64,000 nt of DNA, taken from the NCBI GenBank assembly GCA_003605115.1, contig QZKY01000015.1, forward strand, positions 372,001 to 436,000, given 5' to 3'. The notes beneath the pieces are model-generated. The model was not told the origin of the DNA, did no database searches, and saw only the letters and a program-made list of their open reading frames with translations. Both the position numbers and the translations under genes were made by a program. Source of the DNA: Oxalobacter sp. (GTDB lineage Bacteria; Pseudomonadota; Gammaproteobacteria; Burkholderiales; Burkholderiaceae_D). Shown here in pieces: positions 1-64,000 of the stretch. Every line of letters begins with the position of its first letter. Within the stretch, counting starts at the first letter, position 1.

Positions 1-2
1 TC

Positions 3-1961
3 GCGAAACAAGTCTTGCCCTGGTTCGGCGGATCATCCGCCGTCTGGACAACCTGCATGGTGTTTTTCCAGTGTGTTTTGTTTGCCGGGTACGCCTACGC
101 AGACTGGATAGCGCGGCGTTTTTCCATTCGCAAGCAGGCCATCGTACACGCGACTTTGCTGTTGTTCAGTCTCATCAGTTTGCCGATCATTGCGAGTGCG
201 GGTTGGAAGCCCTCCGGCAACGATGATCCCAGTTGGCGCATCCTGGGTTTGTTGACGGCCACCATCGGTTTGCCCTATTTCCTGCTTTCCACGACAGGCC
301 CCTTGGTGCAAGCATGGTTTGTACGCGGCTATTCCCGCACGACGGTCTATCGACTCTATGCACTCTCCAACCTCGCGTCTTTGCTGGCTTTGCTGGCGTA
401 TCCCTTTTTGATTGAGCCTTGGGTCAAAACGCAGACGCAAGCCTGGGCGTGGAGCGGTTTTTATTTGTTGTTCGTCCTGGCGTGTGGCGCGTCGGCGTTA
501 CTGACGGTGCGTCAACCGGCTGCGATTCCGCATGACGATTCAGGCGACGTCACCCTTTCGCAGATCGCAGCGCAGGCTTCACTACCTGCGCCCACGCGGT
601 GGGAACATCTGACCTGGCTGTTGTTTGCTGCGATGGGCGCCTTCATGCTGCTGGCGGTCACCAATCACATCACGCATGATTTGGCTTCGGTTCCATTCCT
701 GTGGATATTGCCGCTTTCCTTGTACCTGGTGACCTTCATTCTCTGTTTTGAAGGGCGTAACTGGTACAGGCGAAAATGGTTCATCGTGCCAGTGGTGTTG
801 TCTGTTGCGGGCATGGCATGGACGCTGATCGAAATGGAAATCAGAATCGGCATTCCCGTCGCCTTGGTTGGCCTTTTTGTCGTTTGCATGTTCTTCCACG
901 GCGAACTCGCCGCACGCAAACCAGCCCCCGAACATTTGACACGTTTTTATCTCATGCTCTCGCTCGGCGGTGCCCTGGGTGGTTTGGCCGTCGGGATCGG
1001 CGCGGTCAAGTTGTTCAACGCCAATTACGAATTCATCATGGGTCTGGTGATGACAATGCTGGTGCTGGTCGTACTGTTGCGTCGTCAATGGAAAATCTTG
1101 CTGATCCTGTTTGTTTTGGTGCTTGGATTTGGCGCCTATTTCGCCTACACAAACCGGGATCAGATGAGCGATGGCATTGTGCTCAAGAAGCGCAATTTCT
1201 ATGGCAGTCTGAGCGTTCGGGAAGTGGGATTGCCTGATGATGCGCAGGCGATACGTCGCTTGATCCACGGCGTGATTATCCATGGCGAGCAGTATCGTGA
1301 CGAGAGATGGCAAGACGAACCCACGACTTACTATCGCGTGGATTCCGGTGTAGGGCGCGCACTGGAAACGATTGAGCAAGCGAACCGGCGTATTGGCGTG
1401 ATTGGTCTGGGCACGGGCACACTGGCGGTCTATGGTCGGCCGGGAGATGTCATGCGCTTCTACGATATCAATCCGCAAGTCATCGAGGTGGCACAAAGCC
1501 ATTTCACTTTCCTCAAACGTAGTAAAGCGCAGATCGATCTGGTGTTAGGCGACGCAAGATTGGCGATGGAGCAGGAAGCGCCGCAATCCTACGATTCGCT
1601 TGTGGTGGATGCGTTTTCCAGCGACTCTATTCCGGCGCATCTGGCCACGACGCAAGCGGTTGATGTGTATTTGCGTCACTTGAAACCCAAGGGCATCATC
1701 GCCTTCCACATCAGCAACAAGTTCCTCAAACTCGCGCCGGTGCTCAAGCAAATCGCAGAAGAGAAAAAAATGCGTGGCATGCTGGTCACGGAGCCTGCGG
1801 ATGGCAGAGAGCATTATTCGTCAGAGTGGTTTTTGATGACCAAAGATGCTCACTTGGAAGCGCATCCTGCCATTGCACCGCAAATCGCATCAATCGAAAA
1901 GATTGAAAATTTGCAGTTGTGGACGGATGACTTCAATAATCTGTTTCAGATTTTGAAGTAA
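3..1961 (+). CDS. Membrane-anchored spermidine synthase-like protein (5' truncated)
   Basis: The frame is already open at base 3 and reads AKQVLPWFGGSSAVWTT, so the true start lies before the window; the TTG at 15 is internal. About the first 390 visible residues are hydrophobic with many predicted membrane helices. The last ~200 form a Rossmann methyltransferase-like fold: a nucleotide-binding loop GLGTGTL near visible residue 464, an acidic strand end (FYDINPQ), then LGDARL and VVDAFSSDSIP. This is the layout of membrane-fused spermidine synthase homologues; catalysis on polyamines is not assured for these fusions, and the real substrate is unknown. It ends convergently with trmJ, separated by a large palindrome. 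Confidence 0.8.
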   Translation, partial: AKQVLPWFGGSSAVWTTCMVFFQCVLFAGYAYADWIARRFSIRKQAIVHATLLLFSLISLPIIASAGWKPSGNDDPSWRILGLLTATIGLPYFLLSTTGPLVQAWFVRGYSRTTVYRLYALSNLASLLALLAYPFLIEPWVKTQTQAWAWSGFYLLFVLACGASALLTVRQPAAIPHDDSGDVTLSQIAAQASLPAPTRWEHLTWLLFAAMGAFMLLAVTNHITHDLASVPFLWILPLSLYLVTFILCFEGRNWYRRKWFIVPVVLSVAGMAWTLIEMEIRIGIPVALVGLFVVCMFFHGELAARKPAPEHLTRFYLMLSLGGALGGLAVGIGAVKLFNANYEFIMGLVMTMLVLVVLLRRQWKILLILFVLVLGFGAYFAYTNRDQMSDGIVLKKRNFYGSLSVREVGLPDDAQAIRRLIHGVIIHGEQYRDERWQDEPTTYYRVDSGVGRALETIEQANRRIGVIGLGTGTLAVYGRPGDVMRFYDINPQVIEVAQSHFTFLKRSKAQIDLVLGDARLAMEQEAPQSYDSLVVDAFSSDSIPAHLATTQAVDVYLRHLKPKGIIAFHISNKFLKLAPVLKQIAEEKKMRGMLVTEPADGREHYSSEWFLMTKDAHLEAHPAIAPQIASIEKIENLQLWTDDFNNLFQILK

Positions 1962-1977
1962 CTACTTCTTTCATCTC

Positions 1978-2041
1978 CGGAAAATTCGGGGTCAGAGTCA
2001 AAATTCGCTGCGCGATATTTGACTCTGACCCCGGTTTTCCG
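1978..2041. repeat. Large palindromic repeat (GGGGTCAGAGT family), copy 1
   Basis: The arms GGGGTCAGAGTCAAA and TTTGACTCTGACCCC are perfect 15-bp inverted repeats around a ~15-base loop, extended outward by CGGAAAA/TTTTCCG. It sits between two convergent genes and would form a bidirectional hairpin. The GGGGTCAG core recurs in the palindrome at 6036-6098. Such cores are typical of REP/RAYT-associated palindromes in Proteobacteria (family knowledge), but no RAYT transposase is in this window. It probably also serves as a transcription stop for both flanking genes. Confidence 0.8.
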
Positions 2042-2053
2042 ATTCTGAAGTAA

Positions 2054-2827
2054 TCATTTCTTTTCCATCTTCCACAAAATCTGCTTCGCAATCCCGCGCA
2101 AGATATTGATTTCTTCCACTTCCAGACCGTTTCGTGCAAACAATCGACGCAGGCGTGGCGTCAAGGTTTTCGGATTATTCGGATCGAGATAATTGATGGC
2201 AACGAGCGCTTCCATGAAGTGTTCCATCATGCCCTCGATTTGATCGACGGTCGCCGGTTTTCCTTGAAAACCGATCTCGGTTTCATTCAACTGATCGCCC
2301 AGCTCAGCCAGACGACATTCATACGCGAGCAATTGCACGGCCTGTGCAATGTTCAGCGAAGCGTATTCGGGATTTGCCGGAATGTTGATGAGCGCGTGGC
2401 ATTTTTCGATGGCGTCATTGGGTAAGCCATAACGCTCACTCCCAAAAACCAGGGCTGCGCGTAGCGTTGTTTCGCCTACGAGTCGGTTTGCCGCTTCACG
2501 CGCGGTGAGGATGGGCGGGGAAAAAACCCGGGGGCGCGCGCTGAGCGCGGCGGCGAAATCGCAGCCTTCCAAGGCTTCATCGAGCGAACTGACAACGCGC
2601 GCATTCGTCAACACATCATCCGCGCTGCTGGCAAAGGCCAAGGCCTCTTCGTGCCTGACGACATCTTCCTGATGTGGATTGACCAGCACCAGATCGGAAA
2701 AACCCATGGTTTTCATCGCACGCGCAACCGCGCCGATGTTGCCGGGATGATAGGTCTCCACCAGCACAAAACGCAGGCGCTGAAAGACGGGGGGCGGGGT
2801 GGAATTGTCGGATTTTGGCGAGTTCAT
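2054..2827 (-). CDS. trmJ: tRNA (cytidine/uridine-2'-O-)-methyltransferase TrmJ
   Basis: This is a SPOUT-class RNA methyltransferase that 2'-O-methylates position 32 of tRNAs using SAM. The N-terminal half has the TrmH-family signature: VETYHPGNIGAVARAMKTMG at residues ~23-42, then LVNPHQ, LVFGSERYGLPND and the SAM-knot strand INIPANPEYASLNIAQAV. The 257-aa length matches TrmJ. The C-terminal extension (LRRLFARNGLEVEEINILRGI) is the usual dimerising tail. The ATG at 2827 starts directly at the conserved N-terminus. It is divergent from suhB with a ~100-bp shared promoter region, an arrangement common in betaproteobacteria. Confidence 0.92.
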   Translation of the reverse strand: MNSPKSDNSTPPPVFQRLRFVLVETYHPGNIGAVARAMKTMGFSDLVLVNPHQEDVVRHEEALAFASSADDVLTNARVVSSLDEALEGCDFAAALSARPRVFSPPILTAREAANRLVGETTLRAALVFGSERYGLPNDAIEKCHALINIPANPEYASLNIAQAVQLLAYECRLAELGDQLNETEIGFQGKPATVDQIEGMMEHFMEALVAINYLDPNNPKTLTPRLRRLFARNGLEVEEINILRGIAKQILWKMEKK

Positions 2828-2929
2828 TTACAATACTGACTTTGCGCCTTCCTAATCAGGTTTTGGCGCCTTGTTCTTGAAATTCGTCATCCCTTAGGGC
2901 GACGAAAACGACATTTTAACGGAAGCACT

Positions 2930-3721
2930 ATGCACCCCATGCTTATTACGGCGGTTAAGGCCGCACGCCGCGGCGCGGCAGTGATCAATCGCGCCTCAAT
3001 GGATCTCGGACAGATTACGGTCACCGAAAAGAAGCGAAACGATTATGTGACCGAAATCGATCAGGCCGCCGAGCGCGCGATTGTCGATGTGTTGCTGAAA
3101 GCCTATCCCGGCCATGCCGTGCTGGCCGAAGAATCCGGTGCTTCCGCCAACCTGAATGCAGAAAACGAATACGTCTGGATCATCGATCCGCTCGACGGCA
3201 CCACCAATTTCATTCACGGTTTCCCGCAATACTGCGTTTCCATCGCCCTGCAACACAAGGGTGTCACAACCCAGGCCGTCATTTTTGATCCGACCCGAAA
3301 CGATCTCTTCGTCGCCACCAGAGGAGACGGCGCATTCCTGAACGACAAACGCTTGCGCGTTTCCAAATGCGACAAGTTGGCCGATTCGCTGATCGGCACC
3401 GGCTTTCCGGCGCGCGACATGGGCAAGCTCGAAGAGTACATGAAAATGTTCAAGGTGCTCACTGAAAGATGCCAGGGCTTGCGTCGTCCCGGTTCGGCTG
3501 CGCTGGATCTTGCGTATGTGGCCGCAGGCCGCCTCGATGGTTTTTTCGAGAAGGGGCTCAATTCGTGGGATATGGCGGCGGGCGCGCTTTTGATTACCGA
3601 AGCAGGCGGCATCATCGGCGATTTCACGGGCGAGCAGGGATATCTGGAATCGGGCGATGTGATCGCGGGTAACCCGCGGATTTTTCATCAACTGATTACG
3701 CTGCTCAAGCCATACGCCTGA
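2930..3721 (+). CDS. suhB: Inositol-1-monophosphatase family protein SuhB
   Basis: This is a Mg-dependent inositol monophosphatase; in E. coli the homologue also works as a transcription factor in rRNA antitermination. The metal-binding signatures are clear: EE around residues 67-68 (LAEESG), [12 protein letters not shown] at ~86-97, and the C-terminal [15 protein letters not shown] at ~213-227. The length of 263 aa fits the family (E. coli 267). The ATG at 2930 begins the conserved MHPML start. It is divergent from trmJ. No strong terminator follows, only a T-run at about 3768. Confidence 0.93.
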
Positions 3722-3907
3722 TTCTCATTCAGCAGGAATGGATTGAATGACCCGCGATATGCGAGCCGTTTTTTTAGGGGGCTATTTAACCGTGCCGAAA
3801 ACCCAGCAGGCATGTGGGGTTTAAGAGGATTGAAGTCTGATGTTATTAAGCAGTCCACGATGTTAATATGAGATTTTGCGATCCATATCAGGTTATTTAC
3901 CCGATCC

Positions 3908-4390
3908 ATGCTCGGAGCTATTTTTCCCGTCGTCGAAATTGAGTCCTTCAATGATCTTTTGCCATACCTGAGCGGCAAGGTCTTCCATGTTACGCTCGCT
4001 TCGAATTGGGATGACATCACAGCCGTTGGAAAACTCCTCGTTAATACTAGTGATCGACTGTCACCCTTCGGGAATACGGTCAATGGGTACTTCCGTTTCA
4101 AAGGCTGCGTTTCTTTCTTCGACTACCGAGCTTATGGCTCTGCGGAATGGGAAGACCATTCGTACAAGTGTTTACCTACGCTTCCGTTGGAGGCTCAGAG
4201 CCACATTCTCGTCCTGTTCCTCTCTCAAAGTGAGCACCATAAACTGCGTTCTTGGGAAGGTTGGAAGCAGGACCAACTTTGGTCATACAGGGTTGTTCCG
4301 TATGTTGAGTGCGGTTACCCTGGCTCGGTCGAACTATCCGCAATACAAGAGGTTCTTCATGTTCGAAAAAAGTCAAACCTCACTGCATGA
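3908..4390 (+). CDS. Hypothetical protein, orphan
   Basis: A 160-aa ORF in an otherwise non-coding 950-bp stretch between suhB and rhlE. I do not recognise the family. The composition looks protein-like: aromatic and Trp-rich, with FRFKGCVSFFDYRAYG, SYKCLPTLPLE and VVPYVECGYPGSVELSAI, no signal peptide and no clear membrane helix. Against it: the local sequence is more AT-rich than its neighbours, the ATG at 3908 lacks a good ribosome-binding site, and overlapping ORFs exist in two other frames (3987-4400 plus, 3688-4101 minus). It could be a degraded or horizontally acquired gene. Function unknown. Confidence 0.5.
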   Translation: MLGAIFPVVEIESFNDLLPYLSGKVFHVTLASNWDDITAVGKLLVNTSDRLSPFGNTVNGYFRFKGCVSFFDYRAYGSAEWEDHSYKCLPTLPLEAQSHILVLFLSQSEHHKLRSWEGWKQDQLWSYRVVPYVECGYPGSVELSAIQEVLHVRKKSNLTA

Positions 4391-4674
4391 AGGTGATTAA
4401 CCTCTCCATAAAGCCTCATGTCGAACATTAAATATGCGAACATCCGCTCTGGGTTTCGAGCAGTTTTCCACCTCAATTTCTGAAGCGTTTTTCGCATCAA
4501 CACAGAAAACCGTAAGCTGTTATACTTCGGCCACGCGGCAACTTGTACCAGTCCCCCTAGCCGCTGTCTGATTCCACTCCCAAATTGTTTGTGGCATTGT
4601 TGACCCGAACCTCCCCGTTTGCCTGCGACTGGCGTCTTGAATGACGACAGGCCGATATTTTTAAGAAATGAGAT
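4391..4674 (+). promoter_or_regulatory. Long leader region upstream of rhlE with a nested hairpin
   Basis: About 280 bases without a convincing ORF. A -10-like TATACT lies near 4520. A hairpin occupies 4621-4652: the outer arms GCCTG/CAGGC enclose CGTC-ttgaat-GACG. It lies ~22 bases before the rhlE ATG, whose own ribosome-binding site is weak. This is consistent with a structured 5' UTR controlling the helicase, but that role is inference. Confidence 0.4.
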
Positions 4675-6035
<1,361 letters not shown>

Positions 6036-6036
<1 letters not shown>

Positions 6037-6098
6037 CAATATTCTGGGGTCAGCAGTTTTTTTCGCGAAGCGAAAATTACTCTGACCCCAAATATTGC
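6036..6098. repeat. Large palindromic repeat (GGGGTCAG family), copy 2
   Basis: The arms GCAATATTcTGGGGTCAG and CTGACCCCAaATATTGC pair almost perfectly, with an inner TTTCGCgaaGCGAAA stem. The right arm ACTCTGACCCC matches copy 1 at 1978-2041. It starts on the last base of the rhlE stop codon and would act as an intergenic hairpin ahead of earP. It lacks the U-run of a standard intrinsic terminator. Confidence 0.78.
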
Positions 6099-6136
6099 AT
6101 AACATAGAGCCTCGTCCGTTTTGATTCTTGTCTCCG

Positions 6137-7330
6137 ATGGTTTCTCCGCAATCCATTCATATCTTTTGTCACGTCATCGATAATCTGGGCGATGTCGGCG
6201 TTTGCTGGCGCTTGTCGCGCCAGTTTGCGCATGAGCATGGTCTTGATGTGACGCTGTGGGTGGATGACCTATTCAGCCTGAAGCGGCTGTGCAAAACGCT
6301 GGATCTGTCGAAGGATCGGCAAGGCGTTGACGGGGTGACGGTACGACGCTGGCCGCAAGATGGCGCAGTGTTTTCACCTGACGAAGTCGGCGATGTGGTG
6401 ATCGAAGCCTTCGCCTGTCATTTGCCCGATTCTTACGTGGCTGCGATGGCGCAGCGCGCAACACACAATGCAGCGCACCTTGTCACGACAGGTAAACCGA
6501 AACCGGCGTGGATCAATCTCGAATACCTGAGTGCGGAAGCATGGGTAGAAGATTGTCATGCACTCCCGTCGCCGCACACGTCTTTGCCGCTCACCAAGTA
6601 TTTTTTCTTTCCGGGTTTTACCGAAAAGACGGGCGGCTTGATTCTGGAGAGGGATCTCTTTGCGCGACGCGACGCTTTTCAAGCTGACGCGCAGGCGAAA
6701 ACGCACTTCTTCTCAGAACTGGGTGTGCAGGTCTCCAGTGATGCATGTGTGGCATCCCTGTTTTGCTATTCGTTTGCCCCTGTGGAAGATTTGTTCAAGG
6801 CGATGCAGGTTGATGCACAAGCCATTGTTTGTCTGGTGCCGCAAGGCGTAGCGAGTGATGCGGTGAGCGCATTCTTGCAACAACCGGCCATTGCAGGCGC
6901 AAAGGCGACAAGCGACGCGCTGACAGTGCAGGTCATTCCTTTTGTCGATCAGCACAAATACGATCAATTGCTGTGGGGGTGCGATATCAACTTCGTGCGC
7001 GGAGAAGACTCCTTCGTTCGCGCGCAATGGGCGGGGAAACCGTTTCTCTGGCAGATATATCAACAGGAAGAGAATGTTCACGCTGGCAAGCTTGATGCGT
7101 TTCTTGGGCATTATGTTGACGGGATGCCTACCGGCTCGGCACTGGCTATGACACGTTTTCACCTGGCCTGGAATGGCATCCGTGACGCCGGGGCATTGCA
7201 TGACCAGTGGCAGGCTTTGCGTGCTGCTTTGCCCGTTTTAACGCAGCACGGGCATGATTGGGCGCAGCGTTTGTCGCAGCATGGCGATCTGGCATCGAGC
7301 CTGCTCCAATTTATCGCTAAAATCAGTTAA
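6137..7330 (+). CDS. earP: EF-P arginine rhamnosyltransferase EarP
   Basis: EarP (DUF2331) transfers rhamnose from dTDP-rhamnose to Arg32 of elongation factor P, activating EF-P for polyproline translation. The N-terminal IFCHVIDNLGDVGVCWRLSRQ region is the family hallmark: the NxGDxGVxWRL stretch contributes the catalytic aspartate. The C-terminal part has DINFVRGEDSFVRAQWAGKPFLWQIY, the sugar-nucleotide binding region, including the conserved RGEDSF. I chose the ATG at 6137 (397 aa) over an in-frame TTG three codons earlier. The gene lies directly upstream of efp, its only known substrate, with a 155-bp gap that may hold a separate efp promoter. Confidence 0.95.
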   Translation: MVSPQSIHIFCHVIDNLGDVGVCWRLSRQFAHEHGLDVTLWVDDLFSLKRLCKTLDLSKDRQGVDGVTVRRWPQDGAVFSPDEVGDVVIEAFACHLPDSYVAAMAQRATHNAAHLVTTGKPKPAWINLEYLSAEAWVEDCHALPSPHTSLPLTKYFFFPGFTEKTGGLILERDLFARRDAFQADAQAKTHFFSELGVQVSSDACVASLFCYSFAPVEDLFKAMQVDAQAIVCLVPQGVASDAVSAFLQQPAIAGAKATSDALTVQVIPFVDQHKYDQLLWGCDINFVRGEDSFVRAQWAGKPFLWQIYQQEENVHAGKLDAFLGHYVDGMPTGSALAMTRFHLAWNGIRDAGALHDQWQALRAALPVLTQHGHDWAQRLSQHGDLASSLLQFIAKIS

Positions 7331-7485
7331 AATGTGCAGCTTTATAGCGATTCCAAGCATGTCAGGTGCATTTTTTGCCGCAAATGACTTGGGGTCACAC
7401 TTATTACGTCATGGTGTTCAGGGGGCATGGGATTCTGAGCGGCCAGTGATTTATTCAAAACTCCCAAATTCAATCGTATAGCTCT

Positions 7486-8046
7486 ATGAAAACAGCTCAA
7501 GAAGTTCGTGTCGGTAACGTTGTGATGGTTAATGGCGAGCCGATGGTGGTACTCAAGTCCGAATATTCCAAATCCGGCCGCAATTCTTCCGTATGCAAGA
7601 TGAAGATGAAAAACCTGCTGAGCGGTTCCGGCATGGAAGCGGTGTACAAGGCCGATGAAAAATTCGATGTCATCGTGCTGGAAAAAAAGGAAGTGACCTA
7701 TTCCTATTTTGCCGATCCGCTGTATGTCTTTGTGGATGCGGATTTCAACCAGTATGAGGTCGAAGCAGAAAACATGGGCGATGTGCTCAACTATCTGGAA
7801 GACGGCATGCAATGCGAGGCCGTGTTCTACAATGAAAAAGCGATTTCGATCGAGTTGCCGACGACCATCGTGCGTGAAGTGACGTATACCGAACCGGCAG
7901 TTAAAGGCGATACGTCTTCTGGCAAGGTACTGAAGGCAGCGAAGATTGCAACTGGTTTCACGATTCAGGTTCCGCTGTTTGTTGCGCAAGGCGAAAAGAT
8001 CGAGATCGATTCGCGCACGGGCGAATACAGAAGCCGCGCAAAATAA
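7486..8046 (+). CDS. efp: Elongation factor P
   Basis: EF-P relieves ribosome stalling at consecutive prolines. The 186-aa protein has the usual three beta-barrel domains. The modification loop reads YSKSGRNSS, with arginine at exactly residue 32. That makes it the EarP/rhamnose type rather than the lysine (EpmA) type and agrees with earP immediately upstream. The C-terminus [22 protein letters not shown] carries the family signature. It ends about 80 bases before a strong terminator at 8124-8164. Confidence 0.97.
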
Positions 8047-8123
8047 TTTCAAGCTTACATTGTCCGTGGCTGTGACGATGTCACGCCACGAACGATCTGG
8101 ACTTGGAATTTCCGAGATCATTC

Positions 8124-8164
8124 AACGCCATTGCACCGGAAGCGGTGTGATGGCGTTTTTTATT
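8124..8164 (+). terminator. Intrinsic terminator after efp
   Basis: A stem AACGCCATtgCACC / GGTGtgATGGCGTT with a GGAAGC loop is followed by a run of six T. The T-run overlaps the final codons of the convergent kinase gene. Confidence 0.85.
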
Positions 8165-9161
8165 CCTTGACGATGGTGGTGGTGCCTTCCCGTTTTTCCT
8201 TGGCGAACAAAGAGCGGAGTCTCCCTTTGATCGAGGAGATTTGGGAGCGCGTGGAAGTTTCGGAGGCGTTGACGGGCGCCAGGAGGGATTTCTGGAGTTC
8301 GAACAGGCTTTGCGGCCTTTCCATGTGATCGATTTTCAAACAGGTGCGAACGATTTCGACGATTTCCGGGGTGAAAAGGCTATCGAGCTTTTTCAGATAT
8401 TCATCCATCTTGTCGTGCGCCTTGCGTTGATCCCAAGGCTGCGGTGGAATCCCTGCCATGCAGGCAAAGATGGATGCGCCGACACCATAGATATCGGTCC
8501 AGGGGCCGATGTTGCCGGTTTTGGAGTATAGCTCTGGTGGAGCAAACCCCGGCGTGTACATGGGGTTCAGCTTGTTGGTTCCGCTGGTGTTCAGCGTTTG
8601 TCTGGCTGCGCCAAAGTCCAGCAGGATCGGTGTGCCTTCAATGCGAAGATAAATGTTCGCGGGTTTCAGATCGAGATGCAGCAGTTTGTTGGCGTGAACT
8701 TCGCGCAAGCCGTTGATAACTTGCGCGAAAGTATTGCGGATAAAACGTTCCGACATGAGTGGCTTCACGCCTTTGTCCCGACGGTGCAAAATGTGTTCTT
8801 GCAGCGTGCGTCCCGATTCATACGCCATCACCATGTAAACGGTTTCATTGGCACGAAAAAAATTAAGAACGCGAACCACGTTCGGGTGTGCGATGCGCGC
8901 AAGCGCGCGACCTTCTTCAAAAAAGCATTTCAAGCCGATATGGAAGATCGGCAGGTTTGCAGCGGACACATGCGATACCAGCTCTCCCTCGTTGCGTAGG
9001 GCGAGCGCGCTCGGAAGATACTCTTTGATGGCGACGGCATTGCCTTCTTCGTCATAAGCGAGGTACACCATACTGAACCCGCCTGATGCGATTTTCTTTA
9101 CAATGCGATATCCGCCGATTTCAAGACCTTCTGGTAATGGTGCGTTATTTTGTGTTGCCAT
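8160..9161 (-). CDS. Serine/threonine protein kinase (Hanks type), soluble
   Basis: A eukaryotic-like kinase of 333 aa. Residues ~17-285 hold the catalytic domain: a glycine loop IASGGFSMVY at 24-33, the ATP-anchoring lysine K46 in VAIKEYLP, the catalytic loop HLDLKPANIY at ~160, LDFGAAR for the DFG motif, and an APPELY-type segment. Nothing resembles a membrane helix, PASTA or FHA domain; a ~45-residue basic tail (SSIKGRLRSLFAKEKREG) follows the kinase. It starts 70 bases from yicC, divergently. No phosphatase partner is visible in the window. The substrate is unknown. Confidence 0.9.
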   Translation of the reverse strand: MATQNNAPLPEGLEIGGYRIVKKIASGGFSMVYLAYDEEGNAVAIKEYLPSALALRNEGELVSHVSAANLPIFHIGLKCFFEEGRALARIAHPNVVRVLNFFRANETVYMVMAYESGRTLQEHILHRRDKGVKPLMSERFIRNTFAQVINGLREVHANKLLHLDLKPANIYLRIEGTPILLDFGAARQTLNTSGTNKLNPMYTPGFAPPELYSKTGNIGPWTDIYGVGASIFACMAGIPPQPWDQRKAHDKMDEYLKKLDSLFTPEIVEIVRTCLKIDHMERPQSLFELQKSLLAPVNASETSTRSQISSIKGRLRSLFAKEKREGTTTIVKE

Positions 9162-9231
9162 AACGTATTATCCTTCAGAAAAAACATTGTCTTGATAATT
9201 CGCTGTTTTGTAAAGAGAAAGAGGGGGCAAA

Positions 9232-10140
9232 TTGACAATTCGTAGCATGACTGGGTACGCAATTACGACACGGGAAACCACGGCTGGCACCATCACCGTC
9301 GAGGTAAAAAGCGTTAATTCTCGTTTTTTGGATCTACAGTTTCGTATGAATGATGACTTGCGGACGCTTGAACCCGCTCTGAGAGAATCTGTCGGCAAAT
9401 ATGCGACACGGGGCAAGGTAGAGTGTCGCCTCAGTCTCGGCAGGGCAGTGGTGACAGGCGTCTCTCAATCGATCAATCAGTCGCTTCTCGATGCGCTGGA
9501 ACGCATGCAAAACCAGGTTCGCGAACGTTTTGTGGACGCATCGCCATTAAGCGTTAGTGAATTGCTACGCTGGCCCGGTGTGATCGAAGAAGCCAGTATT
9601 GGCGAAGAAACACTACAGTCGGATGTGATGATCGCCATGTCTGAAGCACTGGCCGCGTTTGTTTTGTCGCGCGAGCGGGAAGGCGCAGCCTTGCAGGCGA
9701 TGTTGCTCTCGCGCGTTGCGGCAATGGAAGAAATTGTTGAACGTATCACCCCCTTGGTTCCGCAGGTGGTGTCGCAATTCCAGCAAAAAGCTATCGAGCG
9801 CATGCAGGAAGCATTGGGCTTGGCGGGTGAAGGCGGTGTGTCCAAAACGCTTTCACGCGATGAAGCGATGGATCGCATTCGTCAGGAAGTCACCTTGTAT
9901 GGTGTTCGGATTGATGTTTCCGAAGAGCTGACGCGAATGAAAGCGCACTTACAGGAAACGCGTCGCGTTCTGGAAAAAGGCGGCGCAGCAGGCAAGCGGC
10001 TGGACTTTATGATGCAGGAGTTGAACCGTGAAGCCAACACCTTGGGATCCAAAGCCGCCATTAAAGAATTGTCTGATGCTTCGATCGAGCTCAAACTCTT
10101 GATTGAGCAAATGCGCGAGCAGGTACAAAATCTGGAATGA
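9232..10140 (+). CDS. yicC: YicC family endoribonuclease
   Basis: The 302-aa protein matches the YicC/YloC family, reported as endoribonucleases that can affect small-RNA stability. The N-terminus (I)RSMTGYA, internal EVKSVNSRFLD and R(M)NDDLR, and the C-terminal GKRLDFMMQELNREANTLGSK are diagnostic. The start is TTG at 9232, following a GAGGGGG ribosome-binding site at short spacing; the next ATG (9247) would remove the conserved IRS residues, so TTG is preferred. In many betaproteobacteria this gene neighbours gmk and kinase/phosphatase genes; here it is divergent from a Ser/Thr kinase and converges on a YkgJ-type gene. Confidence 0.9.
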   Translation: MTIRSMTGYAITTRETTAGTITVEVKSVNSRFLDLQFRMNDDLRTLEPALRESVGKYATRGKVECRLSLGRAVVTGVSQSINQSLLDALERMQNQVRERFVDASPLSVSELLRWPGVIEEASIGEETLQSDVMIAMSEALAAFVLSREREGAALQAMLLSRVAAMEEIVERITPLVPQVVSQFQQKAIERMQEALGLAGEGGVSKTLSRDEAMDRIRQEVTLYGVRIDVSEELTRMKAHLQETRRVLEKGGAAGKRLDFMMQELNREANTLGSKAAIKELSDASIELKLLIEQMREQVQNLE

Positions 10141-10158
10141 GTGCCTTTCACGAACCGC

Positions 10159-10770
10159 TTACGAATGGCTGCTTGTGAACTGCCGGTTGAATTGAATTTG
10201 TTGATCTTGCAGAGGTTCGATGAGGGAGTTGAAGCGGTTCATCCAGATTTTTCCTGGTTCGATCAGGTGAGTGGCGTTTGTTGCCGAGGGGTTCATGATG
10301 GCGTCCAGAAAATCTTTTTGCGGCCATACAAGCGTTTTGCTGCCGGCATAACTCAACCAGACGGGCAAGGTATTTTCTTGGACAAACATGTCGATGGCAG
10401 CGGCCACAGCGGGTGTATCGAAGACGGAAGGGTCGGTAAGCGTCATGCAGACAATATAGGCGTTTTCAAAAACATGCCTTGGCTCAAAGCTGATTTTCAG
10501 GGAAAATACGGCCTTTGACTTGTCGGGTCGAAGTTCTTCGGGCATGCCAGCGTGACGTCGCCAGAGGCAATGCCAGGTTCGACATACGTATGGGCGGCTA
10601 TTGTAGATTCTGCATCCCTGATTGACGATGCAGTTCTGGCATAGAACGTCTGCCGGTTTTCTAAAGTTAGGTGCATTGATGGATAAAAATTCGCAACAAA
10701 CCATGCATTCGCCGCATTCCCTGCCGGGAACCAAGGAAAAGTACGAATCCGAAAGAGAAATCGGTGGCAT
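10159..10770 (-). CDS. YkgJ-type cysteine-cluster protein
   Basis: A 203-aa protein of the zinc/iron-chelating cysteine-cluster family. The cysteines lie in the N-terminal third: CGECMVCCEF at ~18-27, CQNC at ~46-49, then CRIYNSRPYVCRTWHCLW. The rest has no recognised motif. The exact function of the family is not established, though metal binding is likely. A good ribosome-binding site (GGAGG) precedes the ATG at 10770. It converges on yicC with an 18-bp gap. Confidence 0.82.
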   Translation of the reverse strand: MPPISLSDSYFSLVPGRECGECMVCCEFLSINAPNFRKPADVLCQNCIVNQGCRIYNSRPYVCRTWHCLWRRHAGMPEELRPDKSKAVFSLKISFEPRHVFENAYIVCMTLTDPSVFDTPAVAAAIDMFVQENTLPVWLSYAGSKTLVWPQKDFLDAIMNPSATNATHLIEPGKIWMNRFNSLIEPLQDQQIQFNRQFTSSHS

Positions 10771-11041
10771 GGCTCAATCCTCCACGAGCGGGGACGACAT
10801 CAAAAAAGTGGGGAAATACCAACAACAGTTTTGGGCAGGGCTTCTCACACTGCCCGATGCTAAAGAAATGACCGACGGGTCAAGCTACAAGCTTGTTTGA
10901 AATGTAACACCCCATTCGCGATTAAGCTAGATTTCCACAAATGCGGAATGGATATTTGTTGTATCCTGCCGCTGTAAATGCGGGCTCGAAAAGCCGTTTG
11001 TCGATAGCCTTTGGGTAACCAGAAGAATTTGTGGAGGTGAA

Positions 11042-11248
11042 ATGAATAAGGCGATGGTCATTTTTTTGTCGGGCATTTTCCTGTGTTCTCTGGCGTCGGC
11101 ACAGCAAGTTTACAAATGGGTAGATAGCAAAGGCAAGGTGCATTACGGCGACATGCCTACTGCCAAAAAGCCCAAAAAAGTGGATACCACGCCACCCATG
11201 AAAGGGGCTAACGGCAAGTCTGGCGGAACCTGTCCCTACGCGAAGTAA
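11042..11248 (+). CDS. Small exported DUF4124 protein
   Basis: A 68-aa protein with a signal peptide (KAMVIFLSGIFLCSLASA, cleavage before QQVY) and the short DUF4124 motif VYKWVDSKGKVHYGDMP. Such proteins are common in beta- and gammaproteobacteria, function unknown. A GGAGGTG ribosome-binding site lies directly before the ATG. A perfect terminator follows, so it appears monocistronic. The 270 bases upstream show no other ORF I trust. Confidence 0.85.
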   Translation: MNKAMVIFLSGIFLCSLASAQQVYKWVDSKGKVHYGDMPTAKKPKKVDTTPPMKGANGKSGGTCPYAK

Positions 11249-11268
11249 TACGTGTTGCTGAAAAAGAT

Positions 11269-11294
11269 AAAGGATGCCGCGGCATCCTTTTTTT
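11269..11294 (+). terminator. Intrinsic terminator after the DUF4124 gene
   Basis: The sequence AAAGGATGCC-GC-GGCATCCTTT is a perfect palindrome running into a T-tract. Confidence 0.92.
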
Positions 11295-11351
11295 GCGCCC
11301 TTATTCCGTCTCTCGTTCTATAATCGCCCGAATTTCTGAAATGAGCGTTTT

Positions 11352-11972
11352 ATGACGGCCACCACCTTGTTTTATTTTCTCTGTGCTTCGGCGGCGCTGA
11401 CGATTTCGCCAGGGCCCGATAATCTCTTTGTTCTCACCCAGGGCATTGCGCGTGGCCGGAAGCCGGCGATTGTGACGGCTCTGGGCATGTGTAGCGGTGT
11501 GACTGTTCATACCGCCTTGGCCGCTTTGGGGATATCTGCCATATTTCATTCATCCATCCTCGCCTTTAATGTTGTCAAATATGCAGGCGCCGCTTACCTC
11601 ATTTATCTCGCGTATAAGACACTCAGTGAGCGTTCGACGGTTCGTTTGGCTGAGGCTGTTGACTTGCCCACATTTTCCCTGTACAAACGCGGTTTCATCA
11701 TGAATGTCTTGAATCCGAAAGTGGCGATGTTTTTTCTTGCATTTTTACCACAATTTGTGGCGCCAACCAGCGAGCACGTCTCGCTGCAGATGCTTGTGCT
11801 CGGCCTGATTTTCATGCTCCAGGCAATTGTCATTTTTTGCCTCATTGGCTACTTCGCTGGCAGCGTTGGTCAATTCATCCTTTCCCGTCCCAAAATGGCC
11901 AAGTATCTTGATTGGCTAACCGCTGGGGTCTTTGTCTCCCTAGGGCTACGACTAGCTCTAGCCGAGAGATAA
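11352..11972 (+). CDS. LysE/RhtB family amino-acid exporter
   Basis: A 206-aa membrane protein with about six helices. The family signature SPGPDNLFVLTQGIARGRKPAI sits near residues 18-39, followed by LGMCSGVTVHTALAALGIS; FIMNVLNPKVAMFFLAFLPQFV lies at ~117-138. RhtB-type members export homoserine, threonine, leucine or related compounds; the substrate here cannot be told. It stands alone between a terminator and a 170-bp gap. Confidence 0.88.
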   Translation: MTATTLFYFLCASAALTISPGPDNLFVLTQGIARGRKPAIVTALGMCSGVTVHTALAALGISAIFHSSILAFNVVKYAGAAYLIYLAYKTLSERSTVRLAEAVDLPTFSLYKRGFIMNVLNPKVAMFFLAFLPQFVAPTSEHVSLQMLVLGLIFMLQAIVIFCLIGYFAGSVGQFILSRPKMAKYLDWLTAGVFVSLGLRLALAER

Positions 11973-12142
11973 GACGCATCCCTCTTCGTGACCCGGCGGC
12001 CAGTGTTCTCCAGATTTTTCAGTTAAAGAGTAACCGCTAGGCTTCAAAAAATCGAAAGTTGATGTTGTCTTGATAAACGAGACGTGGCTTATCATTGTAA
12101 AAAGCGGGTTGCAAAAAATTTAACGAAATAGAAAAGACTGGT

Positions 12143-14047
12143 ATGGGTAGCGCATCCTTAATACAACAGACCATTGAACAGCTCCGGCACCATGCGCCGT
12201 TCGACCGCATGGAGCATGAGCACATGGTTTGGCTCGCTGAACGGCTTAAAGTGAGCTATTTCGACAAGGATGAAATCGTGCTGTCGCCAGAGCAGGGAGT
12301 GCCTTCGCGCTTGCTCATCATTCGTCAGGGGACGGTTGTTGGGTGGCAAGGAACCCGGCGCGTGGAAGAAGCGATTGCCTACGAATTGCAGGAGGGTGAA
12401 TTTTTCCCCTTGAGCGCCCTGCTGGCGCGTCGCCCGGTCAATTACACCTTCACTGCCAATGACGACGTTTTCTGTCTTGAGTTGGGCGCAGATGAATTTG
12501 ACGCCTTGTTGAGAATGTCTGAAGTCTTCAACGACTATTGCACGCGACGCATCGCCAACTTGCTGGAACAATCTGCGCACACCATCCAGGCGCAATACAC
12601 CCAATCCACAACAGAATTGCAATCCATGTCGAGTCCGCTGTCTGAAGTGATCAGGCGCGAACCGGTGACGTGTACGCCCGACACATCCGTGCGGAGTGTG
12701 CTGGAGACGATGCATGCTTTACGAATCGGTTCGATGGTGGCAGCCGAGAATGGTTCGCCCGTCGGGATTTTTACTTTGTACGATGTGCTTGATCATGTGG
12801 CCTTGCCGCAGATCGATCTCGATCAGCCCATCATTCGCTTGATGAGTAAAAACCTCTACACACTTCCTCCTCATGCCTTTGCTTATGAAGCAGCGCTCCT
12901 GATGGCCAAGGAAGGGATACGCCATGTGCTTGTCACGAATCAAGGCAAACTGGTCGGTGTGGTTTCTGAGCGCGACCTGTTCGCTTTGCAGCGGGTTGGC
13001 TTGCGTCAAATCAGTACGGCCATTCGGGGCGCGCACGATCTGGACACGCTGAAGCAATCTGCCAAAGACATTCAACAGCTTGCGCAAAACATGCTGGCGC
13101 AGGGGGTGGCGGCTGAACAATTGACGCAGTTCATTTCAACGTTGAACGATTTGCTGACGACACGGGTCATCGAACTCAAGCTTGCCGAGGCGCGTCAAAA
13201 ACCGGATTGGGTCGAAATAGATTTTTGCTGGTTGGCGATGGGCAGCGAAGGACGTTTTGAACAGACGATGACCACCGATCAAGACAATGGCATCATTTTC
13301 AGGACGCCCCCGGATGCCACGCCGAATCAAGTGCGTGAACGTCTTTTGCCATTGGCAACGCATATCAATGTTGCGTTGGATGCCTGCGGGTTTACCTTGT
13401 GCAAGGGCGGCATCATGGCATCCAATCCAAGCTGGTGTCTAAGTTTCGAAGAATGGGAAAACACTTTCTCGCAATGGATTTCGCGTGGCGACGGGAGCGA
13501 GTTGCTCAATGCGTCGATCTTTTTCGATTTTCGCCCGCTGTATGGCAACGAAGAATTGGCCAAACAATTGCGGGAATGGTTGAATGGACGCATAAAAAAC
13601 AACCGGATGTTTTTAAGGAAGATGGTTGAGAATGCGCTCCGCAATCGTCCGCCGCTCAGTCTCTGGCGAAATTTTCTGGTAGAGCGGACGGGCGACAGTC
13701 AAAACACGCTCAATCTGAAAATCAACGGCGTGACCCCTTTTGTGGATGCCGCGCGTATTTTTGCCCTTTCCTTGGGATCCAATGAAACCAGTACGGCGCA
13801 ACGCTTGCGTGCTGCGGCGGAAGCCTGGCGCATGGATAAATCCGAGACGGAAGCGTGGATCGAATCTTTTTTGTATATTCAGTTGCTTCGTTTGCGCTTG
13901 CAGCATCAGCAATCAAGCAAGCATGAAGCGCCGTCGAATCGTATCAATCCGGATACGCTCAACGGTCTTGATCAACATATTTTGAAACAGACATTCAGGC
14001 AGGCTCGTACCTTGCAGAATGTTTTAGAAAAATTCTTTACTTTTTAA
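12143..14047 (+). CDS. CNB-CBS-DUF294 nucleotidyltransferase-like signalling protein
   Basis: A 634-aa soluble regulator. A cyclic-nucleotide-binding-like beta-roll spans ~15-140. Two CBS domains cover ~160-290 (EVIRREPVTCTPDTSV, MSKNLYTLPPHAF, VLVTNQGKLVGVVSERDLF). A nucleotidyltransferase-like DUF294 domain follows with LAMGSEGRFEQTMTTDQDNG at ~365-384; the GSEGR and DxD residues resemble GlnD-type uridylyltransferases. A helical substrate-binding-like domain ends the protein. It lies ~100 bp upstream of the DUF485/actP pair, a linkage seen in many bacteria and suggesting control of acetate transport. Ligand and target are unknown. Confidence 0.9.
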   Translation: MGSASLIQQTIEQLRHHAPFDRMEHEHMVWLAERLKVSYFDKDEIVLSPEQGVPSRLLIIRQGTVVGWQGTRRVEEAIAYELQEGEFFPLSALLARRPVNYTFTANDDVFCLELGADEFDALLRMSEVFNDYCTRRIANLLEQSAHTIQAQYTQSTTELQSMSSPLSEVIRREPVTCTPDTSVRSVLETMHALRIGSMVAAENGSPVGIFTLYDVLDHVALPQIDLDQPIIRLMSKNLYTLPPHAFAYEAALLMAKEGIRHVLVTNQGKLVGVVSERDLFALQRVGLRQISTAIRGAHDLDTLKQSAKDIQQLAQNMLAQGVAAEQLTQFISTLNDLLTTRVIELKLAEARQKPDWVEIDFCWLAMGSEGRFEQTMTTDQDNGIIFRTPPDATPNQVRERLLPLATHINVALDACGFTLCKGGIMASNPSWCLSFEEWENTFSQWISRGDGSELLNASIFFDFRPLYGNEELAKQLREWLNGRIKNNRMFLRKMVENALRNRPPLSLWRNFLVERTGDSQNTLNLKINGVTPFVDAARIFALSLGSNETSTAQRLRAAAEAWRMDKSETEAWIESFLYIQLLRLRLQHQQSSKHEAPSNRINPDTLNGLDQHILKQTFRQARTLQNVLEKFFTF

Positions 14048-14149
14048 CGGGTATTGATTTAAGGCGCCTTCTGACTTATCCGGTTGGTAGGCAAAATTTT
14101 TTGAACTAAGGCAGATCCGCCATTTTTTTGTTAACGCTGGAGGAAAAGT

Positions 14150-14476
14150 ATGACCAATCCAAGCTTGAACTGGGCCGCTATCAACGCGGATCCACGTTTT
14201 CAGGCACTGCATAAGAAGAAAACCAATTTTTTATGTAGCCTGATGATAATTTCTGTTATTTACTACTTCATGCTCCCCCTTGGCGCGGCTTATTGGCCGA
14301 GCCTGTTCAAGGTCAAGGTATGGGGTGTTGTGAATGTCGCGATTCTCTTTGCTTTATCGGAGTTCGTCGTTGCCTGGTTGATTGCTTTCATTTACTCGCG
14401 CCGTGCCAATGCACAATTTGATGCGATGGCACTGGAAATCATTAACGACGCAGAGAAAATTGGAGCGAGCAAATGA
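14150..14476 (+). CDS. yjcH: DUF485 membrane protein (YjcH-like)
   Basis: A 108-aa inner-membrane protein with two helices (~30-52 and ~60-83) and the DUF485 pattern: PRFQALHKKKTNF, then LPLGAAYWPSLF and SEFVVAWLIAFIYSRRAN. YjcH-type proteins almost always precede actP, where they are presumed accessory to the acetate permease. The ribosome-binding site GGAGGAAAAGT precedes the ATG. The stop overlaps the actP start (ATGA), so the two are translationally coupled. Confidence 0.92.
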   Translation: MTNPSLNWAAINADPRFQALHKKKTNFLCSLMIISVIYYFMLPLGAAYWPSLFKVKVWGVVNVAILFALSEFVVAWLIAFIYSRRANAQFDAMALEIINDAEKIGASK

Positions 14477-16416
14477 AAAACAAGATATTGAAACAAATCG
14501 CGATTTTTGCAGTCGCTTTTGGCCTCGGCGGTGTTGCTTACGCCAGCTCGGGCGTCGTCGCACCACAGTACAAGTGGATGACCCTGGCAGTATTTGGCGC
14601 GATCATTGCCGCCACCATGTTTGTCACCTACCTGGCAGCGCGCAGTACACATTCCACCTCCGAGTTTTATGCGGCAGGTCGTTCGGTGAGCGGCATTCAA
14701 AACGGCTGGGCGATTGCGGGTGACTATCTGTCTGCTGCCTCCTTTCTGGGAATTGCCGGTTTGATTTCCTTGTATGGCTATGACGGCTTCATGTATTCGG
14801 TGGGCTGGTTGGTTGCATACATTACCGTGTTGCTGGTGATCGCTGAACCTTGCCGCAACATTGGCAAATACACGATGGGCGACATCCTGGCTTTCCGTAA
14901 CGATCCGAAAAAAACCAAAACAGTGGCCGCGATTTCCACTATTGTGGTTTCGACTTTCTACATGACCGCGCAAATGGTCGGTGGCGGCGTATTGATCAAA
15001 ACCTTGATCGGTATTGATTATGAGATTTCCGTTGCGGGTGTCGGCGTGCTGATGCTGGCCTATGTTGTGTTTGGCGGCATGAAGGCAACGACCTGGGTGC
15101 AAATTATCAAGGCGGTACTCCTGGTGACGGCTTCGCTGGTTTTGGTAACGCTCGTGTGGGCACCTTACGGTTTCAGCCTGCCGGGTTACCTGCAAAATGT
15201 CGTCAATAATCCGGAAGTGCAACAACAGGTTGCAAGGCTCCTGGGTGATCAAGCCAATACCATGACGCTGACCGAGTTGGGGCAACGTTTCCTGGAGCCA
15301 GGACTTTTCCTGAAAAATCCAATCGATCAGATTTCACTCGGCATTGCACTGGTATTTGGTACTGCGGGCATGCCGCACATTCTGATGCGCTTTTTCACCG
15401 TACCAACGGCACAAGCAGCACGTACTTCAGTTATCTGGGCAATGGCGATCATTGGCGGTTTTTACGTGCTGACGCTCTTTTTGGGCACCGGCGCAGCGAC
15501 TTTGGTTGGCGCATCCTACATTACGGCGATTGATCCGGGTGGCAACATGGCGGCACCCTTGCTCGCGCAGTATCTGGGCGGCGGTGAAAATTCCATCATG
15601 GGCAATTTCTTCCTGGCGTTTGTGGCTGCGGTTGCGTTCGCGACCATCGTTGCAGTCGTTGCAGGTCTGGTACTGGCCTCTGCTTCGGCCATGGCGCACG
15701 ACATTTATGTCGGCGTGATCCGCGGCGACAATGCGACGCCACAGGAACAGGTGATGGCAGCGCGCATATCTTCCCTGATCGTCGGCATCATGGCGATTGG
15801 CGTCGGTATTTTGGCCAAGGGTCAAAATGTTGCGCATCTGGTAGCGCTGGCGTTTGCTGTGGCGGCATCCTCGAATTTGCCCTGTGTTTTCCTGACGCTT
15901 TACTGGAAGCGATGCAACACCTGGGGTATTGTGTGCGGCATGATCGGCGGTTCCTTCATGGCGATTGCCCTGGTTCTGGTATCGCCTAATATGACCTATC
16001 CCAAACTGGTTCTTGCCAGTGCCAACAAAGTACTGGCAGGCGCGCCTGCGCATGATGGCAAGCCGGCCGTACCGGGCGCAGCCGAGAAAGTAGCGGCGCT
16101 CAAAGGCAAGCTGGATGCAGCCAAGGATGCCGCTGAAAAGAAATCCATTACGCTGGAATTGATGCGTGCGCAACGCACGCATGACAAGGCGGTGGCCGAT
16201 ATCAAGAAATTTGAAGGGCAGACCACCAGCATCGTGGGATTGGAAAAGCCGCTGATCTCACTGAAGAATCCGGGCTTGATATCTGTGCCATTCGGTTTCT
16301 TGATGGTGCTGATCTTCTCGCTGATGACGCGCGACAAGCGCTCGGAAGAGATGTGGGAAGAGCTTTATGTGCGTCAAAATACCGGCATCAATGCCGAGAA
16401 AGCAACCGTGCACTAA
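14473..16416 (+). CDS. actP: Cation:acetate symporter ActP-like (SSS family)
   Basis: A sodium/solute symporter for acetate and related small carboxylates. The 647-aa sequence starts with a signal-like helix, then about 13 helices; ARSTHSTSEFYAAGRSVSGIQNGWAIAGDYLSAASFLGIAG is the SSS N-terminal signature, and FGTAGMPHILMRFFTVPTAQAAR is typical of ActP. E. coli ActP is ~549 aa. The excess is a hydrophilic, Ala/Lys-rich, coiled-coil-like segment at ~505-595 (AAEKVAALKGKLDAAKDAAEK) placed before the last helix. Translation is coupled to the DUF485 gene and ends at a strong terminator. Confidence 0.92.
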   Translation: MKNKILKQIAIFAVAFGLGGVAYASSGVVAPQYKWMTLAVFGAIIAATMFVTYLAARSTHSTSEFYAAGRSVSGIQNGWAIAGDYLSAASFLGIAGLISLYGYDGFMYSVGWLVAYITVLLVIAEPCRNIGKYTMGDILAFRNDPKKTKTVAAISTIVVSTFYMTAQMVGGGVLIKTLIGIDYEISVAGVGVLMLAYVVFGGMKATTWVQIIKAVLLVTASLVLVTLVWAPYGFSLPGYLQNVVNNPEVQQQVARLLGDQANTMTLTELGQRFLEPGLFLKNPIDQISLGIALVFGTAGMPHILMRFFTVPTAQAARTSVIWAMAIIGGFYVLTLFLGTGAATLVGASYITAIDPGGNMAAPLLAQYLGGGENSIMGNFFLAFVAAVAFATIVAVVAGLVLASASAMAHDIYVGVIRGDNATPQEQVMAARISSLIVGIMAIGVGILAKGQNVAHLVALAFAVAASSNLPCVFLTLYWKRCNTWGIVCGMIGGSFMAIALVLVSPNMTYPKLVLASANKVLAGAPAHDGKPAVPGAAEKVAALKGKLDAAKDAAEKKSITLELMRAQRTHDKAVADIKKFEGQTTSIVGLEKPLISLKNPGLISVPFGFLMVLIFSLMTRDKRSEEMWEELYVRQNTGINAEKATVH

Positions 16417-16437
16417 GCAATACATGGCTTGAACTGA

Positions 16438-16466
16438 AACCCCGCAGGAAACTGCGGGGTTTTTTA
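16438..16466 (+). terminator. Intrinsic terminator after actP
   Basis: AACCCCGCAG-GAAA-CTGCGGGGTT is a perfect 10-bp stem with a GAAA tetraloop, followed by a T-run. Confidence 0.95.
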
Positions 16467-16521
16467 TTGCCTATGCCTGTCGTTTGCACAAGCAAGCGCA
16501 ACACGGAGGGAATGAGGGGGC

Positions 16522-16548
16522 TAAAGAAAAGGCCATAAGTGCCGTAAA
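16522..16548 (+). promoter_or_regulatory. Sigma-28 (FliA) type promoter for the chemoreceptor gene
   Basis: TAAA at 16522-16525, a 15-base spacer, then GCCGTAAA at 16541-16548, close to the flagellar consensus TAAA-N15-GCCGATAA. It ends ~63 bases before the chemoreceptor ATG and lies after the actP terminator, so it can serve only that gene. Confidence 0.6.
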
Positions 16549-16611
16549 AGATATGAAGTCGTTTGCCAAGCGATCTGGCCGGTGCAAGGCGTCCCCAAAA
16601 AGAGGCTGCTC

Positions 16612-18576
16612 ATGAAAATGTCGAATCTTAAGATAGCCACGCGGCTAAAATTGCTCTCCCTTTTTCTTATTGTGGCTGTCCTTTTTTCCGGGGCGACCGG
16701 ATGGCAGGCGCTTAGCGAAAACAAAGGACACTTCAAGCGGTTTGTGGAAGTCTCCCAGGAACTTGAGCACGCTGCTGATACCGCGCGCAAATCGCAGGTG
16801 GACTTCAAGATCCAGATCCAGGAATGGAAGAATATTCTTTTGCGCGGTGGAACGCCCGACGGTTACCGAAAATATAAAGATGCCTTTGAGAAAAAGGGCA
16901 AAGCGGTTCAGTCGGGACTTGCCGAGTTGGAAAAAGCCTATGCCAAGCATCAATTGGACACAGCGTTGATCAAAGATGCGATCAAGGCAACGCAGGAGAT
17001 CAACGAAAAGTACATGGCGGCATTGGCCAAGCATGATCTTGCCAAAGCAGGCAGTGCGCATAGCATTGACAAAATGGTTCAGGGGATGGATCGCGCGCCC
17101 AACGAGAAAATCGACAAGATCGTCATGCGAACCCTGGAGGCAGCCAACCAATACACGAGGGAGGCTGAAAAGCAGTTGGATTCCCGATTCAACAAAACCT
17201 TGATTATGCTCTTGCTGGTCGTCTTGTCTGGTGTGCTGTTGGGTGCTTTCATGACGTTGAAGATCGTTTCTGGGATAACGCGATCCTTGAATTATGCGGT
17301 GTTAATTGCACAGAGAGTGACAAATGGCGACCTAACAGGCAGCATCGATGTAGAGTCGACAGATGAAGTTGGGAAATTGCTGGAAGCTTTGCGAGACATG
17401 AACAATGCCTTGCAAAACGTCGTTTGGCATGTGCGTCAGGGCGTTGACACTTTCAACCTGGCCACTAACGAGATAGCAGCGGGCAACCAGAATCTCTCTT
17501 CACGCACGGAAGAGCAGGCGAGCTCCTTGGAACAAACGGCTTCCTCAATGGAAGAGCTGACCTCGACCGTCAGGCAAAATGCTGACAATGCTCGGCAGGC
17601 AAACCAGCTCGCAGCAACGGCTTCCGGCGTGGCTGTAAAAAGTGGTGAAGTCGTGGCGCAGGTTGTGCATACTATGAGCGACATACACGCGTCATCCAGG
17701 AAAATTGCAGACATCATCAATGTGATTGATGGCATCGCATTTCAAACCAACATCCTCGCTTTAAATGCTGCTGTTGAAGCTGCGCGTGCGGGCGAACAGG
17801 GCAGAGGGTTTGCCGTGGTGGCGACAGAAGTGCGCAATCTGGCGCAGCGTAGCGCAGAAGCGGCCAAGGAGATCAAGTCGCTGATTGATGATTCCGTTGG
17901 CAAAATCGATAATGGCAACCGTTTGGTTAATCAGGCTGGCGCAACGATGGATGAAGTGGTGACGAGCGTGAAGCGCGTAACGGACATCATGGCGGAGATC
18001 AGTGCGGCGAGCAAAGAACAAAGCGATGGCATCGAGCAAGTCAATCAGGCCATCACGCAAATGGATGCGGTCACGCAGCAAAACGCCGCTTTGGTCGAGC
18101 AAGCTGCGGCAGCAGCGGAATCGCTAAAAGGCCAGGCAACGGAATTGGCGAATGTGGTGAGTGTTTTCAAAGTGAAATCGGAAAAATACGGAACCACGGA
18201 CGAAGCTGCCGAAATGGTGCGTAAGGCCGTTTCGTACTTGAAAGAGCACGGTCGCGAAAAAGGTTTCGCAGAAATTTGCAATCGTCTCGGACGCTTCAAT
18301 GATCGAGATTTGTACGTGGTGGTTTACGATTTGAATGGGCGCAATCTCGCCCATGGCGCTTTCCCTGCGATGGTCGGCAGGGATTTGATTGATGCCAAGG
18401 ACGGTGCTGGCAAGTTCTATGTGCGTGAGCGCCTGGATATCGTGAAAGCCAATGAGAAGGGCTGGCAAAACTACACATTTACCAATCCGGTCACCAAGCA
18501 AATGGAGCCCAAAGCCATGTATCTCGAACGACTTGAAGATTATATTGTCGGTTGCGGGGCTTACACGAAGGGATAA
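16612..18576 (+). CDS. Methyl-accepting chemotaxis protein with C-terminal Cache domain
   Basis: A chemoreceptor of 654 aa. TM1 spans ~12-30, followed by a ~160-residue periplasmic helical sensor, TM2 at ~197-220 ([19 protein letters not shown]), HAMP, and the cytoplasmic signalling tip [43 protein letters not shown]. After the signalling helices, ~520-654 form an extra domain with [31 protein letters not shown] and the closing [12 protein letters not shown]. That is the pattern of a single Cache_2 domain, placed in the cytoplasm. I prefer the ATG at 16612 (AGAGG site upstream) to an earlier GTG at 16582. A sigma-28 promoter match precedes it. Confidence 0.92.
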
Positions 18577-18626
18577 AGCGGCTGTTTTTTCCTGACGGGC
18601 ACACCGCCATCGTAGCGTCAAACGGG

Positions 18627-18632
18627 TAAAAT
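18627..18632 (+). promoter_or_regulatory. Candidate -10 element for tsaB
   Basis: TAAAAT lies only six bases before the tsaB ATG, and no ribosome-binding site is visible. If used, transcription would begin at or next to the start codon, giving a leaderless message. No good -35 is seen. Confidence 0.35.
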
Positions 18633-18638
18633 ACCCAG

Positions 18639-19385
18639 ATGCTAACGCTTTTGGCCATCGAAACTTCCACATCCCTTGCTTCCGTTGCCTTGCTGCGTAA
18701 CGGAGAGATTCATACGCGCGAATCCCAGGGGGTTCACACCCATTCGCAAGTCATTCTCCCCATGGTGCAGGAACTGCTCGTCGAGGCTGGGGCCACGCTC
18801 GCGCAATGCGATGCCATTGCCTTCGGCGCTGGCCCCGGATCGTTTACGGGTGTGCGTACAGCTTGTGGTATTGCGCAAGGCTTGGGGTATGGTGGAAACC
18901 TTCCTGTCGTGCCTGTGGTGACGCTGGAAGCGATGGCTGAAGCGTGTCGTGAGCTGAATGGCGCAAACGATGTGCTGACGGTCATGGATGCGGCGATGGG
19001 GGAAGTCTATTGGGCGCGCTACCGTTATTTGGGTCAAGCGATGGGCGGCTGGCAGCCTGTTGTTGAACCCAGGCTTTCATCACCTGCGGACGTTTACGCG
19101 CAGGGCGATGGGCAGACTGATGTTCTGGCCAATACGCTTGCATGTGGCAATGGTCTTGCAACCTATGCGACTGCTTTTGAAGGGCGTATTTTCGTGCAGA
19201 CTGCCTTGGCGAATATTTTGCCGCACGCTCGCCAGATTGCACGTTTGGGCGCAGAAGCGTTCAGTCAAGGCAAGGCAGTGCGCGTGCACGATGCCCAGCC
19301 GTTTTATTTGCGAAACAAGGTGGCTTATACAACAGCCGAACGCGCTGAACTGGCAGCGCAACAACTTACCAAGGTGTGCGGATGA
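18639..19385 (+). CDS. tsaB: tRNA threonylcarbamoyladenosine biosynthesis protein TsaB
   Basis: TsaB is the ASKHA-fold partner of TsaD in forming t6A at position 37 of ANN-decoding tRNAs. The N-terminus LLAIETSTSLASVAL, then ESQGVHTHSQVILPMVQELL and the FGAGPGSFTGVRTACGIAQGL stretch at ~65-85 are diagnostic. Length is 248 aa. The stop codon overlaps the rimI ATG, giving the usual tsaB-rimI pair. The start ATG lacks a Shine-Dalgarno. Confidence 0.95.
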   Translation: MLTLLAIETSTSLASVALLRNGEIHTRESQGVHTHSQVILPMVQELLVEAGATLAQCDAIAFGAGPGSFTGVRTACGIAQGLGYGGNLPVVPVVTLEAMAEACRELNGANDVLTVMDAAMGEVYWARYRYLGQAMGGWQPVVEPRLSSPADVYAQGDGQTDVLANTLACGNGLATYATAFEGRIFVQTALANILPHARQIARLGAEAFSQGKAVRVHDAQPFYLRNKVAYTTAERAELAAQQLTKVCG

Positions 19386-19864
19386 GTGCCCTTCCGCAAT
19401 CTTTTCTTCCTCCGGAAGTCTTGCGTTATGAACGCATGAGTGAAGACAACATTTATGCGGTTATGGCAATTGAGCGCAGCGTTTATCCATTTCCCTGGAG
19501 CCGTAATGTTTTTGTCAGTACCCTTCTGGAAGGGCACGATTGCTGGGTGGCGCGTGATGCATCCAATAGCATAGTCGGTTATTTTGTTTTGATGCAGGCG
19601 GTCGATGAAGCACATTTGCTGACCATTGCGGTCAAGCATGATTTGCATGGGCGTGGGATCGGTCGAAAATTGCTTGAGCAGGTGGTTGCGTGTGCGCGTG
19701 CCATGCCAGTCGAATCCATTTTGCTGGAAGTCCGGCCATCGAATGTGCGAGCCGTGGATCTCTACGAACATTACGGGTTCAAGGAAATTGGACGACGCAA
19801 GAATTATTATCAGGCACCGGCATCTGGAAGAGAGGATGCCATTGTGATGAGATTGACGCTATGA
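19382..19864 (+). CDS. rimI: Ribosomal protein S18-alanine N-acetyltransferase RimI
   Basis: A GNAT acetyltransferase for the N-terminal alanine of S18. The acetyl-CoA loop is KHDLHGRGIGRKLLEQVV at ~79-96, followed by ILLEVRPSNVRAVDLYEHYGF, a stretch typical of RimI. Conserved EHIYAVMAIE- and FPWSRNVFV-like segments lie near the N-terminus. The start is the ATG of an ATGA overlap with tsaB (160 aa) rather than a GTG two codons upstream. The stop overlaps the downstream glycosylase gene in the same way. Confidence 0.94.
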   Translation: MSALPQSFLPPEVLRYERMSEDNIYAVMAIERSVYPFPWSRNVFVSTLLEGHDCWVARDASNSIVGYFVLMQAVDEAHLLTIAVKHDLHGRGIGRKLLEQVVACARAMPVESILLEVRPSNVRAVDLYEHYGFKEIGRRKNYYQAPASGREDAIVMRLTL

Positions 19865-20661
19865 GTCAACGCGACAACTATCTCAAAGAAATGGGTGTTG
19901 GCGTCATCTGGAAATTGCGCGAGCGTCCGTCGGCAACAAGCGCGCCAGAAGCTGAACAGGCTGATCTCGCTGGCACCATCGATATTCCCTCTATGGATGA
20001 GATGCCTCCCTGTTTTGATGACATGGTTGGCACGGAAGCGGTGTCAACGGTGGCGATGCCCGAGGTTTCAGGAATGGATTGGAAAGCGCTGGAAGAAACG
20101 ATTCGCCAGTGTCGCGCGTGCGGCTTGTGTCAAGGACGAACGCAGGCCGTTCCTGGTGTGGGGGATCCTCATGCCGAATGGCTTTTCATTGGCGAAGGTC
20201 CCGGATATTTCGAGGATCAGCAGGGCGAACCTTTCGTTGGCGCTTCAGGCAAGTTATTGGATAACATGTTGATGGCGATGGGCTTGCAGCGCGGGAGTAA
20301 TGCTTACATTGCCAACATCGTCAAATGTCGCGCGACCGATGCCAGCGGCAAGGATCGTCCGCCGACGGTGGATGAAGCGCAAGCCTGCCAGCCATACCTT
20401 GAACGGCAGATAGCCTTGATTCAACCCAAAATTATCGTGGCGGTCGGAAGGGTAGCCGCAACAACGCTACTGCGCACCGATCCGCAAACGTCCTTAGCCG
20501 TGTTGCGGGGCAAAGCACATCTTTACCGAACACCTGACGGCAAGGTGATTCCGCTAGTTGCCACGTATCATCCTGCTTACTTGCTCAGACAGTTGTCTGA
20601 AAAGCGGAAAGCCTGGGAAGATTTGTGCTTGGCGATGCGATCTTTGCCGAGTCAAGACTAA
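19861..20661 (+). CDS. Uracil-DNA glycosylase, family 4 (Fe-S)
   Basis: This removes uracil from deaminated DNA. From the ATG at 19861 the protein is 266 aa: a ~75-residue acidic, Pro-rich N-terminal extension, then a family-4 UDG domain. Signatures are CRACGLCQGRTQAVPGVG with the first cluster cysteines, FIGEGPG, EPFVGASGKLLDNML, NIVKCRATD, RQIALIQPKIIVAVGR and the C-terminal TYHPAYLLRQ. The start is set by an ATGA overlap with rimI. It completes a three-gene coupled operon and converges on lplT. Confidence 0.92.
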   Translation: MSQRDNYLKEMGVGVIWKLRERPSATSAPEAEQADLAGTIDIPSMDEMPPCFDDMVGTEAVSTVAMPEVSGMDWKALEETIRQCRACGLCQGRTQAVPGVGDPHAEWLFIGEGPGYFEDQQGEPFVGASGKLLDNMLMAMGLQRGSNAYIANIVKCRATDASGKDRPPTVDEAQACQPYLERQIALIQPKIIVAVGRVAATTLLRTDPQTSLAVLRGKAHLYRTPDGKVIPLVATYHPAYLLRQLSEKRKAWEDLCLAMRSLPSQD

Positions 20662-20669
20662 AAGCAAAA

Positions 20670-21932
20670 TCAGTGTTTGCCTTCGCCAATCAGTGAGATC
20701 GAATCTTTCACACGCTGGTTCGCCGCGTGCCAGCGCATGATGAAGAACATCACGCCAGCGACAAAGAGGCCAAACAGTACGATGACAGTGTCCGTGCTGA
20801 GATTCAAGGAAATCAGTACTGCGTACAACACCAACATGGTCAGCACGGAGAGGTTTTCATTGAAGTTTTGCACGGCAATGGAATGACCGGCACTCAAGAG
20901 TACATGACCGCGATGTTGCAGCAGTGCGTTCATCGGCACAATGAAAAAGCCTGCAATTGCACCCACCAGAATCATCAGCGGATAAGCAAACCAGACACTG
21001 TGGACGACTGTCAGGCTCATGACAATAAGTCCCATCCCGATGCCCAAGGGCATAATCGAGAGGGCTTGCCGCAATTTCACAAAGCGCGCGGCCAATACTG
21101 CACCGATGGTGATGCCGATGGCAACGACACCTTGCAGGAAAGCCGCTTTGTCGAGTGCCAGCCCCAAATGGCTTTCAGCCCATTTCAAGACAATGAATTG
21201 CAGGGTGGCACCCGCCCCCCACATCAAGGTTGTGACAGCCAGCGAAATTTGACCAAGCTTGTCTTTCCAGAGGGCGACACATGCGTTGGAAAAACCCACA
21301 ACAAGTTTGACCAGATTGGTTTCCTGCTTTTCGTAGCGCGCGCCAGTATCCGGGATGCTGAGGTTGAACGCGGCGGCGATAAAATAGGTAACCACGATCA
21401 CGCACAATGCGGCTTCAGCGACGGTGTCGATGCCGGTGCTAAGCAAGGGGAAATCAAAGGATAGCAAGAAGCTGGAAACATGCACGTTGATCAGGGCGCC
21501 GCCCATGACGGTGCCAAGAACGATGGACACAACCGTCAGTCCTTCGATCCAGCCATTGGCGAGCACCAGTTTTTCTGGCGGCAATAGTTCGGTCAAAATG
21601 CCGTATTTAGCAGGGGAATAAGCGGCAGCCCCAAAGCCGACGACAGCGTAGGCAGCCAGAGGATGGACGTCAAAGAACATCATCACGCAACCGGAAATTT
21701 TGATCAGGTTGGTGATGAACATGACTTTGCCCTTGGGCATGGCGTCGGCAAAAGGCCCGACGAAGGCAGCCAGCAAGACGTAGGACAGCACGAAGAACAG
21801 CTTGAGCATCGGCGTCATCCATGCAGGCGATTGAAGCTCTACGAGGAGGGCGATGGCTGCGATCAGCAAGGCATTGTCGGCGAGCGATGAAAAAAACTGC
21901 GCTGCCATGATGGTGTAAAAGCCGCGTTTCAT
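20670..21932 (-). CDS. lplT: Lysophospholipid transporter LplT (MFS)
   Basis: A 420-aa major-facilitator flippase with ~12 helices that brings lysophospholipids across the inner membrane for reacylation. MAAQFFSSLADNALLIAAIALL, FVGPFADAMPKGKVMFITN and AAAYSPAKYGILTELLPPEKLVLANGWIEG are the LplT signatures. In E. coli lplT is adjacent to aas; here aas is 40 kb away with its own LplT-like neighbour, and this copy stands alone between udg and alr, transcribed against both. Confidence 0.92.
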   Translation of the reverse strand: MKRGFYTIMAAQFFSSLADNALLIAAIALLVELQSPAWMTPMLKLFFVLSYVLLAAFVGPFADAMPKGKVMFITNLIKISGCVMMFFDVHPLAAYAVVGFGAAAYSPAKYGILTELLPPEKLVLANGWIEGLTVVSIVLGTVMGGALINVHVSSFLLSFDFPLLSTGIDTVAEAALCVIVVTYFIAAAFNLSIPDTGARYEKQETNLVKLVVGFSNACVALWKDKLGQISLAVTTLMWGAGATLQFIVLKWAESHLGLALDKAAFLQGVVAIGITIGAVLAARFVKLRQALSIMPLGIGMGLIVMSLTVVHSVWFAYPLMILVGAIAGFFIVPMNALLQHRGHVLLSAGHSIAVQNFNENLSVLTMLVLYAVLISLNLSTDTVIVLFGLFVAGVMFFIMRWHAANQRVKDSISLIGEGKH

Positions 21933-22071
21933 TTGTGTTTCTGCGTTCCTGCTGTTCCCAAAATTTTACGACTTGCATTTATACCACGAACCTGAGAGAA
22001 AATCAGTTTTCGGCCCTCGTTTTTTCGGCTGAAAAATGAATGAAAATTCAACTTTATGGTGTCTCGTCCGG

Positions 22072-22077
22072 TAAAAT
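22072..22077 (+). promoter_or_regulatory. Candidate -10 element for alr
   Basis: TAAAAT lies 55 bases before the alr ATG, in the lplT-alr divergent gap. The -35 is not convincing. Confidence 0.3.
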
Positions 22078-22131
22078 GGCCTATTACTTCGAAAATGCGG
22101 TTTTTCGCAGCGGTTTTTGCAAAGCGTAATC

Positions 22132-23208
22132 ATGTCCAGACCCCTTGTTGCCGTTATCGATTCTGCTGCTCTGCAGCACAATTTCTCAGTTGTGCGCGCC
22201 CTTGTTCCCCAGGCTAAATCCTTTTGTGTCGTGAAGGCCAATGCATATGGACATGGACTGGATTGCGCGGCACGCGCCTTTTCAGCATCCGATGGATTGG
22301 CATTGATTGAAATTGAAAACGCCGTGCATCTGCGCGAAAAAGGATGGAAGAAGCCCATCGTGCTGCTGGAAGGATTTTTTGATCCGCAAGATATTCAAAC
22401 GATTGCACAGCACAATCTGGAATTGACTGTTCACTGCCCGGAACAAATCGACATGCTGGCGCGCGCCAAGCAGGATGTACCGCTGGTTGTGCATTTGAAG
22501 ATGAACACCGGCATGAACCGATTGGGGTTCAAGCCAAAAGCATGGCGCGCAGCGTATGATCGTTTGCGTGCGATTTCCGCAGTACGCAGCATCAAGTTCA
22601 TGACGCACTTCGCCAACGCCGAAATCGCCAGTGGCGCACACATGCCGATAGCCGAGCAGGTGCAGCGTTTTCAACAGGAGACGACAGGTTTGTCCGGCGA
22701 ACTGAATCTTTCTAATTCTGCGGCGATTCTCTTGCATCCGGAGTTGAAGACTGATTGGGTGCGTCCCGGTATCATGCTCTATGGCGGTACACCCGGCGGC
22801 AAGACAGCCGAAGCATATGGACTCAAACCGGCCATGACGCTGAAAAGTGAAATCATTGCGATTCAACAGATCGACAAAGGCGATGCGATTGGTTACGGCA
22901 GCATCTTTGTTGCGGATCGCCCGATGAAAATCGGTGTGGTTGCTTGCGGTTACGCAGACGGGTATCCGCGACGTGCGCCGGACGGCACGCCGATTCTCGT
23001 GGATGGTGTGCGCACGCGATTGGTCGGGCGTGTCTCGATGGACATGATGACGGTTGATTTGACGCCCGTGCCGAATGCGCGCGTTGGCAGCCCAGTGACG
23101 GTGTGGGGCGAGGGCATGCCCATCGAAGAAGTGGCGAATGCATCCGGTACGGTTGGTTATGAGTTGATGTGCGCGCTCTCTTTGCGCGTACGGGTGGAAG
23201 AGAAATAA
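22132..23208 (+). CDS. alr: Alanine racemase
   Basis: A PLP enzyme making D-alanine for peptidoglycan. The PLP lysine is in VVKANAYGHG at ~31-40. Also seen are HLKMNTGMNRLGF, WVRPGIMLYGG, the catalytic tyrosine stretch AIGYGSIFVA, CGYADGYPR and VGRVSMDMMTVDL. From the ATG at 22132 it is 358 aa, the usual length; a TTG five codons earlier is in frame but less likely. radA follows after 4 bases, suggesting co-transcription. Confidence 0.95.
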   Translation: MSRPLVAVIDSAALQHNFSVVRALVPQAKSFCVVKANAYGHGLDCAARAFSASDGLALIEIENAVHLREKGWKKPIVLLEGFFDPQDIQTIAQHNLELTVHCPEQIDMLARAKQDVPLVVHLKMNTGMNRLGFKPKAWRAAYDRLRAISAVRSIKFMTHFANAEIASGAHMPIAEQVQRFQQETTGLSGELNLSNSAAILLHPELKTDWVRPGIMLYGGTPGGKTAEAYGLKPAMTLKSEIIAIQQIDKGDAIGYGSIFVADRPMKIGVVACGYADGYPRRAPDGTPILVDGVRTRLVGRVSMDMMTVDLTPVPNARVGSPVTVWGEGMPIEEVANASGTVGYELMCALSLRVRVEEK

Positions 23209-23212
23209 ACGC

Positions 23213-24583
23213 ATGGCCAAGGCAAAAACAAATTTCACTTGTACGGAATGCGGCGGCACTGCCAGCAAATGGACGGGGCAATGTTCAGCCTGCGGGCAGT
23301 GGAATACGCTCGTGGAAGCCGTGATCGAAACTGGCGGCAATCGCTATTCGATGACCCCGCAAGGTGTGGCACCGACCGCGCCGGTGCAAAGTCTCGCGGA
23401 AATCGACGCGACCGAAGTACCGCGTTTTTCCACCGGCATTGATGAATTTGATCGCGTGCTGGGCGGCGGCTTGGTGGCGGGTGGCGTTGTGTTGATTGGC
23501 GGTGACCCCGGCATCGGCAAATCCACTTTGCTGCTTCAGGCGTTAGCCGGATTATCGAAGATCATGAACGTGCTCTACGTGAGCGGCGAAGAGTCCGGCG
23601 CGCAAATTGCGTTGCGTGCCAAGCGTCTCGATATCGATGCAAAAAATTTGAAATTGCAGGCAGAAATCCAGCTTGAAAGAATTCTCGCGACACTTGCCGC
23701 GCAAAAACCGCAAGTGGCAGTGATCGATTCCATTCAAACAGTTTATTCCGATGCGCTGACATCCGCGCCCGGATCGGTTGCGCAAGTGCGCGAATGCGCG
23801 GCGCAACTCACGCGGATGGCCAAGCAATCCGGCATCACCGTGATTCTGGTTGGACATGTGACAAAAGAAGGCGCGCTCGCGGGGCCGCGTGTGCTGGAAC
23901 ATATTGTCGATACCGTGTTGTACTTCGAAGGCGATACGCATTCGAGTTTTCGTCTGGTGCGCGCATTCAAAAATCGTTTTGGTGCGGTCAATGAACTCGG
24001 CGTATTCGCGATGACCGACAAAGGTTTGCGCGGTGTTTCCAATCCGTCTGCACTGTTTCTGTCACAGCACGATAGCCAGGTGCCCGGTTCTTGCGTGATG
24101 GTCACGCAAGAAGGGACGCGACCGTTACTGGTGGAGATTCAAGCGCTGGTGGACAGTTCGCATTTGCCGAATGCACGACGGCTTTCAGTGGGGCTGGAGC
24201 AAAACCGGCTTGCCATGTTGCTGGCAGTCTTGCATCGACATGCGGGCGTCGCTGCGTTTGATCAGGACGTGTTCATCAATGCGGTGGGGGGCGTAAAAAT
24301 TACGGAGCCTGCGGCGGATTTGGCTGTGCTATTGGCAATTCATTCCTCGATGCGCAACAAACCGCTCCCTAGAGGCTTGGTGGTATTCGGCGAAGTGGGC
24401 TTGGCGGGAGAGATCCGTCCCGCGCCACGTGGGCAAGAGCGTCTGCGCGAAGCCGCCAAGCTCGGGTTTTCAATGGCGATGATTCCCAAAGCCAATGCGC
24501 CTAAACAAAAAATAGCCGGTATGACCATCGTTGCTGTGGAGCGGATTGAAGAGGCGTTTAATCGTTTGCGGGAGTTGGGATAA
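23213..24583 (+). CDS. radA: DNA repair protein RadA (Sms)
   Basis: A hexameric RecA-like helicase that drives branch migration in recombination. The zinc finger CTECGGTASKWTGQCSACGQW sits at ~9-29, Walker A GGDPGIGKST at ~97-106, the RadA-specific KNRFG motif at ~258-262, and a Lon-like C-terminal domain (VFINAVGGVKITEPAADLAVLLAI). Length of 456 aa matches E. coli RadA (460). It lies in the alr operon. Confidence 0.96.
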   Translation: MAKAKTNFTCTECGGTASKWTGQCSACGQWNTLVEAVIETGGNRYSMTPQGVAPTAPVQSLAEIDATEVPRFSTGIDEFDRVLGGGLVAGGVVLIGGDPGIGKSTLLLQALAGLSKIMNVLYVSGEESGAQIALRAKRLDIDAKNLKLQAEIQLERILATLAAQKPQVAVIDSIQTVYSDALTSAPGSVAQVRECAAQLTRMAKQSGITVILVGHVTKEGALAGPRVLEHIVDTVLYFEGDTHSSFRLVRAFKNRFGAVNELGVFAMTDKGLRGVSNPSALFLSQHDSQVPGSCVMVTQEGTRPLLVEIQALVDSSHLPNARRLSVGLEQNRLAMLLAVLHRHAGVAAFDQDVFINAVGGVKITEPAADLAVLLAIHSSMRNKPLPRGLVVFGEVGLAGEIRPAPRGQERLREAAKLGFSMAMIPKANAPKQKIAGMTIVAVERIEEAFNRLRELG

Positions 24584-24879
24584 CAAGCCCTGTTGCGCTG
24601 ATGGACTGTGGCAGAAAAGCCATTGTTAGGAAGCGCCCGACAAGATATCATGCGGCATCTCGTGAATATCGGCAGGTTATATCTTTTGTGTTGATGAGGG
24701 TCTTTTCCTCTTGAAAGTCGATTTTGAGTGAAGTGCTTCGCTCATTCGGACGTAAACAAAAAACAAGAAACCGTCCTTGCATGCAAAGGGTTTTCCATGC
24801 GATGTGGAACTCGTGAAAGCAGGAAAGTTGTGGTGCCTGTTCACATTTTTTAACCCATTTGCACTAGAAGGAACTCAAG

Positions 24880-25779
24880 GTGAAAAAAACAATTATTGCA
24901 GCAAGCGTATGCAGCCTGATGTTGGCTTGTGGTGTTGCCCACGCCAAGGAGGGCGGCGATCAATACCCAAATGGCGCAGAAACCTGGTTCGCTGGTGCGG
25001 TTCCGCCGCCCGGCAATTATTTCATCAACTATCTTGGCCACTACAGCGGCGATCTCAAGGATGCCAGCGGCCACAATGTCAATCAAGCAGGCGATGGCGG
25101 CCCTGCGAATGTGAATTCGAATTTTGCCAGTTTCCGTTTTTTGCAAACCACAAATCAAAAACTCTTTGGCGCTACTTGGTCATGGCATGTGATCGTCCCG
25201 GTGGTTGACTTGGAAATTGATCGCGGTGGAAAGGCCGGTGCAACCGGCGTTGGCGATATCACGGTCAGCCCCCTCATTCTGGCTTGGCATGGCAGCGAAT
25301 GGCATACCGTTGCGGCGCTGGATATCAACTTGCCGACAGGCGAATATGATGAGCACGACGCGCGCAAGAGCATCGGTGCCAACTACTACAGTTTTGAGCC
25401 GGTTTTCGGTGTAACTTATCTTGGCAAGGGCGGGTGGGAAGCGTCAGCCAAATTCATGTACAACATCAAAACAGAAAACGAGGACACCAACTATCAATCC
25501 GGCGATGAATTTCACGTAGATTATCTGGTCGGCAAGCATTTTGGTAATTGGGGTGTGGGCATCAACGGTTATTACCTGAAGCAGGTGACAGACGACAAGC
25601 AAAATGGCAGCAAGGTTGCACCAGACGGTTATCGCGGCCAGGTCTTTGCGTATGGCCCCAGCGTCAAGTACACCACCAAGGGCGGCACACACTTGATCGC
25701 CCAATGGCAGCATGAGACGCATGTTGAGAATCGTTTTGGTGGCGACAAGTACTGGCTCAAGATGATCATGCCGCTCTGA
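24880..25779 (+). CDS. Outer-membrane SphA / phenol MetA-type protein
   Basis: A 299-aa exported beta-barrel-like protein. The signal peptide is KKTIIAASVCSLMLACGVAHA, followed by a transporter-like barrel with alternating aromatic strands: NYFINYLGHYSGDL, GVGDITVSPLILAWH, ALDINLPTGEYDEHDARKSIGANYYSFEPVFGVTYL. These match the family annotated as MetA-pathway phenol degradation or SphA, proposed to take up hydrophobic substrates. The start is GTG at 24880 with AAGGA seven bases upstream. The 296 bp before it show no other gene. A bidirectional terminator follows. Confidence 0.85.
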   Translation: MKKTIIAASVCSLMLACGVAHAKEGGDQYPNGAETWFAGAVPPPGNYFINYLGHYSGDLKDASGHNVNQAGDGGPANVNSNFASFRFLQTTNQKLFGATWSWHVIVPVVDLEIDRGGKAGATGVGDITVSPLILAWHGSEWHTVAALDINLPTGEYDEHDARKSIGANYYSFEPVFGVTYLGKGGWEASAKFMYNIKTENEDTNYQSGDEFHVDYLVGKHFGNWGVGINGYYLKQVTDDKQNGSKVAPDGYRGQVFAYGPSVKYTTKGGTHLIAQWQHETHVENRFGGDKYWLKMIMPL

Positions 25780-25818
25780 TCGGGAAGATGCAATCGTTCA
25801 TCATGGACGAGCGCAAAC

Positions 25819-25856
25819 AAAAAGCCGCACATGATGTCGATCATGCGCGGCTTTTT
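25819..25856. terminator. Bidirectional terminator between convergent genes
   Basis: AAAAAGCCGCaCATGAT-gtcg-ATCATGcGCGGCTTTTT: a long stem with A- and T-runs on both sides. It serves the SphA-type gene (plus) and the Cache lipoprotein gene (minus). Confidence 0.9.
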
Positions 25857-25886
25857 GCGTTGGGCTTCTCGGTTTGGGACGGGTGC

Positions 25887-26579
25887 TTACATATGCAGTT
25901 TACGTTTGAACAAAACGAGGTCACCGGAGATGTCCATGCCGACGAAACGAATGCCGACTACTTCATCAGTTGCGTTCTTGATCGGCGTGTATTCCGTCAT
26001 GTAGGCTGAACCGAAGAGCGTGGCCGTCCCTTTGTAGGTTTTTCCCGCAAGACAGGCTGCGTAGGCAGGGTGCTGATGATTCAGGATGGAGCCAACGGCG
26101 CGGTCTTCTTCTGTTGTGGTGCGTCCGGATTGCGCCTTCTTGAGTGATGTTGAAACACGAACGAATTCATCGCCGGCTTTGGCAAAAATGGTTGCTACGG
26201 CACCTGGCACCTCAGTACTCAGTTTCTCAGGAATCGAATGGTTGCCATTCAGCGCTTTGCCATTTAACACCAGGTTCGGTACGGTCAGGCCGTTTATTTT
26301 TGCGGAATTTTTTGGGTCAACAATGATCACGCCTGCGAGATGTTTTGAAAAAGCCTGCGAAATTTTCGTGATCTCTGTATTTTTTTCTGTCATGAACTGT
26401 TCAATCGCCAGCTTATGCTTTGGTTCACCGGTTTCCGATATGACGATACCTTCGATTGAAATGGGCGTTTTCTTTTCCGATTCTTTGGAGCCACATCCAA
26501 ATAGAAGGAAAGAGCAGGCGAACATGAGTGGCAAGAGGAATCGTTTGTTGCATACATCCATTTTCATTGCTTGGAACAT
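25887..26579 (-). CDS. Free-standing Cache-domain lipoprotein
   Basis: A 230-aa protein with a lipoprotein signal peptide (LLPLMFACSFLLFGC, cysteine at ~29). The remainder resembles a fused Cache_3-Cache_2 ligand-binding domain as found in bacterial chemoreceptors and histidine kinases: VPGAVATIFAKAGDEFVRVSTSLKK, NHQHPAYAACLAGKTYKGTATLFG, then TEYTPIKNATDEVVGIRFVGMDIS. There is no transmembrane helix and no signalling output domain. Membership is by pattern recall; binding of a small carboxylate or amine is only a guess. GGAG lies eight bases before the ATG at 26579. Confidence 0.8.
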   Translation of the reverse strand: MFQAMKMDVCNKRFLLPLMFACSFLLFGCGSKESEKKTPISIEGIVISETGEPKHKLAIEQFMTEKNTEITKISQAFSKHLAGVIIVDPKNSAKINGLTVPNLVLNGKALNGNHSIPEKLSTEVPGAVATIFAKAGDEFVRVSTSLKKAQSGRTTTEEDRAVGSILNHQHPAYAACLAGKTYKGTATLFGSAYMTEYTPIKNATDEVVGIRFVGMDISGDLVLFKRKLHM

Positions 26580-26816
26580 AAGAAATCTCCGTACGTTTCG
26601 TTAAGAGACGTGCAGATTTTGTGAGCACGTCTTGATCTTTATGCAAAATTTTTTTGCGCTCGCATTGAGGTGTATTGATGCGCTATGTGGTGAATACACA
26701 ATTCAACGACGTGCGGATTCTATCCAAGAGTTAACAATCACGAAATGGCAGACTGTTAAGCATTTCGAATTCAAAAAAGTATTCTGAATTCAAAAAATGG
26801 TTTTTTTATAATGATT

Positions 26817-27401
26817 TTATATGATGCCAAACCACCCGAGTGTGGCGCCGGCGGCCAGAAGCCACAGCAAATGTACACGTGTGCGCCAGACAATGACGGT
26901 GGTGACGATGACGACGAGCCATAATGCCCAGTCGCGGGAGAGATTGTCATGTGCGCTGGCGATGACCCATGCTGCGGCGACAAGGAGTGCTGTCACAATA
27001 GGCACCATGCCCAAACGGAAGGCGCGCACTGCTCGCATTTGGTGATTTTTTTCCAGCCAGCGTGAGGCGTAATAGGTCAATGTGGTGCAGGGCAGCATCA
27101 TCCCCAGCATGATCACAAGAACGCCCCATAAGCCGGTCAAGACAGAACCTGTCTGGATTCCGATAGACCAACCAAAGATGGCGACCATCAAGACATTGGG
27201 TCCCGGCGCTGCTTGTGCAATGACGATGGAGGCGTTGAATTGGGTATCGGTCAACCAGTGTTGCTGACCGACGATATATTGATGCATCGCGGGCATGATG
27301 CTAATACCGCCACCGACAGAAAGCAGGGAAAGCATGGTCATGTGCAGAAACAGCCCGAGCCAGTCATGCCAGGTCATGCTGATCATGGTAACCGTATTCA
27401 T
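26817..27401 (-). CDS. chrA: Chromate transporter subunit, short ChrA (second half)
   Basis: A 194-aa membrane protein of the CHR family, equivalent to one half of full-length ChrA. LLSVGGGISIMPAMHQYIV and IVIAQAAPGPNVLMVAIFGW carry the family motif (PGPN). It overlaps the stop of the upstream ChrA half (ATGA), so the two are made together as a heterodimeric short-chain pair. Such pairs export chromate or, in some cases, related anions. Confidence 0.88.
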   Translation of the reverse strand: MNTVTMISMTWHDWLGLFLHMTMLSLLSVGGGISIMPAMHQYIVGQQHWLTDTQFNASIVIAQAAPGPNVLMVAIFGWSIGIQTGSVLTGLWGVLVIMLGMMLPCTTLTYYASRWLEKNHQMRAVRAFRLGMVPIVTALLVAAAWVIASAHDNLSRDWALWLVVIVTTVIVWRTRVHLLWLLAAGATLGWFGII

Positions 27402-27991
27402 TTTTTGATTTTCCGGTAAGTCAGCGAGCAGACCAGTCCGCCAAGGCCGAGCACAATGTAGGCGAGCGGCACACGCAGCAGGCCGACACTCACAAAAGCG
27501 ATGATGGCGAACGTGGCGCAGGGCAAAATGCCCAGCGGATGCGCCTTGAATGCATCAATGAATTTGAGCCCCGTGCCCGCGATCAATCCGGATGAAATGG
27601 CGCTCATGCCACGCAGGGCACCAGTCAGTCCGGGGTGCGAAGCGAATTGTGTGCAGACGGTTGCGATAATCAAGAGAATGACCAGTGGCAGTGAAAGCAT
27701 GCCTGCCATCGCAGCCAATGCACCGGGCCAGCCAAAATGACGGCCACCGATGATGACGGCAAGATTGACAACATTAGGGCCCGGGAGAATTTGCGCGACA
27801 GCCCACTCTTCGGCAAACTCGGCATTGGTGAGCCATTTTTTTCTTTCCACCAGTTCGCGTTGCGCCACAGCGAGTGCGCCGCCGAATCCTTGCAGTGCCA
27901 GCCAGGTAAAGGAGAGGTACAAGTCAGATAGCGATTGCGGACGCGCTTTTTCTTCGGCGGGAGCGGGGGTCATGATCTTGGCAATACTCAT
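27398..27991 (-). CDS. chrA: Chromate transporter subunit, short ChrA (first half)
   Basis: A 197-aa membrane protein, the N-type half of a two-gene CHR transporter. Motifs are FTWLALQGFGGALAVAQREL and VAQILPGPNVVNLAVIIGG. The ATG at 27991 overlaps the hpnE stop as ATGA, better than an in-frame TTG at 28000. Its position in the hpnD-hpnE run suggests co-transcription with squalene genes, which has no obvious functional reason. Confidence 0.88.
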   Translation of the reverse strand: MSIAKIMTPAPAEEKARPQSLSDLYLSFTWLALQGFGGALAVAQRELVERKKWLTNAEFAEEWAVAQILPGPNVVNLAVIIGGRHFGWPGALAAMAGMLSLPLVILLIIATVCTQFASHPGLTGALRGMSAISSGLIAGTGLKFIDAFKAHPLGILPCATFAIIAFVSVGLLRVPLAYIVLGLGGLVCSLTYRKIKK

Positions 27992-29367
27992 GCGGAACAA
28001 CAGTATGTCTGGGGAAGGGGTTCATCCTTGTTGATTAACGCTCGGGCAGCACGCACCCCGCTTCTGACCGCGGCTTCAAGGGTGGCGGGATAATCGCATG
28101 CCGTGTAGTCGCCTGCAATGACCAGGTTGTCGATGCCGGTTGCATTATCCGGTCGTATCAGCTTGGGCGTGCAGGCGAGTGTGGCGTATGGCTCGGAAAG
28201 GATTTTTGTTGATAGTGGCCGTGCAAGTTCGGGACGGTTGAATGCCTTGGCCAGTTGGGCCGCAATGGCTACTGAGAGCGATGCTTCGTCAAGCGAGAGG
28301 GTGTGGCTTGAGGCGCTGACGACGACGGCCATGAGTCCGGCTTGCGCCTTATCCAGTTGTCCTCTATCAAAGACAAACTGCCCGAATTTTTTTTCTTCCG
28401 GGTGATCAATCAATGCATAAAAAGGATTATCCAGTCGTGTATTCGCTGGATATTGCAAGTAGCAGGTCGTGATGGGCTCGTACTGGAATGCCTGGAGTGC
28501 CGCAAGATCGGTCAGACCGTCGAGCAGCGAAGCCGCAGGACGCGGCGGCGTGGCAATAACAAGGGCATCGAAGGTGTCGCCTTCTCCATCGCCATCAGCG
28601 TTTCCCTTGATTTGCCAGCCCGAGGCATTCTGAATCAGTTGTCGCACAGGATGACCGAGTGTGATCTTGCCATCGCGCTGTTTCACAAAATCGGCGGCAC
28701 GTTCGGCAAACAAGGCGGAGAGATCGCGCTTTGGAATCAACATGTCGGATGCAGAACGTTTCGCACCGATACTGTCGCGCAGTACGTTCAAAAAAACTTG
28801 GGCGGAAGCGCGTTCCGGCGGTGTGTTCAATGCAGCCAGACAGAGCGGTCGCCACAACAAGCCATACAGGCGCGGCGTTTGATTGAAGCGATCGAGAATG
28901 TTCAGTACGGTGCAATCTTCATTCAGATGCCATCCTATCCAGCGCGCGGCGGTCATGAAACGCACGAGCGCCAGTTTGTCATCCTTGTCCAATCCCTTTG
29001 TGCGCAGCAATCCGATCAGCAAATGGAAAGGGGCAGGCAAGTTTGACGCGAAAAAGTCCATGCCGTTTTCCGCAGCGGGATAGCGCATTTGCAGTGGCAG
29101 GCGCAGCAATACGTCTTCAGTACGAATACCGACTTTGCGCATCAGGCGCAAGGATTCTGCGTAAGCGCCCAGGAGAATGTGTTGGCCATTGTCCAGGGGT
29201 TTGCCGTCAATTTCTACGCGCCGCGCGCGTCCGCCGAGTGTCTGTGACGCTTCATACAGGGTGACGTGCCAGTCGGCATCGGCCAGGGTAACGGCTGCGG
29301 CGCAACCGGCCCATCCGCCGCCGATTACGGCAACGCGCTTCGCAGTTTGCTTGTTAATTGTTGACAT
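27988..29367 (-). CDS. hpnE: Hydroxysqualene dehydroxylase HpnE
   Basis: An FAD-dependent amine-oxidase-fold enzyme that reduces hydroxysqualene to squalene, the hopanoid precursor. The dinucleotide-binding motif VAVIGGGWAGCAAAVTLADA sits at ~13-32, followed by LYEASQTLGGRARRVEIDG and DNGQHILLGAY, all typical. The C-terminal AGDYTACDYPATLEAAVRSGVRAA completes the FAD site. I chose the ATG at 29367 (459 aa), which overlaps the hpnD end by 14 bases; 30 earlier codons are probably not translated. Confidence 0.93.
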   Translation of the reverse strand: MSTINKQTAKRVAVIGGGWAGCAAAVTLADADWHVTLYEASQTLGGRARRVEIDGKPLDNGQHILLGAYAESLRLMRKVGIRTEDVLLRLPLQMRYPAAENGMDFFASNLPAPFHLLIGLLRTKGLDKDDKLALVRFMTAARWIGWHLNEDCTVLNILDRFNQTPRLYGLLWRPLCLAALNTPPERASAQVFLNVLRDSIGAKRSASDMLIPKRDLSALFAERAADFVKQRDGKITLGHPVRQLIQNASGWQIKGNADGDGEGDTFDALVIATPPRPAASLLDGLTDLAALQAFQYEPITTCYLQYPANTRLDNPFYALIDHPEEKKFGQFVFDRGQLDKAQAGLMAVVVSASSHTLSLDEASLSVAIAAQLAKAFNRPELARPLSTKILSEPYATLACTPKLIRPDNATGIDNLVIAGDYTACDYPATLEAAVRSGVRAARALINKDEPLPQTYCCSA

Positions 29368-30187
29368 ACGCTTTCCAGGCAAGCCAGATTTTACGCGGTG
29401 TGGAGAGCGATATTCTGCGATCCAGCACACAGAAATCATTACGTCTGATTTCCTCAAGCAAGCGGCGGTAAATGGCAGCCATGATCAGCCCCGGTTTTTG
29501 CGGGCGACGGTCTGCAATGGGCAACAATGCAAAAGCTGAATCGTAAGCCGTCTCAGCACGTTCTGCCTGAAAGCGCATCAGTTCCAGAAATTGCGGTGTG
29601 TAATGCGCGTTCCGCAAGTCTTCCTCGATGACGCCAAACCGCGCTAGTTCGTCTCGGGGCAGGTAGATGCGTCCCATCTGGGCATCCTGGCCGACATCGC
29701 GAATGATGTTGGTGAGCTGAAAAGCCAGTCCGAGTTGCTCCGCATACTGCAGTGTTTCCAGTTGCGTGATGCCGAAAATTCTTGCAGAGAGGATGCCCAC
29801 AACGCTGGCTACATGCCAGCAATAATTTCTCAGGCTTTCATAATCCGGATAACGCACCGTATTCAAATCCATCGCCATGCCATCAATGAGCGCATGCAGA
29901 TGGGCGCCTTCCAGACCGTAAATTGTCAAGTGGGGTTGCAGGGCGCGGGTGACGGGATGGTTTGGTGCGCCTTGCAGCATCTGGTCGATTTCGTTGCGCC
30001 ACCACTGGAGTTGGATGCGGGCGATGCCGGGGTCGGTGCATTCGTCCACCACGTCATCGACTTCGCGGCAAAAGGCGTATAGCGCTGTGATCGCACGACG
30101 GCGTTCAGACGGCAGGAAGAGGAAGCTGTAATAGAAGCTGGAACCGCTTTGTGCGGTGCGTTTTTGACAGTACGCGTCGGGAGACAT
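29354..30187 (-). CDS. hpnD: Presqualene diphosphate synthase HpnD
   Basis: This condenses two farnesyl diphosphates into presqualene diphosphate. The squalene/phytoene synthase signatures are SFYYSFLFLPSERRRAITALYAFCREVDDVVDE (first Asp-rich motif) and LGLAFQLTNIIRDVGQDAQMGRIYLP (second). 277 aa from the ATG at 30187; a TTG four codons earlier is possible. HpnC, which normally sits next to it, is absent from this cluster. Confidence 0.93.
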   Translation of the reverse strand: MSPDAYCQKRTAQSGSSFYYSFLFLPSERRRAITALYAFCREVDDVVDECTDPGIARIQLQWWRNEIDQMLQGAPNHPVTRALQPHLTIYGLEGAHLHALIDGMAMDLNTVRYPDYESLRNYCWHVASVVGILSARIFGITQLETLQYAEQLGLAFQLTNIIRDVGQDAQMGRIYLPRDELARFGVIEEDLRNAHYTPQFLELMRFQAERAETAYDSAFALLPIADRRPQKPGLIMAAIYRRLLEEIRRNDFCVLDRRISLSTPRKIWLAWKAYVNN

Positions 30188-30255
30188 GAATGTTAGCAAG
30201 ACGGTTTGTAGACGAGCATTATCGCGTAAAAAAGAAGCACAGTACAGCGTCGTTT

Positions 30256-31170
30256 TTACGGGATGAGGCCAAGCGCTCGCAAATGGGGATCTGCCAACGC
30301 AACGGCTTGCCGCCCTTCCTCTATCCCTTCTTTGGCACGATGAAATTCCATCAAACCAATATGCGACATTTGGGGCGAGATAAGGACATCCGGTGGGTCG
30401 CCCGCCAGACGGCTGCGGGTGATGCGCACTTGCATGATGGTGATGCTCGCAGCCATGATGTCCAGCACGGAAGGCAATTCCGGTTCGTCACTGGGGTCGC
30501 GAGAAGGCAGGATTTTTTTGAAGGCATCCTGCACTTTGCGCACCCAGCTGCGTGAAGGATTGTCATGAATCTCGGTCTGAATATCGTCACGCATGAGTCG
30601 GTTGAAATCGTCAGAATTCAAATCGACTGCGATGACGAGATCCGCACCCATCGCCCGTGCCAGGGAGACGGGGACGGGGTTGACCAATCCGCCATCGACC
30701 AGCAATTGATCGTCACGCCAGATGGGTGAAAACATGCCGGGCACGGCGATGGAAGCGCGAACAGCATCGGTAGTAGAGCCATTCCGCATCCAGACCTCTG
30801 CACCGTTGTGCAGCGCGGTGGCGACGGCACCAAACGGCAGTTTCAAATTCTCAATGAGTTGATCGCCGAACTGTTTGCGGAAAAAATCCATGAGACGCTC
30901 GCCACGCAACACACCGCCGTTCAAGTGAATATCCAGCAGTGAAACGATCATTTTGAGATCGATATCGTGCAGCCATGCTTCAAAACGATCCATCTCTCCG
31001 GATGCGTAGATGGAGCCCACCAACGCGCCGATGGACGTGCCGCAGACAAGTTCCGGGCGGATGCCGCGTTCTTCCAGTGCGCGGATGACGCCAATGTGCG
31101 CCCAGCCACGCGCAGCGCCACCGCCCAGTGCGAGGCCGATTCGAGGTTTGCGACGACGGTTAATAGGCAT
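30256..31170 (-). CDS. Patatin-like phospholipase (RssA-like)
   Basis: A serine hydrolase of the patatin family, 304 aa. The oxyanion hole GGGAARGWAHIGVIRALEE is at ~15-33, the nucleophile elbow GTSIGAL at ~44-50, and the catalytic Asp in DGGLVNPVP at ~160. It is cytoplasmic by sequence, with no signal peptide. It resembles RssA/YchK proteins, with lipid hydrolase activity expected. It lies 49 bp after nadB and 68 bp before hpnD on the same strand. Confidence 0.9.
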   Translation of the reverse strand: MPINRRRKPRIGLALGGGAARGWAHIGVIRALEERGIRPELVCGTSIGALVGSIYASGEMDRFEAWLHDIDLKMIVSLLDIHLNGGVLRGERLMDFFRKQFGDQLIENLKLPFGAVATALHNGAEVWMRNGSTTDAVRASIAVPGMFSPIWRDDQLLVDGGLVNPVPVSLARAMGADLVIAVDLNSDDFNRLMRDDIQTEIHDNPSRSWVRKVQDAFKKILPSRDPSDEPELPSVLDIMAASITIMQVRITRSRLAGDPPDVLISPQMSHIGLMEFHRAKEGIEEGRQAVALADPHLRALGLIP

Positions 31171-31219
31171 GGTGTGAATGTCGTAAGGGCGTTAAGTGTT
31201 TTTTTGAGTGTGATGCGTG

Positions 31220-32854
31220 TTATTTCGGATCGAGGCGAATTTGTTCTCGCATGGTCGGCACCAGCACACTCGGAAGGGCTTTGGGGAGCGTTTCAGGATA
31301 ATCCCGACTGCAATGCAAGCCGCGACTTTCATTGCGTAATAATGCGCTTTTGACGATCAACCAGGCGGATTCCACGAGGTTGCGCAGCTCAAGCAAATCG
31401 CTGGTGATGCGGTAATTGGCATAGTATTCGTCGATTTCTTCGCGGAGCAACTGGATGCGACGTTTGGCGCGATCCAGGCGCTGTGTGGTGCGCACAATGC
31501 CGACATAATTCCACATAAAGCGGCGTAACTCGTCCCAATTATGCGAAATGACCACTTCTTCAAACGCATTGGTGACGCGGCTTTCATCCCAGCCAGGCAG
31601 GGTCGGGAGTGTGACAGGTTTTTGTGTCTGGATATCTTGTGCCGCCGCGCGCCCCATGACCAGACATTCGAGCAGGGAGTTGCTGGCGAGGCGATTGGCA
31701 CCATGCATGCCCGTGCAGGCAACCTCACCCACCGCATACAGTCCCTGCACATCGGTACGGCCGCGCGTGTCTGTCACGATGCCGCCGCAGGTGTAGTGCG
31801 CGGCGGGAACGATGGGGATAGCTTGTTTGGTGATGTCAATGCCGAAGTCTCTGCATGTGGCGAGAATGTTGGGGAAGTGCGATTGCAAAAACTCCGGCGA
31901 TTTGTGGGAAATGTCGAGGTGAATATAATCCAGACCGCGTTTTTTCATTTCAAAGTCAATCGCACGTGCAACAATATCGCGCGGCGCGAGTTCGGCGCGC
32001 GTATCGTATTCCGACATGAAGTGTTTTCCGGCATCAACCCCGGCTTCCGGCGGAAGCCGAAGCAAGCCGCCTTCGCCGCGAACCGCTTCTGAAATCAGGA
32101 AAGATTTTGCGTAAGGGTGATACAGGCAGGTTGGGTGGAACTGGATAAACTCCATGTTTGATACGCGACATCCTGCGCGCCATGCCATGGCGATGCCATC
32201 GCCTGTGGCGGTGTCAGGGTTGGTGGTATAGAGATATACCTTGCTCGCGCCGCCCGTCGCCAGCACGGTATGTTTTGCGGCAAAGGTATTGACGGCGCGT
32301 GTTTTTTCATTGAGCACATACAGGCCGTAACACTGTGGCGATGCGGTTTTGATACCGAGCTTGTCCGAGGTAATCAAGTCGATGGCAAAATGATTTTCGA
32401 AGACAGTGATGTTCGGGCTGTTGCGAATTTTTTCTTCCAGCGTGCTTTGCACGGCGTGACCCGTTCCATCCGCCGCGTGGATGATGCGGCGATGACTATG
32501 TCCGCCTTCTCGGGTCAAATGGTATCCGGATTGAGACGTGGCATCCTTGGTGAAGGGAACACCTTGCGCGATCAGCCACTCAATGGCTGACCTGCCTTGT
32601 TCCACGACATGCTGCACGGTTGCATAGTCGCAGAGGCCTGCGCCAGCGGTCAGGGTGTCTGAAATGTGCTGCGAATGACTGTCTTCTGTGTCAAGAACGG
32701 CGGCAATGCCACCTTGCGCCCAACTGCTTGCGCCAATGCTGAGCGCGCGTTTGGAGACGATGGCGACTTTGTTTGTTGCGGCAAGGTGCAGCGCCACGGA
32801 GTAGCCAGCAAGACCGCTGCCAACAATCACAACGTCGAAATTCTGTGTGTTCAT
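31220..32854 (-). CDS. nadB: L-aspartate oxidase NadB
   Basis: The first step of de novo NAD synthesis, oxidising aspartate to iminoaspartate. The FAD motif [17 protein letters not shown] is at the N-terminus, then [26 protein letters not shown]-like ([15 protein letters not shown]), [26 protein letters not shown] and [21 protein letters not shown]. Length is 544 aa. No nadA or nadC lies in the window. It heads the minus-strand run toward the hpn and chr genes. Confidence 0.95.
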
Positions 32855-33100
32855 TGTTATGCAAGTGAAATAGATTCCAAGCTGCCACTATATTCGATTT
32901 GGTCTCTTTTTGCCTCTCAAAACCTTGATTTGAGGCATGATGCGTGCAATCGTGCAGACAATCCTGATACTTACTCACCTTTTTGGGGCGTGACACAAAA
33001 ACACTGCTGCCCAAAATAGTGGCATTTAAGGCTGAGAACGAGAGATTTTGCATGACTTCTCCCTGTTATTTGAGAGACTTTGCTTCAACGGAGGAGTACA

Positions 33101-33190
33101 ATGGGAGGGCAGCATGTAGTAGAGCCGTTTTTCATTATGAAAATTGGCGAAAATTTTGTAGTACTTTTAAACTCTAAGGAAGTATCATGA
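33101..33190 (+). CDS. Candidate 29-codon ORF upstream of a membrane micropeptide
   Basis: A very short ORF beginning MGGQHVVEPFF and ending NSKEVS. It is preceded by a strong ribosome-binding site (GGAGGA, five bases before the ATG). Its stop codon overlaps the ATG of the next short ORF as ATGA, the layout of translational coupling. No homology is recognised. It may be a leader peptide controlling the downstream ORF, or a partner protein, or chance. Confidence 0.4.
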   Translation: MGGQHVVEPFFIMKIGENFVVLLNSKEVS

Positions 33191-33267
33191 ATAACATGTT
33201 AATAAAGTCTATCGTTATTGTTGTCGTGGGCGTAGTCGTTACGACTGGCGTCATCATGATGGTTTGA
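33187..33267 (+). CDS. Candidate 26-aa transmembrane micropeptide
   Basis: A 26-aa ORF with Met-Asn-Asn-Met then a lysine (KSIVIVVVGVVVTTGVIMM), i.e. one nearly uninterrupted transmembrane helix. AAGGAAG lies six bases before its ATG, which overlaps the preceding ORF's stop. Two hairpins follow directly. The composition resembles small hydrophobic proteins of type I toxin systems or transporter-regulating micropeptides, but no specific family is recognised. It sits in the nadB-recJ gap, on the strand opposite to both. Confidence 0.55.
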   Translation: MNNMLIKSIVIVVVGVVVTTGVIMMV

Positions 33268-33310
33268 GAATAAACCATAGACTGATGGGGGATTGCAATC
33301 GCAATCTCCC
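33259..33310 (+). terminator. Two hairpins at the end of the micropeptide ORF
   Basis: ATGGTTT/AAACCAT (33259-33278) spans the stop codon, and GGGGATTGC-aatc-GCAATCtCC follows at 33287-33310. Neither has a long T-run, so termination is uncertain; the second could also serve recJ on the other strand. Confidence 0.4.
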
Positions 33311-33383
33311 GAATTTCCCTCCCGCTTCATCCGCCCCCCGCGTTTTCCCTCTTCCTGAATACCTCCCTGTAGTGACCTGATGA

Positions 33384-35090
33384 TCACGCATTTGATCGTG
33401 ACGCTTGAGCGTGTTCGACAATCAACTGCACGCGCGTGCTGCCGTTGAATTCGTTCGCATCCAGGCGGAACGCAATGCTTGCTTTTTCAGGCAGTGCATC
33501 GGTGTGACCAAACCAGATGGCTTCGTACTGTCGTCCATTTTTTTCCAGCAGCAGCTTCGTGTGTTTTTCCTTCAGAATACGCTGGCTTTTTACGCGGAAC
33601 TCATCACAAAAGATCGGCGCGGGAAAGCCTTGTCCCCAGACATGACTGTCGAGCAATTCGATAAATGCGATGGAAAAATAAGGATCTTCCAGTGCGCCAT
33701 CGGTTTCGATGACTTGTTCGAGTTGCGCTGGATGAATCAACGCGCTGCCGATTTTTTCAAAAGCTTCCGAAAAGGCTTCAAAAGCATCTTCCCGAATCGT
33801 CAATCCGGCTGCCATCGCGTGACCGCCAAATCGTTCAATCAGGTTTGGCGAATGTTTTGAAACCAGATCAAGCGCGTCGCGCAGGTGGAAGCCGGGAATG
33901 GAACGCCCCGATCCTCTGATAAAACCATCGCTTCCCGGTGCAAAGGTAATGGTCGGACGAAAAAATTTGTCCTTGAGTCGCGATGACACCAGTCCCACAA
34001 TGCCTTGGTGCCATTCCTGGTTGTAAAGCGTGATCGTGGTTTTATCCTTCGGCTCAAAATTTTCCAGATGCGCTAAGGCACTTTCCTGCATGTCGACTTC
34101 AATTTCACGTCGCTCAATATTGATTTCATTGAGTTGGCGCGCCAGCTCCCAGGCGCGCCCTTCATCGTCCGTCAAGAGGCATTCGATCCCAAGCGTCATG
34201 TCGGCCATGCGACCTGCGGCATTTAACCGCGGGCCGATGGCATAGCCCAAGTCGAACGGGCTTGCCTGTCGCGTTTCACGTCCTGCTGCGCGAAACAATG
34301 CGGCGACACCCGTTTGCATTCGTCCCTCGCGAATACGCTTCAAGCCTTGCGCGACCAGGATGCGATTGTTGGCATCGAGTTTGACCACATCCGCAACCGT
34401 ACCCAGTGCGACAAGATCAAGGAGCGCATCGAGGCGCGGTTGTGTCTGCTCGTCAAATTTTCCGCGCTGTCGCAATGCTGCACGCAAGGCCAGCAAGACA
34501 TAAAAGATGACGCCAACCCCAGCCAGATTTTTGCTGGGGAAACCGCATCCGGGCTGGTTGGGATTGACGATCACGCTGGCCGCGGGGAGGGTATCTGCCG
34601 GCAAGTGGTGATCCGTGATGACGACGTCGATGCCGCGCTGGTTTGCTTCGGCGACACCGTCCAGACTGGCAATGCCGTTATCAACCGTGAGAATGATGTC
34701 CGGTCTTTTCTCGTTTGCGACCAGCGCGACAATCTCCGGCGTGAGGCCATAACCATATTCAAAACGATTCGGCACGATGTAATCAACTTGTGCGCCCAGC
34801 GCACGCAAGCCTCGCATACCCACGGCGCAAGCCGTTGCGCCATCGCAGTCATAGTCGGCCACGATGACCATTTTTTTCTTTGCATCGATGGCATCCGCCA
34901 GAAAATGCGCAGCAGCATCAAGGTGCATCATGCCTGAAGGCGTATGTAGCCCGCGCAATTCGATGGAAAGCTCGCTTGGGTTGCTGACGCCGCGTGCAGC
35001 CAATAAACGTGCGAGAACCGGATGAACGCCTGCCTGACGCAGCGTTTCAGCGATTCGGAAAGAGTAGGGGCGGGTAACAATGCGTTTCAT
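33384..35090 (-). CDS. recJ: Single-stranded-DNA exonuclease RecJ
   Basis: A 5'-3' ssDNA exonuclease of the DHH phosphoesterase family used in recombination and mismatch repair. Motifs: VADYDCDGATACAVG at ~76-90, LTVDNGIASLDG, VVITDHHLP at ~155-163, NPNQPGCGFPSKNLAGVGV, and GPRLNAAGRM. The 568-aa length fits. Its ATG overlaps the rpfE stop as ATGA, so it is the second gene of a coupled pair. Confidence 0.95.
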   Translation of the reverse strand: MKRIVTRPYSFRIAETLRQAGVHPVLARLLAARGVSNPSELSIELRGLHTPSGMMHLDAAAHFLADAIDAKKKMVIVADYDCDGATACAVGMRGLRALGAQVDYIVPNRFEYGYGLTPEIVALVANEKRPDIILTVDNGIASLDGVAEANQRGIDVVITDHHLPADTLPAASVIVNPNQPGCGFPSKNLAGVGVIFYVLLALRAALRQRGKFDEQTQPRLDALLDLVALGTVADVVKLDANNRILVAQGLKRIREGRMQTGVAALFRAAGRETRQASPFDLGYAIGPRLNAAGRMADMTLGIECLLTDDEGRAWELARQLNEINIERREIEVDMQESALAHLENFEPKDKTTITLYNQEWHQGIVGLVSSRLKDKFFRPTITFAPGSDGFIRGSGRSIPGFHLRDALDLVSKHSPNLIERFGGHAMAAGLTIREDAFEAFSEAFEKIGSALIHPAQLEQVIETDGALEDPYFSIAFIELLDSHVWGQGFPAPIFCDEFRVKSQRILKEKHTKLLLEKNGRQYEAIWFGHTDALPEKASIAFRLDANEFNGSTRVQLIVEHAQASRSNA

Positions 35091-36163
35091 CAGAGGAGTT
35101 GTGCCAGGGATTTTCGGATCCAGAATTTGCGCTGTGATGCGGCATCAGTCACAAACGTTTTCAGTGAAATATCATTGCTGAGATGCAGGGTGACGCGGCG
35201 GATTGTTTTGGTGGTCAAGGCATTCAGAATCGGTGCAAACCAACCCTCTTCCAGTGTTTCATACACAGACAGCCAACTTCCCCAATTCTGCGCCAAGGCG
35301 GGTGCAATCAGGTTGTCGAGAAAAACCGGATCATGTGTCGTAGGATGTCGGAGAATATCATTGCTTTGGGCATCTGACGGGTATTCGGAAAAAAATTGCC
35401 CTGAGGCTTTCATGCGATCAGCAAAAGGGTAGGCATGCGCGGGGTGAGCATGGATGTAGTGAAGCATGGCGGGAAAATCGGGGCGTGTGCCCGATGCGCC
35501 GCCCCATAGCCACAGTGCGTTGATGCGTCGTGCGCCGCGCGCCTCTCGTGCGGTATTGACAGGGTGTGTATGCCAGATCATTTGCACTTCATTCAGCAGT
35601 TTTCGCCAGGCAAGTTCTCCCTCACCTTCAGGCATCCAGTGTGTTAGATTGCGCCCGCAAGCCATGTCGGGACTTGTGGTGACCATGTCTTTCCAATCGT
35701 CTGCGCGGACAAACCAGTTTACGGAGTTGCCGTAAATCAGCGTTTTCCCCGCTTCCTGGAAGGATGTCAGCACAGCCTCGAATAGTGCGCGGGATTCCGT
35801 TTCAGCGAGGTCAAGTGTTCGTCGGTCAGCCATGATCATGTGATCGTGACCGATTTGGAAATGTGCGGGATGGAGAATAAACCAGACGCCTTCTTGCTGT
35901 CCTACCCCATGCAAAGTCATGGCGGCAGAGGCGAATGGCGGGCTGTTGGCCTGGTTGAGCGTCTCTGTCAGTCCGAATTGATGCGCTTGCCAAGCTTCAT
36001 GCGGGAGGGCGCGCGCCCGTGAGTCGAAGTCAGGCGGGTGGGAGGTGTGGCGTTTGCGCGATATAAGCGAAGCTAAAGCGGGTAGCCGGAGTGTATTAAG
36101 CAGTGCTTGTCCGTTTTTTGTTGGCGGAAGAGCAAATGGCAGAAGGATCTCTATGTGGCTCAT
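35090..36163 (-). CDS. rpfE: RpfE-type regulatory/phosphoglycerate mutase-like protein
   Basis: A 357-aa protein of the family annotated as RpfE-type, present beside recJ in Xanthomonas and many betaproteobacteria. Visible landmarks are FALPPTKNGQALLNTLRLPAL, WFILHPAHFQIGHDHMIMAD, EVQMIWHTHPVNTAREARG and INALWLWGGASG. The fold is reported as related to cofactor-independent phosphoglycerate mutases, but I do not see a full catalytic set. It is coupled to recJ by ATGA and divergent from lolC. True function uncertain. Confidence 0.75.
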   Translation of the reverse strand: MSHIEILLPFALPPTKNGQALLNTLRLPALASLISRKRHTSHPPDFDSRARALPHEAWQAHQFGLTETLNQANSPPFASAAMTLHGVGQQEGVWFILHPAHFQIGHDHMIMADRRTLDLAETESRALFEAVLTSFQEAGKTLIYGNSVNWFVRADDWKDMVTTSPDMACGRNLTHWMPEGEGELAWRKLLNEVQMIWHTHPVNTAREARGARRINALWLWGGASGTRPDFPAMLHYIHAHPAHAYPFADRMKASGQFFSEYPSDAQSNDILRHPTTHDPVFLDNLIAPALAQNWGSWLSVYETLEEGWFAPILNALTTKTIRRVTLHLSNDISLKTFVTDAASQRKFWIRKSLAQLL

Positions 36164-36275
36164 ACTTGCATTTTATGGCAAACTTGCAATGTGAAGGTCA
36201 AAATGGGTTTCAGAGAATAGATATTCATCTGCCCCGACTTTTCTGCACCTGGAGCAATACCATCGGAGCAATAAT

Positions 36276-37541
36276 TTGAGCATTTTGAAAAACCTGCCGT
36301 TTGAATGGCTTGTCGGCTTGCGATACACGCGCTCCGGCAAACGCAGCGGCCGGAACAGTTTTATTTCCTTTATTTCGCTCATTTCGATGGCAGGCATTGC
36401 ACTGGGTGTCACCGCCTTGATCGTTGTTTTGTCGGTCATGAACGGCTTCCAAAAAGAGGTGCGGGATCGGATGCTCTCCGTGCTGGCGCATATCGAAGTG
36501 TTTGATCCCATCGGTGCTTTGCCGGATTGGCAGCAAGCTGCCAGGGAAGCCTTGATGCACAAAGAAGTGAAAGGTGCCGCACCCTTTGTATTCGGTCAGG
36601 CGATGGTGGCGCGCGGTGACAGTTTGCGCGGGGTTGTGGTGCGGGGCATTATCCCGCAGGAAGAACCGAAGGTGTCCGATGTTGCCAAACAAATCAAGCG
36701 AGGGAGCTTCAATGATTTGCAACCCGGGCAATTCAACATTGTGATTGGAAGTGAAATGGCGCGCATTTTGCGTCTGCAAGTCGGGAACAAATTCGCACTG
36801 ATTGCACCGCAAGGTCAAATCACGCCAGCCGGTGTTCTGCCGCGCATGAAGCAATTCACGATTGTCGGTATTTTTGAGGCGGGTCACTTCGAGTTTGATT
36901 CGACGATGGCTTTCATGCATTTGAAGGATGCACAAACCATGTTTCAGATTGATGCGCCTTCCGGCTTGCGTTTGCGAATTGAAGACATGCATCGTGCGCC
37001 ACTCGTGGCAAAGGATTTGGCGCACAGCATGACCGGCGGTGTTTTTATACGTGACTGGTCAAAACAAAACCGCACCTGGTTTGCTGCGGTGCAAACGGAA
37101 AAGCGCATGATGTCCATCATCCTGATGCTGATTATTGCCGTGGCGGCGTTCAACCTGGTCTCAACGCTGGTGATGACTGTCACGGAGAAGCAGGCAGACA
37201 TTGCCATCCTGCGCACGCTTGGCGCTTCGCCGCGATCCATCATGAAAATATTTATCGTCCAGGGTGCCGTGGCTGGCTTGCTGGGAACCGCCGTCGGTGT
37301 CGGTCTTGGTGTGCTGATTTCGCTGAACATTGATGTCATTGTGCCTTTCATTGAACGCATGTTGGGCGTCCAGTTCTTGCCAAAAGAAATTTATGTCATC
37401 AACAAAATGCCATCCGATTTGCGGTGGGCCGACGTGTTTACGATTGGTGGCGCATCGGTAGTGATGGCTTTCTTTGCGACGATTTATCCGAGCTGGAGCG
37501 CCTCGCGCGTCAAACCTGCGGAAGCCTTGCGCTATGAGTGA
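36276..37541 (+). CDS. lolC: Lipoprotein-releasing ABC transporter permease LolC/E
   Basis: The inner-membrane part of the Lol machine that extracts outer-membrane lipoproteins to LolA. 421 aa: TM1 at ~28-50 ([31 protein letters not shown]), a large periplasmic domain, then three C-terminal helices with [28 protein letters not shown]. The start is TTG at 36276 (GGAG seven bases before), which gives the expected [20 protein letters not shown]-terminus. Only one permease gene is present, as in betaproteobacterial LolCD-type systems that use a single LolC/E hybrid (family knowledge). It overlaps lolD by 8 bases. Confidence 0.93.
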
Positions 37542-38238
37542 AATCGTCCTCTCCTGCCAAGGCCTTGGGAAAGTTTTCACGCAGGGAGATTATTCCGTGC
37601 GCGTTTTCGAGCGGATCAATCTCGAGGTGGAAAAGGGAGAACGCGTTGCCATTCTCGGCGCGTCGGGTTCCGGTAAATCCACGCTTTTGCATTTGCTGGG
37701 CGGTCTGGATACGCCTACTGCAGGCAGCGTGACGCTTCTGGGGAATGACATTGCCCGTTTGGGAGAATCGGCGCGCGGCAAATTGCGCAATGAAATGCTG
37801 GGCTTTGTTTATCAGTTTCATCATTTACTTCCGGAATTTTCCGCACTGGACAATGTTGCGATGCCGCTGATGATTCGGCGCGTCAAACGGGAAGAAGCTC
37901 ACGCCGCTGCGATGGCCATTCTCACGCGTGTGGGTCTCGAAAAGCGGGTGACCCACGTGCCGGGCGAACTTTCTGGTGGCGAGCGTCAACGTGTGGCACT
38001 GGCAAGGGCGCTGGTAACCAATCCGGCATGCGTGCTGGCGGATGAGCCGACGGGGAATCTGGATCGCGCCACCGCCAACCAGATTTTCAATATGCTTTTG
38101 GAATTGTCGCAAACGATGGGAACCGCCTTCGTCATCGTGACGCATGACATTGAGTTGGGACGCCGATGTGATCGCGTTTTGCGATTGTCGGATGAGGGCT
38201 TGCAACCCATGCGGCGCGACCGCACAAGTTACTTCTAA
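37534..38238 (+). CDS. lolD: Lipoprotein-releasing ABC transporter ATPase LolD
   Basis: The ATPase that powers LolC. From the ATG at 37534, inside the end of lolC, it is 234 aa. Walker [10 protein letters not shown] at ~42-50, the Q-loop segment [13 protein letters not shown], the signature [15 protein letters not shown] and Walker [13 protein letters not shown] are all present. The [19 protein letters not shown] stretch is typical of LolD. Upstream in-frame codons belong to the lolC overlap and were excluded. Confidence 0.95.
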
Positions 38239-38320
38239 ATCGAGGCGCGTGATGCCATCACTGCGCTCCGCCATACCGAATGATTTCCCGTACGATCTGG
38301 CGTCGGACTGAGTAGCGTTT

Positions 38321-39124
38321 ATGTGGATCGATACCCATTGCCACCTTGAAGCCCCAGAATTTTCCGGTGAAGCAGATGCCTTGGCGCGTCAAGCTGCTCA
38401 GGCTGGCGTTTCGCAAATCCTGATTCCCTCGATTGATGCGGCAAGTTTTTCTACCGTCGCCGAATTGGCACAGCGCCATGCCAATACCTGCTACGCCATC
38501 GGCATTCATCCGATGTATGTTCCACAAGCGCAGGATGCTGACCTCGTCATGATGCGTCATGTCCTCAAGCAATCCATGGACGATCCGAAGCTGGTGGCGA
38601 TTGGCGAAATCGGCATGGATTTTTTCATCCCGGTGTACACGGAATCGCCGATGCGGGAACGTCAGGAGCATTTTTTTGTTGAACAATTGAAGCTGGCGCG
38701 AGAATTCAATTTGCCCGTCTTGCTTCATGTTCGACGTGCGCAGGATGTGATCCTGAAAAATCTGCGACGCATTCGTCCCCCTGGTGGCATCGCTCACGCT
38801 TTCAATGGCAGTTTTCAACAAGCGCAAGCTTTCATCGAGCTGGGATTCAAGCTCAGTTTTTGCGGCACCTTCACACATGATCGCGCCATGCAATTGCGTC
38901 GTCTGGCCAGCGAATTGCCATTGGATGCGTTGGTAATTGAAACGGATGCGCCAGATCTGGCACCGGCATGGTTGCATGATCGCCGCAACACACCGCTGGA
39001 ATTGCCACGTATTGGCGAAGCGCTGGCGACTTTGCGCGGGTTGTCCGCGGATGTTGTGGCCAATGCCACCACTGCCAACGCGCAAGTTGTCTTGCCGCGT
39101 TTGGCAACCTTGATGAATCGGTGA
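38321..39124 (+). CDS. TatD family metal-dependent DNase
   Basis: A TIM-barrel hydrolase of 267 aa. Metal ligands are seen in WIDTHCHLE at the N-terminus, IGEIGMDF at ~94-101, LLHVRRAQDV, HAFNGS and VIETDAPDLAP at ~205-215. TatD relatives are 3'-5' exonucleases or D-aminoacyl-tRNA deacylase-like; sequence alone does not separate YcfH, YjjV and TatD types. It lies 82 bp after lolD and 7 bp before comEC, likely one transcript. Confidence 0.9.
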   Translation: MWIDTHCHLEAPEFSGEADALARQAAQAGVSQILIPSIDAASFSTVAELAQRHANTCYAIGIHPMYVPQAQDADLVMMRHVLKQSMDDPKLVAIGEIGMDFFIPVYTESPMRERQEHFFVEQLKLAREFNLPVLLHVRRAQDVILKNLRRIRPPGGIAHAFNGSFQQAQAFIELGFKLSFCGTFTHDRAMQLRRLASELPLDALVIETDAPDLAPAWLHDRRNTPLELPRIGEALATLRGLSADVVANATTANAQVVLPRLATLMNR

Positions 39125-39131
39125 TTCCTGC

Positions 39132-41567
39132 ATGCGTGCCGCCATACTGGGCTTCGTTGCGGGTGTGGTGTTGCTTCAATGTCAAGCCCATCTTCCTTCC
39201 TGGCAGCTAACACTTCTTTTGCTGCTTGGCGCTATTGGCTTTGGCGTTTTGGCGCACCGATTTCGCAATCAGAAAATGTCGCATGTGCTGCGCTGTGGGT
39301 GTGGCGTGGCGGCAGGCATTGTGTGGGCAAGTCTGCTTGCCTATCAGGCTTTGCAGCACGCATTGCCGCAAGAATGGGAAGGGCGCGATGTCACGGTGAT
39401 CGGTACGGTTGCCAACTTGCCGTCTCGATTCGATCGCGGCGTGCGTTTTCAGTTTGCGGTGGAGCGCGCTTTTCACGATGGGCAGGTTGTCGTTGGTGTT
39501 CCACCGAAAATCGCCTTGTCCTGGTACGGCAAGCCTGGCGGGCATGCGGGCAAGTTTGCGGATTCATCCGTACCTGCGATACAGGCAGGTGCGCGCTGGC
39601 AATTGACGGTGCGCTTGAAACGCCCGCATGGTAACGCAAACCCTTATGGCTTCGATTACGAAGCCTGGCTCCTGGAGCAGAGAATACGGGCAACCGGTTA
39701 TGTACGATCAGATGAAAAGCGCGCGTACAAAAATGTAAAGCAAGATGCCTTCGTCTTCAGTTTTGGCAGTGCGATTCATTCTGTGCGCGGTTGGTTGCGT
39801 GATCGGATTGAATCGGCGCTTCCGCATGCGCCATATGCCGGCGTCCTGGTTGCACTGGTGATCGGCGAGCAGCGCGCCATCCCCTCGGTTGATTGGGAAA
39901 TTTTTACACGCACGGGCATATCGCATCTTGTTTCCATCTCCGGTTTGCACATCACGATGATTGCGGGGATGATGGCCATGCTGATGGCGACATTGTGGCG
40001 CCGTTCGTTTTTCACGCGCGCACAATTGCCATTGCGTATTCCCACGCAAAAAATCGCCGCCTTGACGGGCGCGGTGGTTGCCTTGCTCTACGTGTTGCTG
40101 GCAGGGTTTGGCGTGCCAGCACAGCGCACCTTGTACATGCTGACCGTCGTGGCGCTCGCCTTATGGCAAGGACGACTGACGAATGTTTCGCATGTCATGT
40201 TGCTTGCCTTGGGCGCAGTGCTACTGCTGGATCCCTGGGCGGTGTTGTGGCCGGGATTCTGGTTGTCGTTTGCTGCAGTGGGGGTCATCTTGTACGTCTC
40301 GGTCGGACGCGCCTTTCAGGGGCAGACAAGGCCGTTGAGCACCGGGCAAGGTATATGGCATGCACTCCAAACGGCCAGCCGTACGCAGTATGCCGTGACG
40401 ATTGGTTTGGTGCCTCTGACGATGCTCTTGTTTGGGCAGGTTTCTCTCATCAGTCCGCTGGCCAATGCCATTGCCATTCCATTGATCAGCTTGCTGGTTA
40501 CGCCGCTGGCTTTGCTGGGGAGTGTCTTGCCTGTCCCTGTTGCGACAGAGGTGTTGAGTTTTGCGCACCTTTGTTTGTCAGCACTGGTGGCGTGTTTGAG
40601 TTGGATGAGCCACTTCACGTGGGTGGTATGGTCGGCGCCGTTACCATCGATCCCGATTTTTATCATCGCGCTCGCCGGGACGATCTGGATGTTGGCGCCG
40701 CGTGCCTGGCCTGCGCGTTGGCTCGGCATCTTCTGCTGGTTGCCGCTAATTTTTAATGCGCCTTCGCATCCTTTGGAGAGTGAAGCATGGGTGACGGTGT
40801 TCGACGTTGGGCAGGGGTCAGCCGTGTTGATTGAAACGCGTCATCATCGACTGCTCTACGATACCGGGCCCGCATATTCGCCCGAATCGGATGGCGGCAA
40901 TCGGGTTGTGTTGCCGTATTTGAGAGGGAGGGGCATTCATGCCATCGACAAGATGATCGTCTCCCATAAGGACAGCGACCATTCCGGCGGTGCGCTTTCC
41001 ATACTGAAAAGTAGTCGTGTCGATGAAGTGTATGCGTCTCTGCCGCAGGAGAGTCCAATCACTCAATTTTCCAGCAAGCAGCGGCCATGTCGATCCGGTG
41101 AAATCTGGGTGTGGGAGGGGGTGCGCTTTGCGGTACTGCATCCTGATGCAGCCGCCTACGCCAAGCCGAATAAAAAATCCAACGAAATCAGTTGTGTTTT
41201 GAAAGTGTCGGTTGGTGCGCAATCCCTTTTGCTGACGGGGGATATCAGCAAGGCGGAGGAAGCCGTGCTGATCGCGCGTTACGGAAAAGATTTGCGTGCA
41301 ACGGTGCTCTTGGCACCGCATCATGGCGGCGCGCATTCATCTTCAGCGTCATTTTTGGAAACGGTCAAACCGCAATGGGCGGTATTTCAGGTGGGATACC
41401 GAAATCGCTATCACCATCCTCGTCCTGACGTCATTGAGCGTTATGAAAGCCTGGGGATTCCTTATTTGCGCACGGATGCATCAGGCGCGATCCGGTTTGC
41501 TCTGGAGAGGGATGGGGAGCCCGAAACGTATCGCCAAAGCGCGGCACGATATTGGCGACATCAATGA
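39132..41567 (+). CDS. comEC: DNA internalisation competence protein ComEC/Rec2
   Basis: The inner-membrane channel for single-stranded DNA during natural transformation, 811 aa. Parts in order: N-terminal helices and the DUF4131 OB-like region (~1-190), the Competence membrane domain with LVALVIGEQRAIPSVDWEIFTRTGISHLVSISGLHITMIAGM at ~238-279, and a C-terminal metallo-beta-lactamase domain: VFDVGQGSAVLIETRHHRLLYDTGP at ~556-580, IVSHKDSDHSGGAL and LLAPHHGGAHSSS. All three are intact, so the gene looks functional. It converges on an MFS gene with a 3-bp gap. Confidence 0.95.
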   Translation: MRAAILGFVAGVVLLQCQAHLPSWQLTLLLLLGAIGFGVLAHRFRNQKMSHVLRCGCGVAAGIVWASLLAYQALQHALPQEWEGRDVTVIGTVANLPSRFDRGVRFQFAVERAFHDGQVVVGVPPKIALSWYGKPGGHAGKFADSSVPAIQAGARWQLTVRLKRPHGNANPYGFDYEAWLLEQRIRATGYVRSDEKRAYKNVKQDAFVFSFGSAIHSVRGWLRDRIESALPHAPYAGVLVALVIGEQRAIPSVDWEIFTRTGISHLVSISGLHITMIAGMMAMLMATLWRRSFFTRAQLPLRIPTQKIAALTGAVVALLYVLLAGFGVPAQRTLYMLTVVALALWQGRLTNVSHVMLLALGAVLLLDPWAVLWPGFWLSFAAVGVILYVSVGRAFQGQTRPLSTGQGIWHALQTASRTQYAVTIGLVPLTMLLFGQVSLISPLANAIAIPLISLLVTPLALLGSVLPVPVATEVLSFAHLCLSALVACLSWMSHFTWVVWSAPLPSIPIFIIALAGTIWMLAPRAWPARWLGIFCWLPLIFNAPSHPLESEAWVTVFDVGQGSAVLIETRHHRLLYDTGPAYSPESDGGNRVVLPYLRGRGIHAIDKMIVSHKDSDHSGGALSILKSSRVDEVYASLPQESPITQFSSKQRPCRSGEIWVWEGVRFAVLHPDAAAYAKPNKKSNEISCVLKVSVGAQSLLLTGDISKAEEAVLIARYGKDLRATVLLAPHHGGAHSSSASFLETVKPQWAVFQVGYRNRYHHPRPDVIERYESLGIPYLRTDASGAIRFALERDGEPETYRQSAARYWRHQ

Positions 41568-41570
41568 CAG

Positions 41571-42989
41571 TCAATGCGCTGGTTTCCGTTTCATCTGACC
41601 TGCCGCAATGAGTGCAAAACCGAAGGCGGCTGCAAGCAGCATGAAGGTTTCCGAGTAGGCGGAAGAAATGCCAGACAATGTGCTGCCATTTTCCAGCGTA
41701 CGCCACTCCAGAAAAACGGCTGAAATGGCCACGCCAAAAACGCCCCCCAACTGGCGCACGTAGCTGATGGCCATTGAGGATTGTGGCAATTGATGATGTT
41801 CCATGCCACGCAAGGCCGCCAGCGTCAGTGAGGGAAGAATCATGGCTAAACCGATGCGTCCCAGCACGGTAAAGCCGATCAGTTCAGCGTAACTGATGCG
41901 CATGCCCATCATGGCGAAGAGCATGAAGGAAAGGCAGAACAGGCTGAGTCCACACATGGCGATCAGACGCGGCGGGGTGCGATCCGCCATGTGTCCCGTA
42001 ATCGGAAGCATGGCAGCAAGCGTCAAACCCGCAGGCAGCAAGGTCAGACCGGCTGCCGTTGCTGAAAATCCCAGCACATTTTGGAGAAAGACCGGGATCA
42101 AATAAGTGGAAGCGTAAATGCCAAAGCCGTAGGCCAGCGAAACGAGTGTGCCCATGGCGAATGCACGATCAGCGAATAATTCCAATTTCACAATGGGGTG
42201 CGCGGAGCGTCGGGCATGTAAGGCAAACAGGAGGAAAGCACTCAGGGAAATCGTAATGAAAATGCCGGTGCGCCATGACCACAGACCGCTGTCGTGGAGA
42301 CTGGCGACGCTTTCGACGCTCGATAGTGTCGCGATGCCCAGCAAGGCAACGCCTGCCCAGTCAAACGGTGACGGCTTCATTGCTTCTGCTTGGGGGAGGA
42401 GGTAGAAAGCGGCGACCCCAGCGACGAGGCACATCGGTAAATTGATCAGAAAAATGGCTTCCCACCCGAAGTGATCGAGTAACAATCCCCCCAGCGTTGG
42501 GGCAACGGCTGGCGCCAGCACAACGCTGAAAGAGAGGATGCCGAGGGCGCGCCCCTGAATTTCGGCAGGAAAAAGTCGCATGACGGCCAGCGTGCCGAAG
42601 GGTTGCAGTAGACCCGCTGCCGTGCCTTGCAGAATGCGGGTGACGACGAGGAAAGAAAACTGGGTGGTCAGGCTCCCAGCGATACTGGCTGCGGCCAACA
42701 GCATAATGGTGCCGATGAAGCAGCGACGAAAACCAAAACGATCAAGCAACCAGGGGGTAGGGAGCATCGATATGGTCATCGCTGCCATGAACCCGGTGAT
42801 GGCCCATTGAATTTTGTCTTGCCCCAATGCGAATTCACGCATCAGCGTCGGGATGGCGACATTGAAGCTGGTGGTGGAAAGTACCGAGGCGACGCTGCCG
42901 AAGGCCAGGGTAAAAAGCACCATCCACTTGTAGCGCCCGCCGAATCGGCTGGTCAGTTCATCAAGAGAGGCAGTGCGTTGAAAAAACAT
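41571..42989 (-). CDS. DHA2-family MFS multidrug efflux transporter
   Basis: A 472-aa major-facilitator protein with ~14 helices in the EmrB/QacA style. Signature regions: ASVLSTTSFNVAIPTLMREFALGQDKIQWAITGFMAAMTISM (helices 1-2) and TRILQGTAAGLLQPFGTLAVMRLFPAEIQGRALGI. Substrates are unknown. No membrane-fusion partner (EmrA) or regulator is adjacent; it reads away from glgP. Confidence 0.87.
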   Translation of the reverse strand: MFFQRTASLDELTSRFGGRYKWMVLFTLAFGSVASVLSTTSFNVAIPTLMREFALGQDKIQWAITGFMAAMTISMLPTPWLLDRFGFRRCFIGTIMLLAAASIAGSLTTQFSFLVVTRILQGTAAGLLQPFGTLAVMRLFPAEIQGRALGILSFSVVLAPAVAPTLGGLLLDHFGWEAIFLINLPMCLVAGVAAFYLLPQAEAMKPSPFDWAGVALLGIATLSSVESVASLHDSGLWSWRTGIFITISLSAFLLFALHARRSAHPIVKLELFADRAFAMGTLVSLAYGFGIYASTYLIPVFLQNVLGFSATAAGLTLLPAGLTLAAMLPITGHMADRTPPRLIAMCGLSLFCLSFMLFAMMGMRISYAELIGFTVLGRIGLAMILPSLTLAALRGMEHHQLPQSSMAISYVRQLGGVFGVAISAVFLEWRTLENGSTLSGISSAYSETFMLLAAAFGFALIAAGQMKRKPAH

Positions 42990-43097
42990 GAAGATATGCT
43001 AGCAGAAGCCACTGCGCATGTTGGTATTTTTATTTGCGATAATTCAAACCTGGGCGGTTCAGGATTGCTAAGATGCTCGGGTAACATTGAGCGCGTG

Positions 43098-43162
43098 GCG
43101 AGATATTCAAAATAGCGAGATATTACCGAGATATTCGCGAGACATTCCATAGCGAGGCATCC
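43098..43162 (+). repeat. Degenerate 11-bp tandem repeats upstream of glgP
   Basis: Five variants of CGAGATATT begin at 43099, 43116, 43127, 43138 and 43153 (CGAGATATT three times, then CGAGACATT and CGAGGCATC). Three successive copies are at 11-bp spacing, one helical turn. The last touches the glgP ATG and its GCGAGG may double as the ribosome-binding site. Confidence 0.6.
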
Positions 43163-45703
43163 ATGAGTGCACCGGCCAGAACGTCCCACCCTTTGTACAA
43201 CCTCTTGCCGGTTGATGTGAAGGGATTCGATTCCCTCGCAGAATTGGCGCTGGACATGCATTGGTCCTGGAATCACGCAACGGATCAAGTATGGCGCAGG
43301 CTTGATCCGGATCTCTGGGAGAGCACCAAAAATCCCTGGATTGTGCTGCAAACGGCTTCGCGGCAGCAGATCGAGCAGCTTTTGCTTGACCCGGAATTTT
43401 GTGAACTGGTTGCAGGCTTGGTCGAGACTAACCGGAAGCGCGTTGAATCGTCAGCTTGGTTTCAGCAAGTGTGTCCGCTTGGGAAACTGAGTAATGTCGT
43501 GTACTTCAGCATGGAATTCATGTTGAGTGAAGCGCTTCCCATTTATTCCGGTGGTTTGGGCAATGTCGCGGGGGATCATCTCAAGGGCGCCAGCGATCTG
43601 GGGTTGCCGGTGATTGGCGTTGGTTTGCTCTATCAGCAAGGGTACTTTCGCCAGCATATCGACCCGGATGGCGAGCAACAAGAAATTTATCCTTACAATG
43701 ACCCGGGGCAATTGCCGATTACGCCATTGCGCAATGCGGAAGGCGAGTGGCTACGCCTACAACTCGATTTATCCGGATACCAAGTGTGGGTGCGCGCCTG
43801 GCAGGCGCAGGTCGGCAGAGTAAAGTTGTATTTGCTGGACAGTAATGATGCGGCGAATTCACCGACCTTGCGCGGAATTACGAGCGAATTGTATGGCGGC
43901 GGAGCGCGACTGCGTTTGATGCAGGAAGTCTTGCTGGGAATTGGTGGATGGCGCTTGCTGGAAGCATTGGGCATTCAGCCTGAAGTTTGCCACTTGAATG
44001 AAGGACACGCCGCGCTGGCTGTGTTGGAGCGTGCCCGAAGCTACATGCAGGCAACGGGGCAGTCTTTCGACGTCGCGCTGGCCGTGACGCGCGCGGGCAA
44101 TATCTTTACCACGCATACTGCGGTGGACGCAGGCTTCGACCGTTTTGACCCGGCGCTGGTGGAACATTGTCTGGGGTGTTACGCAAGCAGGGAGTTGGGC
44201 ATTTCACTTGACGCATTGATGGCGTTGGGGCGACTCAATCCATTTGACCAAGCAGAGCATTTCAACATGGCGTATCTGGCCATTCGCGGTAGCGGTGCGG
44301 TCAATGCGGTCAGTCGTTTGCATGGCAGGGTGAGTCGACATTTGTTTCATCCCTTGTTTTTTCGCTGGCCCGAAGATCAAGTGCCGGTTGGGCATGTGAC
44401 GAACGGCATTCATACGCCTACCTGGGATTCGCCGGAAGCCGATGTGCTGTGGACCGAAGTCAATGGCAAGGCACGGTGGTTGGGAACGACCGAGCACCTC
44501 GAAGAAAACATGCAAAAGTTGCCGGATGAATCCTTCTGGCGTTTTCGTAGTGCGGCTCGTGCTTCGCTTGTCAGTTATGCGCGTGAGCGGCTTTCGCGGC
44601 AACTTGCGGCATCTGGTGTTTCTGCCGCTGAGGTGGAAGCGGCAAAATACCTGTTCGACCCTAATGTTTTGACAGTAGGATTTGCACGACGTTTTGCCTC
44701 TTACAAAAGACCGAATCTGCTTTTGCGAGACCCGGCGCGATTGTTGCGCCTCTTGAACAATCCGGAAAGACCGATGCAAATCATCATTGCGGGCAAGGCA
44801 CACCCGGCCGACATGGCGGGGCAAGCGATGATCAAGGAATGGATTGAGTTCATTCGTCATCCCGAAGCCCGTCAGCGCATCATTTTCTTGAGCGATTACG
44901 ACATGAATGTGGGTGAGCGCCTGGTGCAAGGCGTGGATGTCTGGGTGAATACGCCACGCCGTCCTTGGGAAGCCTGCGGTACCAGTGGGATGAAGGTGTT
45001 GGTCAATGGCGGGCTCAACCTATCTGTACTGGATGGCTGGTGGGCCGAAGCCTATTCGCCGGAAGTGGGATGGGCGCTGGGTGATGGTGAAGAGCACGAT
45101 GGGGCTTGGGATAAAGGCGACGCGGAAGAGTTGTATAACTTGCTCGAACATGAAGTCATTCCAGAGTTTTACACACGCAATGCGCAAGGCATTCCTTCCG
45201 GTTGGGTCGCGCGCATGCGGGAAAGCATGGCGCATTTGACGCCATATTTTTCAACCTGTCGCTCCTTGCGGGAATATACAAAAAAATATTATTTGCCTGC
45301 GGCGTTTTCTTACCGTCAGCGTGCGGAAAATAATGGCGCATTGGGTCAAGCGCTGATTGACTGGCGACATCGTCTTGATGCTGGCTGGAGTCATTTACGA
45401 TTCGGTCAAGTGAATGTCCAAACGGATCAGGAATCGCATGTTTTTGACGTGCAAGTCTATCTTGATGATTTGCATCCGGACGATGTGCGTGTGGAATTGT
45501 ACGCCAATGGTTTTGCAGGGGGGGCGCCTGAGCAAGAAGAGATGGGTATGGTTTCTGCGCTGGTTGGCACCGCCAACGGGTACGCCTATCGCGCCAAGGT
45601 GTCGGCAAGTCGCCCTGCGTCGGACTATACGGCGCGTATTGCCCCCCGTCTGGAGGGGGCGTCCATCCCTTTGGAGGCAGGGCATATCCTTTGGCAGCGC
45701 TGA
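43163..45703 (+). CDS. glgP: Alpha-glucan (glycogen/maltodextrin) phosphorylase
   Basis: A PLP-dependent GT35 phosphorylase releasing glucose-1-phosphate from alpha-1,4-glucans. 846 aa, with a DUF3417-type N-terminus (LAELALDMHWSWNHATDQVWRRLDPDLW) as in the actinobacterial/alpha-glucan subfamily. Further: YFSMEFMLSEALPIYSGGLGNVAGDHLKGASDLGLPVIGVGLLYQQGYF, CHLNEGHAAL, ARRFASYKRPNLLL, and the PLP lysine region EACGTSGMKVLVNGGLNLSVLDGWW at ~605-628 with K ~611. No other glycogen gene is in the window. It ends at a hairpin before pyrG. Confidence 0.93.
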   Translation: MSAPARTSHPLYNLLPVDVKGFDSLAELALDMHWSWNHATDQVWRRLDPDLWESTKNPWIVLQTASRQQIEQLLLDPEFCELVAGLVETNRKRVESSAWFQQVCPLGKLSNVVYFSMEFMLSEALPIYSGGLGNVAGDHLKGASDLGLPVIGVGLLYQQGYFRQHIDPDGEQQEIYPYNDPGQLPITPLRNAEGEWLRLQLDLSGYQVWVRAWQAQVGRVKLYLLDSNDAANSPTLRGITSELYGGGARLRLMQEVLLGIGGWRLLEALGIQPEVCHLNEGHAALAVLERARSYMQATGQSFDVALAVTRAGNIFTTHTAVDAGFDRFDPALVEHCLGCYASRELGISLDALMALGRLNPFDQAEHFNMAYLAIRGSGAVNAVSRLHGRVSRHLFHPLFFRWPEDQVPVGHVTNGIHTPTWDSPEADVLWTEVNGKARWLGTTEHLEENMQKLPDESFWRFRSAARASLVSYARERLSRQLAASGVSAAEVEAAKYLFDPNVLTVGFARRFASYKRPNLLLRDPARLLRLLNNPERPMQIIIAGKAHPADMAGQAMIKEWIEFIRHPEARQRIIFLSDYDMNVGERLVQGVDVWVNTPRRPWEACGTSGMKVLVNGGLNLSVLDGWWAEAYSPEVGWALGDGEEHDGAWDKGDAEELYNLLEHEVIPEFYTRNAQGIPSGWVARMRESMAHLTPYFSTCRSLREYTKKYYLPAAFSYRQRAENNGALGQALIDWRHRLDAGWSHLRFGQVNVQTDQESHVFDVQVYLDDLHPDDVRVELYANGFAGGAPEQEEMGMVSALVGTANGYAYRAKVSASRPASDYTARIAPRLEGASIPLEAGHILWQR

Positions 45704-45713
45704 TGCGCCATTC

Positions 45714-45759
45714 CCCCCGAAATTGACCATTATTTCCGCAAGTGAACGGGGGCTTTTTT
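45714..45759 (+). terminator. Probable terminator after glgP
   Basis: CCCCCG (45714-45719) pairs with CGGGGG (45747-45752) across a long ~27-base loop and is followed by CTTTTTTA. Confidence 0.6.
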
Positions 45760-45761
45760 AG

Positions 45762-47483
<1,722 letters not shown>

Positions 47484-47488
47484 AGCAC

Positions 47489-49655
<2,167 letters not shown>

Positions 49656-49668
49656 CTCCCATGAAACC

Positions 49669-49712
49669 GGCCGCAAATACTTCGAAGTACTTTGCGGCCT
49701 TTCCCTTTTTTC
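49669..49712 (+). terminator. Strong hairpin between eno and ftsB
   Basis: A nearly perfect 31-base palindrome (GGCCGCAAATACTTC / GAAGTACTTTGCGGCC, one bulged base) followed by TTTCCCTTTTTTCC. It sits 11 bases before the ftsB ATG, so it may attenuate transcription into ftsB or occlude its ribosome-binding site. Confidence 0.75.
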
Positions 49713-49722
49713 CTTTGCCAAG

Positions 49723-50025
49723 ATGCGTCTGATCACCATTGTCCTGGCCGTTTTGCTGATACTGATTCAGTATCCATTATGGTTCGGCAAGGGCGGCTGG
49801 CGACGCGTTTGGAATCTGGATCAGCAAGTCACTTCGACCAAACAAAAAAACGATGAGATCAAGGCGCGCAACGTCAAGCTGGAATCGGAAGTGCGGGATT
49901 TGAAAGAAGGAACGGACGCGATCGAAGAGCGTGCGCGTTATGAAATGGGAATGATCAAGCAAGGCGAAACTTTTGTGCAGATTCTCGACCCCGCAAAAAA
50001 AACATCGGCCACTTCAGAGAAGTGA
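49723..50025 (+). CDS. ftsB: Cell division protein FtsB
   Basis: A bitopic divisome protein that, with FtsL and FtsQ, activates septal peptidoglycan synthesis. 100 aa: a short cytoplasmic start, a TM helix at ~4-20 ([19 protein letters not shown]), a WN motif, then a periplasmic leucine-zipper-like coiled coil ([33 protein letters not shown]). The [14 protein letters not shown]-type ending is diagnostic. It follows eno, as in E. coli and most betaproteobacteria. Confidence 0.94.
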
Positions 50026-50074
50026 CCGATGCGGCTGGCAGAAAATGCGCGGTGATGCGAGGCGAACGCCTCCG

Positions 50075-50602
50075 TCAATTGCACTCTCTTAAAGTTTCTT
50101 CGACTTTGCTGGTTTCACGAGCGCGTTCTTCGTCTCCCATGTAATCCTTCCCACCACTGGCATTCGTGCGAGAAATGCGCTGTCCCGTTTGCAGGGCGCG
50201 GTGGTAAGCACGTGCGCGTTCGCAATTTTCGGCCTTGGCCTGCCTGTTTTTTTCTTCTTGGGCAGCTTTCTTTTCCTTTTCGGCCTGCTCCATTCGCCGT
50301 TTGTTGAATTCGGCATTTTTCTCTGCAGTCGTCATGGGCGGCTTGGGTGTGCCAGGAGCGCTTGCTGCTTTGGCTTCAGGTGCAGGCGGCTCGGTACCAT
50401 CGGTGTATTTCACTTCAATGTTTTTTGCCTTGTAGCCGCGCGGGCCCTTCAGTACACGGTTATTGGGAATATCAGGTGGCGGCGCTTTATCGGAATAAAC
50501 CTTGACGTTATTCTTGTCGAGCCAGATATACTGGGCACTTGCAGGCGAAACAACGGTCAACGCGAGTAACGCAGTGAGAATGGCAAGGCAAACTTGTTTC
50601 AT
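50075..50602 (-). CDS. Exported DUF4124 protein
   Basis: A 175-aa protein with a signal peptide (KQVCLAILTALLALTVVSPASA, then QYIWLDKNNVKVYSDKAPP, the DUF4124 motif). The middle (~85-135) is charged and likely coiled coil: AEKNAEFNKRRMEQAEKEKKAAQEEKNRQAKAE. The C-terminus has a Cys-Glu-Arg stretch and ends in RECN. The ATG at 50602 is preceded by GGGGAG; the longer reading from 50668 lacks a signal peptide. Function unknown. It converges on ftsB. Confidence 0.85.
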   Translation of the reverse strand: MKQVCLAILTALLALTVVSPASAQYIWLDKNNVKVYSDKAPPPDIPNNRVLKGPRGYKAKNIEVKYTDGTEPPAPEAKAASAPGTPKPPMTTAEKNAEFNKRRMEQAEKEKKAAQEEKNRQAKAENCERARAYHRALQTGQRISRTNASGGKDYMGDEERARETSKVEETLRECN

Positions 50603-50729
50603 GACGACTCCCCTATGTGAAGGCAGACTGGGTTTTGATATTTCGACAGGGTTTGTACGTGATGTCAACAGATTTGAGCCTTATTGCATCATAATAATGT
50701 GCAAACCGTGATTCCAAGCTGACAGAATT

Positions 50730-50759
50730 GTGTCAGTCGCAATAAAAATCCAGTAAAAT
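50730..50759 (+). promoter_or_regulatory. Promoter of tRNA-Leu(UAG)
   Basis: GTGTCA (50730-50735), an 18-base spacer and TAAAAT (50754-50759), ending ten bases before the tRNA 5' end. Confidence 0.55.
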
Positions 50760-50769
50760 GCAGTCCCTT

Positions 50770-50856
50770 GCGAGGGTGGCGAAATTGGTAGACGCACCAG
50801 GTTTAGGTCCTGACGCCAGTAATGGTGTAGGGGTTCGAGTCCCCTCCCTCGCACCA
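50770..50856 (+). tRNA. tRNA-Leu (anticodon UAG)
   Basis: An 87-nt class II tRNA with encoded CCA. The acceptor arms GCGAGGG/CCCTCGC pair fully. The D-loop GAAATTGGTAGACGC, an anticodon loop TTTAGGT with UAG, a long variable arm (TGACGCCAGTAATGGTG) and the T-arm GGGGTTCGAGTCCCC are all present. Confidence 0.97.
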
Positions 50857-50874
50857 CACATATGCCGCGAAGCC

Positions 50875-52722
50875 TTATTGAAATGAGGCCTTGGCGGCTT
50901 CCTTGATCCTGCTGGCCAAACCGGAATTTCTGTGCGTTTGTGAGGCGATGGATTGTTTCAGAACGTTTTCATTGGCGCTGATGGCAACGTGATTGCGCGC
51001 GCGCGTGATTGCCGTGTAGAGCAATTCACGTGTGCACACGCGGGTTGGCATTTCCGGCATGATCAGCAACAGCGAATCAAATTCCGATCCTTGCGATTTG
51101 TGGACAGACATGGCGAAGGCGGTTTCATGTTCTGGCAAACGCGCAGGTGCGATGGCGCGAAAGCCCTTTTCCTTGTCCGGGAAATAAACCATGGGTTGCG
51201 CCGCAGCTTGTGACCTATCCATCAAGGTGATGCCGATGTCACCGTTGAACAGTTTTAAAACATAATCGTTCCGCAGCACGATCACGGGTCGCCCCGGATA
51301 CCAGAGCATTCGCTCGCTGGCGTAACGCGGATCATTGAGCGAGAGGCGGAAATAACGATCCATCAGTCGGTTGATGGCGTCAACGCCACGCGGGCCATCC
51401 TTGACAGCGCAGAGCACGCGGAAACGATCAAAGGCATCAAATACCAGCGATGTGTCAGCTGGATGTGTCATTACAGCTTGCAAGTAATCGGTGCAGGCTT
51501 TGATCATCAGATCGCTTGTGTGTTCAGAAGGTGCTTTACCTTGATCATCTATCCACTGTAATTCAGTGCCGCTCGTTTTTTGCAACAAAGCGATGGCAGA
51601 TTCCGCGTTGCCATGACTGACATGTCTGGCGAGTTGGCTGATAGCTGAATCGCTTGCGAAACGGTATTGCCTAGTGAACCAGACGACGCAATCTTGCAAG
51701 CCGGAGGTTTTTCTGGGCGCCTGCGGCGCAATATCTTGCGCCGTCATGCCTGTTGCGTTTATCAACCTGTCCTTGCAATCTGGCGTCAGTGTCGGGTCCG
51801 CACTCAACTCAGAAAAAACGGCACCGGCTTCCACCGCAGAGAGTTGATCCTTGTCGCCCAGGAGGATGATGCGCGCGTCGGTCGGGATTGCTTCGAAAAG
51901 TTGGGTAGCCAGAGAAATGTCGAGCATCGAAGCTTCATCAACAATGACGGCGTCAACCGGTAAAGGATTTTTTGCGTGATAACGAAAATCGCCTTTGCCT
52001 GAAGTCGCCCCCAATAAACGATGAATGGTGAATGATTCCGTCGGCAGGCGAGATTGAATATTCTGGGGCAGGTGGGCAGCACGATCACGAACAGTTTCCT
52101 GCATGCGTGCAGCCGCTTTGCCGGTAGGCGCGGTGAGTGCGATGCGGCAATCCGGATTGTCTTCCAGCAGGCACGCCAGCAGATTGACGATGGTCGTGGT
52201 CTTTCCGGTGCCGGGGCCGCCACTGATGATCAGCAGTTTGCCATGCAGCGCAAGCGCAGCGGCGATGCGCGGCCAATCGATCGGTTCGTTTTTGACTGGT
52301 TTGCCAAAAAACGTGTTCAAGCGCGCAAGGGTTACTGCGGGTGCGTGAGGTAAGGTGGAAGCTTGTGTGAAAAGCAGACGACGCGCCAGACGCACTTCGT
52401 AATCGTAGTAGCGGTGCAAATAAAGGCGATTCTCTTCATCCAGGATCAAGGGCATGAGACCCGGTGCATCGGGTGTACCAACCACCAACGTAGAGAGCAG
52501 CAGTTTTCGTGTTTGAGATAAGGCGTCGGGTGTGCAGACCTCGTTCAAGGCCATGCAGACATGGCCTTCGCTTGTCGACGCGCAGATTTCTCTCGCCAGT
52601 TGACGCAGCGGCGTCAGTGTTTCACGTGGTGCGCCCGCTTCGACAGCCCATGCAACAAGGTGGTCGGCAAAGCCGTCCATCAGAAACGTTTCAGGAATGG
52701 ATAGGATATCGTTTGCCATCAT
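50875..52722 (-). CDS. recD: Exodeoxyribonuclease V subunit RecD
   Basis: The fast 5'-3' helicase subunit of RecBCD. 615 aa: Walker A LIISGGPGTGKTTTIV at ~167-182, IALTAPTGKAAARMQE, VDEASMLDISLATQLFEAI, ILLGDKDQLSAVEAGAVF, and the C-terminal helicase motif FAMSVHKSQGSEFDSLLLIMPE followed by LLYTAITRARNHV. The ATG overlaps the recB stop (ATGA). It ends 18 bases from the tRNA-Leu gene on the other strand. Confidence 0.95.
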   Translation of the reverse strand: MMANDILSIPETFLMDGFADHLVAWAVEAGAPRETLTPLRQLAREICASTSEGHVCMALNEVCTPDALSQTRKLLLSTLVVGTPDAPGLMPLILDEENRLYLHRYYDYEVRLARRLLFTQASTLPHAPAVTLARLNTFFGKPVKNEPIDWPRIAAALALHGKLLIISGGPGTGKTTTIVNLLACLLEDNPDCRIALTAPTGKAAARMQETVRDRAAHLPQNIQSRLPTESFTIHRLLGATSGKGDFRYHAKNPLPVDAVIVDEASMLDISLATQLFEAIPTDARIILLGDKDQLSAVEAGAVFSELSADPTLTPDCKDRLINATGMTAQDIAPQAPRKTSGLQDCVVWFTRQYRFASDSAISQLARHVSHGNAESAIALLQKTSGTELQWIDDQGKAPSEHTSDLMIKACTDYLQAVMTHPADTSLVFDAFDRFRVLCAVKDGPRGVDAINRLMDRYFRLSLNDPRYASERMLWYPGRPVIVLRNDYVLKLFNGDIGITLMDRSQAAAQPMVYFPDKEKGFRAIAPARLPEHETAFAMSVHKSQGSEFDSLLLIMPEMPTRVCTRELLYTAITRARNHVAISANENVLKQSIASQTHRNSGLASRIKEAAKASFQ

Positions 52723-55700
52723 GCCACCTTCGCCTGGAATGAAGCAAAGAGTTGATCCAAATCGGCAATCGCATTTTTGTTGGGTCGGTCAAAGAATACA
52801 CCGCTGGATGTGCCGTCGGCATTTTTCCAGTCGGGGCGCACGCCGCGCACAAACAGGTAGAATACGCCGCCAAAGTGCGTGTCGTAGTCATAATTCGGTA
52901 CGCGCAAGGCAAGATAACGATTCAGTGCCACCGTGTACAAAAGATATTGCAAGTAGTAGGCATTGTCATGCATGGCTTCCTGCAATGCTGCGGCATCGTA
53001 ATCCGAAGCGTGATCGCCCAGGTAATTGGATTTCCAGTCAAGGATGTAATAGCGACCATCGTGTTCAAACACCAGATCGATAAAGCCTTTGAGGTAAGTA
53101 TCCATCTCGCTGTATTGCATGGGCGCTGCGAGATACCCGTGATGGTTCATGGTGCGGCTCAGACGTTCGGCGCTGAATCCAGCCGCAGGCAAATAAAACC
53201 CTAACTCGTTCAGGCGCTGGTCGTGACGCAGGTTTTTCAACACGATGTCATCCACCAGTGGTGTGCTGAGCACGTCGTGTAGCATTTTTTCCAGCATGGC
53301 GGTCAGATTTTCAGTGCTGTGCACACCGTCTTGCGGGTAAGCTGAAAGCGCCATATCAATGGCGCTGCGCCAACGACTGTCATCGACAAAATCACACAAT
53401 TCAAAAATCTTGTGCAGACACAATCCTGCCTTGCTGCCTTTGGGGAAGTGCAGAATGTCATTGTCGGGAATGTTTGTGCCGCCATCATGCCTTGCTTCAC
53501 GTGAGCTTGCAGACATCATGTCATGATCGCTGGCGGCATTATCATGTGTCGCGCCGCGTGTGAGGCCACTGAAACTGTTGATGCGCCAGCCAAAGGGGAT
53601 ATGCCCTGGCGCAGGCTGTGCGGTGAGTGCAAGCATCAGATGGGTCTCGTCGGCGAGCGGTGAAGCTGGTGTCAGTTGTTCGGTCAGCGGCACGAGCGTG
53701 ATATGGCCTTGGCTGTTTTGCGCCAGCGTTTGCCAGGCCGCTTCAATCTCCGCTGCGGTCATCTGTTTCCGCTCGCCGTTTCGCCATTCCTCGACTGTCA
53801 ATCCCTGCCCCGCCGCCAGCCAGTTCAGCAGGCTGGTATGGCTTTGCGTCGTTTTTTGGCTGCTACGCGTACTGCGATAGCAACCGGCTGACACATAACA
53901 GCGATAGACTGCGCGCGTGAGCGCAACATAAATCAAACGCAAGTCTTCTGCATCGCTCTCTGTGCGGATGTTTGCATCGATGGTCTCGTCATCATAGGCA
54001 TCCGGGTGAAAGCTGATGATGGTTCGCCCATCGTCGTCATGGTATTCGCGCCCTTCTGATGCAGTCGTATTTTGTCGGCGGCCATCCCACAGGAAGGGGC
54101 AAAACACAATCGGAAATTCCAGTCCTTTGGATTTATGCACGGTCAGAATCTGAACAAGATTTTGATCCGATTCCAATCGCAGCTGTGCCGCATCTTCGGT
54201 GTGATTTCCTGCGTTCGCTTCCGCGCGCTGGGTTTGCAGCCAGCGCAAAAGGGAATCGGGGAGCGGGTGCAGCGCGCTGGCTTGATGCAGCAATTCTGAA
54301 AGATGAAGCAGATTGGTCAAACGCCGCTCGCCATCCGGACGCACCAGCATGCGCGCGCTGACATTTTCATTCCTGAGCATTTTCCGGAAAAGCGTGCTGA
54401 TGCCGTGCTTCAGCCAGCAGTGACGGTATTCGGCAAAACGTTCGACATGCGTGTGAAGCAAGCCGCTGTCATCAGTGAGTGCTGCGATGGCATGTGCGTC
54501 GAAGCCCATGATCTCGGTGGAAAGTGCGGCGCGAAGCAGGGGCAGACTGCTGGGTATCCAGATTGCGCAAAGTACACGTTCGATTTCTTCCGCATCGAGA
54601 CTGGAAAATACGCTGGTTTGCGCGTGTTCGATGCTCCCCACGTTCAAGGCGGAAAGCGCGCGTTTGATCTCGCTTCCCTGACGGTGGGTGCGTACCAGTA
54701 CGGCAATGTGCCCGGCTTGCAGCGCTTGCCCGTCAATCAGGAGGGCATTGTCTTTGGCAGATTGGAGGAGGCGTGCGATTTCATTGGCCGTCGCCTGCGT
54801 TGCGCGATGCATGGCGTCCTTACGATCAAGGTGGCCATCGGTTGCTGTTGGTAATTGCCATACACAGAGCGGTGCAAGATCCGCCGTAATCGTTTGATCG
54901 ACGAAAGTTGCCGGGCGTTTTTCGCCAATGCCAGCGGGTGTGAACGTCAGTCCGGGCAGAATGAAGGCCTTGGAATTGGCTTGAAAAAGCCGGTTGACAG
55001 CGTGAATGAGGCCATCCGTTGAGCGTTGGTTATGGCCGATAGTGAAAGCGTTTTTGGCGCGTTCTTTGGCGCGCAGATAAGAATGCAGATCAGCGTTACG
55101 GAATCGGTAAATGGCTTGCTTCGGATCGCCTACCATGTACAGCGTGTTGTCTTGTCCGTTGTACAGGGTTTCAAAAATCTGGTATTGCAAGGGATCGGTG
55201 TCTTGAAATTCATCGACCAGGGCAGCCGGAAAGCGCTGACGCAGCAAATCACCCAGCCAAGGATACTGATCGCTTGTCAGCGCGTTGTGAAGCTTGAACA
55301 AGAGATCGTCAAACGAGGCCAGACGGCGTTCGCGCTTGCGTTGACGGACGGTGTCTGGCGCTTCTTCCAGAAATTGTCGCAGGAGACGAAGGCGCGCATG
55401 TTCAAGCGCCGTTTCGAGATTTTCATATTCCATCAACAAAGTTTCGGCCAGTTCAAAAAACCGATGTTGAGGCGTGATGTTTTTCCCCGTTGTTCTTTTT
55501 TTCAGTATGCTGGCGCGAAGCAAGTCAAGTTTTGATCTGTCGCGCATGGCCGCGATGGGGTTATATGTCTCGAGCAAATAATCGTATTCAGCCGCCGCCG
55601 CCCGGATGGATTTTTCCTTGTAGCTGTTTTTGTTCAAGCTTCCCAGCGATTCATTGAGCAAGTGCACAACGTCGGTGCGGGTGCTCCGCCATTCCTTTTG

Positions 55701-56405
55701 TGCCGCTTCAAATGCGGACTGGAACCCTGAAAAATTAGTAGCTGAAGCCTCATTTGCTGGCGAATCATTTTTGAGCCAGCGATATTCGGCCAGGGGTTTG
55801 CCAAGGCGTCGCCTCAGAAGGGCGTCAAAAGTTGACGGGGAATCCTTTTGTGCAATCAGGTATGCGGCGAGCTCGGGCGTGATTGCGGCGTGGGCAACAT
55901 GCTTGCGCCAGAAGTCCTGAACCACTTCCATGCGCAGATCACTCTCGTCCGGTATCAGATCCACGGAAAAAGCCTGACCGGATGCAAACGCCGTGTTGGA
56001 CAGCGCGCGCTGACAAAAGCCGTGAATCGTGAAAATGGCCGCTTCATCGAAATTCATCAAGGCTTTTTCCGTGCACTGACGCAGTTCCTCTCGCGTGTGA
56101 TTGCGTCGCGTGGCTAAAACCTGAATCAGCTCGGCAATGAAAGGGTCTGGCGGGGAGGGCGGTGTTGCCGACAGGTGTTGCAAGGTATCAAACAAACGAT
56201 TGCGAATGCGTGTACGCAACTCGGCCGTTGCTGCAATCGTGAAGGTGACTACCAGAATTTGATTCACTTCCAGTTTTCGTTCCAGCAGCAGACGCAAATA
56301 CAAGCCGCAAATGTTCCAGGTTTTACCAGTCCCTGCCGAGGCTTCAATCAGATTGATGCCGACCAGTGGCGCTTCGAGGAGGTGAAAGGACGCCGTTTTT
56401 TGCAT
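52719..56405 (-). CDS. recB: Exodeoxyribonuclease V subunit RecB
   Basis: The 3'-5' helicase and nuclease subunit. From the ATG at 56405 it is 1228 aa. The UvrD-like motifs are NLIEASAGTGKTWNICGLYLRLL at ~17-39, LVDEFQDTDPLQYQIFETLY, MVGDPKQAIYRFRNAD, TVHKSKGLEFPIVFCPFLW and LRLIYVALTRAVYRCYV. The nuclease domain near the C-terminus has LKGFIDLVFEHDGRYYILDWKSNYLG at ~1103-1128 with the catalytic DxK. Upstream codons to 56486 lie inside recC and are excluded. It begins five bases after recC. Confidence 0.95.
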   Translation of the reverse strand: MQKTASFHLLEAPLVGINLIEASAGTGKTWNICGLYLRLLLERKLEVNQILVVTFTIAATAELRTRIRNRLFDTLQHLSATPPSPPDPFIAELIQVLATRRNHTREELRQCTEKALMNFDEAAIFTIHGFCQRALSNTAFASGQAFSVDLIPDESDLRMEVVQDFWRKHVAHAAITPELAAYLIAQKDSPSTFDALLRRRLGKPLAEYRWLKNDSPANEASATNFSGFQSAFEAAQKEWRSTRTDVVHLLNESLGSLNKNSYKEKSIRAAAAEYDYLLETYNPIAAMRDRSKLDLLRASILKKRTTGKNITPQHRFFELAETLLMEYENLETALEHARLRLLRQFLEEAPDTVRQRKRERRLASFDDLLFKLHNALTSDQYPWLGDLLRQRFPAALVDEFQDTDPLQYQIFETLYNGQDNTLYMVGDPKQAIYRFRNADLHSYLRAKERAKNAFTIGHNQRSTDGLIHAVNRLFQANSKAFILPGLTFTPAGIGEKRPATFVDQTITADLAPLCVWQLPTATDGHLDRKDAMHRATQATANEIARLLQSAKDNALLIDGQALQAGHIAVLVRTHRQGSEIKRALSALNVGSIEHAQTSVFSSLDAEEIERVLCAIWIPSSLPLLRAALSTEIMGFDAHAIAALTDDSGLLHTHVERFAEYRHCWLKHGISTLFRKMLRNENVSARMLVRPDGERRLTNLLHLSELLHQASALHPLPDSLLRWLQTQRAEANAGNHTEDAAQLRLESDQNLVQILTVHKSKGLEFPIVFCPFLWDGRRQNTTASEGREYHDDDGRTIISFHPDAYDDETIDANIRTESDAEDLRLIYVALTRAVYRCYVSAGCYRSTRSSQKTTQSHTSLLNWLAAGQGLTVEEWRNGERKQMTAAEIEAAWQTLAQNSQGHITLVPLTEQLTPASPLADETHLMLALTAQPAPGHIPFGWRINSFSGLTRGATHDNAASDHDMMSASSREARHDGGTNIPDNDILHFPKGSKAGLCLHKIFELCDFVDDSRWRSAIDMALSAYPQDGVHSTENLTAMLEKMLHDVLSTPLVDDIVLKNLRHDQRLNELGFYLPAAGFSAERLSRTMNHHGYLAAPMQYSEMDTYLKGFIDLVFEHDGRYYILDWKSNYLGDHASDYDAAALQEAMHDNAYYLQYLLYTVALNRYLALRVPNYDYDTHFGGVFYLFVRGVRPDWKNADGTSSGVFFDRPNKNAIADLDQLFASFQAKVA

Positions 56406-56409
56406 GCGC

Positions 56410-59400
56410 TTACCCCATCCTTTCGTCGGAAAGGGCATCCAGCATGGTGCCGAAAACGGTTTGGGCGCAATGTTTGAAAGCGTCATCCAGCGGGTTTGTC
56501 ATGGCGCGTAAGGCTTGCCGATAGTTCGGGTCGCGCGCTTCTCCGGACATTTCACTTCTGCCGCCGCGCCATCTTGCTTCTGCCTTGTAGGGATTGTGAT
56601 GGCTGCTGATGTATTCCCAGGAAGACCTGGGATAAAAATGCAATGGCTCGCATAAACCCTGACGATATAAGCTAATGAGCGCGTGCAGTTGTGCGTATGC
56701 ATCCGGCACGGGGTGCAGTACATATTTTCCGTCGCGAGAGTGCCATAGGGTTTCCCGAGCGATAGGGCTTGATGTCTCATGCAACTCGGCGGCATTCAGG
56801 AAAAGATGCGTAATCCACCCTTCCAGGTAATCGCGCGCGCGCACGTCGTCAAAGCGGTAACGCAGCAAGCCGGTGGGGCGCAAATCATTGAACCGGTGTG
56901 TCAGTTCCCACGTTTCCTCATTGATCGTGAATGACAGCGTACAAGTTTGAGGGGACAAACAGGGTGCAGCGTTCGCTTCCTGAATTTGTGATGCAAACAT
57001 TTCCATGGCGCGCAATTCTTTTTCCAGCAGGGCTTCCCCCACGATGCCGGGCGGGTACTCCGTGCCTGACAAGGCAGCCTGACGAATGTGATCAAAGGGA
57101 AGCCCCTTGAGGAAAAGCGGGAGCAGTCTGTTGCTTAAGGCGCGCCGCTCATCGTAATCCGGCAAAAAAGGTTCTTCATCCGCCAACTCGTCCTGCGCTT
57201 CAGAAAAGCGAATGCCCATGCGTTGGCGAAGCAAGTAGCGTGAGGGATTGCTGAAAAATTGCAGCAGTTGATCGAGCGTGATCATGCGCCATGTCGCCTC
57301 AGGTGCAGGAAGGGGCGCGGTAAAAAAGGGTGACACAAATGCGTTTGCCGCTCCAGCTTCATTTTCGTTGCCCTCATCATCGCTGTCATCATCCAATGCC
57401 GATGCTGTTTCGTTCAAAGGGGCGGTGTTTCGATATTGCGCATGTGTTGCCTGTCGAAGCAGCAGTGCCTGAAGAAAGGTTTCATTGCTGCTGTTCATGC
57501 GCGTGTCAATACCTTGCTGGTAGTAGCGGGTCGAGAAGGCTTGCAGGGGGTGTTCAAGAACCAAACGTTTTCTGGCCGCCTCGCCGATGGCTGGCGTCAG
57601 GTAATCGAGAAAATCGGAAATCAGTACGGAGGGTGGCATTTCGCTATTGTCACGAATGCTGCGGCCGGTATAGCTCAGATAAAAACGATCCTGTGCGGCG
57701 AGCAGCAAGTCGAGAAAAATATTTCGCTCGTCGTGGCGACGTTGTCGGTCTCCCCGTTTTGGCGCATGTGCAATCAAGTCAAATTCCGATGCGGCTTGCG
57801 TTGTGGGAAAGGCGCGATCATTGATGCCAATCGCGCAGATGATGCGATAAGGCAAATTGCGCAAGCTGCTCATGGAAGTAAAGGTCACCGTTCCGGTTGG
57901 TACGCCGCCACGCGCAGGATCGTCAAGCGCTTCTCTGAGGGCGCGGAGGATGACGTCGCGCGAAATGGGGTAATCGCCTGCACCTTGCTGGATGTTTTCG
58001 CAGAGTTCACGGATGCGGGTCTGCACTTCATGCGCCTCGTCGAGCTGGTTGCCGTGCGGGGCGGTGAACGTTTCCAGCAAATCGAGGAGGCAGCTTCGCC
58101 ACTCACTCGCATTTCTTTCACGATGGAGGGTCTGCCGCAAGATGTCCAGTTGCGAAACAAATTGCTGGAAACGACCGAGAATGATGGCGTCAGTACCCTC
58201 GATGTCGCCTGCGGGCAGGCGGGAAGCGAAGGGCATGGTGCATGCTGCCGGGAGGGCGTAGCCCAGAAAAAGGCGATGCAGTCCATCACGAAACGTGTAA
58301 CGCGCATCGTCCGGTAATTGCATCTCACGTCGATGCGCACCGTCCATGCCCCAGCGGATACCGGATTCCGTTATCCATCGATGAATGTCCATGAGTTGCG
58401 CTTCGTTCAGCTGGAAGCGCTGCGACACGAGCGGTTGCTGCAGGAGCTTGAAGACGGCGCTGGCGGTAAAGCGTGACGCAGCAAGCGAGAGCAGGTCGAG
58501 CAGGGCAAGAGCCACCGGATTGGATTGCGTGTTGCCCAGCCCGGTGATGGTGTATGGGATGCTGCGCGCAGGGGATGCCGTACCGAACACGGCGTCGATC
58601 AATGGCGCAGCGTCCTTCAGGTTCGGGGTGACGACGAGCACTTCGTCTGGCAAGGGGGGATTCTCTCCGGCGAAAAGGGCGAGCAATTGATCTTGCAGCA
58701 CTTCCAGTTCGCGTGTGAGCGAGTGACAGACGTGTACTTCAATGCTGCGGTCATTCTGATCTACGGTAATGCCTGATGGCGGCAAGTCCTGCAAATCCAG
58801 AATGGCATCTTGCACTTGTGCGAGCAAGCTTGTCTTGCCACCTTCCGCATTCGATGTAAAAGAATGTTCTTCCTGGCAGGTGAGAGCCGTGTTGTCGAAC
58901 AGGAGATCAATCATGGCCTGGGTTTGTTTTCCCCAGGAAGCGAGCAGTTGATTGCCTGTCTCGTGATGATCGGCCTTGCCTGCGCTGGCAAGATAGCTCA
59001 GTCGTTTGCGATCAACGATGTCGAACCAGTATTCGCGACAAGGATTGAGCACATACAGGCGCAAGTCCATCCATTGCGAAAAACGGTTGAGCATGTTGAT
59101 CGTCAAGGGCGCGATGGTCGGCGGGCAAAAAATATGTGTGATGCCGTTTTGACGCAAAGGCGCAATCGCTTTGTCATCCAGCGATTCGAGTTTTTTGGCC
59201 ATCGCAGAAAGATGGCGGTCGCTGCCCGTTTCGTGCAGGATGCGACGCCACAGCTCGGCTTGCCATTGCTGATCCTGTCCTGACGTGCGTGTGCCGCCCG
59301 GGATGCAAATATGTTTGTTGGAAGACCAGGCTTCGATCAAATTGGGGCGATACGTGATCACTTGATCGACAAGTGATGCGATTTCCATCGCCAGCTCATA

Positions 59401-59763
59401 GCGCATAACCGGATCGGCACTCGCCATCCAGGAGCGTAATCGGGAATGCGCCAAGACGAAAGTGCGATTATCGAGAATTTTCAGAATGCGCCATGCCAGC
59501 GTTTCTGGTGCAAATGGGGAGACGGATGGAACCGGCCAGATTTTCCCTAATTGTTGCCACACCCATTGGCCGAGGTAGGAAAATCGCACATTGGCGCAGA
59601 TGCCAAATTGCTCTGCCATCGAGAGTTCGATTTTTCGTTGTATGGCCGCGCTGGGAACGATGATTTCCGTGGGAGAAAAAGTCGAAGCCGACGGAGAGGC
59701 CGTCGCTTCCAGAAGATGGTCGCGCAAGGCCTGAAATTTGTTCGAAAAATGAATGGTGAACAT
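56410..59763 (-). CDS. recC: Exodeoxyribonuclease V subunit RecC
   Basis: The Chi-recognition subunit. From the ATG at 59763 it is 1117 aa, close to E. coli RecC (1122). Family segments include FTIHFSNKFQALRDHLL, EIIVPSAAIQRKIELSMAEQFGICANVRFSYLGQWVW, HIFCPPTIAPLTINMLNRFSQWMDLRLYVLNPCREYW, FTSMSSLRNLPYRIICAIGINDRAFP and RDNSEMPPSVLISDFLDYL. The longer reading uses a TTG inside the upstream gap and is unlikely. First gene of recC-recB-recD. Confidence 0.94.
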   Translation of the reverse strand: MFTIHFSNKFQALRDHLLEATASPSASTFSPTEIIVPSAAIQRKIELSMAEQFGICANVRFSYLGQWVWQQLGKIWPVPSVSPFAPETLAWRILKILDNRTFVLAHSRLRSWMASADPVMRYELAMEIASLVDQVITYRPNLIEAWSSNKHICIPGGTRTSGQDQQWQAELWRRILHETGSDRHLSAMAKKLESLDDKAIAPLRQNGITHIFCPPTIAPLTINMLNRFSQWMDLRLYVLNPCREYWFDIVDRKRLSYLASAGKADHHETGNQLLASWGKQTQAMIDLLFDNTALTCQEEHSFTSNAEGGKTSLLAQVQDAILDLQDLPPSGITVDQNDRSIEVHVCHSLTRELEVLQDQLLALFAGENPPLPDEVLVVTPNLKDAAPLIDAVFGTASPARSIPYTITGLGNTQSNPVALALLDLLSLAASRFTASAVFKLLQQPLVSQRFQLNEAQLMDIHRWITESGIRWGMDGAHRREMQLPDDARYTFRDGLHRLFLGYALPAACTMPFASRLPAGDIEGTDAIILGRFQQFVSQLDILRQTLHRERNASEWRSCLLDLLETFTAPHGNQLDEAHEVQTRIRELCENIQQGAGDYPISRDVILRALREALDDPARGGVPTGTVTFTSMSSLRNLPYRIICAIGINDRAFPTTQAASEFDLIAHAPKRGDRQRRHDERNIFLDLLLAAQDRFYLSYTGRSIRDNSEMPPSVLISDFLDYLTPAIGEAARKRLVLEHPLQAFSTRYYQQGIDTRMNSSNETFLQALLLRQATHAQYRNTAPLNETASALDDDSDDEGNENEAGAANAFVSPFFTAPLPAPEATWRMITLDQLLQFFSNPSRYLLRQRMGIRFSEAQDELADEEPFLPDYDERRALSNRLLPLFLKGLPFDHIRQAALSGTEYPPGIVGEALLEKELRAMEMFASQIQEANAAPCLSPQTCTLSFTINEETWELTHRFNDLRPTGLLRYRFDDVRARDYLEGWITHLFLNAAELHETSSPIARETLWHSRDGKYVLHPVPDAYAQLHALISLYRQGLCEPLHFYPRSSWEYISSHHNPYKAEARWRGGRSEMSGEARDPNYRQALRAMTNPLDDAFKHCAQTVFGTMLDALSDERMG

Positions 59764-59998
59764 GGCGACATTATGCAAGAGACTGGGAGGATGCGCGCTG
59801 TTCCTTCGCAAAAATGTGGTGCGCAGGGCGGTGTTGAGGGGAATCTTGATGCTCGCCTAGTTAAGGGTGTGGGGGTTTTGAGTAAGGGGGGCACATACCT
59901 TTTTTGCAACCCAGGGTGGCTTTGTTGGACGTAAAAATAAGTCTTTCATGGTACCCTAGACCATTAGCAAATTTGAAAACAAAGCAGGAGGTGACGCA

Positions 59999-60406
59999 AT
60001 GCAAACCAAGTCAATTTTGACGCTTGACGATGTTCAGAAAATCGCTGCAGCAGCAGAGGCCGAAGCCAAAAAAAATCAATGGGCTGTTGCGATTTCAATC
60101 GTAGATGATGGCGGGCATCCATTATGGTTACATCGCATGGATGGTGTGCCACCGATTTCTTCTTATATCGCGCCGGCAAAGGCCAGAACAGCGGCTTTGG
60201 GTTGCCGGGAATCCAAAATATATGAAGACATGATCAACAGTGGCCGCGCGTCTTTTCTCAGTGCGCCAGAACTGGAGGGCATGCTCGAAGGGGGTATCCC
60301 CATCATGGTTAATGGATACTGCGTGGGCGCGGTCGGTGTCTCCGGCGTGAAATCTGTAGAGGATGCGCAAATCGCCAGAGCTGGTATAGCAGGCTTGGGA
60401 CTCTGA
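59999..60406 (+). CDS. HbpS/GlcG-like protein (DUF336)
   Basis: A 135-aa protein of the HbpS/GlcG family. Landmarks: LTLDDVQKIAAAAEAEAKKNQW, SIVDDGGHPLWLHRMDGVPPIS at ~36-57, APAKARTAALG and the C-terminal GGIPIMVNGYCVGAVGVSG. Some members bind haem or cobalamin precursors, others are linked to glycolate use; nothing here decides. No signal peptide. AGGAGGT precedes the ATG. It stands alone, divergent from recC, with its own terminator. Confidence 0.85.
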   Translation: MQTKSILTLDDVQKIAAAAEAEAKKNQWAVAISIVDDGGHPLWLHRMDGVPPISSYIAPAKARTAALGCRESKIYEDMINSGRASFLSAPELEGMLEGGIPIMVNGYCVGAVGVSGVKSVEDAQIARAGIAGLGL

Positions 60407-60428
60407 TTTCAAGATCGTTCCGAGAATG

Positions 60429-60456
60429 AAAAAAGCCACCTTGCGGTGGCTTTTTT
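60429..60456 (+). terminator. Intrinsic terminator after the HbpS-like gene
   Basis: AAAAAAGCCACC-ttgc-GGTGGCTTTTTT; the A-run makes it bidirectional, so it may also terminate the tRNA-Leu(UAA) transcript reading the other way. Confidence 0.92.
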
Positions 60457-60467
60457 GCATTTATGGC

Positions 60468-60554
60468 TGGTGCCTGGAACCGGAATCGAACCGGTACGCC
60501 ATTACTGGCACGGGATTTTAAGTCCCGGGTGTCTACCAATTCCACCATCCAGGC
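60468..60554 (-). tRNA. tRNA-Leu (anticodon UAA)
   Basis: An 87-nt class II tRNA on the minus strand with encoded CCA. It has GCCTGGA acceptor arms, GGAATTGGTAGACAC in the D-arm, anticodon loop CTTAAAA giving UAA, a long variable arm, and T-arm CCGGTTCGATTCCGG. A TACAAT -10 lies ~10 bases upstream (60564-60569 on the plus strand as attgta). Confidence 0.96.
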
Positions 60555-60665
60555 CGGGCTCGCATTGTATCACTAGCAGACTTGTTTTAAGCGGGGCTAT
60601 GCGGCGTTGCGCATGAAAACGCATCCGGTATGGTCAGATAGTGCGTCGGCAACAGGTGCGCGAGA

Positions 60666-62840
60666 TCATTCTTTTTCAGCTATTTCCTTGAGTGCGACAT
60701 AATCGGTTTTGCCCGAGCCAAGCAAAGGCATTTCTGGCAGGGATACAATTTTTCGCGGAATGGCCAATTCAGGGATGCCCTGCGTTTTGGCGGTCTCGCG
60801 CAACTGATCGCGTGTGAGTTCCGTATCCGTGGTGTAGAGGATGATGGATTCGCCGCGTTGCGCGTCAGGCAAATTGATGGCGGCATGCTGCTTCACCGGG
60901 CTGGATGCGCGCGCCATGTTCTCGACCATTTCCAGTGAAATCATTTCGCCTGCAATTTTGGCGAAGCGCTTCACGCGTCCGACGATGCGCACAAAACCTT
61001 CTTCATCCATCTCGACCACGTCTCCGGTGTCGTACCAGCCGGGGCCGATGGAAGATTCCGGTGGTTCCAGTACGCCCGGATTTTCAAAGCGGTAATAGCC
61101 GCTCATCACATTGGGGCCGCTGACGTGCAAAATGCCACCTTGATCAATACCTTCCACCGGGACGACGCGGTGACGCACCCCGGGCAAGAGTTGACCGACC
61201 GTCCCGCTGCGATACGCCATGGGCGTGTTGACGGCGAGGACCGGTGCCGTTTCGGTGGCGCCATAGCCTTCGAAAATGCGGATACCGAATTTTTCAAACC
61301 ACATCTCGCGTACTTCCTGGGTTAATCGTTCTGCGCCAGCGATGACATAGCGCAGACGATAGAAATCGTAAGGATGCGCAAATTTGCCGTAGTGTTCCAG
61401 GAAGGTGCTGGTGCCGAACATGACGGAGCAGGCACGGTCATAAGCCAGTTCAGGAATGACGCGGTAATGCAGCGGCGTCGGATAGAGGAAGAGGCTGCAC
61501 CCTGTCATCAGGGGGAGCAGGGCGCCTGCCGTCAGTCCGAATGAGTGGAAGAGTGGAAGCGAGTTGAGAAACTTGTCTTCCGACATGATGTCGATCACCG
61601 CGCGCGCTTGCGCGATGTTGGAAAGAAGGGCGCGGTGCGACAAGGCCACGCCTTTCGGCTTGCCTTCTGAGCCAGAGGTGAAAAGCACGACGGCAATCTC
61701 TTCCGGTTCATAAACGGCATTGGGCGCATCTTGCGGGAACCAGCGCGCAAATCCGATCCACCAGAGTTTGTCGCGCCAGGTAATTTGTTGACGTAAGTCT
61801 TCCAGATAGACGATTCGGATGTTTTTCAAGTCCTTGATTTTCTCGCTCAGGCTGCCTTGCTCTAAAAAAGCGCGTGAAGTGATGATGGTTTTGATTCCGG
61901 CTGCAATGCAGGCGCTTTGCATGCCCTCGGTACCGGAGGTGAAGTTAAGCATGGCGGGGACGCGCCGAAATGCCGAGAGACCGATGATCAGTGCAAGGGT
62001 GGGTGCCAGATTAGGAAGGAGGACGCCGATGCGTGCGCCCGGTTCATCCAATCGACGGGAGAGGCGTCCCAGCATCAACGCCATTTTGATCATGTCGGCA
62101 TAGGTGTACTCAATTTGCCTGATGTCTTCGACCACACGTTTTTTGCGACCATGAATGTTGGCCGCAGCAAGCAAACCTTCGAAAATGGTACCGGAGGTGC
62201 GTGTGGCAAACAGCATTTCCTGCATGATGCGCCGCATGGATTCAGCCATGTAGTGTCGGCGATCCTTGGCATGCCGCAGTTCGGACATTTCAATGCGCGT
62301 GGGTGGCAGGATCGTGATGCGCATTTTGGGGAAGAGGCCGCGTGGGGAGGCGTGGCCGCGCATGCGTGAAAAATAGGTGCGTTGCGGTCCATCCAGGCGA
62401 ACGGGAATGATGGTCGCGCCCGTTTTTCCCGCCACAAAGGCGGTGCCTTCATACACCTTCATCAAGCTGCCCGTAAGCGTAATGCGCCCTTCGGGGAAAA
62501 TCACTACCGGTCGACCCGATTCAACCAGTTGCATGATTTGCCGGGTTGCAATCGGATTGGTGGGGTCTACCGTGATGTAATCCACCATCGACAGGATGAA
62601 TCTGAAAACCGATACGCGCGATACATGCGTATTGACGACGAAGATCGGATTGATCGGCAAAAACAAGCCCAGCAGGAGACCGTCAAGAAAGGATTCATGA
62701 TTCGCCACGATAATCAATCGTGGCACGTTGAAGTTCGGATTCGCGCTCTTCACTTCTACGCGAAACAATACTTTGCACAGAACGTACAGTATGGGTCGCA
62801 GAATCGGGCGAATGGTTTTTTTTAGCGTCTTTTTCAACAT
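60666..62840 (-). CDS. aas: Acyl-[ACP]--phospholipid O-acyltransferase / acyl-ACP synthetase (Aas)
   Basis: A bifunctional enzyme that reacylates 2-acyl lysophospholipids. From the ATG at 62840 it is 724 aa (E. coli Aas 719). The N-terminal PlsC-type acyltransferase has IIVANHESFLDG (H48, D53) and VVIFPEGRITLTGSLMKVYEGTAFVA. The C-terminal AMP-binding domain has VVLFTSGSEGKPKGVALSHRALL, the IFEGYGATETAPVLAVNTPMAYR loop, and GWYDTGDVVEMDEEGFVRIVGRVKRFAKIAGEMIS. It begins four bases after an LplT-like gene. Codons before 62840 overlap that gene. Confidence 0.93.
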   Translation of the reverse strand: MLKKTLKKTIRPILRPILYVLCKVLFRVEVKSANPNFNVPRLIIVANHESFLDGLLLGLFLPINPIFVVNTHVSRVSVFRFILSMVDYITVDPTNPIATRQIMQLVESGRPVVIFPEGRITLTGSLMKVYEGTAFVAGKTGATIIPVRLDGPQRTYFSRMRGHASPRGLFPKMRITILPPTRIEMSELRHAKDRRHYMAESMRRIMQEMLFATRTSGTIFEGLLAAANIHGRKKRVVEDIRQIEYTYADMIKMALMLGRLSRRLDEPGARIGVLLPNLAPTLALIIGLSAFRRVPAMLNFTSGTEGMQSACIAAGIKTIITSRAFLEQGSLSEKIKDLKNIRIVYLEDLRQQITWRDKLWWIGFARWFPQDAPNAVYEPEEIAVVLFTSGSEGKPKGVALSHRALLSNIAQARAVIDIMSEDKFLNSLPLFHSFGLTAGALLPLMTGCSLFLYPTPLHYRVIPELAYDRACSVMFGTSTFLEHYGKFAHPYDFYRLRYVIAGAERLTQEVREMWFEKFGIRIFEGYGATETAPVLAVNTPMAYRSGTVGQLLPGVRHRVVPVEGIDQGGILHVSGPNVMSGYYRFENPGVLEPPESSIGPGWYDTGDVVEMDEEGFVRIVGRVKRFAKIAGEMISLEMVENMARASSPVKQHAAINLPDAQRGESIILYTTDTELTRDQLRETAKTQGIPELAIPRKIVSLPEMPLLGSGKTDYVALKEIAEKE

Positions 62841-62844
62841 ACGA

Positions 62845-64000
62845 CTATTTCCGGGGAATCCTGGAGAAAAAAATCCAGGATAGAAAACGATTGATAAATT
62901 CTGGCGAGACGCTATAGATATACAGCGCAATGCCAGCGTTGATCACCGCCGTGATCAGGAAAATTTGCGGCACAGAGACGCCAAAAGACAGCAGGACGAT
63001 GGCCAGCAAGGCGGCGACCACCATGAAGGCGGCATTCATGATGTTGTTGGCGGCGATAATGCGCGAGCGATGCGTGACTTCGGAGCGCGTTTGCATCAAT
63101 GCATACAGCGGCACGCAGTAGAACCCGCCGAAGACGCCAATCATCACCAGATCGAACAAGATGCGAATATTGCCAGCACGCGAGATGAATTCGGTGACGC
63201 TCAATCCCATCGCGCCTGATGCGGGGCTGGCCAACCACAAATCTACAGCAAACACCGTCAAGCCGATCGAACCCAGCGGCACCAGTCCCGGCTCTACTTT
63301 ATGGCGGGAGAGTTTTTCGCACAAGAGGGAGCCGATGCCAATGCCAATGGAAAAAATGCCCAGCAGCAATGTCACAACGCTTTCGCCACCACCGAGGGTT
63401 TCTTTGGCGTAGGCCGGGAATTGCGAAAGAAAAATGGCACCGTAAAACCAGAACCAGGAAATCCCGAGGATGGAGAGGAAAACCGCACGATTTTGCCTGA
63501 GTGAACGCAGGTTTCGCCAGGTTTCCGTGAACGGATTCCAGTTGATGCTTAGTCCCGGATCGGGTGCGGGTGCAAGTGGGATGGCGCGGCTGGCGAGGTA
63601 ACCAGCAATCGCAATGCTGATACACACACCGGCTGCCCACTGCGCCCCTTCACCGCCAATCGCGATCAGCGTACCGCCGAGGATGGTGCCCAGCAAGATC
63701 GCGAGAAAGGTGCCCGATTCGATCAAGCCATTGCCACCGATCATTTCATCCTCGTGCAAATGCTGCGGCAAAATGGAGTACTTGATGGGGCCGAAGAGTG
63801 TTGAATGCAAGCCCATCAAAAACAGCGCCAGCAACAAACATGACAGGCTGGGCAAGGTGAAACCAATCGTTGCGATCACCATGATGCCGACTTCCATCAC
63901 CTTGACCAGTCGAATAAGTTGGGATTTTTCGTATTTGTCCGCCAATTGCCCCGAGGTGGCAGAAAATAAAAAGAAGGGCAGGATGAAGAGTCCGGCGCAA
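62845..64000 (-). CDS. lplT: LplT-like MFS lysophospholipid transporter (5' truncated by window end)
   Basis: The frame is open to the window edge: residues AGLFILPFFLFSATSGQLADKYEKS precede the internal TTG at 63945, so the start is beyond 64000. About 385 visible residues with ~11 helices. LFLMGLHSTLFGPIKYSILPQHLHEDEMIGGNGLIESGTFLAILLGTILGGTL is the LplT signature. Adjacent to aas, it forms the lplT-aas pair known from E. coli. It is a paralogue of the gene at 20670-21932. Confidence 0.88.
   Translation of the reverse strand, partial: CAGLFILPFFLFSATSGQLADKYEKSQLIRLVKVMEVGIMVIATIGFTLPSLSCLLLALFLMGLHSTLFGPIKYSILPQHLHEDEMIGGNGLIESGTFLAILLGTILGGTLIAIGGEGAQWAAGVCISIAIAGYLASRAIPLAPAPDPGLSINWNPFTETWRNLRSLRQNRAVFLSILGISWFWFYGAIFLSQFPAYAKETLGGGESVVTLLLGIFSIGIGIGSLLCEKLSRHKVEPGLVPLGSIGLTVFAVDLWLASPASGAMGLSVTEFISRAGNIRILFDLVMIGVFGGFYCVPLYALMQTRSEVTHRSRIIAANNIMNAAFMVVAALLAIVLLSFGVSVPQIFLITAVINAGIALYIYSVSPEFINRFLSWIFFSRIPRK

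Follow-up and report, generated by a model that had tools for sequence, protein, structure and literature searches.

We analysed a 64-kb stretch of DNA, here called the window, in which nadB and recJ enclose a gap with two very short reading frames on the opposite strand, ORF1 and ORF2 (Table 1). The frames overlap as ATGA. An earlier note, made from the sequence alone, had described both frames and their overlap, an AAGGAAG Shine-Dalgarno (SD) sequence, two hairpins and a TTTTGGG/CCCAAAA inverted repeat, and all of these elements lie where it had placed them. No co-directional gene follows directly downstream of ORF2. Given that the downstream gene, recJ, is convergent with ORF2, the latter cannot serve it as a leader or attenuator peptide.

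Table 1 Features of the nadB-recJ gap in the window and of related loci in Oxalobacter
Feature	Position	Strand	Remarks
nadB	31220-32854	minus	one flank of the gap holding ORF1 and ORF2
Alternative promoter-like GTGACA-N16-CAAAAT	32990-33017	+	9/12 matches, ~1 expected by chance; within the TTTTGGG/CCCAAAA repeat
Probable -10 element TACAAT (GAGTACAAT)	33097-33102	+	~85 nt before the ORF2 ATG; aligned GTANAAT-like in 8 relatives
ORF1, 29 codons, judged not a gene	33101-33190	+	frame not conserved; start overlaps the -10 element
Predicted 5′ untranslated leader	33109-33186	+	possible weak hairpin over the SD, z -0.6, not significant
SD sequence AAGGAAG of ORF2	33176-33182	+	4 nt before the ATG
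ORF2, putative small membrane protein gene	33187-33267	+	peptide MNNMLIKSIVIVVVGVVVTTGVIMMV; orthologues: both sister genomes, O. formigenes, O. paraformigenes
Stop-codon hairpin ATGGTTT/AAACCAT	33259-33278	+	stop codon in loop; kept in sister genomes
3′ hairpin GGGGGATTGC-AATC-GCAATCTCCC	33287-33310	+	conserved after the small ORF in 8/8 genomes
recJ	33384-35090	minus	other flank of the gap; convergent with ORF2
Structured 5′ leaders, GCACC/GGUGC	L058:3364-3455; L073:6066-6154; also in L176-L178		
24-aa small ORFs with leader and hairpin	L176:2409-2778; L177:1013-1382 (minus); L178:2402-2771		tatD-ankyrin gap

The predicted ORF2 peptide has 26 amino acids and contains one helix (approximately residues 8-26), which is preceded by a basic residue at position 7 and includes Gly15 and Thr19-Thr20. 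Judged by composition, its hydropathy peaks at 2.86 in a 17-residue window, and a single transmembrane segment makes up nearly the whole protein. We searched the entire 64 kb for ATG-initiated ORFs of 20-40 amino acids with a hydropathy of at least 2.7 over 17 residues, and ORF2 is the only one that also has an SD sequence. In sequence randomised with an order-1 Markov model, hydrophobic ORFs of this kind arise at a rate of 0.1 per 64 kb, and none has an SD sequence. ORF2 is thus beyond chance. The window also contains, at position 25539 on the minus strand, another hydrophobic ATG ORF of this length (MLADQIIYVKFIAGLIVGVLVFCFDVVHEFG) that reaches the hydropathy threshold and lacks an SD sequence.

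A DNA search of 40 relatives identified matches at 74% identity in two other genomes of the window's genus, G001 and G002; the matched segment begins shortly ahead of ORF2 and ends shortly after the 3′ hairpin. Both genomes encode MGQYLVRSIIIVVVGAVITTGLVAMV, flanked by nadB and recJ, and both preserve the SD sequence and the ATCATG context of the start codon. A profile search added MKNSAMALRALFIVIAGVVVTTLFIQAV (E 6e-14) and MNNMVLRSLVIVIAGIVVTTLWIQAV (E 1e-11), which occur in O. paraformigenes HOxBLS and O. formigenes HC-1.

The substitutions among these genomes show that the ORF2 frame, which is shorter than 50 amino acids, is under purifying selection. G001 and G002 differ at four positions in ORF2, all of them third positions of codons. 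Six of the seven ORF2 pairs compared have a pN/pS of 0-0.62 (0.43-0.62 for the window against each relative); the remaining pair, G002/G113, has a pN/pS of 1.10 (P 0.10), and the test indicates no constraint for that pair. When substitutions were scattered randomly, the observed amino acid identity between the window and a relative was matched in only 0.06-0.5% of trials. The four closest peptides exhibit a third-position bias, conservative replacements and an undamaged frame, and they share K/R7, I11, V12, G15, V17, T19, T20 and a C-terminal V, including a GxxxT pattern. Clustering of the conserved residues on one face of the helix was not significant (p ~0.2). The earlier note had proposed conservation and selection in related genomes as a check of its reading, and on this check ORF2 fared well: its frame is intact and selectively maintained in the closest genomes. 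The hydropathy and the conservation likewise support the note's view of ORF2 as a small single-helix membrane protein, and its expectation that standard annotation would skip such a frame is supported as well.

In total, eight genomes have a recognisable unit that consists of an SD sequence, a single-helix ORF of 24-28 codons and a GGGRGRTTGY/GCRATCTCCC hairpin. The unit is present in all three genomes of the window's genus, each time between nadB and recJ. In the genus Oxalobacter, it occurs in 5 of 13 genomes and is invariably flanked by tatD and an ankyrin-repeat gene; O. formigenes and O. paraformigenes account for two of the five. Inspection of the same slot in the rest of the genus revealed three more units (in G149, G132 and G008), whose peptides have 24 amino acids and a single helix (MNTSNIIAGVFVLAAAVCVAVLVM and MSKSNIIGAVVVLVAAVCVAFAIM). 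Their hairpins are GGGAGGTTGT/GCAATCTCCC and GGGAGATTGT/GCAATCTCCC. In four other genomes (G163, G198, G176 and G187), the unit is missing and the ankyrin frame directly follows tatD. Profile comparison found no match between the 24-aa and the 26-aa peptides, reflecting strong divergence in the three Oxalobacter genomes, and the central Gly15 is absent from the shorter peptides. What links the 24-aa members to the family is solely their position, leader and hairpin. In O. formigenes (L058:3485-6670), nadB comes immediately past the ankyrin gene and is encoded on the opposite strand. In both genera, therefore, only a few kb separate the small gene from nadB, in differing arrangements.

Both hairpins that the earlier note saw beginning at the ORF2 stop codon were found, and they differ in their distribution. 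The stop-codon hairpin has the arms ATGGTT/AACCAT in G002 and includes one G-U pair in G001, and was not seen in the Oxalobacter loci. The 3′ hairpin is stable (-17.5 kcal/mol, z -4.6) and is the one conserved in every member. Its 3′ arm reads GC(A/G)ATCTCCC in all eight genomes, and changes in the 5′ arm still permit pairing via G-U. A T-rich tract follows it in both Oxalobacter loci that were scanned, and the window has a poor T tract. This hairpin is probably the transcript end.

The gene is apparently undescribed and, from the genomes searched, restricted to this lineage. Pfam and NCBIfam searches with ORF2 gave nothing significant, and neither the window nor seven relative loci came near a gathering score in Rfam. 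Genomes were searched as one per species. An exact search for the hairpin in 84,980 species genomes returned 58 stretches; once these were filtered for a short hydrophobic ORF immediately upstream, four proved to be family members. We judge the other stretches to be chance occurrences. Nine viral contigs contain the hairpin, none of them with a short hydrophobic ORF upstream. A combined model of SD sequence, ORF and hairpin, applied to 394 genomes, recovered the held-out O. paraformigenes member (2e-12); the next-best matches, when read out, were mostly rpoA starts. No convincing positional counterpart was found upstream of nadB in 28 other genomes of the family. Nonetheless, the true spread of the small gene may be wider than two genera, because remote relatives escape the search models, the first of which missed the 24-aa members.

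ORF1 behaves differently. In G001 and G002 its ATG is missing and indels break its frame, and it bears no relation to the short frames that terminate close to the start of ORF2 in these genomes. We therefore rejected the translationally coupled pair that the earlier note had proposed, since ORF1 fails the test that the note itself had set, namely conservation of the frame without disrupting indels in relatives. Also rejected was the reading of GGAGGA...ATG as an SD sequence and start codon of ORF1, as it overlaps a -10-like element that is aligned in all eight genomes. In this alignment, GAGTACAATG of the window corresponds to GTACAAT, ATACAAT, GTAGAAT and GTAAAAT. A transcript specified by this element would start 3′ of the supposed ORF1 start codon. 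Given that the alignment places a -10 element there, ORF1 is most simply explained as a promoter region read as a frame, and would not be translated. Of the two frames in the note, ORF2 is thus real, and ORF1 does not hold up as a gene. The case shows that a -10 promoter element can be mistaken for an SD sequence and a start codon when only sequence is read.

The remaining promoter signals are less uniform. The Oxalobacter spacing at the aligned -10 element is ATGACT-N16/17-TAGAAT. The -35 element of the window is weak, the best candidate being AGACTT with a 16-nt spacer, and a promoter scan of the window did not call the -10 element. The TTTTGGG/CCCAAAA inverted repeat (32981-33016) is present as the earlier note described it, but is not conserved.

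The five Oxalobacter units are preceded by a structured 5′ leader. These leaders have in common CGT..GCACC.A..CGGT, then GGTGCATTT, then ACT. Their GCACC/GGUGC helix is invariant, and the outer helix has one double change, from A-U to G-C. All 40 of 40 cells of the aligned helices pair, versus 22-57% when the partner is slid. A covariation score as high as the observed one is reached by 45 of 500 shuffles, and because only five related sequences contribute, covariation is no more than suggestive here. Single-sequence folding is clearly significant in G132 only. A model of the leader finds it in these five genomes, once per genome and exclusively before the small gene, with no match in 310 other genomes or in the window, and the leader has no match in Rfam. 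The possibility of a leader-controlled small protein, which the earlier note had raised, is thus supported for the Oxalobacter relatives alone, given their conserved structured leader; no such leader was found in the window. On a speculative and rather unlikely reading, the Oxalobacter leader (CGU.GCACC.A..CGGU ... GGUGCAUUU ... ACU) would be a novel regulatory RNA acting in cis, perhaps with alternative folds that exclude each other. In a gut oxalate degrader, it would turn on the synthesis of a peptide that tunes the membrane, and the window gene would be the same device with a diverged leader.

From these comparisons, ORF2 is very probably a real, translated gene. The explanation that we moderately favour overall is a free-standing gene, with its own promoter-like site, SD sequence and terminator-like hairpin, for a 26-residue single-helix protein that would reside in the inner membrane and tune it. 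The basic residue at position 7, followed by about 19 hydrophobic residues up to the end, suggests by the positive-inside rule that the N-terminus would face the cytosol. The helix could pack via Gly15 and Thr19 into dimers or onto a partner helix. The peptide might be made under some stress or growth-phase condition and, much as YohP does in E. coli, might tune either the membrane itself or one of its proteins.

YohP is a 27-aa protein that contains IGLLVVTGV and requires Gly15 for dimerisation (PMC7549839). Its production lowers the membrane potential without killing the cell, and the stringent response is induced (PMC12719787). The window has VGVVVTTGV at the positions of the YohP sequence, and Gly15, central in the YohP family, is present in the four closest peptides. 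An hhalign comparison of the ORF2 family with YohP gives a probability of 72% over 25 ungapped columns, with Gly15 aligned to Gly15. Composition-preserving shuffles rarely equal the YohP profile score. However, 1.7% of 344 natural transmembrane segments match or exceed the score that YohP reaches against the ORF2 family, and YohP is therefore a working analogue only. By this analogy, a YohP-like mode of action is a tentative suggestion, which we hold with clearly less confidence than the existence of the gene.

Other roles for the locus have to be weighed against membrane tuning. Acting on a particular complex is common among small membrane proteins (PMC12719787), and the GxxxT kept in the four closest peptides would suit an accessory subunit, or a regulator, dedicated to a single membrane complex such as a transporter, an oxidase or a sensor. 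However, the gene stands alone, in no operon with a complex, and is found in only eight genomes of two genera, so that a core complex is less likely; we regard this role as unlikely. The earlier note had also suggested a type I toxin, in which case the peptide would depolarise the membrane and a small RNA, antisense or trans-acting, would keep it silent. Its size and shape fit, given that most E. coli type I toxins have 18-51 amino acids and that DinQ is a single-helix toxin of 27. In the window, a 14-nt stretch (32962-32975) shows 86% complementarity with the SD/start region (33177-33190), but this pairing was not reported for G002 or for O. formigenes and is probably due to chance. We looked for a complement of 18 nt with at most two mismatches, as expected of a nearby antisense or small RNA gene, and found none within some 1.5 kb of the gene in the window, in O. 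formigenes or in the sister genome CTSoil_111. ORF2 has one confident copy per genome, and tblastn against plasmids and phages found no match. With no coupling, antisense RNA, plasmid or phage copy, or match in Pfam, NCBIfam or Rfam, the toxin suggestion is weakened and appears quite unlikely.

The RNA itself might matter more than the peptide. Across genera the peptide drifts but the 3′ hairpin, and its 3′ arm GCRATCTCCC in particular, is retained, as might be expected of a regulatory or dual-function RNA whose active element is the hairpin, with the peptide in a lesser role. We consider this improbable, since the closest genomes exhibit purifying selection on the frame and, in the two Oxalobacter loci scanned, the hairpin passes as an ordinary terminator. 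Finally, ORF2 is very short and has no database family, both of which would also be true of a functionless hydrophobic frame that merely precedes a hairpin. Such a chance ORF is contradicted by the comparative data, namely the conservation, the third-position bias and the common hairpin and gene position, and is extremely improbable.

The locus adds a small membrane protein gene, apparently unannotated but supported by selection, to a bacterial branch to which Oxalobacter formigenes, an oxalate degrader of the human gut, also belongs. The eight genomes, with their conserved residues, leader and hairpin, also constitute a comparison set for probing YohP-like peptides outside E. coli. The family would be more interesting still should a regulatory function of the Oxalobacter leader RNA be borne out.

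Among known systems, MgtS, AcrZ and CydX, small regulators that act on membrane complexes, are also single-helix proteins of fewer than 50 amino acids. They are likened to ORF2 via the literature and general knowledge, not via sequence, and ORF2 differs from them in having neither a linked complex nearby nor a sequence family match. The type I toxins with a single transmembrane helix, DinQ and TisB as well as TimP, resemble ORF2 in length, in hydrophobicity and in the untranslated leader before the ORF, whereas for ORF2 no antisense RNA was found, and the gene is single-copy and not mobile. YohP occurs in other lineages and has two flanking lysines, while ORF2 has one basic residue before the helix. 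Both proteins consist of one helix with almost no soluble part, carry Gly15 at the same position and are encoded by free-standing genes, and the ...VTTGV of the window resembles the VVTGV of YohP.
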